Assembly: GCF_029392675.1 (NCBI RefSeq)
Contig: NZ_CP113941.1
Location: forward strand, 1,469,001 to 1,533,000
DNA: 64,000 nt
DNA from: Lactobacillus sp. ESL0684
GTDB lineage: Bacteria; Bacillota; Bacilli; Lactobacillales; Lactobacillaceae
Direction of reading: 5' to 3'
Shown here: piece by piece, positions 1 through 64,000 of the stretch
Position numbering within the stretch: the first letter of the stretch is position 1
Layout: each line of letters begins with the position of its first letter
Notes under the pieces: generated by a model
Databases searched by the model: none
What the model was told of the DNA's origin: nothing
Seen by the model: only the letters and a program-made list of their open reading frames with translations
Position numbers and translations under genes: made by a program

Positions 1-16
1 TGAGGAGGCAAATCAA

Positions 17-397
17 ATGCTAAAAGAATTTAAAGAGTTTATCAAACGCGGTAATGTCATGGATTTAGCCGTCGGGGTAATTATTGGTGGTGCCTTTACC
101 GACATTGTTAATTCATTGGTAAAAAATCTAATTAATCCATTGCTTGGATTATTTGTCGGCAAAATCGATCTTTCTAATCTAACTCTCAAGATCGGAGCAG
201 CAACTTTTAAATACGGTGAGTTCATTAACACCATAATCAACTTTTTGATCATTGCTTTTATCGTTTTCTTACTAGTTAAAGCAATGAATAAGATAACTAA
301 TAGTGAAAAAGAGCAAAGTGAGCAAAAGCCACCTGAACCTACTGCTGAAGATTACTTGAAACAAATTCGTGATCTATTACAAGAAAAACACAATTAA
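17..397 (+). CDS. mscL: Large-conductance mechanosensitive channel MscL
   Basis: This gene encodes the 126-residue MscL channel, which opens in the cell membrane under extreme tension and releases solutes on hypo-osmotic shock. The N-terminal amphipathic helix (LKEFKEFIKRGNVMDLAVGV) is the family hallmark. TM1 covers about residues 14-40, a short extracellular loop follows, TM2 covers about 70-90, and a charged C-terminal bundle helix ends the protein. Length is normal for Firmicutes. A strong AGGAGG lies 8 nt before the ATG. The gene is monocistronic as far as the window shows and converges on trxA, sharing a terminator hairpin with it. Assignment is essentially certain. Confidence 0.97.
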   Translation: MLKEFKEFIKRGNVMDLAVGVIIGGAFTDIVNSLVKNLINPLLGLFVGKIDLSNLTLKIGAATFKYGEFINTIINFLIIAFIVFLLVKAMNKITNSEKEQSEQKPPEPTAEDYLKQIRDLLQEKHN

Positions 398-400
398 AAA

Positions 401-428
401 ACTTCCTGCATTGCAGGAAGTTTTTTAG
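401..428. terminator. Bidirectional terminator between mscL and trxA
   Basis: An 8-bp stem (CTTCCTGC / GCAGGAAG, 3-nt loop) is flanked by an A run on one side and a T run on the other. It can therefore end both convergent genes. Confidence 0.9.
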
Positions 429-736
429 TCTGTATACTGATTCAAAATCTGATCAAGCTTGGCCTTAGGTGTATAACCAGTTAATCGATCAACAACTTCG
501 CCATCTTTTTTAATGATTAATGTTGGAATAGCCATAATTCCTAAAGAACTTGGTGTTTCCTTATTTTGGTCAACATCCATCTTCGTAAACTTAACGTCTT
601 GGCGTTCCTCAGCCAATTCATCAATTACTGGTGACTGCATTTTACAAGGACCACACCATGTAGCCCAAAAGTCAGTTAAGACCACCCCAGTTTTAGTTTC
701 ATCTTCAAAATTTTGATCTGTAATTTCATCAACCAT
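425..736 (-). CDS. trxA: Thioredoxin
   Basis: Thioredoxin of 103 residues, a cytoplasmic dithiol-disulfide reductant used by reductases and peroxidases. The active site WCGPC is at residues 27-31 and the cis-proline segment (MAIPT) is near residue 73. The frame is open to 769, but the ATG at 736 is preceded by GGAGG with normal spacing and starts where thioredoxins usually start (MVDEITDQNF), so the shorter form is chosen. It lies downstream of mutS2 in the same direction, about 80 bp away, an arrangement common in lactobacilli. Confidence 0.97.
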   Translation of the reverse strand: MVDEITDQNFEDETKTGVVLTDFWATWCGPCKMQSPVIDELAEERQDVKFTKMDVDQNKETPSSLGIMAIPTLIIKKDGEVVDRLTGYTPKAKLDQILNQYTD

Positions 737-814
737 GAAGTCTACCTCCAAACAAATCTTTAGTTCCAATTGTTATCTTCAGTATAGCAAGCCTACTTAC
801 TTTTTACAAGTAGT

Positions 815-3166
815 TTACTTCAAGTGCACGATTGTTGCACCATTGCCGCCTTCGTTTGCCGGAGCATAATTATAACTGTCAACATGTTGATTGCTGGCTA
901 GATATTGCCAAACTCCCTTACGGATCGCCCCTGTACCAATACCGTGAATAATTGTTACTACATCTAATCCTGCTAATAATACGGAGTCAAAATAGCGATC
1001 CAAGTTAGTCATTGCTTCTTCATAACGCTGTCCGCGCAAATCTAGCTCTGAACTAGCGTTAGCTCTTCGCATACTACTAGTTGCCCGAACAATATGTTTA
1101 GCTTTAGGCTTAGTAGCAGCAATCCGTTCAACATCCTGATCGCTAACTTTCACCTTCATAATTCCCAATTGCACCTCATATTGATGCTCAGATAATTTTT
1201 TAGAAATCGTACCGACTTGTCCATACGATAAAACTTTAACGCGATCACCTACATTAACATGATGGCGTCTTTTTTCGCGCTGTAAGACCTTGTTTTGCGC
1301 TAAATTTTCGTTCTGCTTAGCAAGTTGATTTAACTCACCTTTAGCAGAAATAACTTCATTTTCTTTCAAATTACCCGGCTGTTGCTCAAGCTTGGCAATG
1401 ATTTTATCAGCTTTTTTGCGCTTTTTAGCTACAATTTCACTAGCGCGTTCTTGAGCAAAATCAAGTTGTTTTTGCACTCGCTGATTATACCAATCAAGGG
1501 CCTGCTGCAATTTTTGCTCAAGCTTCTGACTACGATCAAGGCTAGTTTGCAAATGATTGCGAGCATCAGTGGCTTGTTGCGTCTGCTGGTTAAGCCGTTC
1601 AATCATAGTATTAATTTCCGTGTTTTCCTCGGACATTAATCCTTCGGCACCCTTAACTACATCCTCGCGCATTCCTAAGCGACGGGCAATGGCAAAGGCA
1701 TTACTGTGTCCTGGAATCCCAATTTGTAAACGATAAGTCGGCGACAAAGTTTTCAAATCAAATTCCATTGAGGCATTGGTAGTTTTAGGACGATTATAGC
1801 CATAGAGTTTTAATTCTGGATAATGCGTAGTAACCATAATCTTAGCTTGTTTTTTACGCAAAAAATCCAAGATACTAATTGCCAGGCTGGCCCCTTCTTC
1901 GGGGTCAGTTCCGGCACCAATTTCATCGATTAGCACCAAAGTCTGATCATCAACATGTTTCATAATTTGGATAATGTCATTAATATGTGAAGAAAAAGTA
2001 CTTAAGGATTGCTCAATCGATTGTTCATCACCAATATCCGCGGCAATTTCCTGATAAACTCCGACCACGCTACCCTCTTGAGCTGGAATAAATAAACCAG
2101 CTTGCGCCATAAGCTGCAAAATACCGACTGTTTTGAGCGTAATCGTTTTACCACCAGTATTCGGTCCAGTAATTAAAACAGTATCAAATTCTCCACCAAG
2201 CCGAATATCATTCGGAACTACCTTATCTTGATCAATTAATGGGTGCCGAGCTTGCAATAGATTAATCGTCTGATCAGTGGAGAGTTTAGGTTCCGTTGCC
2301 TGCATTTGTTTAGCTAGTTGTGCTTTTGCTTGCAAAAAGTCCAGTTCTGTTAGTCCATCCGCAATCTCGTCAATTGCATCAACTTCCTCACGCGCTAAAT
2401 CAGACAAATTACGTAAAATGCGCTGAATTTCTTGTCTTTGTTCTGCTAATAAATTTTGCTGACGATTGTTTAGGTTTAAAACCGCACCAGGTTCAATAAA
2501 CAAAGTTTGGCCGCTGGCACTTTGGTCGTGTACGACCCCACCAAACTTACCGCGATATTCCTGTTTAACTGGAATAACATAACGTTCATCCCGAATAGTT
2601 ACAATCTGTTCAGATAAATATTTGCTAGTATTGCCCTTAATGTACTCATCCATTCGGGCCTTAATCTCTGCATCATTGCTTTTTAGGGCATGACGCAAAC
2701 TGGCTAAGTTACTTGAAGCTGTATCAAGTACCGTACCATCATAATCAAGTGATTTTTTTAACTCATTTAGCAAAACCACCGGGACAGCTAATTTTGCCAA
2801 AATATCAGCAATTGCCGTTAAATCCAATTGTTCTGGATCAATATCTTCTAAAAAGCCATTAATATCATTGGCCAAAACCAAGATTAATAAGATATTACCT
2901 AATTCTTCTGCATTCAGATTAGCCTTAATACGCAATCGTTTGGTGCTTGGTTCTACCGCCGCAAAATCTGTTAGTGGTAATTGGCCTTTAATGCGCAATA
3001 AGTTGACCATTGCGAGAGTTTGCCGCAAAGTTAGCTCAACTTGGGCAAAATCACCGCTAGGTTTCAATTGACCAGCACGCTTTTTAGCTGACAAGGTAAT
3101 TGCTAATTGCTTAAGTTGCTCGGTAATTTTATCAAATTCTAGAGTTTCTAGTATTTTAGTATTCAT
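815..3166 (-). CDS. mutS2: Endonuclease MutS2
   Basis: MutS2 family ATPase/endonuclease of 783 residues. The family is implicated in suppressing recombination and, in Bacillus, in rescuing collided ribosomes. The sequence shows an N-terminal core/lever region, a Walker A motif GPNTGGKT near residue 333, a Walker B region (VLIDEIGAGTDPEEG) near 410, a long Gln/Lys-rich coiled-coil clamp (about 510-630), and a C-terminal Smr nuclease domain with LDLRG near 710 and HGIGTG near 742. There is no N-terminal mismatch-recognition domain, which separates it from MutS. The ATG at 3166 has only a weak purine-rich ribosome site. A terminator separates it from the upstream alaS operon. Confidence 0.97.
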   Translation of the reverse strand: MNTKILETLEFDKITEQLKQLAITLSAKKRAGQLKPSGDFAQVELTLRQTLAMVNLLRIKGQLPLTDFAAVEPSTKRLRIKANLNAEELGNILLILVLANDINGFLEDIDPEQLDLTAIADILAKLAVPVVLLNELKKSLDYDGTVLDTASSNLASLRHALKSNDAEIKARMDEYIKGNTSKYLSEQIVTIRDERYVIPVKQEYRGKFGGVVHDQSASGQTLFIEPGAVLNLNNRQQNLLAEQRQEIQRILRNLSDLAREEVDAIDEIADGLTELDFLQAKAQLAKQMQATEPKLSTDQTINLLQARHPLIDQDKVVPNDIRLGGEFDTVLITGPNTGGKTITLKTVGILQLMAQAGLFIPAQEGSVVGVYQEIAADIGDEQSIEQSLSTFSSHINDIIQIMKHVDDQTLVLIDEIGAGTDPEEGASLAISILDFLRKKQAKIMVTTHYPELKLYGYNRPKTTNASMEFDLKTLSPTYRLQIGIPGHSNAFAIARRLGMREDVVKGAEGLMSEENTEINTMIERLNQQTQQATDARNHLQTSLDRSQKLEQKLQQALDWYNQRVQKQLDFAQERASEIVAKKRKKADKIIAKLEQQPGNLKENEVISAKGELNQLAKQNENLAQNKVLQREKRRHHVNVGDRVKVLSYGQVGTISKKLSEHQYEVQLGIMKVKVSDQDVERIAATKPKAKHIVRATSSMRRANASSELDLRGQRYEEAMTNLDRYFDSVLLAGLDVVTIIHGIGTGAIRKGVWQYLASNQHVDSYNYAPANEGGNGATIVHLK

Positions 3167-3190
3167 TCGTTAACTTTTTCTCTTTTAAGT

Positions 3191-3220
3191 AAAAAGGACT
3201 GGCATTGCCAGTCCTTTATT
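3191..3220 (-). terminator. Terminator after the alaS-ireB-ruvX-DUF1292 operon
   Basis: An 11-bp stem built on GGACTGGC / GCCAGTCC with flanking AAA/TTT and a 3-nt loop. Read on the minus strand it ends in a T run. It sits between the DUF1292 stop codon and mutS2. Confidence 0.9.
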
Positions 3221-3221
3221 T

Positions 3222-3527
3222 TTATTCACCACTTAAACGGTCATCATCCAAGAAGGTGTTAAGTACCCCCTGCACCATGTCCCATTCTTCATCCGATTCA
3301 ATTTCATGTAAATCGTTACTGGTTACGTCACCTGCATCATCTGCATCATAACTAAACGCTTGAACTTCTACTTCTTCATCATCGCCGACTGCAGCTGGAT
3401 AAAGCAAGATATAGGACTTATCATAGTCGTCAGCATGAAATGTAAATAATATTTCAAATAATTCTTCATTACCCTTATCATCAACTAAGGTAATTTGCCG
3501 GTCATCGCCGTGCACTTCTTGTGTCAT
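3222..3527 (-). CDS. yrzB: DUF1292 (YrzB-like) acidic protein
   Basis: A 101-residue, very acidic cytoplasmic protein of the DUF1292 family. The biochemical role of the family is unknown. It shows the usual family layout: an N-terminal beta strand region (ITLVDDKGNEELFEILFTF), a YILLYPA segment, and an acidic tail rich in Asp/Glu. It is the last gene of the alaS-ireB-ruvX operon and starts one base after the ruvX stop region, so it is probably translationally coupled. The conserved position behind ruvX in Firmicutes supports the call. No catalytic residues are evident. Confidence 0.93.
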   Translation of the reverse strand: MTQEVHGDDRQITLVDDKGNEELFEILFTFHADDYDKSYILLYPAAVGDDEEVEVQAFSYDADDAGDVTSNDLHEIESDEEWDMVQGVLNTFLDDDRLSGE

Positions 3528-3528
3528 A

Positions 3529-3957
3529 TTAATCCTTTCGGTGTAAGTCTAAATAATTTTGCAAAATTAAAACAGCTGCCATCTGGTCAACTACTGCTTT
3601 ACGCTTATGCCGGTCATGTATTCCCGCTTCCTCAATTAAGACACGCTGTGACTCAATTGTAGTTAAGCGTTCATCAGAATAATAAACTGGTAAAGCAAAT
3701 TTGTCTTGCAGACGTTTTCCATAAGCTTTACTGCGCTGAGCAGAAACTCCAGATGAACCATCCATATTATGTGGCAAGCCTAATACAAAACCAGTTGGTT
3801 CAAACTTGCGTACTAATTTTTTTAAAGGACGCATCCCAAAGTTATATTTTGACTCATCAATTGGAATCGTTTCTACCTTTTGGGCAGTTATCCCCAATTC
3901 ATCGCTAACAGCTACGCCAATCGTTTTTGACCCAACATCTAAACCAAGCAACCTCAT
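3529..3957 (-). CDS. ruvX: RuvX/YqgF Holliday-junction resolvase-like nuclease
   Basis: A 142-residue RNase H-fold protein of the YqgF/RuvX family, linked to 16S rRNA 5' end processing and proposed as a Holliday-junction resolvase. Acidic residues typical of the fold are visible: Asp in LLGLDVGSKTIGVA near residue 7, the DERLTT motif near 96, and Asp in AVVDQMAA near 125. Its ATG overlaps the ireB stop codon by one base (TAATG), indicating translational coupling. Length is normal. Confidence 0.96.
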   Translation of the reverse strand: MRLLGLDVGSKTIGVAVSDELGITAQKVETIPIDESKYNFGMRPLKKLVRKFEPTGFVLGLPHNMDGSSGVSAQRSKAYGKRLQDKFALPVYYSDERLTTIESQRVLIEEAGIHDRHKRKAVVDQMAAVLILQNYLDLHRKD

Positions 3958-4214
3958 TACTTATCTTTACCCAGATAGCCCTTAACTAGTTCTTCAATAA
4001 TTTCATCACGTTCGTGTTTCAAAATTAAATTGCGAGCATCATTATGCCGTGGAATATAAGCTGGGTCACCAGACAACAAATAGCCAACAATCTGGTTAAT
4101 CGGATTATATCCCTTTTCTTCAAGTGCATTATAGACATCTTGCAGAGTGTCATAAACATTCTTGCCTTTATTTTTATTGAAGTCAAAATGCATAGTCTTG
4201 TCTAGTGAACTCAT
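3957..4214 (-). CDS. ireB: IreB family regulatory phosphoprotein
   Basis: An 85-residue protein of the IreB (formerly DUF965/YrzL) family. In Enterococcus, IreB is a phosphorylation target of the Ser/Thr kinase IreK and acts in cell-envelope stress and cephalosporin resistance. The sequence has the conserved core MHFDF near the start, followed by [19 protein letters not shown] and [19 protein letters not shown]. An ATG at 4220 abuts the Shine-Dalgarno sequence directly. The ATG at 4214 has proper spacing from AGGAGGA and gives the usual family length, so it is preferred. It lies between alaS and ruvX. Confidence 0.95.
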
Positions 4215-4266
4215 AATCATTCCTCCTAGCATAATTTTACTTTAAAAACTAGATAAACTCAATCAA

Positions 4267-6906
4267 TTAATTTTTAGAAATCATTGCAACTACTGTCTTA
4301 ATTGCCTCAGCAAGTCCCGCTGGATTTTTACCACCAGCTTGTGCCATATCAGGACGACCACCGCCGCCACCACCAAATAATGGTGCGGCTTGCTTAATTA
4401 AATCCCCTGCTTTCAGACCTTGATCTAAAGCCTTTTGTCCAAGGCTAATAATCATGTTAGCTTTACCATCACTAGCAGCTCCCAAAACTAAAACATCTGA
4501 TTTTGGCTCTTTCTTCCAACTGTCAGACAATTCACGTAAATCTTTCATTCCTTTAACATTAGCTTTTTGAGCAATTACTGTTAAATCACCGGCTTGTTCA
4601 ACGTGATCAAAGATTTCACCCGCTTTAGCTTGATTAATCTGTAAATTCAAAGCGCCAATCTTGGTCTGACTATCATGCAAGTCTTTTTCTAAACTTTGAA
4701 CTTTATCAATGATATTTTCTGGTTTAGTAGATTTTACTTCAGATTGAATATTATCAAGCAATTCTGAACGATGAGTCAAATATTCGTAAGCCTTCTTGGA
4801 AGTGACAGCTTCTATACGACGAGTTCCAGCACCGTTAGCATATTCTGCCGTAATCTTAAAAATACCGATTTGGCTGGTATTATCAACATGTGTACCACCA
4901 CAAAATTCAGTTGAAAAATCTCCCATTTGAACAACTCGAACTTTATCACCATATTTATTATCAAATAGTGCTAAAGCCCCCATTGCCTTGCCGTCTTCAG
5001 GATCGGTAATCGTGGTTTCAACGTTTAAAGCAGCCCAAATCTTCTCATTAACCAGTTTTTCAACTGCCGATACTTCTTTAGGCGTCATCGGATCAACCAC
5101 GGTAAAGTCGAACCGTAAAAAGTCAGGCTCAACTAAACTACCAGCTTGGTGAGTATGTTCACCTAGAACACTACGCAATGCCGAATGCAATAAGTGCGTT
5201 GCCGAGTGTGAATGGCGTAACCCTTCTCTACGACCACGATCAATCTTTAAAACGTATTCCTCATTCTTTTTAAGTGGAAGAATTACTTGCACAAAGTGCA
5301 GATTTTGGTCATTAGGAGCATGTTGCACATCGGTTACTTGCGCTACCAGTTCGCCTGCCTGATTATAAATATTACCATGATCTGCCACCTGACCACCGCG
5401 TTCTGCATAAAATGGGGTCTTATCAAAAATCAAGGTGGCATTATCGTCACTCGTTTCATCAACTAATTGATCGTTTGCAATAATATCAATTAATTTAGCA
5501 TGTTTTTCTTCATAAACACCATATTCAAATTCTGACTTGTCCTTAATCCCCATTAAAGTCTCATTTTGTGAGCCCATCGATTGCAAGTTACCGCGAGCTT
5601 CACGAGCACGATCTTTTTGGGCTTGCATCTCAGTGTCAAAGCCCTGTTTATCAACTCTTAGACCAGCATCCTCAGCAGCTTCAACTGTCAATTCATAAGG
5701 AAAACCATAGGTATCAAACAATTTAAAGGCATCTTTACCAGTAATTGTTTGGTTGTCACTTGCTTTGGCCTTTTCAATTAAATCATCTAGCAATGCCAAC
5801 CCTGATTCCAAAGTTTCTTGGAATCTTTCTTCTTCATTCTTAATTACTTTGGCAATGAAATCCTGTTGCTCAGTGATTTCTGGATAATGACTAGCCATAA
5901 TTTGCCCAACAACTGGTACTAATTTATAAAGAAATGCTCCCTTAATGCCTAGATGCTGACCATTTACATCAGCCCGACGAATCAAACGCCGCAAAACATA
6001 GCCACGACCAGTATTTGAAGGTAGCGCACCATCACCGATTGCAAAACTAACCGTCCGCACATGATCGGCAATAATCTTAAACGAGGTCGTATCAGCTTTA
6101 TTTTCACCATATTTTTTGTTTGCTGACATTTTTTCAGTGGCGTGAATAATCGGCAAAAACAAATCAGTTTCAAAATTAGTTGGCGCATCTTGCAAGATTG
6201 ATAATACTCGTTCTAATCCCATTCCCGTATCAATATTCTTATGCGGTTGATCAACATATTCACCATTAGCTAAATGATTAAATTGAGAGAAAACTATATT
6301 CCAAATTTCAAGATAACGGGCATTTTCACCACCAGGGAAGTTTTCTGGATCATCTTCGGCTACATCGTTATTTTCTTGACCACGATCATAAAAAATTTCT
6401 GAATCCGGACCACAAGGACCCTCACCAATATCCCAGAAATTTTCTTCTAGTTTAACAATATGGTCTTCAGGCATCCCCACTTTTTTCCAAATCTTTTGGG
6501 TTTCTGTATCCTTAGGATAAACCGTGCAGTATAGCTTACTTTGATCAAGATCAAGCCATTTCGGACTAGTTAAAAATTCCCAAGCCCATGCAATTGCATC
6601 TTCCTTAAAGTAGTCACCAACTGAAAAATTACCTAGCATTTCAAATAAGGTTTGATGACGAGCAGTTTTACCAACATTTTCAATATCATTAGTCCGAATC
6701 GACTTTTGCGAACTAGTAATACGTGGATTTTCAGGAACAACTGAACCATCAAAATACTTCTTCATTGTCGCTACACCAGAATTTATCCACAACAGCGTTG
6801 GATCATCCTGTGGAATCAGCGATTGGCTCGGTGAAATCGTATGTCCGTGCTGTTTAAAGAAGTCTAAAAACAATTGTCTAAATTCAGAACTAGTTAGTTT
6901 CTTCAT
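4267..6906 (-). CDS. alaS: Alanyl-tRNA synthetase
   Basis: Full-length AlaRS (879 residues), which charges tRNA-Ala and edits mischarged Ser/Gly. The class II catalytic domain is N-terminal (FLDFFKQHGHT, then NSGVATMKKYFDG). The editing domain has HSHSATHLLH near residue 570 and the zinc-binding CGGTH near 669. The C-terminal C-Ala/DHHA1 domain has the glycine-rich FGGGGGGRPDMAQAGG motif. The ATG at 6906 follows GGAG at normal spacing. An alanine-type T-box leader lies directly upstream, so expression should respond to uncharged tRNA-Ala. It is the first gene of the operon with ireB, ruvX and DUF1292. Confidence 0.98.
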   Translation of the reverse strand: MKKLTSSEFRQLFLDFFKQHGHTISPSQSLIPQDDPTLLWINSGVATMKKYFDGSVVPENPRITSSQKSIRTNDIENVGKTARHQTLFEMLGNFSVGDYFKEDAIAWAWEFLTSPKWLDLDQSKLYCTVYPKDTETQKIWKKVGMPEDHIVKLEENFWDIGEGPCGPDSEIFYDRGQENNDVAEDDPENFPGGENARYLEIWNIVFSQFNHLANGEYVDQPHKNIDTGMGLERVLSILQDAPTNFETDLFLPIIHATEKMSANKKYGENKADTTSFKIIADHVRTVSFAIGDGALPSNTGRGYVLRRLIRRADVNGQHLGIKGAFLYKLVPVVGQIMASHYPEITEQQDFIAKVIKNEEERFQETLESGLALLDDLIEKAKASDNQTITGKDAFKLFDTYGFPYELTVEAAEDAGLRVDKQGFDTEMQAQKDRAREARGNLQSMGSQNETLMGIKDKSEFEYGVYEEKHAKLIDIIANDQLVDETSDDNATLIFDKTPFYAERGGQVADHGNIYNQAGELVAQVTDVQHAPNDQNLHFVQVILPLKKNEEYVLKIDRGRREGLRHSHSATHLLHSALRSVLGEHTHQAGSLVEPDFLRFDFTVVDPMTPKEVSAVEKLVNEKIWAALNVETTITDPEDGKAMGALALFDNKYGDKVRVVQMGDFSTEFCGGTHVDNTSQIGIFKITAEYANGAGTRRIEAVTSKKAYEYLTHRSELLDNIQSEVKSTKPENIIDKVQSLEKDLHDSQTKIGALNLQINQAKAGEIFDHVEQAGDLTVIAQKANVKGMKDLRELSDSWKKEPKSDVLVLGAASDGKANMIISLGQKALDQGLKAGDLIKQAAPLFGGGGGGRPDMAQAGGKNPAGLAEAIKTVVAMISKN

Positions 6907-6929
6907 TATTTTTCTCCTTTTTTGTTAAA

Positions 6930-7105
6930 TAAAAAAGCACTGTTAAGCAAATTTGAGGACGCTACGACACGCGGTACCACCTCAATTGCAACAATGCTTG
7001 TTACCTCTTGATTATCTTAATTAGTGCTAAGGAGCATCTTTTAATTAGTAGTAGAACTTTCTCAGCATAAGGTTCCTCTCTTTGAACTACTTCATTAAAA
7101 AACAT
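6930..7105 (-). promoter_or_regulatory. T-box riboswitch (tRNA-Ala) upstream of alaS
   Basis: On the minus strand the leader contains the T-box core GAGGTGGTACCGCG (6970-6983), which pairs with the tRNA acceptor end. It also has a long rho-independent terminator whose arms are AAGCATTGTT (6990-6999) and AACAGTGCTT (6935-6944), followed by TTTTTT. A stem I-like segment with an AGAGAG motif lies near 7080. A GCU at 7033-7035 (context GATGCTCC) is the likely specifier codon for alanine, fitting the alaS gene behind it. Specifier placement is inference from layout, not from a fold calculation. Confidence 0.93.
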
Positions 7106-7181
7106 ATCTTAATCAGAATTATTTTACTACTTACAGCATCCTTGTCAATGCTAAAAGCTACATAATTAAACCTTTTCAACA

Positions 7182-7778
7182 TTAATTATTGGCACTTTGA
7201 TCCACATCAAATAATCCCTGATAGGTAAACCGATCATTATCATAAGTAAAGCGCAGCACACAACAATTAGGCATATCAGTAATTTGCTTAGCAATTTCCT
7301 CAAAAGGCAGCCAAGCCGCTAAAAACATTAGAATTGCAGCACCATGACTCACAATTAAAACTCGCTGATGATCTGGCTTAGCCATGATCTTACTTATTGT
7401 CTGGTTGACACGCTCCATAACCTGCTTAGCAGATTCGCCACCATAATCCACAAAAAAATCTGCTTCAGCAGGATCTTTAAAATTAAACTTTGGTAATAAT
7501 CGCTCATCTTGAGCTTCAAATAAACCAAAGTCCCATTCTTTAAGTCCTTTCAATCTAGTATAAGGCTGCTTAGTCACCACTTCCAAGGTATCGCTAGCTC
7601 GCTCTTGAGTAGACGTGTAGGCGTGATCAAAAGTTACCCCTTGCTTTTGAAAAAACTGCCCCACTCTTTTGGCTTTAGCAATTCCGTCTTTAGTCAAGGG
7701 AGAATCCACGGCTCCCTGCACTAACTGCCTCTTATTAAAGATTGTTTCCCCATGGCGCATTAGATAAAGTTCTTGCAT
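7182..7778 (-). CDS. Histidine phosphatase family protein (phosphoglycerate mutase-like)
   Basis: A 198-residue member of the histidine phosphatase superfamily. The catalytic signature LMRHGETIFNK is at about residues 6-16, a second conserved segment (YTSTQERASDTLEV) is near 59, and the second catalytic histidine is in IVSHGAAI near 145. Such proteins include cofactor-dependent phosphoglycerate mutases and broad sugar-phosphate phosphatases. The true substrate cannot be told from sequence. It is the last gene of an apparent operon with nadE and two glycosyltransferases, 34 bp after nadE. Confidence 0.9.
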   Translation of the reverse strand: MQELYLMRHGETIFNKRQLVQGAVDSPLTKDGIAKAKRVGQFFQKQGVTFDHAYTSTQERASDTLEVVTKQPYTRLKGLKEWDFGLFEAQDERLLPKFNFKDPAEADFFVDYGGESAKQVMERVNQTISKIMAKPDHQRVLIVSHGAAILMFLAAWLPFEEIAKQITDMPNCCVLRFTYDNDRFTYQGLFDVDQSANN

Positions 7779-7812
7779 TCTTAACCCTTCTTAATCTAAA
7801 TACATATTTATG

Positions 7813-8640
7813 CTACTTATAAAAATCATCAAAAACCGTAATTGGCAAATGACGCTTGTGTTCACTTTTACGCCATAATGATTCTATCTTTTCCGCAGCA
7901 ACGCTTGCTACTTCCTTACCCTCTAAATAGTCATCAATCTCCTGATAGGTAACTCCCAGCGCCTGTTCGTCTGGTAAGGCTGGACGATTTTCTTCTAAAT
8001 CAGCAGTTGGCGCTTTTAAATAAAGCTGCTCAGGGCACCCTAATTCTTTTAGCAACTGCTTACCTTGGCGCTTATCTAAGCGAAATAACGGCGTTACATC
8101 AGCCGCACCATCGCCATATTTGGTATAAAAACCACTGAAATTTTCAGCTGCATGATCAGTCCCAACGACTGCACCCTGGTTGGCGCCTGCAATGGCGTAC
8201 TGCACAAGCATCCGTTCACGTGCCTTAAGATTACCCTTATTAAAGTCATTAATTGTTTGCCCAGCCGCACTCAGACTAGCAACAGCTGCATCAACTCCTG
8301 GCTTAATATTCACAATTAGGTCTTGATCAGGTCTTTGAAAAGCCACAGCATCAGCTGCATCTTGGGCATCAGCCTGCTCACCATATGGCAAACGCACTGC
8401 GATATATTGGTAAGTCTGATCACCAGTTTCTTTACGTAATTCTGCAATCGCCAGTTGGGTTAACTTACCAGCTAAAGTAGAATCCTGGCCACCAGAAATC
8501 CCCAAAACGTAAGTCTTTAATCCTAGATTAGCTAACAAATAGCCTTTTAAAAAGTCAATTGAACGCCGAATTTCTACTTGTGGATCAATTTTTGGTAGAA
8601 CATGTTCATAAGTAATAATCTCTTTTTGTAGTGGTCTCAT
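7813..8640 (-). CDS. nadE: NH3-dependent NAD+ synthetase
   Basis: A 275-residue NAD synthetase, which converts deamido-NAD+ to NAD+ using ATP and ammonia. The PP-loop [12 protein letters not shown] is at about residues 49-60. Other family segments visible are [13 protein letters not shown], the [10 protein letters not shown] region, and [21 protein letters not shown]. There is no glutaminase domain, so it depends on free ammonia. Its ATG overlaps the last base of the upstream GT4 gene, implying coupling. Together with pncB at 46.5-48.0 kb it completes nicotinate salvage apart from the adenylyltransferase step. Confidence 0.97.
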
Positions 8641-9743
8641 TAACTATCCCTTTCAATCAATGTTTGATAAACCTGCATAATAGCAGTTAATTGCTTTTCT
8701 AATGAAAAATTGCTAGCAACATAACTCTTTTCAGTTTGGGCCATCTGAACAAGCTGTTTGGGCGGTGTTGCTATTGCCGCCTTAAGAGCAGCCGTAATTG
8801 AAGCAACATCACCAATTTGGGCAACAAACCCGTGCTTTTGATCAGGAATCATCATTTCAATATCACCAACGTTAGTTGATAATAATGGCAACAAATTATC
8901 ACTTGCTTCAAGTAAAACTAACGGAAAACTTTCAGAATATGAGGTTAAAACCGCTAAATTCATTCGCCGATATAAATTCTTCAATTGCTTCTGGGTCATA
9001 AAGCCTTGAAAAGTTACTTGTGGACCCAAAGATAGCTTTTGCGTTAGTTCCTTTAAACTAGCTAATTGAGAACCATCCCCAGCAATATATAAATGAACAT
9101 TGGCATTGTCTAATTGCTTAAGTGCCTTAAGCAATAATTCTTGTCCCTTAACTTTTTCGGCACGAGCCACATTAACGATATTAAAATGTTCATGGTCATA
9201 CTTAGCTGGAATTTCATCATCATTATGGAAAAAAATCCCGTTATAAATTACGTGAATTTTGGCAGCAGGAAGCTGCGCCTTTTTTATTAACAACTGGGCA
9301 AAGTTCTGAGTTACTGCAAAAATGCAATCTGCTTTTTTTAAAGCATGTAGATTTGCCTTAGTAAATAGCTTGCCCAAAATTCCACGACCAGCAAAATCTA
9401 AATATGGGTCTGAATGGACGGTTACACACCAAACAGCACTGATTCTGCGTTTAATTAGCGACAAAAATAAATTTGCTCGTGCGCCATGAGTATGCACGAT
9501 ATCATAATTGCCCTCATTAATAAAGTTGACTAGTTGCCGCAAACTAGTTAGTGCGTAACGACTATTAATCCCCAAAACTTGTACATTCAACTTAGCCTGC
9601 CGTGCTGCTTGCGCAACTGGGCCTTCAGCCAAACACAACAGAGTAAAATCCTGATCCTGCCTTTGTGCTTGCCTTAATAAATTGATGATGTGTGTTAAGC
9701 CACCACCCGATTCTAAACCAGCATTTACGTGTAACACTCTCAT
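8640..9743 (-). CDS. Glycosyltransferase family 4 protein
   Basis: A 367-residue GT-B fold glycosyltransferase of the GT4 type. The N-terminal acceptor half contains the glycine motif [13 protein letters not shown] near residue 11. The C-terminal half contains [18 protein letters not shown] and the donor-binding segment [15 protein letters not shown] near 265, carrying the typical E(x7)E spacing. It has no membrane segments and probably acts at the inner membrane face. It overlaps tagA by 4 bp and nadE by 1 bp. The neighbouring TagA-like enzyme suggests wall teichoic acid or another envelope glycan, but donor and acceptor are not known. Confidence 0.88.
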
Positions 9744-10477
9744 AACTTTTTGCGTTCCTTTTTAGACTGGCGCACTTTACTAACAAATTTAGGCAAAACT
9801 AGCATTCGTTTAAAACGAGTCGGATTTTTAACTAAGCGATAAAACCATTCCAAATGATTTTTTTGCCAAAATTCTGGTGCACGCTTGACCATGCCAGAAA
9901 AAACATCGAAGCTACCGCCGACTCCCATCATTAATGCAGGTAGATCCTGGCGTCTGAGTAAAGCCAGAAGCTGTTCTTGACGCGGCGAACCCAAAGCTGC
10001 AAAAACTAAATCTGGTTTAGTTTTTGCTATTTGATAAGCTACAACTTCTAAATCTTCGCTAAAATAGCCATCTCTAGCACCAACTAATTGAATCTGCTTA
10101 TAATCACGAGCAACCTTCGCTTTAACAGCTTGGATTACCTCTGGCTTAGCTCCAATCAAAAAAACCCGTAATTTGCACTGATTGGCTCGCTGCATCAACC
10201 AAGCAAATAAATCATAACCAGTAACCCGCTGTTTTAATGGCGTTCCCAGCATCTGCGCAGCCTTAACTATCCCAATACCATCTGGAGTAATGTAATCCGC
10301 ATCTGAGTGTAAGATTTTCATGAACTCAGGATTTTCGTTGGCTGTCATGACAATTTCTGGATTAGCGGTTACTATCAAAGTTGACTGATGAGCATCTATC
10401 CGTTTAACTAATTCATTTTTAAATTGTTCAAAATTTTTATTATCAAAATTAACACCTAGAACTGCTACTTTATCCAT
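9740..10477 (-). CDS. tagA: WecG/TagA/CpsF family glycosyltransferase
   Basis: A 245-residue member of the TagA/WecG family. TagA adds N-acetylmannosamine to undecaprenyl-PP-GlcNAc, the committed step of wall teichoic acid linkage-unit synthesis. Recognised segments are the N-terminal VLGVNFDNKNF, the core TANPEIVMTANENPEF with YITPDGIGIVKAA, and KPDLVFAALGSPRQEQL near 155. A TTG at 10483 directly abuts AGAGGAG, whereas the ATG at 10477 has correct spacing, so the ATG is chosen. The divergent neighbour tagD makes CDP-glycerol, which fits a teichoic acid role. WecG-type activity on another glycan is the alternative. Confidence 0.9.
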   Translation of the reverse strand: MDKVAVLGVNFDNKNFEQFKNELVKRIDAHQSTLIVTANPEIVMTANENPEFMKILHSDADYITPDGIGIVKAAQMLGTPLKQRVTGYDLFAWLMQRANQCKLRVFLIGAKPEVIQAVKAKVARDYKQIQLVGARDGYFSEDLEVVAYQIAKTKPDLVFAALGSPRQEQLLALLRRQDLPALMMGVGGSFDVFSGMVKRAPEFWQKNHLEWFYRLVKNPTRFKRMLVLPKFVSKVRQSKKERKKL

Positions 10478-10601
10478 CGCCAACTCCTCTATGTAACTCT
10501 CCCCTTTATTTTAGCAAATAATCAGACATTACGGGATAAGTTTTACATTTTCAACTATAAATATGATACTATTAATTCGTCAAATAATAGGAGCCAGCAC
10601 A

Positions 10602-10988
10602 ATGAAAAAAATTATTACATACGGAACTTTTGACCTGATTCACTATGGTCACATTCGCTTGCTCAAACGGGCAAAAGAATTGGGTGACTATTTAATCGTC
10701 GGTTTATCAACAGATGAATTCAATGAATTTCAAAAGCATAAAGAATCTTATAATAGTTATCAAGAACGCAAATGTATTCTTGAGGCGATTCGCTATGTTG
10801 ATGAGGTTATCCCTGAAAAAGACTGGAATCAAAAGATAACGGATATTAAAAAATATCAAATTGATACTTTCGTTATGGGGAATGATTGGCAAGGTAAATT
10901 CGACTTCTTAAAACCATATTGCCAAGTCGTCTATCTACCAAGAACCCCTGGAATTTCAACTAGTAAAATTAAAAAAGATTTACACTAA
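10602..10988 (+). CDS. tagD: Glycerol-3-phosphate cytidylyltransferase
   Basis: A 128-residue cytidylyltransferase that makes CDP-glycerol from CTP and glycerol-3-phosphate for teichoic acid synthesis. The nucleotidyltransferase signature is clear: TYGTFDLIHYGHIRLLKRA at about residues 5-23, containing the HxGH motif, and RTPGISTSKI near the C-terminus, matching the family RTxGISTT-type motif. The frame is open from 10563, but the ATG at 10602 follows AGGAG with good spacing and matches family starts. It is transcribed away from the tagA operon. Confidence 0.95.
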   Translation: MKKIITYGTFDLIHYGHIRLLKRAKELGDYLIVGLSTDEFNEFQKHKESYNSYQERKCILEAIRYVDEVIPEKDWNQKITDIKKYQIDTFVMGNDWQGKFDFLKPYCQVVYLPRTPGISTSKIKKDLH

Positions 10989-11030
10989 AAAAACTATGAA
11001 TCAGCTTCAAACTGGTTCATAGTTTTATTT
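10988..11030. terminator. Bidirectional terminator between tagD and GntR gene
   Basis: The stem AAAACTATGAA / TTCATAGTTTT (10990-11025) is extended by TCAG/CTG pairing. A runs and T runs flank it on both sides, serving the two convergent genes. Confidence 0.88.
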
Positions 11031-11728
11031 TATTTAGAAAAAGTAAATTCAAACCGGTCCGCTACATAGCTGGCCCGTGTATATTCAAACGGAACTCCCG
11101 TTGACAGTTCGGTCACCTGCAAACGCGTAATTAATGGTTCACCCTTTTTGGCTTTAAGTAGTCTAGCCGTATTTTCATTTGCTACGGCGGCTGAGATATG
11201 CTCAGTTACCCGACCAATCTGATAATTATTTTGTTCAAGCGTGCGATACAAATGCGTCGAAATATCTGCTTTCGACATCTTAGCAATTAAGTTATGAGGA
11301 ATGGTTACTACTTCATAACAAATTGGCACTTCATCAGCGTAACGAATTCGCTCCATACGCAAAATTTCTGCATCATCTGCTAAATTTAAGCGTTCCTTTT
11401 CTGACAATGATGGCTTACCAACTTGATAAGAGATTAGCTTACTTGATGGAACTTGACCATTGGCATGAGTAATCTCAGTAAAAGACATAATTCCCGACAT
11501 TTTTTCTTGCACTTTGCGACTGGCTACATATGTGCCACTACCCAAACGTCGTTCTAAAATCCCTTCATCTTCCAGAGTTTTAATCGCTTGGCGTAGCGTC
11601 ATACGTGACACGCCAAATTTTAGCGAAAGCTGTCGTTCAGACGGTATTTTGCTACCTACTTGATAAACATGGTTCTCAATGTCACGTTTAATTTGATTAT
11701 GGATTTTAATGTACATTGGTTCTTCCAT
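11030..11728 (-). CDS. GntR family (HutC/UTRA) transcriptional regulator
   Basis: A 232-residue regulator with an N-terminal GntR winged helix (YIKIHNQIKRDIENHVYQVG, then SERQLSLKFGVSRMTLRQAI near residue 35) and a C-terminal UTRA effector domain (from about 80, ending ASYVADRFEFTFSK). UTRA domains bind small molecules, often sugar phosphates. The gene stands alone. The upstream sequence contains AATTGGTCTATCTTGC (11766-11781), which resembles NagR-type half sites and could be an autoregulatory operator. That is inference. Its overall layout resembles NagR/YvoA, but specificity is unproven. Confidence 0.9.
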   Translation of the reverse strand: MEEPMYIKIHNQIKRDIENHVYQVGSKIPSERQLSLKFGVSRMTLRQAIKTLEDEGILERRLGSGTYVASRKVQEKMSGIMSFTEITHANGQVPSSKLISYQVGKPSLSEKERLNLADDAEILRMERIRYADEVPICYEVVTIPHNLIAKMSKADISTHLYRTLEQNNYQIGRVTEHISAAVANENTARLLKAKKGEPLITRLQVTELSTGVPFEYTRASYVADRFEFTFSK

Positions 11729-11810
11729 CAGTCCACCTCCGAATATGTCCTTTTATTATAAGCCAAATTGGTCTATCTTGCATAAGTTAAACTAACTTAA
11801 TTCTCAATCA

Positions 11811-12926
11811 CTATTTTTTCTTAGCGGTCCATGGCAATCCTAAAATTTTAACTTGCGACTTAGGACTACATTCCACAGTTACCGATTCATCACTACTTGC
11901 CACAACGTTGAGTCGCATTTGCGCCTCATTTTGAACAGCTAGCTCAGCCCCATTCGAATTAAAAACCACATCATGTCCTTGCAACTTAGCATGATCACTT
12001 AGTGCTAAAAAATATTGATATTCTAAACCACCATTAAAAGTAACTCTTTGTGCAAGACATTCAGCATTATCTTGAAAATCTGCGTGGTTTTGCACTACTG
12101 AACTGATTATGGTTACTTGCGATTTATCAACGGCAATCAGCCGATTGAATTGACTATTTTGAATAATTACATGTGGCTGCTTATCTAAGTAAATGCCACC
12201 CTCAAAGTTGCTATCGATAATGTTAACCCAAGATTCATCAGTGATATAGATGCAAGCATCATCATCAGACAATAATTTACTCCCTAGCATATTGAGCCAA
12301 GTCTGCCCCTGCAAAACAATAGTATCTGCAACGGAGTTATTTAGATCTAATTCCGCATTAGTTTTAACAAAAGTATCAATACTGCCATGAATCCGGGAAT
12401 TGTTAATAATCGCAGTTCCGCGACCTTCAAGAGCTAACACACCAAATTCCTCAGCCACATTTTCAATACTAGAATCGTTCATTTCCAACCGAAAATCTGC
12501 ATCAGCAAATAGTGACACTGAACCATTTAAGATTCTAGTAGAATACAATTCCAGAGTAATCTTGCCATTAGCAGCAATCGCAGCTGTATCTGAACCATAA
12601 CCCTTAATGACACAATTGCGCAGACTTAAATAAGTATTAGCTTCAGCAGGAACAAACAAACTATTGTTATCCTGATTAGTATTAATACACAAATTCTCCA
12701 AACTAACAAATCGACTATCACTAGCCACATTAAGATAACCTAAGATAGTAGTATCTTCCGGCAGCCCTCCAGTTCCCTTAAAGGTAACGTCTGCCAAAGT
12801 AAGGCCCTGTGGCAATTCATAAAAACCAGGTTCTAAAAAGACTACATCATCTGCTCGCAAGTCCTTAAGTGCTTCATGCCAGCTAGTTTCACCACTGCCA
12901 GCTCCTACCCTAATTAGTCTTGGCAT
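11811..12926 (-). CDS. Predicted cytoplasmic parallel beta-helix protein, unknown function
   Basis: A 371-residue protein that I cannot assign to a named function. From about residue 40 to the end it consists of short repeating strands with recurring Asn/Ser turns (for example SLENLCINTN, SLRNCVIKGYG, IINNSRIHGS, NIIDSNFEGG, IIQNSQFNR), the pattern of right-handed parallel beta-helix folds such as pectate lyase-like proteins. There is no signal peptide, membrane anchor or SLAP/LPXTG motif, so it appears cytoplasmic. No pectinase catalytic pattern is obvious. It is monocistronic, next to the GntR gene in the same orientation. An unrelated intracellular structural or polymer-binding role is possible. 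Confidence 0.75.
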   Translation of the reverse strand: MPRLIRVGAGSGETSWHEALKDLRADDVVFLEPGFYELPQGLTLADVTFKGTGGLPEDTTILGYLNVASDSRFVSLENLCINTNQDNNSLFVPAEANTYLSLRNCVIKGYGSDTAAIAANGKITLELYSTRILNGSVSLFADADFRLEMNDSSIENVAEEFGVLALEGRGTAIINNSRIHGSIDTFVKTNAELDLNNSVADTIVLQGQTWLNMLGSKLLSDDDACIYITDESWVNIIDSNFEGGIYLDKQPHVIIQNSQFNRLIAVDKSQVTIISSVVQNHADFQDNAECLAQRVTFNGGLEYQYFLALSDHAKLQGHDVVFNSNGAELAVQNEAQMRLNVVASSDESVTVECSPKSQVKILGLPWTAKKK

Positions 12927-13013
12927 AAAATTCCTTCCTAAAATGAAAATAAACTAGCTTTAAACTATATTATTCTTCGAAATAAAAATCTAATCAAGAT
13001 TAATAAATGCAAA

Positions 13014-13047
13014 AGAAAAAGACAACCTAACTCGCGTTGTCTTTTCC
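13014..13047 (-). terminator. Terminator of the tRNA-Tyr/tRNA-Gln unit
   Basis: The stem AAAGACAAC / GTTGTCTTT lies just downstream of tRNA-Gln on the minus strand and is followed by a T-rich tract. Confidence 0.8.
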
Positions 13048-13058
13048 TACAGTTATAT

Positions 13059-13129
13059 TGGGTTAGCTGGATTCGAACCAGCGCATACTAGTACCAAAAA
13101 CTAGTGCCTTACCGCTTGGCTATAACCCA
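13059..13129 (-). tRNA. tRNA-Gln (anticodon TTG)
   Basis: A 71-nt cloverleaf. Acceptor TGGGTTA pairs with TAACCCA, the anticodon arm is CTAGT/ACTAG with a seven-base loop TTTTGGT giving anticodon TTG, and the T arm is GCTGG/CCAGC around TTCGAAT. CCA is not encoded beyond the acceptor. It is transcribed behind tRNA-Tyr. An identical copy lies at 25635-25705. Confidence 0.97.
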
Positions 13130-13137
13130 TTAATAAT

Positions 13138-13218
13138 GGAGGAGGGTGGATTCGAACCGCCGAACTCAGAGAGAGCGGTTTTACAGACCGCCGCGTTTAG
13201 CCACTTCGCTACTCCTCC
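13138..13218 (-). tRNA. tRNA-Tyr (anticodon GTA)
   Basis: An 81-nt class II tRNA with a long variable arm. Acceptor GGAGGAG pairs with CTCCTCC, and the anticodon loop CTGTAAA carries GTA. A likely promoter lies upstream: TTGCAA, 17 bp, TATTAT within 13225-13262 on the minus strand, immediately beside the IS110 end. Confidence 0.97.
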
Positions 13219-13224
13219 GTTACG

Positions 13225-13262
13225 CACGTTAATTATAATACAGAAAAACGTGCGCAATTGCA
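13225..13262 (-). promoter_or_regulatory. Promoter of the tRNA-Tyr/tRNA-Gln unit
   Basis: On the minus strand TTGCAA is followed after 17 bp by TATTAT, a good sigma-A match, just before tRNA-Tyr. The IS110 copy ends only about 20 bp further upstream. Confidence 0.65.
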
Positions 13263-13454
13263 AGTAAAAATTACAATTCTACTTTTTCTACTCAAAGTCA
13301 AGTATATCAAGGTATTAAATCATAATTCTTGTAGTCCGTCATTAGAATTATCTTTAAGTAGATTAAACTTAGATAATATGTTGTAACCCAAATAAGCTTA
13401 GTCCAATTGCATTTTTGAACTAAGCTGTTATAGTAATCTTATGATCAATTGGTT

Positions 13455-14679
13455 TTAGTTAAAGCCCTGTTTATTTTTGACTACGCTATAATCATATAAT
13501 TGATCATGCACAATCAAATAGTAGACAGTCCGTGTTAGTTTGTGGACTGCTGCGATGGCGATCTTCTTGAAGTTTCTACTTTGAGAAGATCGTTTTTTCT
13601 TTTTCGTAATAATCGGCAATGTGACAAGGCTCAGAATATCTTACTGAATCCATTTGTCCAATCGTACGGTAGAGAATCTTACGACCAATGGGATTGCCAC
13701 GTTTACTAATATGATCAGTCAATTCCATTTCGCCCGACTGGTAATGACGTAAGTCTAAACCAACAAAGGCATTTAAGGCATTAGGATTACGAAAACGTCT
13801 GATATCGCCTAATTCACCTAATAATCTAACTGCGGTAATTTGTGAAATACCTGGAATACTTTCAAGAATTTTTAGATCACGGTTGGGTAATTTACTAGCT
13901 AAGTCAGACATCTTTTGAATGACATTTTCACGCTCTTTAGTTAGTTTGGTTAGTCGTTGAGCATAATATCTAGCTTGTTCAACTTCAAAAGCAGCTTTAT
14001 CAACTGCTGGATAAGCTGTGTCAGCCAGTTCAAGTAAGTTAGTTGCCAACTTATTTGCACGCTGCTTACCAATACCATGGAAGCTTAAAAAATACTGCAT
14101 AACTCCTTCGTAACCTAAATTTTTAACGATTTGTGGATGCGTAAAAGTTTGGACATAGCGCCAATAATTCGTACCGTCAGGATGACTAGTTAAGGTTTCT
14201 AGCTCAGGAAAAGTAAACTGTAATACGCGGTGTAACCGGTTCTTAGCTGAAACCAAATCATGAGTTAATTGCTCATAAAAACGACTCATGGCACCTAACT
14301 GCTTATAGTTAGGGTCTTGTAGATAAGTTGGTCCGCGATGATAAATAAACTGTGAGTAAGCTAAATCTTTAGCATCGCGGCGATCAGTTTTATTGCGTCT
14401 AAATTGATCTAATTGCTGTTTGGCTTTAAGTGGGTTAAGCATAGTGTAGCGATAATGATATTGGTTAAGAAAAGCCTGCAATCTGCAAGAATAAACCCCA
14501 GTTGCTTCAAAGACAATCTGTGGTTGTTGGTGATAAAATTCTAATTCATCAAGTAGCTGCTGAAAACCAATGGCATCATTGGTGATATTAAACTGTTTAA
14601 TGACTTGCTTATTAAGCATGATACAAACAGCAGATTTACGACTGCTCACGTCAATTCCCACTACAACTAAATTATTCAT
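13455..14679 (-). pseudogene. IS110-family transposase, frameshifted near the C-terminus
   Basis: DEDD transposase of the IS110 family. RuvC-like acidic residues are seen in VVGIDVSSRK (near 9), VFEATGVYS (near 58) and KTDRRDAKDLA (near 97). The C-terminal Tnp_20 domain with its catalytic-serine region (YQSGEMELTDHISKRGNP) is also present. An extra A in an A run near 13604 (five A instead of four in the other copy) shifts the frame after DYYEKEK. Translation then stops at 13576, losing about the last 40 residues. The intact frame would run 407 residues to 13455. The start ATG at 14679 has GGAGG 9 nt upstream. A sequencing error in the A run cannot be excluded. Confidence 0.88.
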
Positions 14680-14708
14680 CTTCAAATACCTCCAACTAAC
14701 TTAATTGT

Positions 14709-14881
14709 GCAGGGTAGAAGTTACAAGCTAAACTATATCTAATTTTCTATACCGGACATCAAGTGCCAACATACTACGAAGAGATTTAAGTTTAACTGAT
14801 GAAGCTGTCAGTTTTATTTAGGGCGTCAAGTACTAGGTACAAGCGTCAAAAGTAACTAGGGCATATTAACTTCAACCCTGC
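14709..14881 (-). ncRNA. Candidate IS110 bridge RNA, copy 1
   Basis: The non-coding stretch before the transposase is bounded by a near-perfect 15-bp inverted repeat (GCAGGGTTGAAGTTA with TAACTTCTACCCTGC, 14 of 15 pairing) enclosing about 173 nt. Inside is a hairpin AACTGA / TCAGTT. IS110 elements are known to encode a structured bridge RNA of about this size and place that guides target and donor recognition. Position and size fit, but guide loops were not derived here. Confidence 0.6.
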
Positions 14882-14906
14882 TTCAATTTTAAAACAAAGA
14901 AAAAGC

Positions 14907-14940
14907 AGTGAATCAATATTCCGTCGAATATTGACCCACT
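14907..14940 (-). terminator. Terminator-like hairpin at the IS110 end, copy 1
   Basis: A 15-bp stem with two G-U-type mismatches (AGTGGGTCAATATTC / GAATATTGATTCACT) is followed by GCTTTTTC on the minus strand. It would end transcription of the aminotransferase gene and insulate the element from read-through. Confidence 0.75.
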
Positions 14941-14946
14941 ACTAGG

Positions 14947-16131
14947 TTAGTATGTTTTATTTTCTTTGACGTACTTTTCTAACCGTTTTAGACCTTCTTC
15001 AATCTGATCTAAAGCTACTGCATAAGAGAACCTAACATAGCCTGCCCCACCTTTGTCAAAGCAAGAACCTGCAGTAACGGCAACATGAGCCTTATCAACT
15101 AAATCATAAATAAATTTATTATCATCTTGTTCTAAGCCAGCCGGAATTTTGGCAAAAATGTAAAAGGCACCATTAGGCTTAACACAGTCAAATCCTAATT
15201 TAGTTAGACCATTATACAAAATATCACGGCGCTTCTGGAATTCAGCTTTCATCGGTTGGGCATCATCCATGCCATTTTTAAAAGCCTCTTCAGCAGCATC
15301 TTGCATTGGTGTAGGTTCAGTTGTTACCACTGCCTGATGGACTTTAGCAATTTGTTCCAAAATTTCTTTAGGAGCACAAGTTATTCCAATCCGATAACCT
15401 GTCATTGCCCAAGCTTTTGACACACCATTCATTAAAATGACTTGATCATGTAGTGATTTTTCCATTGAAGCATGTGGTTGATCATAATTAAGTTCGCTAT
15501 AAATCTCGTCGCATAAAGCAAAGATCGGTTTATCACGAATCACATCTGCCAAGGCATCAAGCTCTGCTTGGCTATACATTACCCCAGTTGGATTAGTTGG
15601 ATAGTTCATTACCAGTAATCGAACTCGATCACCATATTGTTCCAATACCTGTTGTAATTTTTCTGGCGTCAACTTGAAGTTATCAGTAGAGGTATCAATC
15701 TCCACAATTTCAGCTCCGGAATTAAGAATCCCCAAGTCTCCCATATACATTGAAAATAATGGTGTCGGCACAACCATCACATCTCCAGGATTAAGCGTGG
15801 CAACTACCGTATCAAAAATCGATTCAGTCACGCCAGTGGTAACCAATACTTCGGTTGCTGGGTCATACTTTTGACCGTATTTTTTAGCCAAAAACTCACT
15901 AGCAGCAGTCCGCAGACCCATTGTCCCGTTAGAAGGAGCATAGTGAGAATGATTATCATCAATTCCTTTTTTAGCAGCTTCCTTAATGTGATCTGGCGTA
16001 TTAAAGTCTGGTTCACCCAAAGTAAACTTTACTACATCAGGAATTTTACTGGCATAATCTGAAAATTTCAAAATTGGATTTGAAGGAGCATCAGCTAAGC
16101 CTTTTTTCATGTAATTAATTAATTCAACCAT
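14947..16131 (-). CDS. Pyridoxal-phosphate aminotransferase (class I/II, aspartate/aromatic type)
   Basis: A fold-type I aminotransferase of 394 residues. Visible family features are FTLGEPDFNTPDHI near residue 38, MNYPTNPTG near 175, ALCDEIYSEL near 206, and the PLP-lysine segment NGVSKAWAMTGYRIG near 235. It most likely handles aspartate, an aromatic amino acid or an N-acyl-diaminopimelate precursor; the exact substrate is uncertain. The ATG at 16131 preceded by GGTGA is preferred over GTG at 16140. The final codons (NKTY and TAA) lie within sequence shared with the other IS110 copy. The native C-terminus may therefore have been replaced at insertion. Confidence 0.88.
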   Translation of the reverse strand: MVELINYMKKGLADAPSNPILKFSDYASKIPDVVKFTLGEPDFNTPDHIKEAAKKGIDDNHSHYAPSNGTMGLRTAASEFLAKKYGQKYDPATEVLVTTGVTESIFDTVVATLNPGDVMVVPTPLFSMYMGDLGILNSGAEIVEIDTSTDNFKLTPEKLQQVLEQYGDRVRLLVMNYPTNPTGVMYSQAELDALADVIRDKPIFALCDEIYSELNYDQPHASMEKSLHDQVILMNGVSKAWAMTGYRIGITCAPKEILEQIAKVHQAVVTTEPTPMQDAAEEAFKNGMDDAQPMKAEFQKRRDILYNGLTKLGFDCVKPNGAFYIFAKIPAGLEQDDNKFIYDLVDKAHVAVTAGSCFDKGGAGYVRFSYAVALDQIEEGLKRLEKYVKENKTY

Positions 16132-16257
16132 TTTATTCACCGAACTTTCTTTATTAGTTTAGTAAATTATACAATTAATAACGTAATTTTTCTACCAGTA
16201 TTTTTTAATTTTTAACTAATAGTTTCTTTAACAGCATCAATAAAAATTGTTCTAACA

Positions 16258-16298
16258 AAAAAAGCTTTAAGCAATTAACTGCTTAAAACTTTTTTAAT
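16258..16298 (-). terminator. Terminator after oppF
   Basis: On the minus strand, TTTTAAGCA and TGCTTAAAG form a stem with a short AT-rich loop followed by TTTTTT. Confidence 0.85.
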
Positions 16299-16300
16299 AA

Positions 16301-17242
16301 TTATTCAGCTTGCGCTTGTTTTTGATACTTAGGTAGCTCACTTTCATCACAAAAGACAAAATGCCCTGGGACCACCTCTCTTAAGCGTTGATCTGTTGAG
16401 CGATTTTCAATACTAGCATCATATGACAATCGTTGACGCTGACGCTCAACTTCTGGATCAGGCAACGGAACTGCCGATAACAGACTTTTAGTATATGGAT
16501 GCAATGGATGATTGTACACAATATCCGCATCGCCTAATTCCATCAATTGTCCATGATGCATGACGGCAATTCGGTCGCTAATATATTTAACCATTGATAA
16601 GTCATGCGCGATAAATAAGTAAGTTAACTTATGTTGATCCTGGATATCCTTAAGTAAATTAACTACTTGGGCCTGAATTGACACATCCAGTGCCGAAATT
16701 GGTTCATCCGCAATAATAAATTTAGGATCGACTGCCAATGCACGGGCGATTCCAATTCTTTGCCGCTGCCCACCGGAAAATTCATGTGGATAACGGGTTG
16801 AATGATCCGGATTCAGTCCAACAATTTTTAATAATTCTGCAACTCGCTGATCACGTTCATCGGCATCTTTAACTAATCCGTGAATATCAAGTCCTTCTGC
16901 AATAATATCCTTAACTTTCATACGCGGATCAAGTGAAGCATATGGGTCTTGGAAAATCATTTGCACATTTTGCCGAAAATGCAACATTTCTTGACCACGG
17001 TTTTTGATCCTGCTAATATCTTGACCGTCATAAATAATTTTGCCAGAAGTCGGATTATATAAGCGAATAATACTACGACCAGTAGTACTCTTACCCGAGC
17101 CAGATTCACCTACTAAGCCAAAAGTCTCACCTTCGTAAATATCAAAGCTAACATCATCAACTGCACGTACCTCATTAGGTTTACCATGATTAAAATATTG
17201 TTTTAAATGCTGCACTTGTAAAATTTTTTTACGTTCATTCAT
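16301..17242 (-). CDS. oppF: Oligopeptide ABC transporter ATP-binding protein OppF
   Basis: A 313-residue ATPase, one of the two nucleotide-binding subunits of the Opp importer. Walker [12 protein letters not shown] is near residue 47, the Q-loop [14 protein letters not shown] near 98, the ABC signature [16 protein letters not shown] near 155, and Walker [15 protein letters not shown] near 180. The C-terminal extension has the cysteine/proline-rich oligopeptide-transporter region, although only one Cys remains ([11 protein letters not shown]). It overlaps oppD by 4 bp and is the last gene of oppABCDF. Confidence 0.96.
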
Positions 17243-18300
17243 TTGCGTAAGCCTCCTGAAGCAGTTTTAGTTAAGTGTTCATACTCTTTGGCACGCTCAA
17301 TAATCGCCTTAGGTGGTTCAACTTTAGGTGCATCTGGATGCAGTAACCAAGTTGCTGCAAAATGGGTATCACTAACTTTAAAAAATGGTGGCTGCGCTTC
17401 CAGATCGATCTGCATTGCATACGGGTTACGCGGTGCAAATGCATCTCCTTTAGGTGGATCCAATAAGTCTGGTGGCGTTCCGGGAATAGAAGATAATTTA
17501 CTACCTTTAATATCTAGCGTTGGCATTGAACTCAATAATCCCCAAGTATATGGATGTTTAGGTTGATAAAAAATTTCATCAACTGTACCAACCTCTACGA
17601 TTTTTCCAGCATACATTACAGCTACTCGATCAGCAATTCCAGCCACTACTCCCAGATCGTGAGTGATAAAAATGATCGACGTTTCCAATCTCTTTTGTAA
17701 ATCACGCATTAAATCAATAATCTGTGCCTGTACCGTGACGTCTAACGCCGTGGTCGGCTCATCAGCAATCAGAATTTCTGGATTATTGACAATTGCAATT
17801 GCGATCACAATTCTTTGCCGCTGCCCACCAGAAAATTGGTGGGGAAAATCTTTCATTCGCTTCTCGGCATCAGGAATCCCAACTAATTCTAAAACTTCTT
17901 GTGCACGTTTTAACGCTTTTTCCTTGGAAATCTTATTATGAATCATTAACGGTTCAGCTACTTGACGACCAATATTCATAGTTGGATCAAGCGAAGTCAT
18001 TGGATCTTGAAAAATCATCGAAATATCGTTTCCGCGATGATCGTCCATTTCTCTGTCAGACTCTTTTAACAAATCCTTGCCCTTAAATAAAATTTCACCC
18101 TGTTCAATTACCGCATTTGCAGCCAGCAAGCCCATAATACTCCGAGTAGTTACCGATTTACCTGAACCAGATTCACCCACAATTGCTAGGGTTTCACCTT
18201 TTTTAAGAGTGAAACTAATATCGCGAATCGCTTGGACTGTTCCAGCAAAAGTTTTGAAATTAATTTTTAGATGATTAATTTCTAAGATATTATTTGACAT
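17239..18300 (-). CDS. oppD: Oligopeptide ABC transporter ATP-binding protein OppD
   Basis: A 353-residue ATPase partner of OppF. Walker [13 protein letters not shown] is near residue 41, the Q-loop [13 protein letters not shown] near 98, the signature [16 protein letters not shown] near 155, and Walker [15 protein letters not shown] near 180. The C-terminal oligopeptide_HPY region ([20 protein letters not shown]) is present. It starts shortly after oppC and overlaps oppF by 4 bp, so the two ATPases are probably translationally coupled. Confidence 0.97.
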
Positions 18301-18315
18301 TAAACTAACGCCTCC

Positions 18316-19335
18316 CTATTCAGATTTTGGATCAAATGCATCACGCAAACCATCAGCAAAGAGGTTAAACGCAATCATCAAGACACATAATACGATTGCC
18401 GGATACCACATCTGATAAGGTAAAAAGCGAAAGGCCTTTTGTCCATCAGATAATAACGTCCCTAAAGACGCGTTAGGTGCAGGAATCCCGATCCCAATGA
18501 AGCTTAAGAAGGCCTCAAAGAAGATCGCGTTAGGAATCGAGAACATCGTTTGAATAATAATGGTCGATGAAAGATTCGGTATCAAATGCTTTAGCGCAAT
18601 CTTAAACGAAGATTCTCCAAGTGTTAATGAAGCCAAAACATACTCTTGTTCCTTGAGTTGCAACGTTTGCGCTCGGATTAACCGGGCCATTGTTACCCAG
18701 CTACTAAAAGCAATCGCAATAATAATTGATGATAAACCAGGCTTTAAGACTAGGAGCAATAAAATTACCACAATTAAGTTTGGTACCGACGAAATGATTT
18801 CAATAATCCGCTGCATAAAGGTGTCAACTTTTCCACCTTTCCACCCGGAAATGATTCCATAGGGCAGTCCAATTAGTAAGTCAACCAATGTTGCAACAAA
18901 AGCGATAATTAGCGATAATCTAGTTCCGTATAATACCCGTGAAAATAGGTCACGCCCTAAATAGTCCGTTCCTAGTAGATAAGTCCGATTTTTAGGAACA
19001 TTATTAGCTTCATAAGGATGGGTTACAATACCTGCCGCATTTTTAATTTCACCGCGAAAGCCGGGAATATTAGTATTGGCAATCCGCGGCGGCAAATTAG
19101 CGTAATCTGCATTCTGAGTATTAGGATCATTGGGAGCCAAAATCGGTGAACAAAATGCCACGACTGCAATAATTACTAAGACGAAAAAGGAAACTACCGC
19201 CACCTTATTTTTACGTAAGCGGCGAACAGCATCTTGAAAGAAGGTTAAAGATGGAGCGCTGATTTTTTCCTGATTAGCAGATTGATCACCAGCAATTTTC
19301 TCAAAACTTTTAGCTGTAATCTTCACATCTTCCAT
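18316..19335 (-). CDS. oppC: Oligopeptide ABC transporter permease OppC
   Basis: A 339-residue inner-membrane permease of the OppC/DppC type. A cytoplasmic N-terminal tail of about 40 residues leads into TM1 (VAVVSFFVLVIIAVVAFCSP), followed by an external loop with GTDYLGRDLFSRVLYGTRLS and five further membrane spans. The cytoplasmic EAA-like loop (ASLTLGESSFKIALKHLIPN) contacts the ATPases. The stop of oppB and the start of oppC are directly adjacent. Confidence 0.96.
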   Translation of the reverse strand: MEDVKITAKSFEKIAGDQSANQEKISAPSLTFFQDAVRRLRKNKVAVVSFFVLVIIAVVAFCSPILAPNDPNTQNADYANLPPRIANTNIPGFRGEIKNAAGIVTHPYEANNVPKNRTYLLGTDYLGRDLFSRVLYGTRLSLIIAFVATLVDLLIGLPYGIISGWKGGKVDTFMQRIIEIISSVPNLIVVILLLLVLKPGLSSIIIAIAFSSWVTMARLIRAQTLQLKEQEYVLASLTLGESSFKIALKHLIPNLSSTIIIQTMFSIPNAIFFEAFLSFIGIGIPAPNASLGTLLSDGQKAFRFLPYQMWYPAIVLCVLMIAFNLFADGLRDAFDPKSE

Positions 19336-20268
19336 TTAATTATCCTCCTTGTCAGTCAATCTAATTCGTGGATCAATAATGCCGTATAAAATATCAGTAA
19401 TTAACAGCATGATCATAAATAGCAGTGCATAAAAAATTGTTAGCCCCATGATCGTCGGATAATCGTTGGTCATGATCGACTTAACAAACTGTTCCCCGAT
19501 TCCTGGGATCGAAAAGATATTTTCGACTACCATAGAACCAGTTAAAATACTGGCAGTTAGTGGTCCCAAAATCGTAATTACGGGGATTAACGAATTGCGT
19601 AGCGTGTGCTTGACCACAGTCTGCCAACGCGTATTTCCTTTAGCCTTAGACAACTCAATATAATCGCTATTCAACACATCAACCATTTCTGTACGCATAA
19701 ACCGTGCCGTCTGAGCAAGCGGCGATACTGCAAGGGCCAATGATGGCAAAATACTGGATTCCCAACCGTTCCAAAGAGCAATCGGAAACATATGCCATTT
19801 GAAGGCTAGGAAAAATTGTAGTAAAACTCCTAACACAAAGCTGGGAACAGAAATCCCCACAATCGAGACAAAGGTTGCCAGTGTATCAATCCAATTATTT
19901 TTATTAATTGCCGCAACTGCTCCTAACAGAATTCCTAAGATTGAACCCAGAATCATTGCCTGGGAACCGATTAATAACGATGGTTTTAATCTTGAAATAA
20001 TTAATTGCAGTACCGGTTGGTTATTAAATTGGAAAGAAGTCCCAAAATCTCCATGCAACATATTACCCAAATAGATTAAATATTGTTCCCAAATCGGTTT
20101 ATTTAAACCGTACTGGTCATTCATGATTTTTAATTGGGCTGCCGATAATTTTTCTTGATTAGAAAATGGTGTCCCTGGCATTAATTTCATCATAAAGAAA
20201 GTGACACTTGCCACAATAAACAAAGTTAAAATCATGTAGCCGAGGCGTTTTAAAACATATTTCCACAT
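19336..20268 (-). CDS. oppB: Oligopeptide ABC transporter permease OppB
   Basis: A 310-residue permease with six predicted membrane spans. TM1 is YMILTLFIVASVTFFMMKLM near the N-terminus, followed by the conserved PGTPF segment. The EAA loop (SKAKGNTRWQTVVKHTLRNS) is near residue 205. Residues after it carry the GSMVVENIFSIPGIGEQF motif typical of OppB/DppB. It pairs with OppC to form the translocation path. A hairpin of 8+ bp in the oppA-oppB gap may reduce read-through into oppBCDF. Confidence 0.96.
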   Translation of the reverse strand: MWKYVLKRLGYMILTLFIVASVTFFMMKLMPGTPFSNQEKLSAAQLKIMNDQYGLNKPIWEQYLIYLGNMLHGDFGTSFQFNNQPVLQLIISRLKPSLLIGSQAMILGSILGILLGAVAAINKNNWIDTLATFVSIVGISVPSFVLGVLLQFFLAFKWHMFPIALWNGWESSILPSLALAVSPLAQTARFMRTEMVDVLNSDYIELSKAKGNTRWQTVVKHTLRNSLIPVITILGPLTASILTGSMVVENIFSIPGIGEQFVKSIMTNDYPTIMGLTIFYALLFMIMLLITDILYGIIDPRIRLTDKEDN

Positions 20269-20295
20269 TTGTTAGCCGACTCCTTATCAAATAAA

Positions 20296-20342
20296 ACAAA
20301 AACGAAGTCCAGAATTAACTGATAACTCCGCTTTCGTTTTAA
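20296..20342 (-). terminator. Intra-operon hairpin between oppA and oppB
   Basis: On the minus strand an imperfect stem with outer arms AAAACGAA / TTCGTTTT is followed by TTGTTTTATT. It resembles a leaky terminator that would leave oppA mRNA in excess over oppBCDF. Confidence 0.6.
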
Positions 20343-20352
20343 CATTTTTTAT

Positions 20353-22005
20353 TTATTTGTTAACTCGCACTGAAACCATGTTATAACTACCATTTGGTGA
20401 TAAGGTCATGTTCTTAACCTTTGACTTGGTCATATGTGCTTCACCTACTTGATAAAGTGGTACGACACCCTGTTCCTTATTCAGAACATCTTGAGCTTCC
20501 TTCATATCTTGCCAACGTTTACTTGGATCATTAGCATCTTGCGTCATGCTCTTGTCAACTAAATCATCAAACTTAGAATTCTTCCATTTACCAAAGTTGT
20601 AACTAGCCTTTGACGTCATTAATGTTAAGAAGTTAATTGGGTCAGGGAAATCAGCATTCCAAGCAGTAACTACCATATCGAAGTCACCACTGTCTGAACG
20701 ACTTAAACGAGTCTTAAATGGAACATTATTAAGAGTAACCTTCAGTCCTGGTAGTTCTTCTAATTGATTTTGCAGAAACTCATCGAGCTTCTTAGCAGCA
20801 TCTGTATCATCACCTAACATAGCAAAATTAAATTTTTTGCCAGTATTACCAGTTTCAGCTAAGCCTTGCTTCCATAGCTTTTTGGCTTCTTTAGGATCAT
20901 ATTTAGCGTATTCAGCTGCACTAGCCTTAGTTTCATCAACAAAGTCTTTTGACTTATCTGTTGGATTAGTCGCCATGTTTCTTGGCATAAACGAATCAGC
21001 AGGTTGACTACCGTCTCCTAAGACCTTCTTAGTCATTTGCGGACGATTGATTGATAACGAAATTGCCTGACGAATCTTCTTATTCTTAAAGAGTGGTTGT
21101 CTCTTCAAATTTGGCGCGATATAGAAAGTTGAATTCATTTTTCGTGAATTGTAACCCTTTGAACCACGCATCTGCTTAGCATTATCACCAGTAATGATGA
21201 CATCATCTAACTTGTTAGATTGATATAAGTTCAGAGCAGTCGTTGGATCTTTAACAACTTGATATTGTAATTTCTTAACTTTAACGTTCTTAGCATTCCA
21301 GTAGTCCTTGTTCTTAACTTCATTCCAAGTATTATCTGTGCCATCCCAGTTAACTAACTTGTAAGGTCCGTTAAAGACCAAGGTCTTAGAATTAGTACCG
21401 TATTTCTTACCCCATTTTTCTACTACTTTTTGATTCTGTGGGAAGTAGAAGGCACAGGTCATTAACTTATTGAAGTATGGAATTGGCTTTTCTAAAGTAA
21501 CTTGCAAAGTATGCTTGTCTACTGCCTTAACTCCTAAAGTCTTAGCTGACTTCTTACCAGCAGTAATGTCTTTAGCATTGGCAATCCCTTCATAAATATA
21601 AGCGTATTGTGACTTAGTCTTAGGGTCAACCGTGCGCCGCCATGCAAAAACAAAATCGTCAGCTGTTACTGGATCCCCATTGCTCCATTTGGTATCACGC
21701 AATGGAAAAGTATAAGTCAAACCATTATTAGTTGGCTTAACTACCTTAGTAGCAATTCCTGGCTTAATCGTCTTGCCTTCATAACGATATAATCCTTCCA
21801 TGGTATTAGTCGCAGCCTGTGAACCAATTACATCAGTATTCAAAGATGAATCCATTGTTGCAATGACATCTTTGGTCATAATCTTAACCGTACTTGACGG
21901 TGCCTTTGATTTTGACGAGTCGCTGCTCTTATTGCCGCAACCAGCTAACACAAAAGTACTCAGTAAAGCTGTTGCTCCCAGAGCAAGCAATTTTTTAACT
22001 TTCAT
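20353..22005 (-). CDS. oppA: Oligopeptide-binding lipoprotein OppA
   Basis: A 550-residue SBP_bac_5 solute-binding protein. The signal peptide has a lipobox (LLSTFVLAGCGNK) with the lipidated Cys at about residue 23. The mature protein has the family segments WSNGDPVTADDFVFAWRRT and NFGKWKNSKFDDLVDKS. It delivers oligopeptides to OppBC on the outer face of the membrane. It is first in the operon and has a GGGAG ribosome site. It is distinct in sequence from the three orphan paralogues later in the window (39.4, 44.5 and 55.8 kb), which form their own subgroup. Confidence 0.96.
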   Translation of the reverse strand: MKVKKLLALGATALLSTFVLAGCGNKSSDSSKSKAPSSTVKIMTKDVIATMDSSLNTDVIGSQAATNTMEGLYRYEGKTIKPGIATKVVKPTNNGLTYTFPLRDTKWSNGDPVTADDFVFAWRRTVDPKTKSQYAYIYEGIANAKDITAGKKSAKTLGVKAVDKHTLQVTLEKPIPYFNKLMTCAFYFPQNQKVVEKWGKKYGTNSKTLVFNGPYKLVNWDGTDNTWNEVKNKDYWNAKNVKVKKLQYQVVKDPTTALNLYQSNKLDDVIITGDNAKQMRGSKGYNSRKMNSTFYIAPNLKRQPLFKNKKIRQAISLSINRPQMTKKVLGDGSQPADSFMPRNMATNPTDKSKDFVDETKASAAEYAKYDPKEAKKLWKQGLAETGNTGKKFNFAMLGDDTDAAKKLDEFLQNQLEELPGLKVTLNNVPFKTRLSRSDSGDFDMVVTAWNADFPDPINFLTLMTSKASYNFGKWKNSKFDDLVDKSMTQDANDPSKRWQDMKEAQDVLNKEQGVVPLYQVGEAHMTKSKVKNMTLSPNGSYNMVSVRVNK

Positions 22006-22283
22006 TTATAACTCTCCCTCAATCTATATTCTAATACTTTTGTTATAGTTTACATTGTTGTACATTAAAAGTAAATATGTTTTATATGAAAATGTAACGC
22101 AATTATAGAGGGACTTTCTGAAAATATTGTTTATTTTTGGATATCATTGTAAATTATAAGGTGGTGAAAATACTATAATATCAATAATTATTTGCTTTCG
22201 GCTTAAAAATAACGTTATCAATACTACTTTAAATAGCTAAAATATTTTCAATTAAAAATAACAGTTGATTTTTTAATTTAAAC

Positions 22284-22325
22284 AAAAAACCACAAACTTA
22301 GTTGTCCTAAATTTGAGGTTTTTCT
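22284..22325 (-). terminator. Terminator after the BspA/SLAP surface protein
   Basis: An imperfect stem (AAAAACCTCAAA ... TTTGTGGTTTTTT on the minus strand) ends in a T run. The rest of the 22006-22346 gap is AT-rich, and I see nothing else in it apart from the oppA upstream region. Confidence 0.75.
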
Positions 22326-22346
22326 TAATTTAATTAACAAAATAAC

Positions 22347-24149
22347 TTACTTAAAGTTACTTAATTTAACATAACCACCATGGCTTAATATCCCATATTT
22401 TTTATTCTTAATGGTCTTGGTGCCATAAGTTTTGACTAGGGATTTTTTCCGTAGTACTTTTTTACCTAGCCTTTTACCGTTTTGGTCATAAATATAAGCA
22501 TTATGGGTTAGCCTGGCTTCAATACCAGCAAAATTACTTACTCGAAGATACTGGTCATTGCCTAAAGTGTAGTATTTTTTTCCATTAATAGTCTTAGTAC
22601 CTAAAACCATAACAGATTGATTCTTCCTAATTACCTTCTTACCAATCCGTTTTCCGTGTTGGTTATAAACGTAGGCATTATGCTTCAGTTTTTTCTCAGT
22701 AGCAACAGGAAGCGGCTTGTCAGGAGTAGGAGTTTCTGGTTCAGCTGGAGTTGGTGGTTCTGGAACAGGAACTTGAACTGGATCAGCTTTAGCAATCTTA
22801 ATTGGCAAATTCTTCTTAGTGCCATCACCATAGCTAATTTTAATAACAGCATTGCCTAATTGATCAATGCTAGTTTCTCTCATATCAGGATCTAGATTAC
22901 CCGCCATATCTAATACAGCGCCACCATCAACTAACTGGTAATCTTTAGTCATTGCTTTATTAGGAAGCCAACTCACTTCAACAATTGTATTATTACCATT
23001 ATGAGTATAGTCGACTAATCCTTTTAATTCCGCTGTGGTCTTGAGCGAATTATCCGTTATATCAACAAAGCCAACAATCTCGTCTACAGCTTCATTTATC
23101 TTTGATTGTCCAGTTGTAACAGTAATTCTTTTGCCTGAAGCTTGATAGCGCTCATTATCTAATAAACGAGTAATGATATAACTCTCCTTAACAGGAACTT
23201 GAGCTAAATCACCACCATATAAAGCTTGTAATTCATCAGTTGTATACGAACTGCCACTTGGCAAGGTTGGAGTCCCAGTACCTACGGCTTTAATCCCCGT
23301 CGCCATCGTCGCAATGCCAGCATTGGTATCAAATTTAGTCCGACCTAAAGTTAGAACAAATCGCCCTTTATTGCCCGTTTCCCAAAGCATCCTATCCATC
23401 TTACCTAGTGCTTGATCAGTTACAAAATTACTAATATCTAGGTCAGTCAACCCACTATTATCGCTAAACATCGCGGTAAAGTTAGTAACCTTGCTAGTAT
23501 CAAAGCTTCCCACATTAAGTGATTTCAAACTAGCATCATTATAGAACATATATTTCATATCAGTAACATTACTGGTATTAAAACTAGCTAAGTCGAGCTT
23601 TTCCAGTTTCGTTGCACCAGCAAAAAGATAACTCATATCTGTCATTTGACTAGTATCTAGCTGATCGGTACCACTAATTGTTCTGAGACTGGTCAACCCA
23701 CCAAATTTACCTTGACTAATCTTGGCTGCACTGTGAGGACTGTTTTGATTAATTTGATCAATTAAATCGTCTAGCAAACCTCGTCCTTTTACTGAAGTCT
23801 GTTCAGGATCAACTAAAGAAATTTTGTCCTTAATCACAATTTCTTGAATCGATTTAGCAATTTCAATCCCTAAAAGCTTGCTTAATGAATTGCCAGAAAG
23901 CTCGTTACCCTTGGCAGTAGCACTAATTGTTAGTGTCTGGTTTTGGGCATCATAACTCAACGTGGCCTGCCCATCCTGCACTACTTTATCTTGAACAGCA
24001 GAATTTTTATTTGCTAAAACAGGAGTCGCTTTGACCTCACTACTGATTAAAGCGCCACTTGCCACACTGCTAACCATTGCAACGCCAAATAATGCTTGAC
24101 GTGTAATCTTCGACATCTTGTTGGTCTTACTGTATTTAGTAAAATTAAT
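22347..24149 (-). CDS. BspA-like (DUF285) surface protein with SLAP repeats
   Basis: A secreted surface protein of 589 residues from the first ATG (24116), or 600 from an ATT at 24149. An N-terminal signal peptide (VAMVSSVASGALISSEVKA) is followed by DUF285 leucine-rich repeats at about 165-250 (FNTSNVTDMKYMF, FDTSKVTNFTAMF), a beta-rich region, and a Pro-Glu-Thr linker (PEPPTPAEPETPTPDKP). Two SLAP repeats end the protein (HNAYVYNQHGKRIGKKV, HNAYIYDQNGKRLGKKV) and bind wall or secondary polymers non-covalently. BspA-type repeats often mediate adhesion. The only good ribosome site (GGAGG, 24159-24163) is 42 nt from the ATG but 9 nt from the in-frame ATT, so the start is unusual. Confidence 0.88.
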   Translation of the reverse strand: MNFTKYSKTNKMSKITRQALFGVAMVSSVASGALISSEVKATPVLANKNSAVQDKVVQDGQATLSYDAQNQTLTISATAKGNELSGNSLSKLLGIEIAKSIQEIVIKDKISLVDPEQTSVKGRGLLDDLIDQINQNSPHSAAKISQGKFGGLTSLRTISGTDQLDTSQMTDMSYLFAGATKLEKLDLASFNTSNVTDMKYMFYNDASLKSLNVGSFDTSKVTNFTAMFSDNSGLTDLDISNFVTDQALGKMDRMLWETGNKGRFVLTLGRTKFDTNAGIATMATGIKAVGTGTPTLPSGSSYTTDELQALYGGDLAQVPVKESYIITRLLDNERYQASGKRITVTTGQSKINEAVDEIVGFVDITDNSLKTTAELKGLVDYTHNGNNTIVEVSWLPNKAMTKDYQLVDGGAVLDMAGNLDPDMRETSIDQLGNAVIKISYGDGTKKNLPIKIAKADPVQVPVPEPPTPAEPETPTPDKPLPVATEKKLKHNAYVYNQHGKRIGKKVIRKNQSVMVLGTKTINGKKYYTLGNDQYLRVSNFAGIEARLTHNAYIYDQNGKRLGKKVLRKKSLVKTYGTKTIKNKKYGILSHGGYVKLSNFK

Positions 24150-24374
24150 TTTTATTTACCTCCAGGAATATTAAAAATAGTAAGACCCGATGAATTATAT
24201 CAAGTTTTTTGCTAAGTACAAGTTGAATAACAAATTCTACCTGATTGATTCTCATGTAAGCATGATGAATACTAACACACTACCAAATAAAATAATTTTC
24301 AAGGAATTCTTTCTAGTCATAATTAAATTTGCATTTGTTTTATGATTCAAATAAACTAGCTTTTATAACAAAAA

Positions 24375-24425
24375 TGCTATAATAAAAGGGGAGCAGTAGT
24401 ATTATCCACACGCTCCCCTTTTAAA
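24375..24425 (+). ncRNA. Putative RNA II antitoxin, Fst-like module 1, with shared terminator
   Basis: An extended -10 element TGCTATAAT (24375-24383) on the plus strand points into the hairpin GGGGAGC / GCTCCCC (24384-24422), which also ends the convergent toxin mRNA. This is the layout of the antisense RNA in Fst/Ldr-type type I systems. The loop sequence is nearly identical in module 2. The RNA would be short, about 35-45 nt; its end was not determined. Confidence 0.6.
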
Positions 24426-24427
24426 AA

Positions 24428-24523
24428 TTATTGCTTACGATGACGTCTAATATAATCGACAATCATGTCAGCAATAACATTGGCTAGTATGCCAGATACT
24501 AGACCAATTATAAATGTTAACAC
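24428..24523 (-). CDS. Fst-like type I toxin peptide, module 1
   Basis: A 31-residue hydrophobic peptide starting at GTG (LTFIIGLVSGILANVIAD followed by MIVDYIRRHRKQ). One membrane-spanning segment followed by a basic tail is the form of Fst/Ldr family type I toxins, which insert in the cell membrane. AAGGAG lies 10 nt upstream and is locked in the hairpin GGAG-ATGAA-CTCC, so translation should be repressed in the full-length mRNA. A paralogue with the same core GLVSGILAN lies at 24898-24981. Too short for standard gene callers. Confidence 0.75.
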   Translation of the reverse strand: MLTFIIGLVSGILANVIADMIVDYIRRHRKQ

Positions 24524-24542
24524 AGGAGTTCATCTCCTTAGA

Positions 24543-24616
24543 ATTACCATAATTAAGATTGGTTAAGTCTTAGATAATTCCATTTGTCATTTTACCAGAA
24601 TTTTATACATTGACAA
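24543..24616 (-). promoter_or_regulatory. Toxin 1 promoter and structured 5' UTR
   Basis: The minus-strand promoter has TTGTCA (24611-24616), 16 bp, and an extended -10 TGGTAAAAT (24589-24597). The leader folds into TAAGA / TCTTA inside GAATTA / TAATTC. In module 2 the inner helix is TGAGA / TCTCA, a compensatory change that supports the fold. Confidence 0.7.
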
Positions 24617-24641
24617 TCCAGATAGTTGCTCATACAATATA

Positions 24642-24740
24642 AATATAAATGTTGACATTGGGGTAAATCTCCAAAGCCCTAAAGTTGGTTACTTTAGGCA
24701 GTCATTAAAATGATCCTCTGTTTACGCAGAGGATTTTTTA
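24642..24740 (+). ncRNA. Putative divergent small RNA A of Fst-like module 1
   Basis: A plus-strand promoter TTGACA (24610-24615), 17 bp, TACAAT overlaps the toxin -35 box. A terminator ATCCTCTG / CAGAGGAT followed by TTTTTT ends at about 24740. The roughly 98-nt RNA has hairpins GGGG-TAAAT-CTCC and CCTAAAG / CTTTAGG. No ORF with a ribosome site is present. A second copy lies in module 2. Function is unknown; the first hairpin carries an anti-Shine-Dalgarno stretch. Confidence 0.6.
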
Positions 24741-24841
24741 ATACTGTCACAAACACGACCTTAGATAAAATCGCTCCACTAATTCAGGGTAATGGTTAAC
24801 ATCCCTGAAATACAATTTTGGTACCTCAGATAATTAAACCT

Positions 24842-24888
24842 GTTATAATAAAAAGAGAGCAGTGGTATTGTCCACACGCTCCCTTTTA
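24842..24888 (+). ncRNA. Putative RNA II antitoxin, Fst-like module 2, with shared terminator
   Basis: Extended -10 TGTTATAAT (24841-24849) leads into the hairpin GAGC ... GCTC with flanking A and T runs. The loop is almost the same as in module 1 (GTATT, then TCCACAC). Same inferred role as in module 1. Confidence 0.6.
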
Positions 24889-24897
24889 AACATCGGG

Positions 24898-24981
24898 CTA
24901 TTTCTTGAAATGGTCATACAGCCATGAAGAAATTAAGTTAGCTAGTATACCTGATACTAGACCCAAAATGAATGATACCAT
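24898..24981 (-). CDS. Fst-like type I toxin peptide, module 2
   Basis: A 27-residue peptide (MVSFILGLVSGILANLISSW followed by LYDHFKK) with one hydrophobic span and a short charged tail, paralogous to the peptide at 24428-24523. GGAGG lies 11 nt before the ATG and pairs with CCTC just before the start codon, so the ribosome site is again sequestered. Promoter (TTGTCA, 15 bp, TGGTAAAAT), leader hairpin and terminator match module 1, so the two units arose by tandem duplication. Membrane-acting toxin function is inferred from the family form. Confidence 0.75.
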   Translation of the reverse strand: MVSFILGLVSGILANLISSWLYDHFKK

Positions 24982-25099
24982 AGAGGCATTCACCTCCTAG
25001 AATTACCATAATTGAGAGTGGTTAAGTCTCAGATAATTCCATTAGTCATTTTACCAGAATTTTTTTATTGACAATGACTTAAAATATTGTAGAATGATA

Positions 25100-25197
25100 G
25101 TGAATGATATCAATGAGGCTGAACCTCAAAAAGCCCTAAAGCTGGTTACTTTAGGCAGTCATTAAAACGATCCTCTGTTTACGCAGAGGATTTTTTA
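25100..25197 (+). ncRNA. Putative divergent small RNA B of Fst-like module 2
   Basis: The promoter TTGACA (25068-25073), 16 bp, TAGAAT overlaps the toxin 2 -35 region. The RNA shares its 3' two thirds with RNA A (hairpin CCTAAAG / CTTTAGG and the CCTCTG terminator). Its 5' hairpin differs: GAGG-CTGAA-CCTC. Confidence 0.6.
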
Positions 25198-25239
25198 ATA
25201 CCGTCGCAAAATACGACTAAATTATTCGGTAGGGCCAAC

Positions 25240-25600
25240 TTAATGGAAGTCGTAAATCGCGACCCCAAGTCAAAAAAACTTACTACCTTTAGAGTAGTTT
25301 TTCTTTTATAATTACGAGAAATCCGAGTCCCTAAAAATGGAAAATACGACAAATGCGACCCCCTAAAAAGAGAAAATCTTTTTAAGACAATTTCGGATAT
25401 TAAGATTTTGCTAACCATGAAATGCAAAAAAATGCACCGTAAATATCCGCCGGCGGAATTAAACACTTTTAAAATGACACTTATAAGCAAAAACTTTGCA
25501 CCGATTTATAAAATTTTGCACCGAAATTTGCACCGATTTATAAAATTACAGCTAATTTCATCTAATTCTATTTAACAAAAAAGCCTTAACACCAACGCCT
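25240..25600. repeat. Integration-site-like region with direct repeats beside tRNA-Gln
   Basis: No convincing gene is present. The sequence holds two copies of TTTGCACCGATTTATAAAAT (about 25494-25513 and 25529-25548) with a third partial TTTTGCACCGAAA between them, and two GCGACCCC motifs (25258-25265 and 25355-25362). Such TGCACCG repeats next to a tRNA 3' end resemble integrase arm-binding sites of integrated phages or ICEs. No integrase gene remains in the window, so this may be a scar. Confidence 0.4.
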
Positions 25601-25634
25601 GACGCTAATTGACATTAAGACTAATTACTTTAAT

Positions 25635-25705
25635 TGGGTTAGCTGGATTCGAACCAGCGCATACTAGTACCAAAAACTAGTGCCTTACCGCTTGGCTATA
25701 ACCCA
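25635..25705 (-). tRNA. tRNA-Gln (anticodon TTG), second copy
   Basis: Identical over 71 nt to the tRNA-Gln at 13059-13129, with the same TTG anticodon loop, but without a tRNA-Tyr partner. Its 3' end faces the repeat region at 25240-25600. Confidence 0.97.
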
Positions 25706-25792
25706 AACATTTGAGCTTTTACTTGTCACTCAACATTAATAGTATAGAGAATTAGGTTTTCCAAGTCAAGCATAAATTAAATCTTTTTACTG

Positions 25793-26308
25793 TTAAAGAT
25801 TTAGCTCATAAGCATATCTAGCACCATCTTCAGTTTGATCAACTTGAACAATACCACAGTATTGATAACCCATCGACTCAATTAATGCTTGCATACGCTT
25901 ATTTAAAGCATGCGTATCTATCCGAAAATTACTAAACCCCAGCGCAATTGCACATGAAAGCAGATTAGAAATGAACGTTTGACCTAAATGCTGACCGCGA
26001 AACTCAGAATCAATTGCAATTCGATGGATTGTGGCATACGGAGATTGATTATTATGCCATTTTCCAGTAATTTTGGCATAGCTAGAATCGGGTGTCGTTT
26101 GCAAAACAGCTACTCCCGCAATCTTTTGTTTGACGACTAAGACATATGCCCGCTTTAAGGCAATGTCCTGCTCAAACATTGCCTGGTTAGGCCGCCCATC
26201 TTGCCATTGCGGACTGCCATCCTCTTTTAGTAACTGCTTTGCATTATCGATAATTTTTATAATAGCAGGTAAATCTTCCTTAACTGCTTTGCGTATATAA
26301 ACTAACAC
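25793..26308 (-). CDS. GNAT family N-acetyltransferase
   Basis: A 171-residue acetyltransferase of the GNAT fold. The N-terminal strand IRKAVKEDLPAIIKIID is typical, and the acetyl-CoA-binding motif A is HRIAIDSEFRGQHLGQTFI near residues 95-113 (R-x-x-G-x-G/A-like loop). The substrate is unknown. It is monocistronic and divergent from the HAD hydrolase gene. Confidence 0.88.
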   Translation of the reverse strand: MLVYIRKAVKEDLPAIIKIIDNAKQLLKEDGSPQWQDGRPNQAMFEQDIALKRAYVLVVKQKIAGVAVLQTTPDSSYAKITGKWHNNQSPYATIHRIAIDSEFRGQHLGQTFISNLLSCAIALGFSNFRIDTHALNKRMQALIESMGYQYCGIVQVDQTEDGARYAYELNL

Positions 26309-26374
26309 TTTTAAGTTTCCTAACTCCTATTCTGTTATAATAAGACTATTCAAAAAATCACAAGGAGAATCTCT

Positions 26375-27184
26375 ATGGGAATTAAATTAATTGCACTCGA
26401 CACCGATGGCACCTTGCTAACGTCAAATAGTAAGATTTTGCCGAGTACTAAAGCTGCAGTTGAGCGTGCGCTTAAGCAAAACATTAAAGTAGTCTTGTGT
26501 TCTGGTCGACCAATTGCAGGGCTAGCTCCCTATCTGACTGAACTAGGAATTACTGGCAGTGACCAGTATGTTGTTACTCTAAACGGTGCAATCTCAATGA
26601 CTACTAATAAACAAATCATTACCAAGGATCTACTTTCTAACCAATTATATCGCAAAATGACCGCATTTAGCTTAGCAAATCAACTTCCATTTAATGTGGT
26701 TGATGAAAATTCTAACATTATCACTGCTGATCATAACATTGACTATGTCGTTTATCTGCAGGCTTATGAAAATACTGCTCCGTTGTACGTCCGTACGCCC
26801 GATGAGTTACCTGCAGACTTTCAAGCAGCTAAAGGATGTTTTGTTGGAACACCTGAACTACTTGACCAATGGGAAGAGGCAATCAAACAGGCATTTAGTT
26901 CCGAATTATATGTTATCCGTTCAGATCCCCACTTTATCGAACTCCTCAATCCTAAGGTCAACAAGGGCAATGGATTGAGCGAATTAAGCCAATCCCTAGG
27001 AATTAAAGCTGATGAAGTAATGGCAATCGGCGACGAACGAAACGATATTCCAATGTTTGATTTTGCTGGAACTAGCGTCTGTATGGGAAATGGCAGCCAA
27101 GCAGCTAAAGAATCGGCAGACTATATTACTGCTACCAATGATGATGATGGTATTAGTCAGGCTTTTGACAAATTTGTATTTTAA
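26375..27184 (+). CDS. Cof-type HAD-IIB family hydrolase
   Basis: A 269-residue HAD phosphatase. Motif I ALDTDGTLL is near residues 7-15 with a Thr after the first Asp, as in some Cof proteins, motif II is CSGRP near 47, and motif IV is AIGDERNDIPMF near 214. The C2B cap lies between. Family members dephosphorylate sugar phosphates, FMN or related metabolites. An AAGGAGA site precedes the ATG. A terminator follows at 27186-27221. Confidence 0.92.
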   Translation: MGIKLIALDTDGTLLTSNSKILPSTKAAVERALKQNIKVVLCSGRPIAGLAPYLTELGITGSDQYVVTLNGAISMTTNKQIITKDLLSNQLYRKMTAFSLANQLPFNVVDENSNIITADHNIDYVVYLQAYENTAPLYVRTPDELPADFQAAKGCFVGTPELLDQWEEAIKQAFSSELYVIRSDPHFIELLNPKVNKGNGLSELSQSLGIKADEVMAIGDERNDIPMFDFAGTSVCMGNGSQAAKESADYITATNDDDGISQAFDKFVF

Positions 27185-27185
27185 T

Positions 27186-27224
27186 TAAAAAAGGGCAGTC
27201 TAGCTAAGATTGTCCTTTTTGTGT
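27186..27224. terminator. Bidirectional terminator between HAD and PgrA-like genes
   Basis: An imperfect stem AAAAAGGGCAGTCT / AGATTGTCCTTTTT with loop AGCTA lies between convergent genes. Confidence 0.85.
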
Positions 27225-27233
27225 TATTTAAAT

Positions 27234-28301
27234 TTACGGCTTAAACCCTTGATTGTACTTTTCACTTTTAACTATATACGTTGGAACACTTATGTAATGT
27301 AAAGAACAAATATTTTCAGTCTGCGAGATACTGAAGCCAAAATAATTATAGTCATCATCATGTAGACTACCCTGGGTATTAAAGAGATCACCCGCATGTT
27401 GCCATTCTTGATAAAGGCTGCGATTATTCCGATCAGCTTCGCCGCTACCAACATAACCAAAAATCATTTGTTTCAATCCAAAATAGATATTTTGCTTCAA
27501 TTGCGCCATTGTCATTATTGGCGACTGATGATAAAAGCCAGCCATATCTTCAACATAATTATCGTTAAGATTTAACCCATTAGCCTGACTAGCACTTACA
27601 ATCCCAGCAACATAATGTCCATTAGCAATCGTTTGTCGATGATCGCTATATTCTTTAGCGATATCTTGCGCGAGTTTTTGCGTGCCCGAACTATTCACCC
27701 ATGGCTTTAAAGCTAAATCTTTTCGCGCATTATTAATTAACCGTAAACTAAATGAAGTTAGCTCAGTTAGTTGAGTTTGCGACACATTAGTTAAGTCAAC
27801 TTGTTCCTGCTCATCCCGCTTATTCTCGCTTTTTTTACCCCTACTAAAGTTATTATCTTGCATTCCCTGCATTGAAGCAGTCACGAAAGCCTTACTTGGC
27901 TTTCCTTGATATGCTTGTAACAATGCCTTTTTAGTATAACCCTTGGGCAATTTTAGTTTAGCTTGCTGATACTTAGCTGCCGGCTTGCTTAGCTTAACAT
28001 CTTTAGCCAAAATCCAATGCGAGTTGTTTCCAATTTTATAGGCAACCAGTTTTTTACGACCGATTTTACCTTTCTTGCTATATGGATAACGATATTTTGC
28101 TAAGGCGTAATAATTAGAGTGTTTGCCTGACAAATGATACAGCCTGACCTTTTGATGATGCTTAACTTTGACATAGCCCTTAACCGTTGCTGCTTGGACA
28201 GCTGGCAGCTCACTAGCTTCCTTAATACCAAATCCCACCAGCATCATGAATCCACTAATTACAGCAATTACCAATTTCTTTTTCTTCATCATTTTCCTCA
28301 A
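27234..28301 (-). CDS. SEC10/PgrA-type surface exclusion domain protein
   Basis: A 355-residue secreted protein. The signal peptide (KKLVIAVISGFMMLVGFGI, cleaved near VQAATV) is followed by a basic SLAP-like wall-binding region at about 40-105. The C-terminal domain at about 175-350 has the PgrA/SEC10 features: SLRLINNARKDLALKPW, NGLNLNDNYVEDMAGFY, FGLKQMIFGYVGSGEADR and HAGDLFNTQGS. In enterococci PgrA-type proteins were linked to surface exclusion in conjugation. In lactobacilli they are common chromosomal surface proteins of unclear role. No LPXTG is present, so attachment is probably through the SLAP region. Confidence 0.85.
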   Translation of the reverse strand: MRKMMKKKKLVIAVISGFMMLVGFGIKEASELPAVQAATVKGYVKVKHHQKVRLYHLSGKHSNYYALAKYRYPYSKKGKIGRKKLVAYKIGNNSHWILAKDVKLSKPAAKYQQAKLKLPKGYTKKALLQAYQGKPSKAFVTASMQGMQDNNFSRGKKSENKRDEQEQVDLTNVSQTQLTELTSFSLRLINNARKDLALKPWVNSSGTQKLAQDIAKEYSDHRQTIANGHYVAGIVSASQANGLNLNDNYVEDMAGFYHQSPIMTMAQLKQNIYFGLKQMIFGYVGSGEADRNNRSLYQEWQHAGDLFNTQGSLHDDDYNYFGFSISQTENICSLHYISVPTYIVKSEKYNQGFKP

Positions 28302-28393
28302 GAATAGCGCCTTAATTCAACAAGCTTACTCGTTATTTTAAAGCCCACCGACTCCAATTGCAATTAAGTGATTTACAAACATTCACTAAATTA

Positions 28394-28432
28394 AAAAACA
28401 AGCACTATTTTTAACTAGCGCTTGTTATTTGG
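28394..28432 (-). terminator. Terminator after the Apf-like gene
   Basis: The stem AACAAGCGCTA / TAGTGCTTGTT, with one mismatch, is followed by TTTTTAA on the minus strand. Confidence 0.85.
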
Positions 28433-28467
28433 GGTATTACATATTTATTTGATTTTAATGTTTTGTT

Positions 28468-29124
28468 TTAGTACCAACCATTTGCTTGCCAAAAGGCTTT
28501 AGCAGCTGCCCATGAACCATAGCGACTTGAAACATAATTATCAGCTACGCGCTCTTGGTTAGCAGCTGAATAGTCACCATTAAGGTATGAAGCAGAAAGT
28601 TGATATTTGCCAATGTATTGGCCATTTTGTGCACTGTATGAGCCACCTGATTCCCGATTAGCAATCCAAGCCTTAGCGCTGGAATCCGAATCAGTAGTAG
28701 TTGCTACATAGCTTTGAGTAGTAGAATTCGAGGTCGTATCTACTGTATTTTCACTAGTTGCAGCACTTGTTTGCTCTGATTGAGCCGAATCTGCAGGTGT
28801 ATTACCTGGATTAACAAACTTAGCTCTAACCCATTGATTCTTACCCAAGTCATACCACTTTTCGCCATTAGCATCATAAGCGGTTTTAATGACTTTCCAA
28901 GAAGAATTACTTGGTAAAACTTGTCCAGTAGCTACAGGATTATCATAACTATTCCAAACATTTATTGAATTGCCATCAACATAATTCACGGTTACAACTG
29001 TAGCATCATTCTCAACTGTGGCAGCTTGAACCGTATCAGCTTTGGTACTGTTCATTAACGCTACACTTGAAATTGACAAGGCCGCTACTGCTGCCGACTT
29101 AACTAAGATGGATTTTACCTTCAA
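28468..29124 (-). CDS. apf: Aggregation-promoting factor-like surface protein
   Basis: A 218-residue secreted protein of the Apf type, linked in lactobacilli to aggregation, adhesion and cell shape. A signal peptide (SAAVAALSISSVALMNSTKA) is followed by an SH3-like region near 40-105 and a Ser/Thr/Gln-rich linker. The C-terminal transglycosylase-like domain (AWIANRESGGSYSAQNGQYI through the terminal AFWQANGWY) includes the Glu in RESGG, which would be catalytic. The start codon is TTG (TTGAAGG) or the adjacent in-frame codon, with AAGGAG upstream. The 5' leader carries a stem-loop. Confidence 0.87.
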   Translation of the reverse strand: MKVKSILVKSAAVAALSISSVALMNSTKADTVQAATVENDATVVTVNYVDGNSINVWNSYDNPVATGQVLPSNSSWKVIKTAYDANGEKWYDLGKNQWVRAKFVNPGNTPADSAQSEQTSAATSENTVDTTSNSTTQSYVATTTDSDSSAKAWIANRESGGSYSAQNGQYIGKYQLSASYLNGDYSAANQERVADNYVSSRYGSWAAAKAFWQANGWY

Positions 29125-29240
29125 AAAATTATCTCCTTAATAAAAAAATTCTATATCTATTCCTTTCTCAAATTAATTATTGTAAAACGATACTAATTAA
29201 TTTGATTGTTTATATAGTACAGTGCTAACGTGTCAGAAGC
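29125..29240 (-). promoter_or_regulatory. Promoter and 5' stem-loop of the apf-like gene
   Basis: On the minus strand CTGACA (29231-29236), 16 bp, TATAAA (29209-29214) form a promoter with a start near 29202. The transcript then begins with a perfect 11-bp stem CAAATTAATTA / TAATTAATTTG (29169-29204), which may stabilise the mRNA. In the remaining gap to 29470 I see nothing recognisable. Confidence 0.6.
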
Positions 29241-29513
29241 ATAACAGAACTATCACTCAACCTTTAAAAAAAGGTTACCTAAGAACTGTTTTCTGTAACA
29301 TTTGTAATATATTTCAAACTGCCATTTGTCAGTGCGAAAATGGCTTAAGCATTACCCTTCAGTTAGTACTTGCTACTAGCAAGAAAGCCATTACGTAGCT
29401 GCTTAACCGTTGTATTAAAAAGATTATTTGCAACATAAATGCAAAAATACTATTCTTGCTTAAGTTAAAAGTGCTATAGTTAACATAGATTTTTTTAAAG
29501 AAAGGAACAAATT

Positions 29514-29630
29514 ATGACTAAATATACCGTTACCTTGGAAGAAGCAGATCTTCAAATGATTAAAGATTGTCATTCAAAAAATCCATCAATCATGCAAGCA
29601 ATGAATGATGCCAAGAAATGTGCAGAATAA
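29514..29630 (+). CDS. Small 38-residue protein of unknown function
   Basis: A short gene missed by length-limited callers, with protein MTKYTVTLEEADLQMIKDCH followed by SKNPSIMQAMNDAKKCAE. It has AAAGGAAC as a ribosome site, a likely promoter (TTGCTT, 17 bp, TATAGT just upstream) and its own terminator at 29640-29668, so it is a complete transcription unit. It is soluble and weakly charged, has two Cys and no membrane segment. I do not recognise the family. Confidence 0.7.
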   Translation: MTKYTVTLEEADLQMIKDCHSKNPSIMQAMNDAKKCAE

Positions 29631-29639
29631 TTTCTAGTT

Positions 29640-29670
29640 GAGCTGTCTTAGTGATAAGGCAGTTTTTTTA
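29640..29670 (+). terminator. Terminator of the 38-residue gene
   Basis: The stem AGCTGTCTTA / TAAGGCAGTT with loop GTGA is followed by TTTTTT. Confidence 0.85.
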
Positions 29671-29758
29671 TTATAGAGTTTATTTGCACCAAGCAGATAA
29701 CTATGGTAAAAAGGATAAAATGATAATTCATTAATACTAATAACAGAGGTACCCCAAA

Positions 29759-30343
29759 TTGGATACACTAATCGTCTATTGTCACCCTTATGAAAAAAGT
29801 TTTAATCATGCAATCTTGACTAAGGTTACGGTTGCCTTAACTAACCAAAAACGAAACTACCAAATAATTGACTTATATAATGAAGGATTTAATCCGATTT
29901 ATGACCAAGAAGAATTACGCTTGTTCCACGAAGGTGGTACTCATGACCCACTGGTCAAAAAATATTTGGCTTTAATCCAAACTGCTTCAACCGTAATTTT
30001 CATTACGCCACTTTGGTGGAATAGTATTCCTGCTATGCTTAAAGGCTTTATCGATAAAGTAATGAAAGAAGGAGAAGGACTTTCACATACTGTCAGCTCT
30101 ACTGGAATTCATGGTAAGCTGAATAACGTCAAACATACTTACGTATTGACAACGTCAACCTCTCCAAAATTTTATTTACGTTTTTTTGCTGGAAACGCCA
30201 TTAAAAAAGTATTCATCAATCAGACTTTGCGCCAATTAGGGATGCGCGGGCGTCACTGGCTACACTTTGGCAAAATCACTAATTCAAGTTACGCCAGACG
30301 TAAACAGTATTTAGATAAGATTGAAGGCTATCGGTTTAAATAA
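29759..30343 (+). CDS. NAD(P)H-dependent oxidoreductase (flavodoxin-like fold)
   Basis: A 194-residue protein of the NAD(P)H quinone/flavin reductase family with a flavodoxin-like fold. The N-terminal phosphate-binding stretch (LIVYCHPYEKSFNHAIL), the TPLWWNSIPAMLKGFIDKV segment near residue 84, and YVLTTSTSP near 122 match FMN-binding members such as modulators of drug activity. It starts at TTG (29759) with AGAGG 9 nt upstream. No closer ATG fits. Confidence 0.88.
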   Translation: MDTLIVYCHPYEKSFNHAILTKVTVALTNQKRNYQIIDLYNEGFNPIYDQEELRLFHEGGTHDPLVKKYLALIQTASTVIFITPLWWNSIPAMLKGFIDKVMKEGEGLSHTVSSTGIHGKLNNVKHTYVLTTSTSPKFYLRFFAGNAIKKVFINQTLRQLGMRGRHWLHFGKITNSSYARRKQYLDKIEGYRFK

Positions 30344-30474
30344 AAATTCTAGACTTTCTTTTGTTCAATTAACAACACTAAAACTAGCAACTAATTTTCC
30401 AACTAGCATCGGTAGAATCATATTTTTGCAACAGAAACAGTAAAAGTCAGATGATCGCCAAACATAATAACACA

Positions 30475-30513
30475 AAAAAGCTTTGCAATTCTAAATAATT
30501 ACAAAGCTTTTTA
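30475..30513 (-). terminator. Terminator of the man-PTS/SIS operon
   Basis: The stem AAAAAGCTTTG / CAAAGCTTTTT with partially paired AT-rich interior ends the minus-strand operon. Confidence 0.88.
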
Positions 30514-30532
30514 TTAGATAAACCTCTTATTG

Positions 30533-31630
30533 CTAAGCTTCCATATGCCCAGAAATCGATTTATCGGTTACAGGACTAACACTTGTATCAATTCCAACTT
30601 TTTCACATAATTTTGCCGATAAAACTTGGAACGGAACCACATAAAATATTGGCGATAAAATATCACTAGTCTTAACACTAAACTTCAAATCTCTGTCAGT
30701 AACAGGAAAATCTTCTGCAGAAATCACAAAAACATGTTCACCATATGCTCTACGATAATATGCAGCAACATCAACCATTCTATCAAACTCAGCACCAGCG
30801 TTACCACCAATCAAGAAGATATAGTTATTCTTGTCGTAGGCACGTAATGGCCCATGCAGTTGTTCTTCTTGTTCATAGGCTGAACTTTGACGTCCAAAAG
30901 TTTCAAAGAACTTCAACCTTGCTTCTTGAGCGGTTGGATAATTATACCCAAATCCTGCAATTGAAGACTTATCCATTTTAACTAGTTCATCTTGATGTTT
31001 TTCAAACCAGGCTGTACTTTCCTTGACTACAGTTGGGAAATCCTCAACTAATTTTTGTGCATCATCAAGCAACTTTTGATATTTATTTTGACCAATTAAA
31101 TCTTCTTTATGTGCAATTTCAACTGCTAACAAATAAAATTGCAATAAAGTTTCTGTATAACCGCGAGTTTCAGGGCCTACTTGTTCTTCTTCACAAACTA
31201 AATGGATATAGTGATCAGCAATCTTAGTAATAGCAGATCCCAGTTGTTCAGAAATTCCAACAGTAGCATAGCCTAATTCTTGTGCATGTTTCAATGCATC
31301 ACACGTTGAATAACTATCCCCATGTTGTGATAATCCAACAACTAAAATTTGGTCATCCCTAAATACACTGCTTGGATTAATACTTTCAGAATAAGTGAAG
31401 ACATTAGGCTCAATTGCCACACCTTCAACTTTTAGCAGTTTAACAAACATATTTCGAACTACCCGCATCGCATTATAAGATGTTCCAGAACCTGTAAAGA
31501 TCACTTTCTTGAAATCATTCTTTAGCCAGAAATCAATAAATTCCTTACCATAATCATTTCGTTCATCAAAGGCTCTTTGTAACACCCTTGCAGTATCCTC
31601 AACATGGCCCATCATTGTAAGTTTTGTCAT
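30533..31630 (-). CDS. SIS-domain sugar-phosphate isomerase/deglycase-like enzyme
   Basis: A 365-residue protein with two SIS domains (about 25-165 and 200-335), as in GlmS C-terminal, AgaS and FrlB/GfrF-type enzymes. The sugar-phosphate loop is FTGSGTSYNAMRVVRNMF near residue 45, and GLSQHGDSYSTCDALKHA is near 102. A PTS-phosphorylated amino sugar or fructosamine is a plausible substrate, because it closes an operon with complete EIIA-IIB-IIC-IID genes. Deaminase/isomerase and fructosamine-6-phosphate deglycase are the main alternatives; no glutaminase domain is present. Confidence 0.82.
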   Translation of the reverse strand: MTKLTMMGHVEDTARVLQRAFDERNDYGKEFIDFWLKNDFKKVIFTGSGTSYNAMRVVRNMFVKLLKVEGVAIEPNVFTYSESINPSSVFRDDQILVVGLSQHGDSYSTCDALKHAQELGYATVGISEQLGSAITKIADHYIHLVCEEEQVGPETRGYTETLLQFYLLAVEIAHKEDLIGQNKYQKLLDDAQKLVEDFPTVVKESTAWFEKHQDELVKMDKSSIAGFGYNYPTAQEARLKFFETFGRQSSAYEQEEQLHGPLRAYDKNNYIFLIGGNAGAEFDRMVDVAAYYRRAYGEHVFVISAEDFPVTDRDLKFSVKTSDILSPIFYVVPFQVLSAKLCEKVGIDTSVSPVTDKSISGHMEA

Positions 31631-31631
31631 T

Positions 31632-32273
31632 TTAAAAATCCTCCATTTTTTCTAATTTTATGTTATTTTTAGCTAGTTCTTGCATTCTAGTAAGATATTT
31701 TTCGGCTTGTTGTTCATTACCCAATTGCTCAGCTACCAAGTTTAAACGTTGATAGATTATTAATTTTTGTTCAGGCTGATCAGTCGACTTAAGCTGTTCT
31801 TCTAATTGAGTAATTAATTGTTCACTAGGTGCTAAATATACCTGATGCAGTATATTAATTTCCGACTTTACTTCAGACAATTCACAATTATCTAAAATAA
31901 AAACTTCTAATTGCTCTACCATCGCCAGATCCTTATTTTCAAGAAAATATAGGTATGAACGCATTAAATAAATCAAAGTATCTTTGTCTTTAACAAGATT
32001 TACCGGTTGATCAACTAGTTGCAATACTACTTTGTTAATCCCTTTTCGATCCTCATAAGCCAAATAGTAATCTAAAGTTAGCAATAGTCTGGTTCTTTTT
32101 GACAAACAAATAGTTGTAATAGGCGACTTAAGCAAATTAAAATATGATTTTTGATCTCCACTTTTTTCGTACTTTAACAGTTTAGTCGTTAATTTTTTAT
32201 TTAATTGTGATTGCGCTAGCCAACTTAAAAATACTGCACCGAACAATAAAATTACAATAATTACTGGTTGCAT
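31632..32273 (-). CDS. Membrane-anchored TPR-like protein of unknown function
   Basis: A 213-residue protein with one N-terminal membrane helix (VIIVILLFGAVFLSWLA) followed by a soluble alpha-helical region with repeat-like helices (YLAYEDRKGINKVVLQL, LIIYQRLNLVAEQLG, QQAEKYLTRMQEL) suggesting TPR-type solenoid packing. I do not recognise a family. It lies 3 bp after the EIID gene and 1 bp before the SIS gene, so it is part of the PTS operon and may help assemble or regulate the membrane complex. No catalytic motif is visible. Confidence 0.7.
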   Translation of the reverse strand: MQPVIIVILLFGAVFLSWLAQSQLNKKLTTKLLKYEKSGDQKSYFNLLKSPITTICLSKRTRLLLTLDYYLAYEDRKGINKVVLQLVDQPVNLVKDKDTLIYLMRSYLYFLENKDLAMVEQLEVFILDNCELSEVKSEINILHQVYLAPSEQLITQLEEQLKSTDQPEQKLIIYQRLNLVAEQLGNEQQAEKYLTRMQELAKNNIKLEKMEDF

Positions 32274-32276
32274 AAA

Positions 32277-33110
32277 CTATAACAAACCAACAGCTACAGC
32301 TAATATGCCTAAAATAATCAAACCAATCAAAATAACTGTTCCGTTCACCTTTTTCTGCAACAAGCCATAACAACCAAATGTTAACAATAGAGGTAATAAA
32401 TCAGGCAATAATGAATCCAGTGTCTCTTGAACTTTGATCTTGGTACCACCAAATTTCAGTACCATCGGCACCTTGATAATCACCATCGACGCTATCATTG
32501 CACCAATAACCACCAAGCCCAATATCTTAGCTGCTTCAGTCAACTTTTCTAGAGTCCCGTCTTCACTGGCTTTAGCCAAAAATTTATTTCCACCTTCATA
32601 TGACAATTTAAAGCCAAACCAACGCAGCAATTCACTAGGAATCACGTTAATCAAGAAATATAAAATTGGTCCTAGAATACTGCCTTTAACAGCTAGTGGG
32701 GCCCCAATACCAACACCAATAACTCGCAGTGTTCCCCAAAACATGGAGTCACCGATACCAGCTAAGGGACCCATTAATGCAGATTTAACCGAATTAATAG
32801 AACTTGCATCAAAATCTTCAGAATTAGCATTTTGCTCTTCCATTGCACAACTAATTCCAAGAATCATCGGTGAAACAGAAGCTGAACAGTTAAAGAACTC
32901 TAAATGACGCTGGTAACCCTTTTGTAATTGTTCCTCATCATCACCGTACAAGCGTTTTAAAACAGGAGTCATTGACCAAGCATAGCCTAAAGCCATTTGC
33001 CTTTCATAATTAAATGAGCCTAACAATTGATAGTGGCGCCACATAACACTGCGCAAATCTTTTTTAGTCAGCTTTTTCTTTGATTTTTGCTCCGATACTG
33101 CATTATCCAT
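32277..33110 (-). CDS. PTS mannose-family EIID component
   Basis: A 277-residue EIID membrane subunit of the mannose/fructose/sorbose PTS family. The N-terminal segment (KLTKKDLRSVMWRHYQLLGSFNYERQ) and MALGYAWSMTPVLKRLYG are family hallmarks, followed by PLAGIGDSMFWGTLRVIG near 135 and C-terminal membrane helices. It forms the translocation complex with EIIC. Its start overlaps the EIIC stop by one base. Confidence 0.95.
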   Translation of the reverse strand: MDNAVSEQKSKKKLTKKDLRSVMWRHYQLLGSFNYERQMALGYAWSMTPVLKRLYGDDEEQLQKGYQRHLEFFNCSASVSPMILGISCAMEEQNANSEDFDASSINSVKSALMGPLAGIGDSMFWGTLRVIGVGIGAPLAVKGSILGPILYFLINVIPSELLRWFGFKLSYEGGNKFLAKASEDGTLEKLTEAAKILGLVVIGAMIASMVIIKVPMVLKFGGTKIKVQETLDSLLPDLLPLLLTFGCYGLLQKKVNGTVILIGLIILGILAVAVGLL

Positions 33111-33859
33111 TATAGTAACTCTCCTTCGTCATTATTTGCTTGCGGCTTAAATTGATAGTAAACATATGCGATTATAAAGCCAAACATGGCGATGCCAATC
33201 ATTGGAACTTTCAAGAATGCAACTAATGCAAAACCTAAAAATAAAAATGGTGCATATTTTTTGTCATAAGTTAACTGCATTAGCATGGCAATCCCTAAAG
33301 CAGGTAACAAGTTCCCTGATTGGGCCAAACCGTCCTGAATTACCTTTGGAATAGATTTCACTATCAGTTTAATTACTGGCGTACCAACTAAAAAGCCAAC
33401 TAATATTGGGACGAACTTGGCCAAAAAGAACATGGCTACTCCGCCCCATTCTCCTATTGCAATTCCTTTCCAATTTTTCTTTTCTATTTGCCTATCAGCA
33501 TAATGAGTAAATACAGTATTAAAACTGCCAATAGCAATTTGAATAATCTGCGCAATTAAAGCAATTGGAACTGCCAATGTTAACGTTGTTTGCCAATTAG
33601 CTCCAGTTTTTATCGCTAAAGCCGTAGCCAATGCAGAACCAACGACCACATCAGGTGGTGTGGTCGTGCCAATACCAACTAAGCCCATCCAAACGAGTTC
33701 CAATTGTCCTCCTAGAACCAGTCCAGTATTGAAGTCGCCCATTACTAATCCAACCAATGGACCAATAATTATTGGACGATCTAGCATGTGCTGCCCACCA
33801 ATTCGACTTTCCATATAGGCTAATCCACCGATTAGCGCAACTAAGATTCCTTGTAACAT
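33110..33859 (-). CDS. PTS mannose-family EIIC component
   Basis: A 249-residue polytopic membrane EIIC of the mannose family. It has the N-terminal ALIGGLAYMESRIGGQHML and LGGQLELVWMGLVGIGTTTPPDVVVGSALATA segments, typical of substrate-recognising EIIC subunits, and about seven hydrophobic segments. The start ATG overlaps nothing; 23 bp separate it from EIIB. Confidence 0.95.
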   Translation of the reverse strand: MLQGILVALIGGLAYMESRIGGQHMLDRPIIIGPLVGLVMGDFNTGLVLGGQLELVWMGLVGIGTTTPPDVVVGSALATALAIKTGANWQTTLTLAVPIALIAQIIQIAIGSFNTVFTHYADRQIEKKNWKGIAIGEWGGVAMFFLAKFVPILVGFLVGTPVIKLIVKSIPKVIQDGLAQSGNLLPALGIAMLMQLTYDKKYAPFLFLGFALVAFLKVPMIGIAMFGFIIAYVYYQFKPQANNDEGELL

Positions 33860-33882
33860 TTACATTACTCCTTTCATCTAAA

Positions 33883-34371
33883 TTATTTATTAAAAGCTTT
33901 TTTAATTCCTGAAAAGTTCAATTTTTCAGTTGTGGGATTCACCTGAGCAAAAACTTCAACACCTTGCTGATCTAGCTTTTGTGCACATGCAAATTCGTCT
34001 TCAGTCATTTTTACCTGTGGTAATACTGCAACAGCATCTTGATAATGAATACCGGCTGTACCTACATTGACATTTTTAAGTCCTTCAACACTTTCCTTTA
34101 GAGTCAATGCATCACGAACATTTTCTGTAACAACAAAAATCTTCTTATTAGCATACTTTGGATTATTTAAAATCGCTATTGCTGATTTCAAATCCTTAAT
34201 TCCTAAAGTGACACCTGCTGGTTTAGCCAACTTCATCGTCATCTTTGACATGGCATCATTAGCTGCATGATCATTGGCAACCAATAAAATGTCAGGATGC
34301 AGCTGATTGGTCCAAGACACAGCCACCAAACCATGAACCAATCGATCATCTGCTCTTACTAAACTAATCAT
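33883..34371 (-). CDS. PTS mannose-family EIIB component
   Basis: A 162-residue cytoplasmic phosphocarrier. The phosphorylated histidine is His13 in RADDRLVHGLVAVSW, the invariant EIIB motif. The rest (ILLVANDHAANDAMSKMTMK, then LKNVNVGTAGIH) follows the family. It passes phosphate from EIIA to the incoming sugar. It overlaps the EIIA gene by 8 bp, implying coupling. Confidence 0.95.
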   Translation of the reverse strand: MISLVRADDRLVHGLVAVSWTNQLHPDILLVANDHAANDAMSKMTMKLAKPAGVTLGIKDLKSAIAILNNPKYANKKIFVVTENVRDALTLKESVEGLKNVNVGTAGIHYQDAVAVLPQVKMTEDEFACAQKLDQQGVEVFAQVNPTTEKLNFSGIKKAFNK

Positions 34372-34771
34372 CTAAGTCATCTTCTTTCAATAAATCGTTA
34401 ATATAGACAATTTGCTGTCTTGATTGTTTAACTGCAGCATTAATTTCTTTATCAGTTAGGCTTTCCTTACCCGACATTACTAGTTCTAAAACCAGAGAAA
34501 GATTAATACCACTAATAACTTTACAATCAAACTTTTTAATTAAAGCTAGTGCTTCTTTATTAACGCTACCTCCAGGTAAATCAGTCAAAATAATTATCTG
34601 GTTACCCTTTAAATCAATTATTTTTTCTTTTAACTGGTCGGTAAACGGTTTTTGTCCGTCTACATAAGCATTTATATAGTGCACATTGGTGAGTGCATCA
34701 TTAAAAAAACTGATTGACTTATGATAACCTTCCGCTAAATAACTATGAGTAGCTATAATGTATTCGCTCAT
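34364..34771 (-). CDS. PTS mannose-family EIIA component
   Basis: A 135-residue EIIA. The phosphorylated His9 lies in YIIATHSYLAEG, and ILTDLPGGSVNKEAL near residue 62 is the conserved strand-loop of the family. It is the first gene of the operon EIIA-IIB-IIC-IID-TPR-SIS and takes phosphate from HPr. It lies behind a promoter containing a GntR-type operator. Confidence 0.94.
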   Translation of the reverse strand: MSEYIIATHSYLAEGYHKSISFFNDALTNVHYINAYVDGQKPFTDQLKEKIIDLKGNQIIILTDLPGGSVNKEALALIKKFDCKVISGINLSLVLELVMSGKESLTDKEINAAVKQSRQQIVYINDLLKEDDLDD

Positions 34772-34873
34772 TTGCTCACTTCCTTTAAATCAATGTCAAA
34801 ATTCCGTGTCATTTAAAAATTATTCTGTTCCACGCGTCCTTAAAATGTTAGCGTGAACATTAAATTTAAATAA

Positions 34874-34902
34874 ATTTTACTCTATGTATATACATTTTGC
34901 AA
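34874..34902 (-). promoter_or_regulatory. Promoter of the PTS operon with internal GntR-type operator
   Basis: On the minus strand TTGCAA (34897-34902), a 17-bp spacer and TAAAAT (34874-34879) form a strong promoter. The palindrome TGTATATACA (34885-34894) sits in the spacer, so bound repressor would block polymerase. A second GTATATAC is at 34991-34998 near the divergent regulator gene. HutC/UTRA regulators typically bind such GT-TATAC palindromes. The rest of the 340-bp gap is AT-rich. Confidence 0.75.
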
Positions 34903-35111
34903 CGATTTTTATAAAAATATCTGCTATTTTTATTTATATATCGGTGACTATTAATACGAAGCAATGTGTCTTTTGTCTTTTATATTTGTGGTATATACAT
35001 TTATCAGTAATATTTATATTCCCTCAGAATTTATTTTTGACTTAAGGTATAATTATCTAAAATGGTGATTTCTAATAGAAAATGACAAAGTATATAAAAT
35101 AAGAGAATGCA

Positions 35112-35825
35112 ATGGAACCAAAATACAAACAAGTTGAACGTTTTTATATCGATCAGATTAATAAAGGAAAATTAAATATTGGCGATCAATTACCGCCCGA
35201 AGTCGAAATTGGCGAAAAATACGGCTATAGTAGGATGACTGTGAACAAAGCACTCAAGAATCTTGAAAAAGAGGGCTATGTCACCCGCATAGCTGGTAGA
35301 GGCACATTTGTAAAGTCAAAGAATGTTTTACGCGTAATCAATGACGATGTCAGTTTTACCGAGTTCATAAAACGACAAGAAATGACTCCAGGATCAACTT
35401 TGTTATCCTATGAACTTGTTGAGGATACTTCAAATTATCTAGATAGTAACGATTTTGACTCTGAGCAAAATTACAGTAAATTACATCATTTCAAACGGTT
35501 GCGAACCGGAAATCAAAAACCAATCGCAATTACTGATGATTATCTAAATGCTGAAATTGTTAAGCATGTGGAATTTGACCTTTTAAACAACTCTTTATAT
35601 GCTTATTTAAAAAAGTTAAAATTACCGGTGATTCAAAATTTTGTAGAAATAAAAGCCATTAAAGCAACAAAAAAGCAGCAAGAGCTGCTTAATTTGAAAG
35701 AAGATTTTTTACTAAAGACTCTAGAAAACACCGATACAATTCTGACTAATGGTGAAAGGGTAGCATTAGGCGTGTTTACATCTTATTACAATCCTAACTT
35801 GTATACTTATCGCTTTAACATTTAA
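35112..35825 (+). CDS. GntR family (UTRA) regulator of the PTS operon
   Basis: A 237-residue regulator with an N-terminal winged helix (VERFYIDQINKGKLNIGDQL, then KYGYSRMTVNKALKNLEKEG) and a C-terminal UTRA ligand domain from about residue 80. It is transcribed divergently from the PTS operon and close to two TATATAC palindromes, so it most likely represses the PTS/SIS genes and itself until a substrate-derived sugar phosphate binds. The ribosome site is weak (AAGAGA). Confidence 0.9.
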   Translation: MEPKYKQVERFYIDQINKGKLNIGDQLPPEVEIGEKYGYSRMTVNKALKNLEKEGYVTRIAGRGTFVKSKNVLRVINDDVSFTEFIKRQEMTPGSTLLSYELVEDTSNYLDSNDFDSEQNYSKLHHFKRLRTGNQKPIAITDDYLNAEIVKHVEFDLLNNSLYAYLKKLKLPVIQNFVEIKAIKATKKQQELLNLKEDFLLKTLENTDTILTNGERVALGVFTSYYNPNLYTYRFNI

Positions 35826-35862
35826 AAAGGAGCAAACTTCGAAATGAAGTGCTCCTTTTTGC
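35825..35862. terminator. Bidirectional terminator between GntR and PTS IIA genes
   Basis: The stem AAAAGGAGC / GCTCCTTTT with an inner ACTTC / GAAGT helix lies between convergent genes. Confidence 0.88.
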
Positions 35863-35867
35863 TTGAA

Positions 35868-36431
35868 CTATTCTGTTGCAAATAATGCTTTTATTTCTTC
35901 TGGTGTTTTAGCTGATTTTAATCCTGCAATAAAGTCTTCATGCGTTAATAACTTGGCAGTGTTAGACAAATATTTTAGATGTTCATTACTATCAACTTGA
36001 GGAATTAGAAAAGAAATTACTATTTCAGTTTGCTTGCCATCTAAAGACCGCCAATCAATTGGATGCTCTAATTTCAACACAAGCATAGCTGACTTATTAA
36101 TTACAGCAGATTGAGCGTGAGGAATAGCAAAGCCGTCAGTCATCCCTGTTGAACCCTCTTTTTCTCTAGTGATGTAACTGTCAAAAACTTTTTCGCTATC
36201 GGTAGCCAGGTTGTTTTCCACGGCCATATTTGCTAAATATTTTAATGCTTCGTCACGACTATTAACATCAACACCAACTTTAATATTCTTAACATCCAGA
36301 ATACTATTAGGATCATGTGACTCTTCATTTTCATTTAAAACTTGAGTAGTGGTATCGGTAACAACAGTTGAATTTTCAGATAATGTTGCTTCTTTTTTAG
36401 CAAATCTCAAAAATACTTTACTGGACTCCAA
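35868..36431 (-). CDS. PTS fructose/mannitol-type EIIA (EIIA-2) protein
   Basis: A 187-residue protein with an EIIA-2 domain from about residue 45 to the end. The phosphorylated histidine is in DGFAIPHAQSAVI near residue 103. The first 45 residues are a Ser/Thr/Glu-rich tail not needed for the domain. It starts at TTG (36431) inside the end of the GH31 gene, with AGGGAA upstream, so the two are co-transcribed and overlap by 25 bp. No EIIB/EIIC lies beside it; the EIIC-like gene at 41.3 kb is a possible partner, or it may have a regulatory role. Confidence 0.85.
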   Translation of the reverse strand: MESSKVFLRFAKKEATLSENSTVVTDTTTQVLNENEESHDPNSILDVKNIKVGVDVNSRDEALKYLANMAVENNLATDSEKVFDSYITREKEGSTGMTDGFAIPHAQSAVINKSAMLVLKLEHPIDWRSLDGKQTEIVISFLIPQVDSNEHLKYLSNTAKLLTHEDFIAGLKSAKTPEEIKALFATE

Positions 36432-39175
36432 TCAATAGTTCCCTGTTCCGTTATGGTTTGTACTTGAAAACTGTGCTGTTTTTTAGGTTCTATTCCTTCT
36501 ATAGCTAATTTGGTTTCGGTAATTTCTGTATAAAGCAAATCGTCTACTTTAACATTATATTTTGCACGTCCATATTTTTCATCAGCTGGTTGCCATGATA
36601 GCGTGACAGTAGTTATCTGACTCTGCGAAAAATTGAGTGGATCTGTAATACTCAATTTCTTATCTTTAGATTTAGCTAACAGAGCTAAAGGTTGAACCCC
36701 GCTAAGCTTAACTACAATCTCACTTGTGCTGACATTTACATGAGCAAGCTTAATACGGAAGAATGTCTGCTTCATGTCAGTTCCGATTCCTTGCAAATAC
36801 GAATTACTATAATACTCATGATCAAGATAACAAACATTATCGGACTGAGCATAATCAGTCAAGTCTCGAACTAATCGTAAAGCTAATTTTTGACCAGCAA
36901 TCAACACCGCACAATTTGTTGGCATTTCGGTCACTTTTATAGCCAATTCTGTCGTACGTATTTTTTCCATTTCAGAATAATTTCCAGTTGTTGGTTTAAT
37001 ATCAACTATTAAATTTTCATTTCTTAATTCAGTCGAAATATCCGTTTGAGCAAATTCCCCCATTTGATATTTGGCACTAATGCCGTCATCTTCATAAACT
37101 GTAAATTGATTATCATTAAAAGGATAAATCTCAAATTGCCGCTCATTCTTAGCCAGCTGATATTCCTTGGGAGTATTAGTAGCAGGTGCTTTAGGGATTA
37201 TTGCACCAGCTTTAACAAATAGGGGCAGTTTCCATACAGGCGCAGCAAAATTATTCAGTACTTGTCCGCCTTGATAAGCCTCACCAGTATAATAATCAAG
37301 CCAAATCTGCTTTCTATCTGGCAAATAAATACCATTACGAAGATCATTGCCTTGATCATCGGCTGCCGTATTTTGATAGATTGGCGCAACCAAAAAACAG
37401 TCTCCCCACATGTATTGATACTTAACCAAGTCTGTATAACATTCGGGTAAATCTGGATATTCTAAAAACATAGCGCGAACCATTGGTTTGGCATCTTCAA
37501 CGGCCTGATGAGCAATACTGTAGATATAAGGTAGCAACTGTGTCTTTTGCTTTAGATAAGCCCGATTAATTGCAGTAATTGCATCTGAAAACGCAAATGG
37601 AGTCTTGGGATTAGTTCCCCAACCATCCATATTTAATTGAATTGGCGTAAAAGCTTTCCACTGGTAGTCACGCGTGTTAACAATTGCATTACTGCCGGCA
37701 TAAATACCATCCATATCCGAACCAACATTGGGTTGACCTGATAAGCCTTCACCAATATAAGTCGGAATTTGAAAACGAATATATTCCCATTGTCCACCTT
37801 TCTGGTCACCCGTCCAAACAGCTGCACTGCTATGTGTTCCAGCCCAACCGTCCATGGTAATAATAAACGGTCGCAATTCTTCACTTTTAATCTTTTCAAT
37901 CATTTTAGCTGCAGTTTGCGTACCATTTAAACCAAAGGAATAACCATCACCTACCCAGGCCATGTCCGTTTTTAGAGCAGTTACCCCAACTTCTAACTCT
38001 TTTTCAAAATCACGATCTGTTGGCTTGGGATGTTGCGGATCCTTAGGAGACAAATTTTGTTGCGTCCATAAGCCGACTTCAATTCCTTTAGAATTAGCAT
38101 AAGTAACAAACTTAGCCAAATTTTGTAAATTACCTTCCAAGGTATTCGTTTGACCATATCCAGCACCATAACCGTCATTAGGTAAAAACCAGCCTAAAGG
38201 CATATCCTGATTGAGATATTGGTCAAGCATGCCACGCGCACTTAATAAATAAGCAGCTCCTCCGGCTTCGCCGTTCAGCGTCTCACGAATTGCTTTACTT
38301 TCTAAATCTGCTGGAAGTTCTTTAGGATGATATTCTCGATAATAATTACCATCGGGATATTTAATCGCTTGTTTATCTTGAGCATCAGCCTTAATCCAAA
38401 AATCACGATTATAAGCATTTAGATGTGCTTCATAAAAACCATACAATGGCATCAATTGTGGCAAGCCAGTTAATTGGTGATACATATGCAATAGTTCATA
38501 TGGCGTTTTGGCAAAGAAATAAATTGCATCAAATCGCTTTTCATAATGTCTAGTAACAATTGTTTCAGCTTGTGTACTAGCAAAATCATATTCACCACGG
38601 GTGAAAGTATTACGCAACACCCCATAACCGCAGGTCGACCAATAAAAAGGTGCTGGAGATGCCACTCCCTGATCTAGCCAATTATTCGTATTTGCTACAA
38701 TTATCTGCTCATTAGTTAAATTAAAACGACCGTTTTGCGTACCTGCCCCAAAGTAGTTATTTCCAGCCTCATTAGCTAAAACTTGTTCACAGTATTCATC
38801 ATTAAGATAGATCGGTTGTACTTCTTGCAAGACTGTCTGTCCTTGCTTGGTAACACTCATGGTACCTGCATTCTTGACAAAATTAATGGTAATCGATTTA
38901 GTCGCAATAGACCAACCAGTTTCAGTTCGCTCAAGCTCCACTTGGATAGACTGATCACCATATTCTTGAACATCAGCTGCCAAAATTTGAGCATGTAAGT
39001 CTGGCTGCGACTGTGCTGGTTGTTGATACTTTTCTACCGGATCAATGTAATATCGAAAGATACTAGAATCTAACCAATACAATCTGGCCTTCAGACCATT
39101 AGCATAATCGATTTGATAAAAGCCACCTTTAGCTTGGACATTAATAATCATATTTTTGTAAACAGCTATTTTCAA
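36407..39175 (-). CDS. Glycoside hydrolase family 31 protein (alpha-glucosidase/transglycosidase-like)
   Basis: A 922-residue cytoplasmic GH31 enzyme (no signal peptide). An N-terminal beta-sandwich leads into a TIM barrel. The nucleophile Asp is in ALKTDMAWVGDG near residue 408 and the acid/base Asp is in AAVWTGDQ near 453. Proximal and distal beta domains follow, and a C-terminal fibronectin III-like module (VTLSWQPADEKYGRAKYNV) spans about 835-920. It starts at TTG (39175) with AGGTGA 6 nt upstream; ATG at 39151 is the alternative. It is coupled to a PTS IIA gene. Exact linkage and substrate cannot be told. Confidence 0.88.
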   Translation of the reverse strand: MKIAVYKNMIINVQAKGGFYQIDYANGLKARLYWLDSSIFRYYIDPVEKYQQPAQSQPDLHAQILAADVQEYGDQSIQVELERTETGWSIATKSITINFVKNAGTMSVTKQGQTVLQEVQPIYLNDEYCEQVLANEAGNNYFGAGTQNGRFNLTNEQIIVANTNNWLDQGVASPAPFYWSTCGYGVLRNTFTRGEYDFASTQAETIVTRHYEKRFDAIYFFAKTPYELLHMYHQLTGLPQLMPLYGFYEAHLNAYNRDFWIKADAQDKQAIKYPDGNYYREYHPKELPADLESKAIRETLNGEAGGAAYLLSARGMLDQYLNQDMPLGWFLPNDGYGAGYGQTNTLEGNLQNLAKFVTYANSKGIEVGLWTQQNLSPKDPQHPKPTDRDFEKELEVGVTALKTDMAWVGDGYSFGLNGTQTAAKMIEKIKSEELRPFIITMDGWAGTHSSAAVWTGDQKGGQWEYIRFQIPTYIGEGLSGQPNVGSDMDGIYAGSNAIVNTRDYQWKAFTPIQLNMDGWGTNPKTPFAFSDAITAINRAYLKQKTQLLPYIYSIAHQAVEDAKPMVRAMFLEYPDLPECYTDLVKYQYMWGDCFLVAPIYQNTAADDQGNDLRNGIYLPDRKQIWLDYYTGEAYQGGQVLNNFAAPVWKLPLFVKAGAIIPKAPATNTPKEYQLAKNERQFEIYPFNDNQFTVYEDDGISAKYQMGEFAQTDISTELRNENLIVDIKPTTGNYSEMEKIRTTELAIKVTEMPTNCAVLIAGQKLALRLVRDLTDYAQSDNVCYLDHEYYSNSYLQGIGTDMKQTFFRIKLAHVNVSTSEIVVKLSGVQPLALLAKSKDKKLSITDPLNFSQSQITTVTLSWQPADEKYGRAKYNVKVDDLLYTEITETKLAIEGIEPKKQHSFQVQTITEQGTIDWSPVKYF

Positions 39176-39397
39176 TTAATTCACCTTTTCTCCTAAATAT
39201 TTAAATATTATATCAGTTTATTAGTTGATTTTTCATATTTTGATAAAATTAACCATATTGTTCCAATCAATAGTACTACTTATTACGGATTATTATAAAA
39301 AATAAATTAAAAATATATTGAATTATCATATTGTTACTGTTATTATTTAAAATAATATATTTTTTATATAAATTTACATATATAAGGATGGGATAGA

Positions 39398-41167
39398 ATG
39401 AAAAAGTCAAAAATCATTAGTTATATTGCTATCTTAGCAGCCGTCTTTTTGTCGTTGACAGCTTGCAGTAAAAACCAAGATAAAACCAGCAATGCGGTTG
39501 ACAGTACCCCCAAATTCAAAACATCCGTGCCAACCAAAACTGTTAAACAAGGTGGCACATTAAAGGTTGCTTTAGAAACAGATACACCTTTCCAAGGCAT
39601 CTTTTTAGACGAAATCTCAGAAAATTCAGTTGACTATCTAGCCTCTCAATTTGGTGACGAGACCCTTTTTTATTATGACAATAACTATAGAATAAATAAA
39701 AAAGGACCCGCTACACTTAAAGTTGATCAAAAAAACAAAAATATCGTAGTCACAGTAAAGAATGGTGTTAAATGGTCTGATGGCAAACAAGTCACGGCTA
39801 AAGATCTTGAGTACTCTTATGAAATTATTGCCAATAAAGCAACCAATTGTGAACGCTATACTGATCAAATGGCCAATATTGTTGGTTTAAGAGAATATCA
39901 TGATGGAAAAGCACAAACGATTTCTGGGATTACCTATCCTAACGGTGAAAATGGACGTTCAATTAAAATTCGTTTTAAACAAATGTTTCCAGGAATGTAC
40001 AATGCTGGCAGTAATTGTTATAGCGAAACCGCGGCACCTTATCATTATCTAAAAGATGTGCCATTTTCCAAACTGCAAGCCAGTGATCAAGTTAGAAAGA
40101 ACCCTATGTTCATTGGTCCCTATAAGGTTCAAAAAATTGTACGCGGACAATCTGTTACTTGGGTACCAAATAAGTACTATTGGCGTGGTAAACCAAAGCT
40201 AGACAAAATCTCAATTTCAGTAATTTCTACTAGCAGCGCTTCACAAGCAATTAAGAGTCACAAGTTTGATGTCATTGACGTGGTAAATACCCAATGGGAA
40301 CAAGTTAAAAACACGAAAAATTATAATTTTGTTGCGTCAGTGCCAATGCAATATTATTATTTAGGCTTTAAAGTAGGCAAATGGGATAAAAAGCAAGAAA
40401 AAAATGTCATGAGTAAAAATTCCAAGATGAATAGCAAGCCGCTCAGACAAGCCATGGCATATGCCATGAATGTCGAGCAAGTTGATAAACGTTATACTCA
40501 TGGTCTCAAATTTAAAGTCCCAACTCTAATTCCTGAACAGTTTGGTGATTATTTTGATAAAAATGCCAAAGGCTACACTTACAATCTGAAAAAGGCTAAT
40601 CAAATTTTAGATCAGGCAGGATACAAGAAAAAAGGTAAATGGCGCACTCAGCCTAATGGCAAACCACTTAAGATTAACTTTATGGCGATGAGCGGTAATA
40701 CTACTCAAGAGCCAATCATTCAAAACTATTTGCAGCAATGGCACAAAGTTGGTTTAAACGTCAAATTGTACAACGGTAGATTGATTGAAGCTAACTCATT
40801 TTATGACAAGCTGGCAAAAGATGATCCTAAAGTTGATGCATTTATTGGTGGTATAGGGATGTCAACCGAGCCTTCACAAGCTAATGCATATGGCGAAAAC
40901 TCTGCTTCAAATTATGCTCGCTTTGCTACTAAGGAAAATACCCAACTAATTAAAGAAATGGACGCACCAGAATCATTTAATCACGGCCATCGGGTCAAGG
41001 TTTTCCACAAGTGGCAAAAATACATGAATGAGCAAGCTTACGTTGTTCCACTTGATAACCAATACACAGTTACTGCAGTAAATACCAAATTAGCTAATTA
41101 TTCACTTGATCCTGAAAAATGTGCTAATAAGCATCCAATTTGGTATGATATTGGTTTTGCCAAATAA
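39398..41167 (+). CDS. Orphan oligopeptide-binding lipoprotein (OppA-like), paralogue 1
   Basis: A 589-residue SBP_bac_5 lipoprotein with lipobox LSLTACSK near residue 24. The mature part starts with KQGGTLKVALETDTPFQGIF, then GVKWSDGKQVTAKDLEYSYE and RGQSVTWVPNKYYWRGKPK. It is closely related to the proteins at 44511-46280 and 55783-57546, much less to the operonic OppA. No permease or ATPase genes are adjacent, so it presumably feeds the OppBCDF system at 16.3-20.3 kb or another one. It is divergent from the GH31 gene. Confidence 0.92.
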   Translation: MKKSKIISYIAILAAVFLSLTACSKNQDKTSNAVDSTPKFKTSVPTKTVKQGGTLKVALETDTPFQGIFLDEISENSVDYLASQFGDETLFYYDNNYRINKKGPATLKVDQKNKNIVVTVKNGVKWSDGKQVTAKDLEYSYEIIANKATNCERYTDQMANIVGLREYHDGKAQTISGITYPNGENGRSIKIRFKQMFPGMYNAGSNCYSETAAPYHYLKDVPFSKLQASDQVRKNPMFIGPYKVQKIVRGQSVTWVPNKYYWRGKPKLDKISISVISTSSASQAIKSHKFDVIDVVNTQWEQVKNTKNYNFVASVPMQYYYLGFKVGKWDKKQEKNVMSKNSKMNSKPLRQAMAYAMNVEQVDKRYTHGLKFKVPTLIPEQFGDYFDKNAKGYTYNLKKANQILDQAGYKKKGKWRTQPNGKPLKINFMAMSGNTTQEPIIQNYLQQWHKVGLNVKLYNGRLIEANSFYDKLAKDDPKVDAFIGGIGMSTEPSQANAYGENSASNYARFATKENTQLIKEMDAPESFNHGHRVKVFHKWQKYMNEQAYVVPLDNQYTVTAVNTKLANYSLDPEKCANKHPIWYDIGFAK

Positions 41168-41273
41168 ATTCGAATAATACTAAAATTAAATTAAAAAAAT
41201 ATTGCATTTCTAATTTTATGCTGCTATTATTACTGCTAATAATATTTTAGTTAGTTTAAAGGAGCAATGTTCA

Positions 41274-42353
41274 ATGAAACAAACCAAAAATGCAATCTCC
41301 GCAAAAGAATTTTTTAATAAAGTATTATCAGGTACCGCAACAGGAATTATCGTTGGCTTGATTCCTAATGCTGTTTTGAGTTCAGTTTTGAAGTTATTCG
41401 GCAACAACGCCATTACAATTGGCATGAATCACGTGTTGCTAGTCTTCCAAATCGCAACCCCATTATTAATTGGTGCCTTGATTGCCTACCAATTCGAGTT
41501 TGCGCCATTGGACATTGCTGTAGTCGCGGCTAGTGCCTATGTGGGTTCAGGCGTTACCCAGTTTAATGCTCAAGCAGTTAATCCAGCTAACAAACAAGCT
41601 GGGATCTTCATTTCATCTGGAACTGGCGATTTAATTAACACGATGATTACTGCTGCCATTGCTGTCTTTTTGACATTGGTAATCGGTAACTTGTTTGGAT
41701 CAGTTAAGATTGTGCTTAACCCTATCGTAGTCGGTGGCGGAGCTTCTTATATCGGCTATCTGCTATTACCGCTAATTAGCAAAATCACAACTGGACTAGG
41801 CACAATTATTAATTCATTTACTAAGTTACAACCTGTTCTAATGTGCGTATTAATCGCCTGGATGTTTGCCCTATTAATTGTTACGCCTGTTTCAACAGTT
41901 GCCATCGGAATGGCTATTCAACTAAATGGTATTGCCGCTGGTGCTGCAGCAATGGGAGTAGCGGCAACTACGATTGTTTTGGTAGTCCACTCTTGGAAAG
42001 TTAATAAGTCTGGTGTCACAATCGCTGTTGCATTAGGTGCTATGAAAATGATGATTCCAAACCTATTCCGTTATCCGATTATCGTCTTACCAATTCTAAT
42101 CACTTCAGCCGCTTCGGCTTTACCTGTTGCTTTATGGAACATTTGCGGTACTCCTGCTTCAGCCGGTTTTGGCTTAGTAGGAATTGTTGGGCCTCTGGCA
42201 TCAATGAGTGGTCCTAATAGTATTAATCTGCTACTAGCTCTACTTAGTTGGTTCGTCATCCCTGCAGTAGTTGCCTTAGCCTGCCGCTTCGTATTTGATA
42301 AGTGGCTACATGTTTACGATGAAAAAGTCGCTTTTGCCTACTTGGGTGATTGA
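41274..42353 (+). CDS. PTS EIIC-like membrane permease (EIIC_2 type)
   Basis: A 359-residue polytopic membrane protein with about ten hydrophobic segments (GTATGIIVGLIPNAVLSSVL at the start, VVGGGASYIGYLLLPLIS in the middle, and a C-terminal GLVGIVGPLASMSGPNSINL region). It resembles the PTS_EIIC_2 family, members of which often occur without linked EIIA/EIIB. GGAGC lies before the ATG at normal spacing. It follows the orphan OppA gene by 106 bp and ends at a terminator. Substrate is unknown; an energy-independent or facilitator role cannot be excluded. Confidence 0.82.
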   Translation: MKQTKNAISAKEFFNKVLSGTATGIIVGLIPNAVLSSVLKLFGNNAITIGMNHVLLVFQIATPLLIGALIAYQFEFAPLDIAVVAASAYVGSGVTQFNAQAVNPANKQAGIFISSGTGDLINTMITAAIAVFLTLVIGNLFGSVKIVLNPIVVGGGASYIGYLLLPLISKITTGLGTIINSFTKLQPVLMCVLIAWMFALLIVTPVSTVAIGMAIQLNGIAAGAAAMGVAATTIVLVVHSWKVNKSGVTIAVALGAMKMMIPNLFRYPIIVLPILITSAASALPVALWNICGTPASAGFGLVGIVGPLASMSGPNSINLLLALLSWFVIPAVVALACRFVFDKWLHVYDEKVAFAYLGD

Positions 42354-42370
42354 TTATTTATTAGAATATC

Positions 42371-42410
42371 AAAAAAAGCTGCATGCTAATCGTTAGTATG
42401 CGGCTTTTAT
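42371..42410 (+). terminator. Terminator after the EIIC-like gene
   Basis: The stem AAAGCTGCATGCTAA / TTAGTATGCGGCTTT with loop TCG is followed by TATAT. Confidence 0.85.
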
Positions 42411-42445
42411 ATACCGATTTAATCAATTATTCAGAGATTTGCTAA

Positions 42446-42488
42446 CCAAAAATCAGGCCTCAAACTACTATGTTGAGACCTGATTTTA
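42446..42488 (-). terminator. Terminator after the D-hydroxyacid dehydrogenase gene
   Basis: The stem AAAATCAGGTCTCAA / TTGAGGCCTGATTTT, with one mismatch, lies directly behind the stop codon on the minus strand. Confidence 0.88.
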
Positions 42489-42489
42489 C

Positions 42490-43491
42490 TTATCTATCTA
42501 ACTTAACATCATTATCCGTATGACCAGTAGTTAGTGCTTGATGAAAATTCTCATAACTAACACTAATCATATCGGACAATGCTGGACTAGTGTATGAACC
42601 AATATGCGGTGTAAGTAAGACTTTCGGATATAATTCGCGCAATTCTTGAACAATGCTATCGGAAAGTTTGCCATTAAATTTATGTCCAAAAATTGTGGAC
42701 TCGTTTGGTAGAACGTCAGACCCAAAACCACTTAATTTATCAAACTTTATCGCTGCAATTACTGCCGGATAGTCAACTAGTTCCGCCCTGGCAGTATTAA
42801 TCAGAACTGCTCCCTGTTTCATTTTACTAATTAAAGCTTGATCAACCAAGTGATCATTTTGACCAGGAAAGTAAGGTACATGAATTGAAATAATATCAGA
42901 ATTAGCAACCAGCTCAGCTTGACTAACAAAATCAACATACTGAGCCGCAGAACTACTGGGATATGGGTCGTAACCTAGCACTTTTACTCCCATACCATGG
43001 TATAACTTAGCTTCTGTTGCACCTATCTTACCCGTTCCAATAATGCCAACTGTACAAGTATGAAACTCATTAGCAAATAATTCTGGCAAAACTCTAAAAT
43101 CGCCTTGACGAGTATTATCAACTGCTGTAACCACATTTCGATAGAGCATTAATCCTAAAGTTAAAGCTAACTCAGCTACTGCATATGGTGAGTAAGCCGG
43201 AACCCGAGCCACCTTTTGCTGATACTTTGCGGCTGCTTGTAAATCGATGTGATTATAACCAACAGTTCTGGTAAAAACGTACTTGATACCCCAATCATGC
43301 ATTTTTGCTAAATTGACTGCATCAGCTTGGCAATTTGCGCGCAATAACACTGCATCATTGCCTTTAGCTGTGCTGATATTATCATGAGTTAATAACTCAG
43401 GCTCTAGTTGTAAATCATAATGATATTTATTCAGCTTTTTAAAATACGGTACTTCATTTTCCCGAACGCCATAAACCGCTATCTTAAACAT
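42490..43491 (-). CDS. D-2-hydroxyacid dehydrogenase (D-LDH / D-hydroxyisocaproate type)
   Basis: A 333-residue NAD-dependent D-isomer-specific 2-hydroxyacid dehydrogenase. The nucleotide-binding motif VGIIGTGKIGATEAK is near residue 150, catalytic Arg in NTARAELVD near 235, Glu in DVLPNEST near 263, and His in TPHIGSYT near 296. The family reduces pyruvate or branched/aromatic 2-keto acids to D-hydroxy acids. D-hydroxyisocaproate dehydrogenase and D-lactate dehydrogenase are the closest options. It is monocistronic. Confidence 0.92.
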   Translation of the reverse strand: MFKIAVYGVRENEVPYFKKLNKYHYDLQLEPELLTHDNISTAKGNDAVLLRANCQADAVNLAKMHDWGIKYVFTRTVGYNHIDLQAAAKYQQKVARVPAYSPYAVAELALTLGLMLYRNVVTAVDNTRQGDFRVLPELFANEFHTCTVGIIGTGKIGATEAKLYHGMGVKVLGYDPYPSSSAAQYVDFVSQAELVANSDIISIHVPYFPGQNDHLVDQALISKMKQGAVLINTARAELVDYPAVIAAIKFDKLSGFGSDVLPNESTIFGHKFNGKLSDSIVQELRELYPKVLLTPHIGSYTSPALSDMISVSYENFHQALTTGHTDNDVKLDR

Positions 43492-43578
43492 GATATACTC
43501 CTAGTTAATCAATCACAATGTTATTCATCAGCAGTTTTGGTACTCTGGTCAACTTTTGCAAAAATCCCACTTTATCTT

Positions 43579-44493
43579 TTATTCTCCCTGAAACTTGTTA
43601 GCTTCAACTTCTCTAATAAAGTCAGCCAAATGCTTATAGTATACTTCTGGATTATCAACCATATGGTGATGACCACCATTAGGCGTGGTAACTAAGCGAG
43701 AATTAGGAATTTCTCGCTGCATAATTTTCGCCGTATCAAGCGGCATGGTTTCATTCTCACCAAAAGTTAGTAAGGTCGGCATAGTAATCTGCTTGAGATA
43801 TTTTCTAAAGTGCCAGTCTTTTAATTTACCAGTAACTACAAATTCATTATCACCTTGAAAAGCATGATAGACTGGTAACCCACCTATGCGCTTAATATGA
43901 TATAACTTACATGGCTGTCTACGATCTAAAAAATTAATATTCAAAATCTGGACATCTTCTTGATAGCGCTCATTTTCATAATCGTCGTTTGCTTCACATT
44001 CGCGCATAAAATCAATCTCTGTTTGTGGCAAAACCTCTTGACGACGTCGATTAATTGCATCAATATAATCATCAATTTCATCGACCATTGAAGAAATAAT
44101 TGCCCCCTTAAGGTGTTTACCATATTTAACCGCATATTCTTGGACTAATAGTCCGCCCCAACTTTGACCAATTAAATAAAAGTTTTCCAGTCCTAATTTT
44201 TCTCGCACCTCATCAACTTCATCAAGAAAATATTCATAAGTCAAATACTTTTCAGCAATCTTTGGATCGGAATAATCTGGTTGATCGGAATATAGCGACC
44301 CTAATTGATCATACATGGTTACTTGTACATTTAGTCCCTGTTTAGCTAGTTGATCAGCTGCATCCTCCCAATATTCATGATTGCCACCAGGACCACCGTG
44401 CAGTGCTAGCAAGTGAATATCGCCCTGTCCTTGCGTACTTGTCCACAAGTGATAGCCGTTATCTAAAGTAATAATTTTTGAACCTGTTTTCAT
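43579..44493 (-). CDS. pepI: Proline iminopeptidase
   Basis: A 304-residue alpha/beta hydrolase of the S33 peptidase family that releases N-terminal proline from peptides. Signature segments are the oxyanion-loop ALHGGPGGNHEYW near residue 32, the nucleophile elbow IGQSWGGLLVQEYA near 104, an Asp region LTFGENETMPLD near 248 and the His in NGGHHHMVDNP near 278. The frame opens at 44538, but the ATG at 44493 has AAGGAG 7 nt upstream and fits the family. It sits directly behind an oligopeptide-binding gene and is probably co-transcribed, linking uptake and hydrolysis of proline-rich peptides. Confidence 0.95.
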   Translation of the reverse strand: MKTGSKIITLDNGYHLWTSTQGQGDIHLLALHGGPGGNHEYWEDAADQLAKQGLNVQVTMYDQLGSLYSDQPDYSDPKIAEKYLTYEYFLDEVDEVREKLGLENFYLIGQSWGGLLVQEYAVKYGKHLKGAIISSMVDEIDDYIDAINRRRQEVLPQTEIDFMRECEANDDYENERYQEDVQILNINFLDRRQPCKLYHIKRIGGLPVYHAFQGDNEFVVTGKLKDWHFRKYLKQITMPTLLTFGENETMPLDTAKIMQREIPNSRLVTTPNGGHHHMVDNPEVYYKHLADFIREVEANKFQGE

Positions 44494-44510
44494 CTTTAAC
44501 TCCTTATAAA

Positions 44511-46280
44511 TTATTTTGCATAACCAACTTGATACCATAACGGCTGGTAATTATTAGACTTTGATAGCTTAACAGAATAACCTGTTAATTTATCATTCAA
44601 AGCCATAATCTGATAAGAATTATCAATCGGTATTACATAGGCCTGGTCATTCATATATTCTTGCCATTCATGGAATTTTTTAACCCGATATTTATGATCA
44701 AATGCTTTTTGCGAATTTATTTCATCTAATAATTGATTATTCTTATCACTAACAAAGCGTGACATGTTAAACGGCGCCTCTTCGCCATAGTAAGTCTGTG
44801 GTGATGGCTCAGACGGCATCGACCACCCACCGATAAACATATCTACTGCCGGATCATCGTTTTGAACTTTATCATAAAACGAATTATGTTCTATTAGCCG
44901 ACCATCAGTCAACTTGACGTTTAAACCCAATTTGTGCCATTGTTGCAAATAATTTTCAATAATTGGCTCTTGAGTCGAATCTCCACTCATTGCGGCCAAA
45001 TTAATTGTTAACGACTTACCATTAGGCTGAACCCGCCATTTGCCCTTCTTCTTATAACCAGCTTTATCCAATAACTGATTAGCTTTTTTAAGATTATGGT
45101 TGTAACCTTTAGCCTTTTTATCAAAGTAATCACCAAACTGTTCTGGTATTAATGTTGGTACTCTAAAGGTCAACCCTTTAGTGTAACGCTTATTAACTGC
45201 ATCAACATTCATGCCATAACCAATCGCTTGCCTTAAAGACTTATTATTCATCTTGGCTTGCGGATTTTCGACATTCTTACCTTGCTTTTTATCCCACTTG
45301 CCGACCTTAAAGGCCAAGTAATGATAATTTAGAGGAATTTGTGCGACAAAGTTAACCTTCTTAGTATCCTTAACTTGATTCCATTGCGTATTTACAACCT
45401 TCATAACATCAAATTTGTGACTCTTAATTGCCTGTGAGGTTGAATTTGGCGAAACTACTGAAATTACAATTTTGTCTAATTTTGGTTTACCACGCCAATA
45501 ATACTCATTCGGTACCCAGGTTACTGATTGGCCACGTACAACTTTAGAGACTTTAAAAGCACCATAAAATAGCGGCTTTTTTCTAATCTTATCTGAAGAC
45601 TTTAGTTCTTTAAATGGTACGTCTTTTAAATAGTGATATGGTTCTGCCATATTCCAAAAATACCGGTTACCATTGTTAGTCATGCTAGGATTAAGTTCCT
45701 TGCAGTGAATTACTACCTTGCGACCACGTTCACCATCAGGCATTTCAATTCCAGAAATTGTTTTAGCTTTACCTTCATGGTAATCTTTAAGACCGTTAAT
45801 AATTTCAAACTGACTACCATATCTAGGACAATTAGTTGCCTTGTTAGCTAAAATCTCATAAGCGAATTCCACATCCTTAGCATTCACCTGCTGACCATCA
45901 GACCATTTAACTCCCTTTTTAACTGTAATCGTAATTGTTTTACGTTTAGAGTCCAGCTTCATGGTCGCAGGACCTTTATCATTTATTTGATATTGATCAT
46001 CTGTATCAAATAAAGATTCCATTCCTGGTGCAGCTACCTGAGAGTCAATGTCATCAGATGACAATTCTTGTGAAAAAATCCCAGCAAATGGAGTATCCGT
46101 ACCTAGACCAATTTTGACGGTTCCACCTTGTTTAGCCGCCTTTTTTGGCGTTTGAGTTGGAAATTTAGCAGCAGTTTTCGTTTCATCCTTGTTAGCGTTA
46201 TCGCTTTTGCCACAAGCAGTTAGCACGATTGCGGACAAACCCAATATCCCTAGAGAAATACTCCTTCTCATCTTTTTCAT
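44511..46280 (-). CDS. Orphan oligopeptide-binding lipoprotein (OppA-like), paralogue 2
   Basis: A 589-residue SBP_bac_5 lipoprotein, the same length as the protein at 39398-41167 and highly similar to it. The lipobox is LSAIVLTACGKS with Cys near residue 23, and the mature start is KQGGTVKIGLGTDTPFAGIF. It shares GVKWSDGQQVNAKDVEFAYE and RGQSVTWVPNEYYWRGKPK. GGAG lies 8 nt before the ATG. Its stop is 18 bp before the pepI start, so the pair forms a binding protein-peptidase operon. No permease genes are adjacent. Confidence 0.93.
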   Translation of the reverse strand: MKKMRRSISLGILGLSAIVLTACGKSDNANKDETKTAAKFPTQTPKKAAKQGGTVKIGLGTDTPFAGIFSQELSSDDIDSQVAAPGMESLFDTDDQYQINDKGPATMKLDSKRKTITITVKKGVKWSDGQQVNAKDVEFAYEILANKATNCPRYGSQFEIINGLKDYHEGKAKTISGIEMPDGERGRKVVIHCKELNPSMTNNGNRYFWNMAEPYHYLKDVPFKELKSSDKIRKKPLFYGAFKVSKVVRGQSVTWVPNEYYWRGKPKLDKIVISVVSPNSTSQAIKSHKFDVMKVVNTQWNQVKDTKKVNFVAQIPLNYHYLAFKVGKWDKKQGKNVENPQAKMNNKSLRQAIGYGMNVDAVNKRYTKGLTFRVPTLIPEQFGDYFDKKAKGYNHNLKKANQLLDKAGYKKKGKWRVQPNGKSLTINLAAMSGDSTQEPIIENYLQQWHKLGLNVKLTDGRLIEHNSFYDKVQNDDPAVDMFIGGWSMPSEPSPQTYYGEEAPFNMSRFVSDKNNQLLDEINSQKAFDHKYRVKKFHEWQEYMNDQAYVIPIDNSYQIMALNDKLTGYSVKLSKSNNYQPLWYQVGYAK

Positions 46281-46483
46281 TAATTTTCTCCATTTCTAAA
46301 TTAAATATTATCTAAATATATCATATTTATTTCATGTTTTCACTATTAAAAATATATATTTTTAATATTTTAGATAGAAATTAAAAAAGTTTCTCAATTA
46401 TAGCCATTACAAAGGGCAATCAGATTAAATTACAGCGAAAAGTTATGAAAATGCAATTAATTTTAATAATTATGACTAGTTAC

Positions 46484-46512
46484 AAAAAAAGAGCCCCAAG
46501 GCTCTTTTCATT
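46484..46512 (-). terminator. Terminator after pncB
   Basis: The stem AAAAGAGCC / GGCTCTTTT with loop TTGG is followed by a T run on the minus strand. Confidence 0.9.
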
Positions 46513-46524
46513 TTATCTAGTATC

Positions 46525-48003
46525 CTAATTTTTTCGGTTATTATCCGCTATTTGCTGACGAAGCTTTTTAATTAATGCAACTTTGCTATCATATAGTTTT
46601 TGCGACAGATCAACTGGGTATGCTTCTGGATTTAAACTGCGTTTATATTCATCCCAGAGACCATCCAAATTATCTGCACAAAACCGCCTGATTGCTTGCA
46701 ATTTGGGTTGCTTATATACTAGCTTACCTGCTTGAAAAATATCTTTCAACAATGGTTCTGCAGTGAAATCCGTTACAGTCTTATTAATATAAGTGTATTG
46801 GGGATGAAACATAAATAATGCTTTCATTTGTCTTGGATCTTCATCAAAGCGAGCGATCCAATCCCCCTCATTCTTCTTGGCAGTATTAGCATTAATCCGC
46901 CATACCTGCTTTTTGCCTGGCGTCGAAACCTTGCTAGCATTAGAAGAAATTTTTAAGGTATCTTGCAGTTGACCACGCTCATCAGCAATCGCTACTAATT
47001 TATAGACCGCTCCAAGAGCTGGCTGATCATAAGCTGTAATCAGCTTGGTACCGATGCCCCAAACATCAATTTTAGCTCCTTGCATTTTCAAACTGGTAAT
47101 CGTAGTTTCATCTAAGTCATTGGAAGCATAGATCTTAGCACCAGTAAATCCCGCTGCATCAAGTTGTTTACGTACTTGTTTAGAAATATAGGCCATATCT
47201 CCAGAGTCAATTCTGACTCCTTGAAAATTAATCTGGTCACCCATTTCACGTGCTACTTTAATAGCATTCGGCACACCGCTGCGAACTGTATCGTAAGTAT
47301 CAACCAAAAAGACGCAATCATGATGGGTTTGAGCATAAGCTTTGAAAGCTTCATATTCACTACCAAATGCTTCAACCAAAGAATGAGCGTGCGTTCCAGA
47401 TACTGGAATCCCAAATAATTTGCCAGCACGCACATTACTGGTTGAATCAAAGCCACTAATATAAGCTGCTCGTGTACCCCAAAGGGCTGCGTCCGTTTCT
47501 TGTGCACGGCGACTGCCAAATTCCATGACACCATCACCTTGCACGGCTAATTTGACTCGCGCCGCTTTCGTTGCCACTAGGGTTTGATAATTAATTATAT
47601 TCAAAATTGCTGTTTCAACTAATTGGCATTGGGCTAGTGGACCCTCGACTTGTACTAACGGTTCATTAGCAAAGACAATCTCACCCTCACGCATTGACCG
47701 CACCGTTAGTTGCAACTTAAAATTACGCAAATAATCGATAAAATCAGCATCATAGCCGACCTCTTCTTCAAGATAACGCAAATCACTTTCACTAAAATGT
47801 AGCTGCTTAAGATATAAAATTATGTGCTCTAAACCAGCAAAAATAGAGAAACCGTTGCCAAATGGCTCTTCGCGGTAATATGCTTCAAAAACTGCATGCC
47901 GATCAGCAATTCCCTTCTTAAAGTATGTGTACATCATATTTATTTCATACAAATCAGTATGTAAGGCTAACGAATCGTCTTGATCCAATTCTTGATAAAA
48001 CAT
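46525..48003 (-). CDS. pncB: Nicotinate phosphoribosyltransferase
   Basis: A 492-residue enzyme of NAD salvage that makes nicotinate mononucleotide from nicotinate and PRPP. Visible features are the N-terminal LHTDLYEINMMYTYFKKG, MEFGSRRAQETDAALWG near residue 155, STSNVRAGKLFGIPVSGTHA with the catalytic-region His, and GVRIDSGDMAYISKQVRKQL near 270. It is monocistronic with its own terminator. Together with nadE it indicates reliance on external nicotinate. Confidence 0.96.
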   Translation of the reverse strand: MFYQELDQDDSLALHTDLYEINMMYTYFKKGIADRHAVFEAYYREEPFGNGFSIFAGLEHIILYLKQLHFSESDLRYLEEEVGYDADFIDYLRNFKLQLTVRSMREGEIVFANEPLVQVEGPLAQCQLVETAILNIINYQTLVATKAARVKLAVQGDGVMEFGSRRAQETDAALWGTRAAYISGFDSTSNVRAGKLFGIPVSGTHAHSLVEAFGSEYEAFKAYAQTHHDCVFLVDTYDTVRSGVPNAIKVAREMGDQINFQGVRIDSGDMAYISKQVRKQLDAAGFTGAKIYASNDLDETTITSLKMQGAKIDVWGIGTKLITAYDQPALGAVYKLVAIADERGQLQDTLKISSNASKVSTPGKKQVWRINANTAKKNEGDWIARFDEDPRQMKALFMFHPQYTYINKTVTDFTAEPLLKDIFQAGKLVYKQPKLQAIRRFCADNLDGLWDEYKRSLNPEAYPVDLSQKLYDSKVALIKKLRQQIADNNRKN

Positions 48004-48156
48004 TATTTTCTCCTATTACAAACATTTTAGTCCTTAATTATACTATTACAGCTCATATAGCTCAATTAAGAACCTAAAATAGTTAATTATTCGGTTTTTA
48101 AGCAAAACAAAAAAGTTTACACTTGATTAAGCATAAACTTTTTGTGGAAAAAATAA

Positions 48157-48951
48157 TTATTTAGCTTGGGAATCATGCAATAAAGTTAACATCCCGCCAA
48201 GTTCTAAAGCAAAGTGCACTGTGTGTCCCTGTGCAATTGCTTTTGGTGCATTATTTGGACAAACAAATGTTGAAACAATGTCAATACCATCTGGTAGCGG
48301 CTTAATTTGATGCACCGCACCCACATGCAAATTAAAATCATCGTGTACTAGGTAAGTCTCACCTGCCATACACATTGGGTGATCTTCCAGACGCTTAACT
48401 GGATAATAATCTGGAATTTCTTTGGCAGGCTTACCGTATGTCAAAGTTGGCTCACCAAACATCCCAAAAGTTTCCATAATCTCTTGCTTGCCAGTGGATA
48501 ACTCACCATTAACATAATAATGCTCAGGATTAATTTTAAAAGCTAGATCACCACCAGTAACGTTATTAATTCCTTGACCAAAACTTTGGATATCAACCCC
48601 ACTAACTACCAAGTGAGTTGTAGCCGTTTGACAACCTTGCTCCTCAATTGGTACCTCATTATATTCATGCCAATGTTTATCAGAATCTAACAGAATATCA
48701 TGATACAGATCAAGTGTCCCTTGTGACCCCAATTCACTATGTGCCTTAACCGCAGTAGCAATTGCTACTTCTGGTTCCAGCCAATTAACAGAAACTTTAT
48801 CTAGATCGTTACCAGCATTATCTTTAATTTTGACTCCTAAGTCCATTAATTCGTGCAATACGTGCAGTGAACGCTCATATTTTAACCGCTCTAAAACTGC
48901 CGGCTTAACCTCTTCATCATTAATAAAAGTTTGGATTTTAAAATTACTCAT
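48157..48951 (-). CDS. Conserved protein of unknown function, TetR-linked
   Basis: A 264-residue soluble protein that I cannot assign. The N-terminal third is charged and helical (LERLKYERSLHVLHELMDLG), and the C-terminal half is rich in His, Gly and beta strands (MAGETYLVHDDFNLHVGAVH, GHTVHFALELGGML). The frame opens at 49056, but the ATG at 48951 has TAGGAGG at proper spacing and is chosen. It is divergent from a TetR gene with about 103 bp between them, so it is probably the regulator's target. An enzyme acting on a toxic or aromatic compound is one guess; nothing in the sequence proves it. Confidence 0.72.
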   Translation of the reverse strand: MSNFKIQTFINDEEVKPAVLERLKYERSLHVLHELMDLGVKIKDNAGNDLDKVSVNWLEPEVAIATAVKAHSELGSQGTLDLYHDILLDSDKHWHEYNEVPIEEQGCQTATTHLVVSGVDIQSFGQGINNVTGGDLAFKINPEHYYVNGELSTGKQEIMETFGMFGEPTLTYGKPAKEIPDYYPVKRLEDHPMCMAGETYLVHDDFNLHVGAVHQIKPLPDGIDIVSTFVCPNNAPKAIAQGHTVHFALELGGMLTLLHDSQAK

Positions 48952-49054
48952 TTTAATACCTCCTAAATTGCTTTCATTATACTTGCTAACCATAGTAAAA
49001 TGAAATAAGCAAACTCGTACAAAATGTCTAATAAGTAAATACGGAGGAATTACC

Positions 49055-49633
49055 ATGTCACGCGATCCACGCTACACTAAGGCTGAACAAAAAATCCAGT
49101 ATAGCTTTTTACAATTATTAAATAAAAACCAATTTGAACAAATTACCATCGATAAAATTATTAAGAACGCAAATATCAGTCGTGGTACTTTTTATCACCA
49201 CTATCAAGATAAATATGATTTAGTCGAAAAAATGCAGACTGCAGAATTAGCCAATTTTAAAAGTTTATTAGCCAAAAGAGTTGAAAAAATGCAATTTAAT
49301 GAACAATTGGATATCTCTGGTTTGCAGCAACAAGTTTTAACAAGCCTCCAAAAGAGTCGTAAACTCAGCCAAATAAAAGTTGGACGACGGAGTTTTACTC
49401 AATCCCTCTTTGAATTAGTTGAATATGAAATTACTACCTATATCAGCAACCAACAGCTTAAATATATTGGTAATAGTAATGATTTAGCAATTGCATCGCA
49501 TCTGCTAACTAACGTTATCTTAAGCTATGTGGATTATTTTAAAGATCAAGCTGTGTTACCATCACTTACCAAACAAAAGCAAACCTTGCAAACCTTTAAC
49601 GGTTTACTAACTCAGGTTATTACCACAATTTAA
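49055..49633 (+). CDS. TetR/AcrR family regulator
   Basis: A 192-residue TetR-type repressor. The N-terminal HTH (QFEQITIDKIIKNANISRGT, followed by FYHHYQDKYDLVEKM) covers about residues 25-60; the rest is a helical ligand domain. CGGAGG lies upstream of the ATG. Divergent arrangement with the unknown gene at 48157-48951 suggests it controls that gene and itself. Confidence 0.9.
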   Translation: MSRDPRYTKAEQKIQYSFLQLLNKNQFEQITIDKIIKNANISRGTFYHHYQDKYDLVEKMQTAELANFKSLLAKRVEKMQFNEQLDISGLQQQVLTSLQKSRKLSQIKVGRRSFTQSLFELVEYEITTYISNQQLKYIGNSNDLAIASHLLTNVILSYVDYFKDQAVLPSLTKQKQTLQTFNGLLTQVITTI

Positions 49634-49634
49634 A

Positions 49635-51494
49635 TTATTCATTTTGATTGTCAAGTCTCTGGCGCAGACGCGAAACAGCCTTTCTAGGACCAGTTAAGAT
49701 TAAGCGATCGTCAGTTTCCAATCGTACATCATCTTGTGGCAATACAAGTTTACCTTGCCGTATAATCCGGCTAATAACAATATCGTCGGCCTCTGGTAAA
49801 TCTGTAATCAGCGTCTCATCATATGCAGCATTAGTCACTTTAATTTCAAATAAATCAGAATTAGTTGAGGTAATCAAATCAAGAATTTCCGGAGCAATAA
49901 TCGCGGCCTTAAAGACACTAACACTGGTGTTAAAAGTATTGAAATATTCGATATCAAGTGCAGCTAATTTTTGTTCCATCTCACCAGTCTCATCAGGATC
50001 GGGATCACTAAGCCGCACTATGACACGTTCAACGCCGTATTTCTTAGCCGCAATTGCCAATTGGTAATTTTGCTTAGCATTTAAATCGGCAATAACTAAG
50101 ATATCTGTATCAAAAATCCCTTGCTCGATTAATTCTTTTACAGCCAAAGAATCAAGTAGGTTGATCGGGGCAGTATGTTTAAAGCTATCATATACTTGCT
50201 GACGAGCTGTATACAATTGTACTTCATACCAGTCACTTGGCAGTTGTTTAGCAGTTTCAACTGATGCCATCGCAGTTCCAATAATGTGCACTTGCGTTTT
50301 AGCAACCTTGTCAGCAGCTGGTTGATATAACTTTTTGAACAGCAGTGGCCCTAATAAACAAGTAATTACAGCTGCTAAAATAAAGGCTCCTCCTTGCTGA
50401 CTGTTCACCACATGAATGTTTTGCGCAATTGCTACCCCTGAAATAACTAAAGTCATTGTCGTTTCTACTAAAAAAGTACCAGCAAGAGCGTTGCGCTTAG
50501 TTGCCAGCTGCTTGAAGTAAAAATAAGCAGGTAACTTAGCTATTAAGAATGCTAATAATAACAATGGAATTAAAATTAAGGTTGACTTAGAACTCAGTAA
50601 TTCTCTTAAATCTAACTTTACTCCTGTCAAAATAAAGAAAAACGGAATTAAAAAACCATAACCGATTGCGTTCAACTTTTCTTGAGTAACCTTTTCTGGT
50701 TCAAGTAGCTTAACCACTATTCCTGCCAAAAAGGCACCTAAAATATTCTCTGCACCAACAGAGACCGCCAGTACCACTAAAATAATGATAATCAAAAAGG
50801 CAAACCGCATATCAAGCTGTGTGGTTTCTTTAGTTAATTTGCCAAAAATATTAAAGAAATTACGAAAACGCATCAATAAATACGCTGCTGCCAAAAAGAC
50901 TAACGACAATAGCCAAAGGGTTGCACCATTACCACTCTTTAGTGCGGAATAAATAGTTAGACATAACAAAGGAATAATTTCACCAAAAACGCCAAATAAT
51001 AATAGACCTTGACCATAAGGCCGACCTAAAAGTTCATTTTCCTTCAGAATGCTGATCATCACGCCTAGTGAAACTGTCGCAAAAATTATGGAAGAGAAAA
51101 ATAGGTCTGGAAACAAACCAGTAACCGCAAAAATCACGCCCAGAACAATTGACACTACTAAAGTCAAAGCATAAGCCAGACTTGCTATCTTAAGAGGACT
51201 CTTTTGCGGCGCGGTTTTCGCCTTTTTAGCTGCTAACATGGTAGTTGGCTGATGAGGTTTAAATAAAGAAAAATCAATTTCCATTCCGCTTAAAAATAAC
51301 AGCATAATTGTTCCAAGAGTCGACAAGGTATCTAAAACTGAGTTGATATGAACCAAGTTCAAGCAACTTTTTCCCAATAAAACCCCAACAATAATTTCTG
51401 CAACCGTATTAGGAATCAAGGTTACCTTAAAACGAGCTAATAAAGTTGGTGTCAAAAAGGCTGCCAACGAAACAATCACTAGCGATAAATCCAT
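49635..51494 (-). CDS. CPA2-type cation:proton antiporter with TrkA/RCK domains
   Basis: A 619-residue membrane protein. About 12-13 transmembrane helices occupy residues 1-385 (LVIVSLAAFLTPTLLARF, LGTIMLLFLSGMEIDFSLF, and others), typical of the Kef/CPA2 Na+ or K+/H+ exchangers. The C-terminal cytoplasmic part has a TrkA_N-like region from about 395 (THIIGTAMASVETAKQLPSD-like Rossmann segment in VHIIGTAMASVETAKQL) and a TrkA_C region near 540-615. Probable function is pH or potassium homeostasis. It converges on the TetR gene with only 1 bp between them. Confidence 0.9.
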   Translation of the reverse strand: MDLSLVIVSLAAFLTPTLLARFKVTLIPNTVAEIIVGVLLGKSCLNLVHINSVLDTLSTLGTIMLLFLSGMEIDFSLFKPHQPTTMLAAKKAKTAPQKSPLKIASLAYALTLVVSIVLGVIFAVTGLFPDLFFSSIIFATVSLGVMISILKENELLGRPYGQGLLLFGVFGEIIPLLCLTIYSALKSGNGATLWLLSLVFLAAAYLLMRFRNFFNIFGKLTKETTQLDMRFAFLIIIILVVLAVSVGAENILGAFLAGIVVKLLEPEKVTQEKLNAIGYGFLIPFFFILTGVKLDLRELLSSKSTLILIPLLLLAFLIAKLPAYFYFKQLATKRNALAGTFLVETTMTLVISGVAIAQNIHVVNSQQGGAFILAAVITCLLGPLLFKKLYQPAADKVAKTQVHIIGTAMASVETAKQLPSDWYEVQLYTARQQVYDSFKHTAPINLLDSLAVKELIEQGIFDTDILVIADLNAKQNYQLAIAAKKYGVERVIVRLSDPDPDETGEMEQKLAALDIEYFNTFNTSVSVFKAAIIAPEILDLITSTNSDLFEIKVTNAAYDETLITDLPEADDIVISRIIRQGKLVLPQDDVRLETDDRLILTGPRKAVSRLRQRLDNQNE

Positions 51495-51613
51495 AGTTTT
51501 ACTCCTCTAATTTCTAAATTAACTGCTATAATATAACACTTATTCTTATAGAAATCCAAGTTAGTATTAACTAAATTTATCACCAAATCATAACCGAGTG
51601 GTTTTTTAGTGTC

Positions 51614-52099
51614 TTAAATTGTTTTACTTAGCCAAATATCACAAGTTGTATGCTGTGAATTGATCAACGGCTTTTCAAGTTGCTTAAAGCCTACATGATG
51701 ATACAGCCCCAAAGCAGAGGTCATATTAGAAAGTGTTTCAATATATAGTTTATGATATCCCAAGTTCTTAGCTCTTTCTTCACACAGTTGAAGCAGCTTC
51801 TTGCCAATGCCTTTGCCGCGTGTTTCAGCACTCAAATACAACTTTTGTACTTCAGCAACACCTTGAACACTGGTTTCTCCAATGCCGCAGCCACCAATAA
51901 CTGTTCCGTTACTAGTAACGACCAAGTAGGTTCTCTTGGGACTAGCTAAGTAAAACTGTGATAAATGAGCTAATTCTGGATCATAGTATGCAGTTCCTGG
52001 TAAATTATCGTGGTATTCTTCTAGAGCTTTCTTAATGATTGTACAAATAGCTGCATCATCCTGTTTTTGAATTTCTCTAAATTGAACATTGCTTTTCAT
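51614..52099 (-). CDS. GNAT family N-acetyltransferase
   Basis: A 161-residue GNAT acetyltransferase. The acetyl-CoA-binding motif is VQKLYLSAETRGKGIGKKLL near residue 90 (R-x-x-G-x-G), and the C-terminal region LGLYHHVGFKQLEKP is typical. The frame opens at 52123, but the ATG at 52099 has AAGGAG 9 nt upstream and is preferred over the closer ATG at 52108. Substrate is unknown. Confidence 0.9.
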   Translation of the reverse strand: MKSNVQFREIQKQDDAAICTIIKKALEEYHDNLPGTAYYDPELAHLSQFYLASPKRTYLVVTSNGTVIGGCGIGETSVQGVAEVQKLYLSAETRGKGIGKKLLQLCEERAKNLGYHKLYIETLSNMTSALGLYHHVGFKQLEKPLINSQHTTCDIWLSKTI

Positions 52100-52201
52100 G
52101 ACTAGCATCTCCTTATAAATCAACTCCGCAAATTAAAACTATCATATTAATTTAATAATATTCTTTTTTTGGAAAATTGCAATTCCAAGTTAAATACTTT
52201 A

Positions 52202-53593
52202 TCAATTTGCTGGTTCTAATCCCCGCGAAAAATAATCTTCCACACTCACATTGACTACTTCTTCATCTTGCAGCTTAATTGGCAATTTAGTAAATAAGTA
52301 TTTGTAGCAAGTATACTTGGTAAAGAGATCCGCACGTTCATTTACATGCTGGACTGTCTGCTTAACCTTAAATTGATCGCGCCATTTGCATTCACCAATT
52401 AATAACTGCTTGCTATCCAATGATTCTACAACCACATCAATTTCTTGGACATTGCTCTGCTTATCTTTACCCCACCATTTACCAAAAGTCTTGCCAATAA
52501 AAGGTAATTTATTCACTGCATTCATTCTTCGTAAGTATTGCCTAGTAATCTCTTCAAAAATTGGCCCAATAAAATCACTCAAATCTTGTATTGCTGCCAA
52601 GCAATAAATTGTGCCATTTCCTTGTTCAATTTCGCCACGCACACCAAAAACATAGCGATACCAAAAAGCTAAAAAATTTTCAGTTATTTGGTATTGGCTA
52701 GTTTTTTTCTTAAGTGGATTGGCACCAAACGGGACAACGCGTTCAACATAATTAAGTTCACGTAAGGTTACCAAATATCTTGAAACTACACTGCTTTCCA
52801 ACTGTGTAAACCCAACAATTTCATTAAGAGTATTGGCACCACTAGCAATAGCTTGCAAAACAGCATTATAATTAGCAGGTTCTCGAAACTCTTGCTTCAT
52901 TAATAAAGTTCCTTCATTAAATAAATAGCCAGTCATCTTAAAATATAAATTTTCCAAATTTTTTTGAAAATTCAGTTTGGAATTAATCAATGATAGATAA
53001 TATGGCGTTCCGCCTACACACGCATAGTATTTAACTTTTTCCTCATTACTAGCAGTTGGATAGAATTTAGCAGCATCATAATAATCTAGTGGATTAACTT
53101 TTAATTGCCCAGTTCTCCTACCAAATAGTGGACTTTTTTTACCCAAAACTTGATTTTCCATAAAACTCATTGATGACCCACACAAAATCAAAAAAATATT
53201 ACTCTGCTTAAACTGATAATCAATAACATGTTGCAATATTGAATTTAATGACTTATTCGCTGTTGCCGCATAAGGATACTCATCAATTACTAAAACTAAA
53301 TGTGCTTGAGAAAACTTCTCAGCAATTATTGCAAATAATGCTGACCAATCCCTTACCGCTGGGAAATTTTGAATACCCAGCTTTTCCCCTAAGATCTGAG
53401 AAAATTTTTGTAAATTGAGTGAGTCATTTACCTCTTCAGCTGGAAAAAATAAGGAATTCTTATCCTTAATAAACTCGTTCAATAACGCAGTCTTGCCAAT
53501 TCTTCTCCTGCCGTAAACAATAGCCATTTGAAAATTATCCTGCTCATACATTTCTTCTAAAGCAGCCAATTCTTTTTTACGTCCAACAAACAT
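52202..53593 (-). CDS. AAA ATPase with C-terminal DUF234 nuclease-like domain
   Basis: A 463-residue ATPase of the archaeal-type/DUF234 family. Walker A YGRRRIGKTALLNEFI is near residue 26, Walker B HLVLVIDEYPYA near 97, and a winged-helix segment (GFTQLESSVVSRYLVTLREL) near 260. The C-terminal DUF234 region includes EIDVVVESLDSKQLLIGECKW, a pattern (E/D-x-x...ExK) reminiscent of restriction-endonuclease-like nucleases. The physiological role is unknown. It stands alone behind a cluster of AT-rich palindromes, a typical sign of accessory or transferred DNA. Confidence 0.83.
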   Translation of the reverse strand: MFVGRKKELAALEEMYEQDNFQMAIVYGRRRIGKTALLNEFIKDKNSLFFPAEEVNDSLNLQKFSQILGEKLGIQNFPAVRDWSALFAIIAEKFSQAHLVLVIDEYPYAATANKSLNSILQHVIDYQFKQSNIFLILCGSSMSFMENQVLGKKSPLFGRRTGQLKVNPLDYYDAAKFYPTASNEEKVKYYACVGGTPYYLSLINSKLNFQKNLENLYFKMTGYLFNEGTLLMKQEFREPANYNAVLQAIASGANTLNEIVGFTQLESSVVSRYLVTLRELNYVERVVPFGANPLKKKTSQYQITENFLAFWYRYVFGVRGEIEQGNGTIYCLAAIQDLSDFIGPIFEEITRQYLRRMNAVNKLPFIGKTFGKWWGKDKQSNVQEIDVVVESLDSKQLLIGECKWRDQFKVKQTVQHVNERADLFTKYTCYKYLFTKLPIKLQDEEVVNVSVEDYFSRGLEPAN

Positions 53594-53610
53594 TTTTTAC
53601 TCCTGTAAGT

Positions 53611-53713
53611 TATACTAATTTAGATTATTATAATCTAAATTAGTATAATTAAACAACAAATAATCTTAAGCTAAAAAATACTAATCTAAATTAGTATAAT
53701 CTAGATTAGTATT
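53611..53713. repeat. Interleaved AT-rich palindromes upstream of the DUF234 ATPase
   Basis: A perfect palindrome of 19-bp arms with one central base (TTATACTAATTTAGATTAT and its complement) covers 53611-53649. A second with 13-bp arms (AAATACTAATCTA / TAGATTAGTATTT) covers about 53677-53714. Both contain the 19-bp direct repeat TAATCTAAATTAGTATAAT. They lie between the ATPase gene and the preceding terminator and may be operators or mRNA hairpins. Confidence 0.75.
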
Positions 53714-53749
53714 TTTTATTTTATTTATCGTTTCAATATGGCCAAACAA

Positions 53750-53787
53750 AAACTCCAAGCATAGCTACTGCTATTCCTTGGAGTTAA
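53750..53787 (-). terminator. Terminator after the YhgE-like gene
   Basis: The stem AACTCCAAGGAATAGC / GCTATGCTTGGAGTT, with one mismatch, is followed by TTTTTG on the minus strand. Confidence 0.88.
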
Positions 53788-53801
53788 TTAATCAATTTAA
53801 A

Positions 53802-55055
53802 TTATTTTTTAGCTGTCGATTTTTTAAATAATCCCGACATATAAACAGCAAACAGTGCTACTAGACCAACGCTTACTAAAACGATAATATCTGTTTGCGT
53901 AGTAGCTGACCTACCACTAATATAAAGATTATTAGTAAATAGATCCATCGCAAAGCGAACTGGTGTCCAGCTATAAACCCCATTTCTAAAGATCGGGCTT
54001 AACATTTCTTTAGGATAAGTCGCCACTGCCATTGATAATAACCATATTACCATCAAGATTGGCTGACCACCCATACCAAACCAATTCAGCAGACAGGTTT
54101 GTAATAGATAAAGAACTGCAACTGTCAAAGCTAATGTTAACAAGAAGCTCCCAGTATTTTTAATTGGTACTCCAAACATAAGGTGTACAATTACAAAAAT
54201 TGCTAAGGTCGCAATTACCGTAAGTAAGATACCACTCCCCATCTGATTGTTAACAGTCTTTAGACCAATCTTGCTATCTTCATCCAGTTCATGGTGTGAT
54301 TTTCTTAAAAACATTGACGGCATAAATGATGAAATCCAAGCTAACATGACAAAAATCATTGGTGCCATTCCACTAATACTCTTGTCCGGGATTTTATTCT
54401 TTACTTTAGTCGTAACTTTAATCGGTTGATTAATCGTTTGCCATTGCGCAGAAGACAATGTTACCTTATTTTTGTCCAAAGTGGCTTGCATTTGCTTAGC
54501 TAAACCTTGACCCAAACCCTCACCAATTTGAGGTAAAGCTGTTGACAAAAGCGATGACGCCTGCATGTTAGAGCCTTGACTAATCAAAACGCGAATCTTG
54601 GCTTGAGCTGGTTTTTGAGCTACTAACTTCTTCGCTTCAGCAAGTTGAGCTTTAACTTGTGGACTAGCTTTTTGCTGCGCTGGCAACTTAGCTAGCTTAG
54701 CCTGCATAATTAGACCCTTTAGGTAATTTTGCTGCGTCGTCAAAGTATCATCAAAATCTTGATCGATAACTAAGGCACCATAATATTTTTTATCAGCAAA
54801 CCCCTGCTTTAATTTACTTTCCTTATTGACATCAATAATCTTTAAAGTGGCATCAGAGTCAGAAAACTTGTCCTTTAGACTTTTAACTAGCTTTTTGCTG
54901 ACCTTGCTGTGTGATTCATTGACAATTGCCACAGGCATTTCTTTTACTTTAGCAGAATTGCGTGCGCCAACTTGTGCTATTGACAATAATCCGACAAAAG
55001 CACAGATGATTACCATACACACCCAAAAGAATTTACTTTTAACAACTTTCCACAT
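53802..55055 (-). CDS. YhgE/Pip-type ABC-2-like membrane protein
   Basis: A 417-residue membrane protein of the YhgE/Pip or ABC-2 permease class. One N-terminal helix (FFWVCMVIICAFVGLLSIAQ) leads into a large extracytoplasmic domain (about 35-230, rich in Lys/Gln), followed by five C-terminal helices. No ATPase partner is adjacent. Related genes are often divergent from a TetR regulator, as here, and are associated with efflux or envelope functions. Substrate is unknown. Confidence 0.85.
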   Translation of the reverse strand: MWKVVKSKFFWVCMVIICAFVGLLSIAQVGARNSAKVKEMPVAIVNESHSKVSKKLVKSLKDKFSDSDATLKIIDVNKESKLKQGFADKKYYGALVIDQDFDDTLTTQQNYLKGLIMQAKLAKLPAQQKASPQVKAQLAEAKKLVAQKPAQAKIRVLISQGSNMQASSLLSTALPQIGEGLGQGLAKQMQATLDKNKVTLSSAQWQTINQPIKVTTKVKNKIPDKSISGMAPMIFVMLAWISSFMPSMFLRKSHHELDEDSKIGLKTVNNQMGSGILLTVIATLAIFVIVHLMFGVPIKNTGSFLLTLALTVAVLYLLQTCLLNWFGMGGQPILMVIWLLSMAVATYPKEMLSPIFRNGVYSWTPVRFAMDLFTNNLYISGRSATTQTDIIVLVSVGLVALFAVYMSGLFKKSTAKK

Positions 55056-55161
55056 ACTATCCTACCTCTTCTAAAAAACATCAATGTTAGCCATTTTACG
55101 CTTTTTGGTATATAATTTACGCAACATTTTGCCCAAAATTGTTGCAAGATAGGAAATTTAT

Positions 55162-55743
55162 ATGAATAATCAAACTAAAATCAATACGACCAAAAAAGCA
55201 ATTATTGATGCCTTTGTTTTGCTTACTAAACAGGAAAAGCCTTGCACAGTTAACGATATTGCTCAAGCTGCCCATATTAATCGCAGTACGTTTTATCGTT
55301 ATTTTGAAAATAAAACAGCACTGATTGAAGATTGTGAAAACACCATTATTAGCAAAATTGCAGGTATTTATCATCATGTTTTCACCCAAGAAAATACAGA
55401 CAGCAATCGTCAATTAGCCCAAAATTATCTAGAAGAAGTCTTAAATATTGTCGAACAAAATCTTGATTTACTATACGTTTTATTCAAAAAAGTCGATAAT
55501 TCACATTTTTATGTCAAGTTTAAAGAATTGCTAGCAGTAGCTAATCATCATTTCTTAAAGCACCTGCTAGATCCTAATGGACCACTTTCTCAAAAAGAAT
55601 TCGAGCTATTAATTAACTATCGGAGTTCTGCAATCTTAGGCAGTATCGAATTCTGGAGTTATCATCCACAAGAGTACTCTCGCCAGGATATTGTTAATTT
55701 CATCAAAGTAGTTTCACATCGTGATTTACAGAATTATCAATAA
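55162..55743 (+). CDS. TetR/AcrR family regulator
   Basis: A 193-residue TetR-type regulator. The HTH is PCTVNDIAQAAHINRSTFYR near residues 27-46, continuing into YFENKTALIED. The C-terminal part is helical with YRSSAILGSIEFW near 155. It is divergent from the YhgE-like gene with about 106 bp between them, the common layout for a repressor of that transporter. AGGAA precedes the ATG. Confidence 0.9.
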   Translation: MNNQTKINTTKKAIIDAFVLLTKQEKPCTVNDIAQAAHINRSTFYRYFENKTALIEDCENTIISKIAGIYHHVFTQENTDSNRQLAQNYLEEVLNIVEQNLDLLYVLFKKVDNSHFYVKFKELLAVANHHFLKHLLDPNGPLSQKEFELLINYRSSAILGSIEFWSYHPQEYSRQDIVNFIKVVSHRDLQNYQ

Positions 55744-55774
55744 AAAGTCATGACCACACATCATGACTTTTTTA
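55742..55774. terminator. Bidirectional terminator between TetR and OppA paralogue 3
   Basis: The perfect stem AAAAGTCATGA / TCATGACTTTT with a 7-nt loop lies between convergent genes. Confidence 0.92.
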
Positions 55775-55782
55775 CCTATTAA

Positions 55783-57546
55783 TTATTTGACAAAACCAAC
55801 CTTATACCATAATTGACGACCATTGTTTGTCTCGGACGGCTTCAGCGTATATCCCGAAACCTTATTATTAACCGCATAAACCGTGTATGAACCCGATTCT
55901 GGAATTGCGTAAGCCTCTTCATTCATATATTCTTGCCACTCATGGAACTTGTCAACACGATATTTATGGTCAAAAGCCTTCTTGGAGTCCATTTGCTTAA
56001 GCAGCTGGTTGTTTTTCTTGGTTACAAATCGCGTATAATTCTTCGGTGAATCTTCAGAATATAGACTGCTTGGCGATGGTTCGCTATCTAAATGCCAACC
56101 AATCTGACACATATCAAAGTCATGGCTATCTCCTTCAAGATTATTAACGTATGTATTAAATTCAGTCAGGCGATTGCCAATTAACTTAACATTTAGACCA
56201 ATCTTGTGCCATTGTTGCAGGTAGTTTTGCTGAATAGTACTTTGCGCACTATCATCAGTCACCCGCGCCATATAACGAATTGTTAATGGTTTACCATTAG
56301 GCTGAACCCGCCACTTGCCCTTCTTCTTATAGCCTGCCTTATCTAATAAATCATTGGCCTTCTTTAAGTTATAAGAATAATGCTTGGCATCCTTATTAAA
56401 GTAATCACCATATTCCTTAGGAATCAAAGTCGGTACCCGAAAACTTAAACCATGTGTATAGCGATCGTAAACTTTATCAACATTCATTGCATAGCCAATT
56501 GCCTGTCGCAGTGCTTTATTATTCATCTTAGCATTGGGATCCATGACATTGCGATCCTTTTTAGCATCCCATTTGCCTACCTTAAACCCAATAAAATTGT
56601 AATATAGTGGAATTTGGGCTACAAAGTTTACCCCTTTAGTCTTTTTAACCTGCTCCCATTGCGAATTAATTACCTGAGTAACATCAAAACTCTTGCTCTT
56701 AATTGCCTGTGAGGCTGAATTGGTTGCCAGCACTGAAACCACAATCTTATCTAACTTTGGCTTACCACGCCAATAGTACTTGTTAGGTACCCAAGTAATT
56801 GATTCACCGCGTACCAGTTTCTTCATCTTAAAAGCACCAAAATACATTGGATTCTTTCTAATCTTGTCTGATGATTCCAGCTTAGCAAACGGGACATCTT
56901 TAAGGTAATGATATGGCTCTGCCTTTTCCCAGATATAATTATTACCAGAATATTCCATCCCCGGCTTTAATTCCTTAACATGTAGCACTAACTTGCGGCC
57001 ATTCTCGCCGTCTGGCATTTCGATCCCAGAAATCGTCTTAGCTTGGCCTTCGTGATATGCTTTCATCCCCTCAATATTTTCAAATAGATTAGAATAATTT
57101 TGAGATTTGGTTTGTTTATTTGCCAGAATTTCGTATGGATATTCTAAATCCTTAGCAACAACTTGCTTACCATCTGACCACTTAACACCCTTTTTAACAG
57201 TAATCGTAATCGTGTTATTTTTCTTATCAATCCTTTGGGTAGCTGGACCCTTATCAGTAATCTTATAATTGTCATCGGTATCAAACAGGTTTTCGTTACC
57301 AGGACTAGCAATGTTTTGGTCAATAGCCGTATTGGATAATTCATTAGCAAAAATCCCGGTAAACGGCGTATCCGTTTCTTCAGCGACCTTGAGTGTACCA
57401 CCATGCTTAATGGCTTTTACTGGAGTCTTATCTGGAAACTTTTCTTCGACTTTTTTGCTAGCAGGTTTTCCACAAGCAGCTAAAGTCAGAGCAGCCGAAG
57501 CTAATAAAGTGGTGGACATAATACTTTTTTTGATACTAGATTTCAT
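55783..57546 (-). CDS. Orphan oligopeptide-binding lipoprotein (OppA-like), paralogue 3
   Basis: A 587-residue SBP_bac_5 lipoprotein with lipobox LTLAACGKP near residue 25 and mature start KHGGTLKVAEETDTPFTGIF. It shares GVKWSDGKQVVAKDLEYPYE and RGESITWVPNKYYWRGKPK with the two other orphan paralogues. The frame opens at 57591, but that start lies inside the leader terminator; the ATG at 57546 has GAGGAAG 7 nt upstream. A leucine-rich leader peptide and attenuator-like hairpins precede it. No permease genes are adjacent. Confidence 0.93.
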   Translation of the reverse strand: MKSSIKKSIMSTTLLASAALTLAACGKPASKKVEEKFPDKTPVKAIKHGGTLKVAEETDTPFTGIFANELSNTAIDQNIASPGNENLFDTDDNYKITDKGPATQRIDKKNNTITITVKKGVKWSDGKQVVAKDLEYPYEILANKQTKSQNYSNLFENIEGMKAYHEGQAKTISGIEMPDGENGRKLVLHVKELKPGMEYSGNNYIWEKAEPYHYLKDVPFAKLESSDKIRKNPMYFGAFKMKKLVRGESITWVPNKYYWRGKPKLDKIVVSVLATNSASQAIKSKSFDVTQVINSQWEQVKKTKGVNFVAQIPLYYNFIGFKVGKWDAKKDRNVMDPNAKMNNKALRQAIGYAMNVDKVYDRYTHGLSFRVPTLIPKEYGDYFNKDAKHYSYNLKKANDLLDKAGYKKKGKWRVQPNGKPLTIRYMARVTDDSAQSTIQQNYLQQWHKIGLNVKLIGNRLTEFNTYVNNLEGDSHDFDMCQIGWHLDSEPSPSSLYSEDSPKNYTRFVTKKNNQLLKQMDSKKAFDHKYRVDKFHEWQEYMNEEAYAIPESGSYTVYAVNNKVSGYTLKPSETNNGRQLWYKVGFVK

Positions 57547-57573
57547 TTTTTCTTCCTCAATTCCCAAATTTTC

Positions 57574-57612
57574 AAAATAAAAAAGCCCCATTCAATTTAA
57601 TGAATGAGGCAT
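57574..57612 (-). terminator. Leader terminator (attenuator) before OppA paralogue 3
   Basis: On the minus strand GCCTCATTCA pairs with TGAATGGGGC (one mismatch, loop TTAAAT) and is followed by TTTTTTATTTT. It lies upstream of the ribosome site of the binding-protein gene and behind the leader peptide, as an attenuator would. Confidence 0.85.
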
Positions 57613-57624
57613 AAATCCTTCTTA

Positions 57625-57663
57625 GTTAAGCCCCAATCATTAAAACGCAAACAAGGGCTTAAC
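57625..57663 (-). promoter_or_regulatory. Anti-antiterminator-like hairpin in the leader
   Basis: GTTAAGCCC (57655-57663) and GGGCTTAAC (57625-57633) form a 9-bp stem. The GGGGC in its 3' arm can instead pair with GCCTC of the terminator 5' arm, giving mutually exclusive folds. Confidence 0.7.
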
Positions 57664-57694
57664 TTATAAAATTACTAAAAAGCAATTACTTAAG

Positions 57695-57784
57695 TCAAGT
57701 CCTTCGTTGCAACAACAAGGCTAATAAATCTTGAGCAGTGGTTATTCTAATCTTTATTTGTTTATTAAAATTATTGATTTTCAT
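57695..57784 (-). CDS. Leucine-rich leader peptide upstream of OppA paralogue 3
   Basis: A 29-codon ORF with its own strong ribosome site (GGGAGGA, 7-8 nt before the ATG at 57784). The product begins MKINNFNKQIKIRITTAQ and ends DLLALLLQRRT. Five leucine codons occur in six positions (TTA TTA GCC TTG TTG TTG), followed by Gln-Arg-Arg. The ORF has no recognised domain and is followed by two consecutive hairpins, the second a terminator. This is the layout of a ribosome-mediated attenuator. The function of the peptide itself is not known. Confidence 0.75.
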   Translation of the reverse strand: MKINNFNKQIKIRITTAQDLLALLLQRRT

Positions 57785-57990
57785 TAGAATTATCCTCCCA
57801 AAATTAACTTGTCTTTAATGTTATAAAACTAACTTTAAAATGTCAAGCGGAATTTTAAAAAATATTACTAGAATCAATTGCCACTTAGTATCTCAATTGA
57901 CATCGTACGTTCTAGTTTCTACAATTAACTTAAATCGTTTTCAAAAAATGCTATGCTATATTATCCATGTTGGATAGAAATGGAGTAAAT

Positions 57991-58842
57991 ATGTCAATTC
58001 CTACTATTACTTTACGAGGTGGTATTGAATTACCTGCTGTTGGCTTTGGTACTTATCAATTACGCGCTAAATCTGGCGCTACTGAAATCAAAAACGCTAT
58101 TAATAACGGCTATCGCTTAATCGACACTGCTTATAATTATGAAAATGAGGGCACGGTTGGACAGGCAATTAAGATAGCCAATGTTAGCCGTGACCAGCTA
58201 ATCATCTCGTCCAAATTACCCGGACGCTACCATGAATATCAAGCAGCTCTTGATGCTATTGAAGAATCTCTTTATCGTGCAGATCTAGATTATTTTGATC
58301 TGTACTTAATCCACTGGCCTAATCCAATGAAAGATCACTACGTCGAGGCTTGGCAAGCTTTGCTAGAAGCTAAGAAACGCGGATTAATTCGGGCAGCTGG
58401 CGTATCAAACTTTCTACCAGAACACCTTGATCGACTTGAAGAAGAAACGGGCGAATTACCAGAAGTAAACCAAGTGGAAATTCATCCACTGTTTAGCCAA
58501 GCCAAACAACGACAATACGATCGTGACCACGAAATTGTTACTGAAGCTTGGAGTCCGCTTGGTGGAGCTGGCAAAAAGTTAAGTCAGCCGATTCGTGATC
58601 TACCATTAATTAAGCAATTGGCTCACAAATATCATAAAGATGGTGGGCAAATTATGTTGCGTTGGGAATATCAGCTTGGAGTTATTCCTTTGCCACGTGC
58701 CAAGAGTAGCAACCATCAACAGGCTAACCTTGATCTATTTGACTTCCAATTGACAGCCGCCGAGATGGATGCAATTACTGATTTAGACCAGCCTGATGCT
58801 CGTGTTTCTGGGCAAGATCCTCGTACTCATTTAGAACTATAA
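57991..58842 (+). CDS. Aldo/keto reductase
   Basis: A 283-residue NADPH-dependent oxidoreductase of the aldo/keto reductase family. Tetrad residues are visible: Asp and Tyr in IDTAYNYENE near residue 45, Lys in ISSKLPG near 72 and His in YLIHWPNP near 108. The C-terminal coenzyme segment is IPLPRAKSSNHQQANLD near 235. GGAG precedes the ATG at 57991; the open frame from 57967 lacks a site. Members resemble 2,5-diketo-D-gluconate reductases; the natural substrate is unknown. Confidence 0.93.
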   Translation: MSIPTITLRGGIELPAVGFGTYQLRAKSGATEIKNAINNGYRLIDTAYNYENEGTVGQAIKIANVSRDQLIISSKLPGRYHEYQAALDAIEESLYRADLDYFDLYLIHWPNPMKDHYVEAWQALLEAKKRGLIRAAGVSNFLPEHLDRLEEETGELPEVNQVEIHPLFSQAKQRQYDRDHEIVTEAWSPLGGAGKKLSQPIRDLPLIKQLAHKYHKDGGQIMLRWEYQLGVIPLPRAKSSNHQQANLDLFDFQLTAAEMDAITDLDQPDARVSGQDPRTHLEL

Positions 58843-58854
58843 TTTACTAATTAA

Positions 58855-58934
58855 AAACTCCTCCATGTATTGATCTGAACCCTAAAATTAAGACAAGCTA
58901 ATTTCGGGGTTCGTATCAACATGAGAGGAGTTTT
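58855..58934. terminator. Long inverted repeat between aldo/keto reductase and flavoprotein genes
   Basis: An imperfect inverted repeat of about 33-36 nt per arm (outer AACTCCTC / GAGGAGTT, inner GAACCC / GGGTTC) flanked by A and T runs. It can terminate both convergent genes but is much longer than the other terminators in this window. Confidence 0.75.
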
Positions 58935-58945
58935 TTTATTTAGTA

Positions 58946-60397
58946 TTATGACAGATATTTTTCTGCCATTTGCACTGCTACTCGACCAGAATAGACGCAA
59001 TAACCTGCTTCTGATCCTGGCACATTAACACCATAAGTATTGCCAACTAACACTGCCGCTGCATCATTACCCACGGCATATAAACCAGCAAGTTTACGAC
59101 CGTTAGCATCAAGCACCTCATTTCGTTCATTGACTCGCAAACCACCCATTGTGCAATACGCACCAACACCTAATTCAATTGCATAAAACGGTGCTTGACT
59201 TACAGAAGTTAAATATTGGACTGGCTTTTCAAAGTCAAGGTCTTGCCCCTGCTCACAAGCATGGTTATAAGCTTTAACCGTAGTTGCCAATTCAGGTAAG
59301 TCTATCTGATTCGCTAATTCGGCAACTGAATCAGCCTTAGTAATAAATGACCGCTTTTTATCGACTGCTTCAGTTAACATTTTTGGCAAATTAGCCAATT
59401 TAGTCTTTGTCGATAATGGCTTTAAGCTGCGTGGTAAACTGCCATTAGTAAACTTATCAATAATGCCCTGATCTAAAATTGCATAAACTCGTTCTTGGCG
59501 AATAATTGCATTGCCTGCATGTGCCCAATTATCAAAGACATTTTCTTTAACAAAGCGTTCACCAATTTCATTAACCCAGAGTGGCGCCTGCTCAGCCGAA
59601 GCAATGCCTAAATCTGACTTCCAATATTGATAAGATGGCACAGCGGATTCTTTAATTTGCCCACCAAACATCATTGCCATGCCTAAACCAAACTGTTTGG
59701 CTCCAGCTTTCCAGGCCATTGTTAAACCATCACCTGTATTTTTACCAGAATTTACTGGCACGATGCGATTAGCATTTTCATTAAAGTACTTAGCAAGCAT
59801 TTTTTGATTATTTAAATAACCGCCCGTAGCAATAATTACAGCTTTAGCCATAATGGTCGCCACCGTATTACTTTCAAAATCCTGAACCTTAACTCCAGTA
59901 ACTTGCTTATCTTTGCCAATTACTAAATCAGTGACAGTTGCTGATTTAATAATTTCAACTCCATGTTCACGTGCAAATGGTTCTAAACCTGCATGTATGG
60001 CCTTATTACCCAAACCGGAAAATAAGTGCCAAGTATCAATTCCTGAACCTAACGTTGCAACATTGTCAAACTGGACTCCTTTAGCCTTCAACCAATCAAT
60101 ATTAGCGGCACTCTGCTTAATATATTCGCGCCAAATTTTGGTATTGGCCTTGTAATGAGAATATTCTTGTTCATCATGTAAAAGTTCGGCTTGGTTGATC
60201 TCAATTCCTTGCTCTCGTTGCATTTTTGAATCTACTGCAAAGACACCTTCAACATAGTTGCCGCTACCACCAGTCGAACGCCCTTTTTCAATCACTAAGG
60301 CTTTCAAACCTTGATCAGCTGCTTGAGCCGCCGCAGACATTCCTGACAGACCACCACCAACAATTACTACATCATATTCACTATTCTTAGCTAACAT
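58946..60397 (-). CDS. FAD-dependent oxidoreductase (fumarate reductase/urocanate reductase-like flavoprotein)
   Basis: A 483-residue flavoprotein of the FAD_binding_2 family. The dinucleotide motif VVIVGGGLSGMSAAAQAA is at about residues 10-27. TGGSGNYVEGVFAV near 42, VIIATGGYL near 187, and the C-terminal GVGAYCTMGGLRVNERNEVL and VGNTYGVNVPGSEAGY follow the succinate dehydrogenase/fumarate reductase flavoprotein fold. No heme or FMN-binding domain is attached, and no signal peptide is present. Fumarate or another unsaturated acid is the likely acceptor; exact substrate is unknown. Confidence 0.88.
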   Translation of the reverse strand: MLAKNSEYDVVIVGGGLSGMSAAAQAADQGLKALVIEKGRSTGGSGNYVEGVFAVDSKMQREQGIEINQAELLHDEQEYSHYKANTKIWREYIKQSAANIDWLKAKGVQFDNVATLGSGIDTWHLFSGLGNKAIHAGLEPFAREHGVEIIKSATVTDLVIGKDKQVTGVKVQDFESNTVATIMAKAVIIATGGYLNNQKMLAKYFNENANRIVPVNSGKNTGDGLTMAWKAGAKQFGLGMAMMFGGQIKESAVPSYQYWKSDLGIASAEQAPLWVNEIGERFVKENVFDNWAHAGNAIIRQERVYAILDQGIIDKFTNGSLPRSLKPLSTKTKLANLPKMLTEAVDKKRSFITKADSVAELANQIDLPELATTVKAYNHACEQGQDLDFEKPVQYLTSVSQAPFYAIELGVGAYCTMGGLRVNERNEVLDANGRKLAGLYAVGNDAAAVLVGNTYGVNVPGSEAGYCVYSGRVAVQMAEKYLS

Positions 60398-60524
60398 CTT
60401 CTACCTCTATTTCTAAGCGCCTTCAATTAATTATAAACTTTAAATATTATGGTAGCAATGTTTCTCAGCAATAGAGTTATATAAATACTTGATAGCAAAT
60501 TTAGTTATTTCTTATCCATTAATA

Positions 60525-60652
60525 TTTCGCTATAATAATTATTACAGAACAGCTAAAGTGGTGGCTTTTTCTTCTTAAAAAGAGGTGGTGCTTATGGTGT
60601 GTATTTACACCAAACACAAATTCTCAATGAAAGGAGGATAGCCCAATATCCT
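60525..60652 (+). promoter_or_regulatory. Promoter and structured leader of the first holin-like toxin
   Basis: A -10 box TATAAT (60531-60536) precedes a leader that recurs at 62679-62785 (ATTACAG, AACAGCTAA, GTGGTGCTTATGGTG, ACACAAATTCT, then GAAAGGAGG). Stem-loops surround the ribosome site. The rest of the 60398-60524 gap holds nothing I recognise. Confidence 0.65.
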
Positions 60653-60820
60653 ATGGATATTGTTACTCTGCTCTTGCAACTAGCTACAATCGTTTGGGCT
60701 AGTTATGTCTTGGTCAATTCTTTTACAGAACTGACTAACGCCTTAACTATTTGGACAGCTGCTATTGCAAGACTGGTTTCCGTAATTAAGCAATTTTTTA
60801 CGAGAAATAAAACATACTAA
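60653..60820 (+). CDS. Holin-like type I toxin, 3' end altered by IS110 insertion
   Basis: A 55-residue hydrophobic peptide (MDIVTLLLQLATIVWASYVL, then a second amphipathic helix ending SVIKQFFTRNKTY). The ATG lies in the loop of a perfect 8-bp hairpin CAATATCC-TAT-GGATATTG, 15 nt after AGGAGG, so folding may control initiation. Its leader matches that of the holin-like toxin at 62789. The last codons and stop come from sequence shared with IS110 copy 1, so the native C-terminus was probably different. Its antitoxin region now lies beyond the element at about 62486-62625. Confidence 0.65.
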   Translation: MDIVTLLLQLATIVWASYVLVNSFTELTNALTIWTAAIARLVSVIKQFFTRNKTY

Positions 60821-60826
60821 CCTAGT

Positions 60827-60860
60827 AGTGGGTCAATATTCGACGGAATATTGATTCACT
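60827..60860 (+). terminator. Terminator-like hairpin at the IS110 end, copy 2
   Basis: Same stem as at 14907-14940, followed by GCTTTTTC; it would end the toxin transcript inside the element. Confidence 0.7.
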
Positions 60861-60885
60861 GCTTTTTCTTTGTTTTAAAATTGAA

Positions 60886-61058
60886 GCAGGGTTGAAGTTA
60901 ATATGCCCTAGTTACTTTTGACGCTTGTACCTAGTACTTGACGCCCTAAATAAAACTGACAGCTTCATCAGTTAAACTTAAATCTCTTCGTAGTATGTTG
61001 GCACTTGATGTCCGGTATAGAAAATTAGATATAGTTTAGCTTGTAACTTCTACCCTGC
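60886..61058 (+). ncRNA. Candidate IS110 bridge RNA, copy 2
   Basis: Same 173-nt region as in copy 1, closed by the 15-nt inverted repeat at 60886-60900 and 61044-61058. It contains the inner hairpin AACTGA / TCAGTT and the near-repeat TTGACGC twice around GTACCTAGTAC, which could form an internal loop. Assignment rests on place, size and pairing. Confidence 0.6.
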
Positions 61059-61087
61059 ACAATTAAGTTAGTTGGAGGTATTTGAAG

Positions 61088-62310
61088 ATGAATAATTTAG
61101 TTGTAGTGGGAATTGACGTGAGCAGTCGTAAATCTGCTGTTTGTATCATGCTTAATAAGCAAGTCATTAAACAGTTTAATATCACCAATGATGCCATTGG
61201 TTTTCAGCAGCTACTTGATGAATTAGAATTTTATCACCAACAACCACAGATTGTCTTTGAAGCAACTGGGGTTTATTCTTGCAGATTGCAGGCTTTTCTT
61301 AACCAATATCATTATCGCTACACTATGCTTAACCCACTTAAAGCCAAACAGCAATTAGATCAATTTAGACGCAATAAAACTGATCGCCGCGATGCTAAAG
61401 ATTTAGCTTACTCACAGTTTATTTATCATCGCGGACCAACTTATCTACAAGACCCTAACTATAAGCAGTTAGGTGCCATGAGTCGTTTTTATGAGCAATT
61501 AACTCATGATTTGGTTTCAGCTAAGAACCGGTTACACCGCGTATTACAGTTTACTTTTCCTGAGCTAGAAACCTTAACTAGTCATCCTGACGGTACGAAT
61601 TATTGGCGCTATGTCCAAACTTTTACGCATCCACAAATCGTTAAAAATTTAGGTTACGAAGGAGTTATGCAGTATTTTTAAGCTTCCATGGTATTGGTAA
61701 GCAGCGTGCAAATAAGTTGGCAACTAACTTACTTGAACTGGCTGACACAGCTTATCCAGCAGTTGATAAAGCTGCTTTTGAAGTTGAACAAGCTAGATAT
61801 TATGCTCAACGACTAACCAAACTAACTAAAGAGCGTGAAAATGTCATTCAAAAGATGTCTGACTTAGCTAGTAAATTACCCAACCGTGATCTAAAAATTC
61901 TTGAAAGTATTCCAGGTATTTCACAAATTACCGCAGTTAGATTATTAGGTGAATTAGGCGATATCAGACGTTTTCGTAATCCTAATGCCTTAAATGCCTT
62001 TGTTGGTTTAGACTTACGTCATTACCAGTCGGGCGAAATGGAATTGACTGATCATATTAGTAAACGTGGCAATCCCATTGGTCGTAAGATTCTCTACCGT
62101 ACGATTGGACAAATGGATTCAGTAAGATATTCTGAGCCTTGTCACATTGCCGATTATTACGAAAAGAAAAAACGATCTTCTCAAAGTAGAAACTTCAAGA
62201 AGATCGCCATCGCAGCAGTCCACAAACTAACACGGACTGTCTACTATTTGATTGTGCATGATCAATTATATGATTATAGCGTAGTCAAAAATAAACAGGG
62301 CTTTAACTAA
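61088..62310 (+). pseudogene. IS110-family transposase, frameshifted in the middle
   Basis: Same transposase as copy 1. One T is missing from a T run near 61674-61680 (five T instead of six), so the frame breaks after GVMQYF at residue 198. The remaining part is read in another frame from about 61682 to the natural stop at 62310, and here the C-terminus lost in copy 1 is intact (KIAIAAVHKLTRTVYYLIVH). The DEDD half and the catalytic-serine half are therefore separated. Start ATG at 61088 with GGAGG 9 nt upstream. A sequencing error in the T run is possible. Confidence 0.88.
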
Positions 62311-62485
62311 AACCAATTGATCATAAGATTACTATAACAGCTTAGTTCAAAAATGCAATTGGACTAAGCTTATTTGGGTTACAACATATTATCTAAGTTT
62401 AATCTACTTAAAGATAATTCTAATGACGGACTACAAGAATTATGATTTAATACCTTGATATACTTGACTTTGAGTAGAAAAAGTA

Positions 62486-62625
62486 ATCATTTTGGCTCGG
62501 GCTGAGTTAATGATTACTTCGTAGTCTTATTACTTTGCCACCACTCTAGCAGTGGTTTCTGTAAGGAGTTCTATTTCCAGTAGAACTCCTTTTCTTTTAT
62601 TATTGTAGCACATTATTTCAATGAT
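62486..62625 (-). ncRNA. Separated antitoxin/terminator region of the first holin-like toxin module
   Basis: The hairpin AGTAATCATT / AATGATTACT (62482-62518) and the block GTGGTTTCTGTAAGGAGTTCTA (positions 62549-62570) followed by an ACTCCTTTTC stretch recur at 62894-63020 behind the intact module. On the minus strand TGCTACAAT (about 62601-62609) gives a possible antisense promoter. This is the distal part of the module interrupted by IS110. No protein-coding gene is seen in 62486-62678. Confidence 0.5.
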
Positions 62626-62788
62626 TTAAATTACTATTCTTCCAAAAATAACCTTTTTAACTTATTCATCTTTCGTTATAATAGTTATTACAGAAACAGC
62701 TAAGGCGGTAGCTATTTTCCTTTAAAGGAAGTGGTGCTTATGGTGGTTAAACACCTAACACAAATTCTATTGAAAGGAGGTAGCCATA

Positions 62789-62893
62789 GTGTCTGTTGCA
62801 GACGCTATTCAATTGATGCTTTCTTTTGGCACTTTTATTGTTGCCTTGATCGCATTAATTGTTGAACTGATTAAAAATCAGTCAAAAAAATAA
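62789..62893 (+). CDS. Putative holin-like type I toxin
   Basis: A 34-residue peptide starting at GTG (SVADAIQLMLSFGTFIVALI, then ALIVELIKNQSKK) with one membrane span and a basic tail, the form of the putative holin-like toxins common in lactobacilli and enterococci. AAAGGAGG lies 8 nt upstream. The leader from a TATAAT at about 62677 matches that of the gene at 60653. Downstream is a hairpin and an antisense promoter on the minus strand. The function as a membrane toxin is inferred from the family. Confidence 0.82.
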   Translation: MSVADAIQLMLSFGTFIVALIALIVELIKNQSKK

Positions 62894-63020
62894 ATCGCCT
62901 TAGCTCTAGTACAGCTAGCGATTTATCAAATCGTAATTAAGTTTTATCTACCGCTTTATGTGGTTTCTGTAAGGAGTTCTACTTGCAATAGAGCTCCTTT
63001 TCTTTTTGCTATTATAGCAC
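62894..63020 (-). ncRNA. Putative antisense antitoxin RNA of the holin-like toxin
   Basis: On the minus strand an extended -10 TGCTATAAT (about 63010-63018) starts a transcript running toward the toxin 3' end. It contains the stem GGAGCTCTA / TAGAACTCC and reaches the hairpin AAATCGC ... GCGATTT (62890-62925) behind the toxin gene. The converging layout fits type I antitoxins. The 5' and 3' ends are estimates. Confidence 0.6.
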
Positions 63021-63174
63021 ATTTTGTTTCAGGGTAAAATACACCAGCACCACAACTACAATATTTCTTATTCCAAATAGAATCTAAGCCCTATTATAAA
63101 AAAGCCTATAACTTGTTGCTAACTGTGATTTTAAAGCGCTATAATTAAATAAGATTTAACTAAGGAGCTTAATA

Positions 63175-63900
63175 ATGACTAAAAATGTGGTAATAGCGCA
63201 ATTCCTCACTAACATGTATGACACTCAGCGTGGGCAAACATTACAAAATGTTGACGTCACTGACATAACTAAAGATTTATATGAATCTGTGGCTAGGTTC
63301 GATACAGAATTACATACGATTATCAATTTTGAAAATCCGACAACTCCGCCACCACTGGAAAAATTAATAACTGTTGAACCATTCAAGCATTACTTAAATA
63401 ACAAATTATATTTTTTACGCTGGGAAGTTACCTTCGATTATTTATTAAAGCATCCTGAAATTGATAAAGCAGCGCTTGTTGATGCCGGCGATGTGGAAAT
63501 GATGAACTATCCTTTTAATGATGTTAACGAAGGAATCATTTATGTCGGCGATGAATATAACGATCTTACTGATGGAATCATTACCTGCGATAATAAACCC
63601 TATTATTTAAATAATTTCATTCAGAAAAATCGAAGCTTACAATTATTAAATACTGGCGTCATGATCGGTACCAGAAAAACCCTGTTAGAGTTCTTGGCAA
63701 TTTTAATTAAGTTAATCGTTGAAGATGCCAGAGATGAAAAATTTTATCCAGATCAAGATAACTTAGGTAGCCTTGAAATGGCGCTTACTAATTATGTGCT
63801 ATACAACTTCTTTTCTGATCGAATCCAACACGGTCGCAAAATTACTAACCAATTTGAATTTGATGACCGCGATAGTCAAGCCTGGTTCAAGCATAAATAG
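63175..63900 (+). CDS. GT-A-fold glycosyltransferase-like protein, substrate unknown
   Basis: A 241-residue soluble protein. ALVDAGDVEMMNYPF near residue 100 looks like a DxD metal/nucleotide-sugar segment, and LLNTGVMIGTRKTLLEFL near 160 and FYPDQDNLGSLEMALTNYV near 196 match the pattern of GT-A type transferases acting on surface glycans. No membrane helix or signal peptide is present. AAGGAGC precedes the ATG. It is monocistronic with a terminator at 63937-63968. The transferase call is by motif only; other GT-A-like roles are possible. Confidence 0.65.
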   Translation: MTKNVVIAQFLTNMYDTQRGQTLQNVDVTDITKDLYESVARFDTELHTIINFENPTTPPPLEKLITVEPFKHYLNNKLYFLRWEVTFDYLLKHPEIDKAALVDAGDVEMMNYPFNDVNEGIIYVGDEYNDLTDGIITCDNKPYYLNNFIQKNRSLQLLNTGVMIGTRKTLLEFLAILIKLIVEDARDEKFYPDQDNLGSLEMALTNYVLYNFFSDRIQHGRKITNQFEFDDRDSQAWFKHK

Positions 63901-63935
63901 TAATCAAACTTTATCCTAAATAAATTTTAGATAAC

Positions 63936-63970
63936 CAAAAAAGCCCCGAAATAAATCGGAGCTTTTTATA
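63936..63970 (+). terminator. Terminator after the GT-A-like gene
   Basis: The stem AAAAAGCCCCGA / TCGGAGCTTTTT, with one mismatch and a 6-nt loop. The last 30 bases of the window hold nothing recognisable. Confidence 0.9.
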
Positions 63971-64000
63971 CTTATCCATCGGATAACTAGGCAACGTTAA

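Follow-up and report, generated by a model that had tools for sequence, protein, structure and literature searches.

The oppA-like gene studied here lies in a window of 64,000 nucleotides (the whole stretch of DNA analysed) and is preceded on the minus strand by a leader, 57546-57811, that probably works as a ribosome-mediated transcription attenuator. It would sense the supply of leucyl-tRNA through the codons of an LLALLL run, and this copy of oppA would thereby belong to a leucine regulon. We put the probability of this reading, taken as a whole, at roughly 0.8. The sequences themselves show the leader ORF, four competing pairings among five RNA segments, their conservation, and the nature of the downstream genes. 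The logic of ribosome-mediated attenuation, which an earlier note had proposed for this locus, gains support from the comparison of relatives because the leader ORF, its leucine codons, and the pairings are kept in the genus and the family. Judged by the same comparison, oppA is a minor target: the element chiefly leads genes for the uptake of leucine and other branched-chain amino acids (BCAA; liv) and for leucine synthesis (leuA/leuB), which would be the main targets of the family, with oppA as one further member of the regulon.

Architecture of the leader

The 29-codon ORF with a strong ribosome site and the five leucines within six positions, both pointed out in the earlier note, are read directly in the sequence (Table 1). 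The chance of at least five leucines in a given run of six codons is p ~5e-5 at the leucine frequency of the window, or ~1e-3 over 24 positions; the genes of the window use TTA for 41% and TTG for 23% of their leucine codons. The 286-nt leader folds better than 200/200 dinucleotide shuffles (z -3.5), and its five segments, A to E, allow the pairings A:B, B:C, C:D, and D:E. A hairpin of 9 bp had been claimed for B and C; the hairpin exists, and it is longer, with 10 contiguous Watson-Crick pairs between AGTTAAGCCC and GGGCTTAACT. The two alternative pairings of the same proposal were recovered as well: the 3' arm of the hairpin pairs with the 5' arm of the terminator at 13/14 positions (C, TTAATGATTGGGGC, with D), and the segment over the leader stop pairs with the 5' arm of the hairpin at 10/11 (A, GGACTTGACTT, with B), G-U being counted in both. 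An intrinsic terminator right before the oppA-like gene is likewise present (GCCTCATTC...GAATGGGGC followed by TTTTTT, 57610-57579), ~30 bases before the start codon. It was picked up by a terminator scan, which alone is no proof because 4 kb contain 2 terminator-like sites against 2.4 expected. The promoter-like site, of which TTGAC is likewise found in L008/L009, adds little weight since its scan yields 17 sites against 14.2 expected. The upstream neighbour gene is divergent (57967..58842, plus strand), so the terminator belongs to the oppA leader and not to that gene. The TTTGCG directly after B would suit a hairpin-assisted pause of the polymerase.

Table 1. Features of the leader locus (positions in the window) and the second copy in the same genome
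Feature	Position	Strand	Basis or remark
Promoter-like TTGACA-17-TAACAT, 5' of leader	57818..57846	-	consensus scan, 10/12
Shine-Dalgarno GGGAGG of leader ORF	57794..57799	-	sequence
Leader ORF, 29 codons, MKINNFNKQIKIRITTAQDLLALLLQRRT and stop	57695..57784	-	sequence
Control codons TTA TTA GCC TTG TTG TTG (LLALLL)	57710..57727	-	sequence
Segment A, GGACTTGACTT, spanning leader stop codon	57692..57702	-	pairs with B
Segment B, AAGTTAAGCCC	57655..57665	-	pairs with A or C
TTTGCG directly 3' of B, candidate polymerase pause site	57646..57651	-	motif; putative pause role
Segment C	57624..57643	-	TTAATGATTGGGGC (57643-57630, D partner) overlaps GGGCTTAACT (57633-57624, B partner)
Segment D, GCCTCATTCATTAA	57597..57610	-	terminator 5' arm, or partner of C in antiterminator
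Segment E, GAATGGGGC and T run	57579..57593	-	3' part of intrinsic terminator
oppA-like oligopeptide-binding protein, 587 aa (SBP_bac_5)	55783..57546	-	Pfam PF00496
Second leader copy (L100, L118)	G000:C1:1714402-1714552		five genes in LIV order behind

The product of the oppA-like gene matches the NCBIfam model Opp4A below its cut-off, and its best PDB sequence match is 3drf, an oligopeptide-binding protein OppA that we take to be the one of Lactococcus lactis. The L. lactis OppA favours peptides with branched-chain residues. Elsewhere in the window, 62667-62855 (plus strand) matches the Rfam family rli28 (RF01492) above the gathering score and adjoins two ORFs (61082-61681 and 61717-62310) that by eye look like a split transposase.

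Distribution and target genes

A second copy of the leader, 81% identical, lies in the same genome before a LIV-type transporter operon. This genome encodes seven OppA copies, the window's included, and has two elements; a DNA search and a covariance model search found no leader at the other oppA paralogs. Models of leuA and leuB have no match in the genome, and the same models detect 14/14 control genomes. Leucine import is probable because both genes are missing from the matches.

A covariance model (R1) built from 25 copies has 38 matches in 24/75 genomes of the genus, under stricter search filters that may have lost weak matches. Their coordinates place 31 matches immediately before livJ homologues and 6 before oppA homologues; the remaining one (G086:C14, L176) is weak and lacks a leader. 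Seen from the genes, a model match lies shortly before every livJ homologue at 71-100% identity (31/31, in 22 genomes), and the five at 53-55%, together with one partial hit, have none. Relatives of oppA with at least 75% identity occur in 6/75 genomes and carry the leader in 6/6. All other oppA relatives among the matches listed by score reach at most 69% identity, and none of the 38 model matches precedes relatives in this range. In the tree of the element, which was read without support values, the six opp copies are not grouped together. Some genomes have two liv binding-protein loci at a distance of ~5 kb, and a separate leader precedes each of them (L101, at 4871 and 9775; L105; L109). 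In four genomes (G032, G010, G084, G086), a gene of one shared kind follows ~50 bases after the leader-linked oppA (L236 8404-9585, L237, L111, L114); the one in G032 (L236) encodes an amidohydrolase that resembles an Xaa-Pro dipeptidase model, below the cut-off.

At the level of the family, the model matches 94/397 genomes from 16/40 genera. We read 60 further loci, 58 from the family search and two from the genus search, and found downstream of them 33 liv binding proteins, 17 leuA, 2 leuB, 1 oppA, and 7 with another gene or none. Seven of these loci (L176, L217, L220, L231-L234) have neither a leader nor a related gene and are probably false or unrelated matches. In NCBIfam checks, one leuB downstream of a leader scored above the cut-off, and one leuA exceeded one of the 2-isopropylmalate synthase cut-offs and fell short of others. 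The targets of 98 leaders are a liv binding protein in 75 (71 assigned by motif, four by coordinates), leuA in 15, leuB in 2, and oppA in 6, and the leaders linked to leuA/leuB sit in genera other than Lactobacillus. Lack of conservation in relatives had been set beforehand as one observation that would count against the proposal, and it did not occur; on these comparisons, the element recurs across lactobacilli and stands before leucine-uptake and leucine-making genes.

An even draw across the order gave matches in 14/295 genomes, nine of them inside the family. Three of the five matches outside it (E 1e-4 to 9e-4) precede one kind of gene, and the last two are at 9e-4. The copy of that gene at L245 is PTS_EIIC_2; its leader ends in SLVIINLLI before the stop, with A, B, and GTTTGCGT similar. 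These related leaders before a PTS_EIIC_2-type gene (L245, L246, L247, from a different family of the order) hint, at weak E-values, at a BCAA link. An exact pattern scan of contigs returned 33 stretches, mostly from unrelated taxa, two being named Lactobacillus and one Levilactobacillus.

Leader peptide and its codons

Rules that required a ribosome site and a hydrophobic run identify the leader ORF in 98/101 distinct copies, and LLL is found in 91 of the 98. A Shine-Dalgarno-like site precedes the ORF in 28/28 distinct copies of the genus (the filter required one). The element is thus predicted to have a translatable leader ORF rich in leucine codons, as attenuators of this type do. When the leader codons are compared across copies, leucine is kept while the codons change: the 91 LLL triplets are TTATTATTA in 43, TTGTTGTTG in 33, CTACTACTA in 4, and mixed in 11. 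This TTG/TTA variation is of interest in view of the argument of Elf and Ehrenberg (PMC1183508) that sensitivity is set by the choice of codons. The remaining leaders (7/98) lack LLL, some having isoleucine codons instead; in one of them, the oppA leader of G085 (L175, 343-560), LLL was lost to LVIILV, a possible change of signal.

Past LLL, groups of leaders differ, with RRT and a stop, KDLT and a stop, KDPT, or an immediate stop. In the opp copies L008, L009, L111, and L114, A is read in a different frame, giving KDLT in place of RRT before the stop, and AAGGACTTGAC is retained; within the genus, this frame change leaves the RNA letters of A intact. The strict TTTGCG motif occurs in 17/22 Lactobacillus liv leaders, 13/17 leuA/leuB leaders, 1/6 opp leaders, and 2/53 other liv leaders.

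Covariation of the pairings

In the 25 copies of the genus, B:C and D:E are formed in 96.8% of the cells; 0/500 shuffles reach them in cells paired, cells changed on both sides, or covariation score, 5/500 in pairs changed on both sides, and 72/500 in pair types. In the same rows, C:D is formed in 91.6%, its five measures being reached by 17, 9, 8, 9, and 1 of 500 shuffles, and A:B in 79.6%, with no measure beyond the shuffles. We also used 97 distinct rows from the family, in an alignment fitted to B:C and D:E that leans towards them; A:B and C:D are outside the model and share its columns. Here B:C is reached by 0, 0, 0, 2, and 0 of 500 shuffles, C:D (formed in 76.2%) by 0, 59, 0, 7, and 0, and A:B by 0, 72, 0, 284, and 0. 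Both A:B and C:D lie beyond all shuffles on 3/5 measures, an excess that relatedness alone can produce. The copies are related, and their counts are not independent. The shuffles are not beaten in pairs changed on both sides (59/500 for C:D, 72/500 for A:B), nor by A:B in pair types (284/500, 7/500 for C:D). Each of A:B, B:C, and C:D exceeds its own slid versions, and A:B is imperfect in the liv leaders of other genera. In relatives, then, B:C covaries well and the other two less securely; we regard B:C as well supported by covariation, C:D as fairly supported, and A:B as only suggestively so. The locus combines an intrinsic terminator before a structural gene with a mutually exclusive antiterminator pairing that has support from conservation.

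Ribosome position and folding

A ribosome footprint was placed on each codon in turn and the RNA folded as far as the end of D, this end-point having been chosen after the full-length result. In the window, C:D stays high as long as the ribosome has not passed the last leucine codon and is near 0 once it occupies the last codon and the stop, for five footprint sizes; the leucine codons (57727-57710) lie 5' of A (57702-57692). Over the 98 copies, D is paired upstream at a mean of 0.77 with the ribosome on the first codon of the leucine block, against 0.57 at the stop. Between the leucine block and the stop, 0.5 is crossed in the expected direction in 30/98 copies and in the opposite direction in none; with the RNA ending at D, segment D is paired upstream at both positions in 55/98 and at neither in 13/98. 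From LLL to the stop, the upstream pairing of the terminator arm falls by more than 0.1 in 48/98 copies and rises in 1. When a ribosome on LLL is compared with none, D is tied up more in 22/53 liv leaders of other genera and less in 3, and in the 22 Lactobacillus liv copies both states average 0.94. Without a ribosome and with the RNA ended at D, C:D is at least 0.5 in 22/25 copies of the genus (all but L110 and two opp copies, L111 and L008), and the window's RNA folds as antiterminated.

These folds suggest an answer to the direction of the response, which the earlier note had left open: a lack of leucine would turn read-through on. Under such a shortage, the ribosome would stall on the leucine codons, 5' of A; A:B would stand and C would be free for D; and C:D would block the D:E terminator, so that transcription continues into oppA. 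With ample leucine, the ribosome would arrive at the stop codon inside A and cover this segment, B:C and D:E would form, and transcription would stop.

Folding of the leader RNA, proposed earlier as a check, bears this out in part, since folds up to D give a ribosome-dependent switch and folds of the complete leader give no clean switch in most copies. At equilibrium, the complete leader has D:E high at every or nearly every ribosome position in most copies (48/53 sequences analysed). With a complete terminator and no ribosome, D:E is at least 0.5 in 14/23 analysed copies of the genus and 0.11 in the window, whose profile along the leader is mixed and follows the expected pattern only roughly. 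Because these complete-terminator equilibrium folds favour D:E, the attenuation model needs co-transcriptional kinetics; the two sets of folds would agree if the decision were taken kinetically, before E is transcribed.

Relation to known attenuators

The trp attenuator of E. coli is a chain of competing hairpins in which the position of the ribosome picks the terminator or its rival. In four-segment attenuators of this type, the control codons lie inside segment 1, and a stalled ribosome breaks 1:2. Competing hairpins and, in our proposal, a decisive ribosome position are shared with the present leader, where A:B may be a pause hairpin. The differences are that there are five segments here, with an extra hairpin that would invert the role of the ribosome, and that A:B would be broken by a ribosome at the stop codon and not on the control codons. 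These codons lie outside the first segment, and a ribosome placed on them leaves C:D high with all five footprints.

According to the accessible parts of two papers, attenuation by leader peptides of BCAA synthesis has been described in E. coli and Salmonella, has reporter and mutant support in S. aureus, and is predicted in L. lactis, Corynebacterium, and Streptococcus (PMC5794164, PMC6123439). The E. coli leu/ilv, S. aureus ilv-leu, and L. lactis/Streptococcus leaders described there have, as here, a short ORF rich in Leu/BCAA codons, a terminator, and an alternative antiterminator, and the authors of the S. aureus ilv-leu work likewise propose that low leucine gives read-through, with reporter support. 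What sets the present leaders apart, by those descriptions and not by sequence, is that their targets include genes for LIV and peptide uptake and that the first pairing segment comes only after their leucine codons. Naville and Gautheret list 205 ABC-transporter attenuation candidates and histidine leaders of Firmicutes (PMC2965389); these resemble our case in the predicted premature terminators before ABC transporter genes and in the leader peptides, and 'leucine' and 'oligopeptide' do not occur in the accessible main text. The earlier note knew of no description of such an attenuator for a peptide-uptake gene in lactobacilli, and a literature search, conducted mostly outside the subscription literature, found none either, nor one for liv, leuA, or oppA in lactobacilli among the matches listed.

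Alternative explanations

The same mechanism could respond to BCAA generally (Leu, Ile, Val) and not to leucine alone. LIV-type transporters are among the targets, the leader in the window has four isoleucine codons further upstream, and some leaders read IIIALL (L113, one of L105, L116), LVIILV (L175), or LVAVLII (L120). Against these stand LLL in 91/98 leaders, the leuA/leuB leaders, which serve a leucine-only pathway and end in LLL before the stop, and isoleucine positions that are not conserved, even though the occlusion fold does not separate the two amino acids (in the window, C:D is in the same state with the ribosome on either kind of codon). We consider a general BCAA signal unlikely. 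It is still less probable that the peptide itself acts, through nascent-peptide arrest or as a secreted signal: despite the similar C-terminal ALLLxxRT of many Lactobacillus copies, the residues after LLL vary with the frame while the RNA letters of the genus stay, and the N-terminal part is variable. We find this the hardest of the alternatives to credit.

Two other readings dispense with the leader peptide, and both seem very improbable. One is an RNA regulator of another kind (a T-box, a riboswitch, or a protein-bound antiterminator) beside which the ORF would be incidental. In a T-box, tRNA binds the RNA directly and there is no leader ORF. At our locus, no Rfam family reaches its gathering score, matches at E up to 10 being far below it, and RF00230, which we take to be the accession of the T-box riboswitch, is not among them. 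T-boxes do perform the same physiological job in lactobacilli, where they govern amino-acid transporters according to the accessible text of PMC2494555; against this reading, 98/101 copies have a leader ORF with a ribosome site and exchange synonymous codons at its leucines. The other is that of a plain terminator or of chance hairpins without a regulatory switch. Short pairings abound in AT-rich DNA, the scanned sites are no more numerous than in shuffles, and most copies favour the terminator when folded at full length. Yet the divergent upstream gene leaves no upstream transcript on the minus strand to end, the alternative pairings are conserved, and the model matches extend to 16/40 genera. 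Attenuation by the translated leader, with leucine as the signal, is the reading that we retain.

Implications

Beyond the single locus, it is about an even bet that the following picture is jointly right: an undescribed, family-wide leucine regulon of Lactobacillaceae, in which one homologous leader-peptide RNA has changed places among genes for leucine synthesis, for LIV uptake, and, in a few Lactobacillus genomes, for a dedicated peptide-binding protein; a five-segment layout that inverts the usual logic, since finishing the leader, and not stalling in it, would break the first hairpin; and an untranslated RNA that by default is antiterminated, at least in certain Lactobacillus copies such as the window's. 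If this is true, the ribosome's reading of leucine codons would set peptide uptake in a likely leucine auxotroph, and one RNA would couple the uptake of peptides to that of free BCAA, and in relatives also to the synthesis of leucine. The same picture would predict which of the seven oppA copies is tuned by leucine, and would provide a set of homologous leaders with natural variation in codons, frame, and hairpin strength. Lactobacillaceae would then have a translation-based control by leucine beside their T-boxes.
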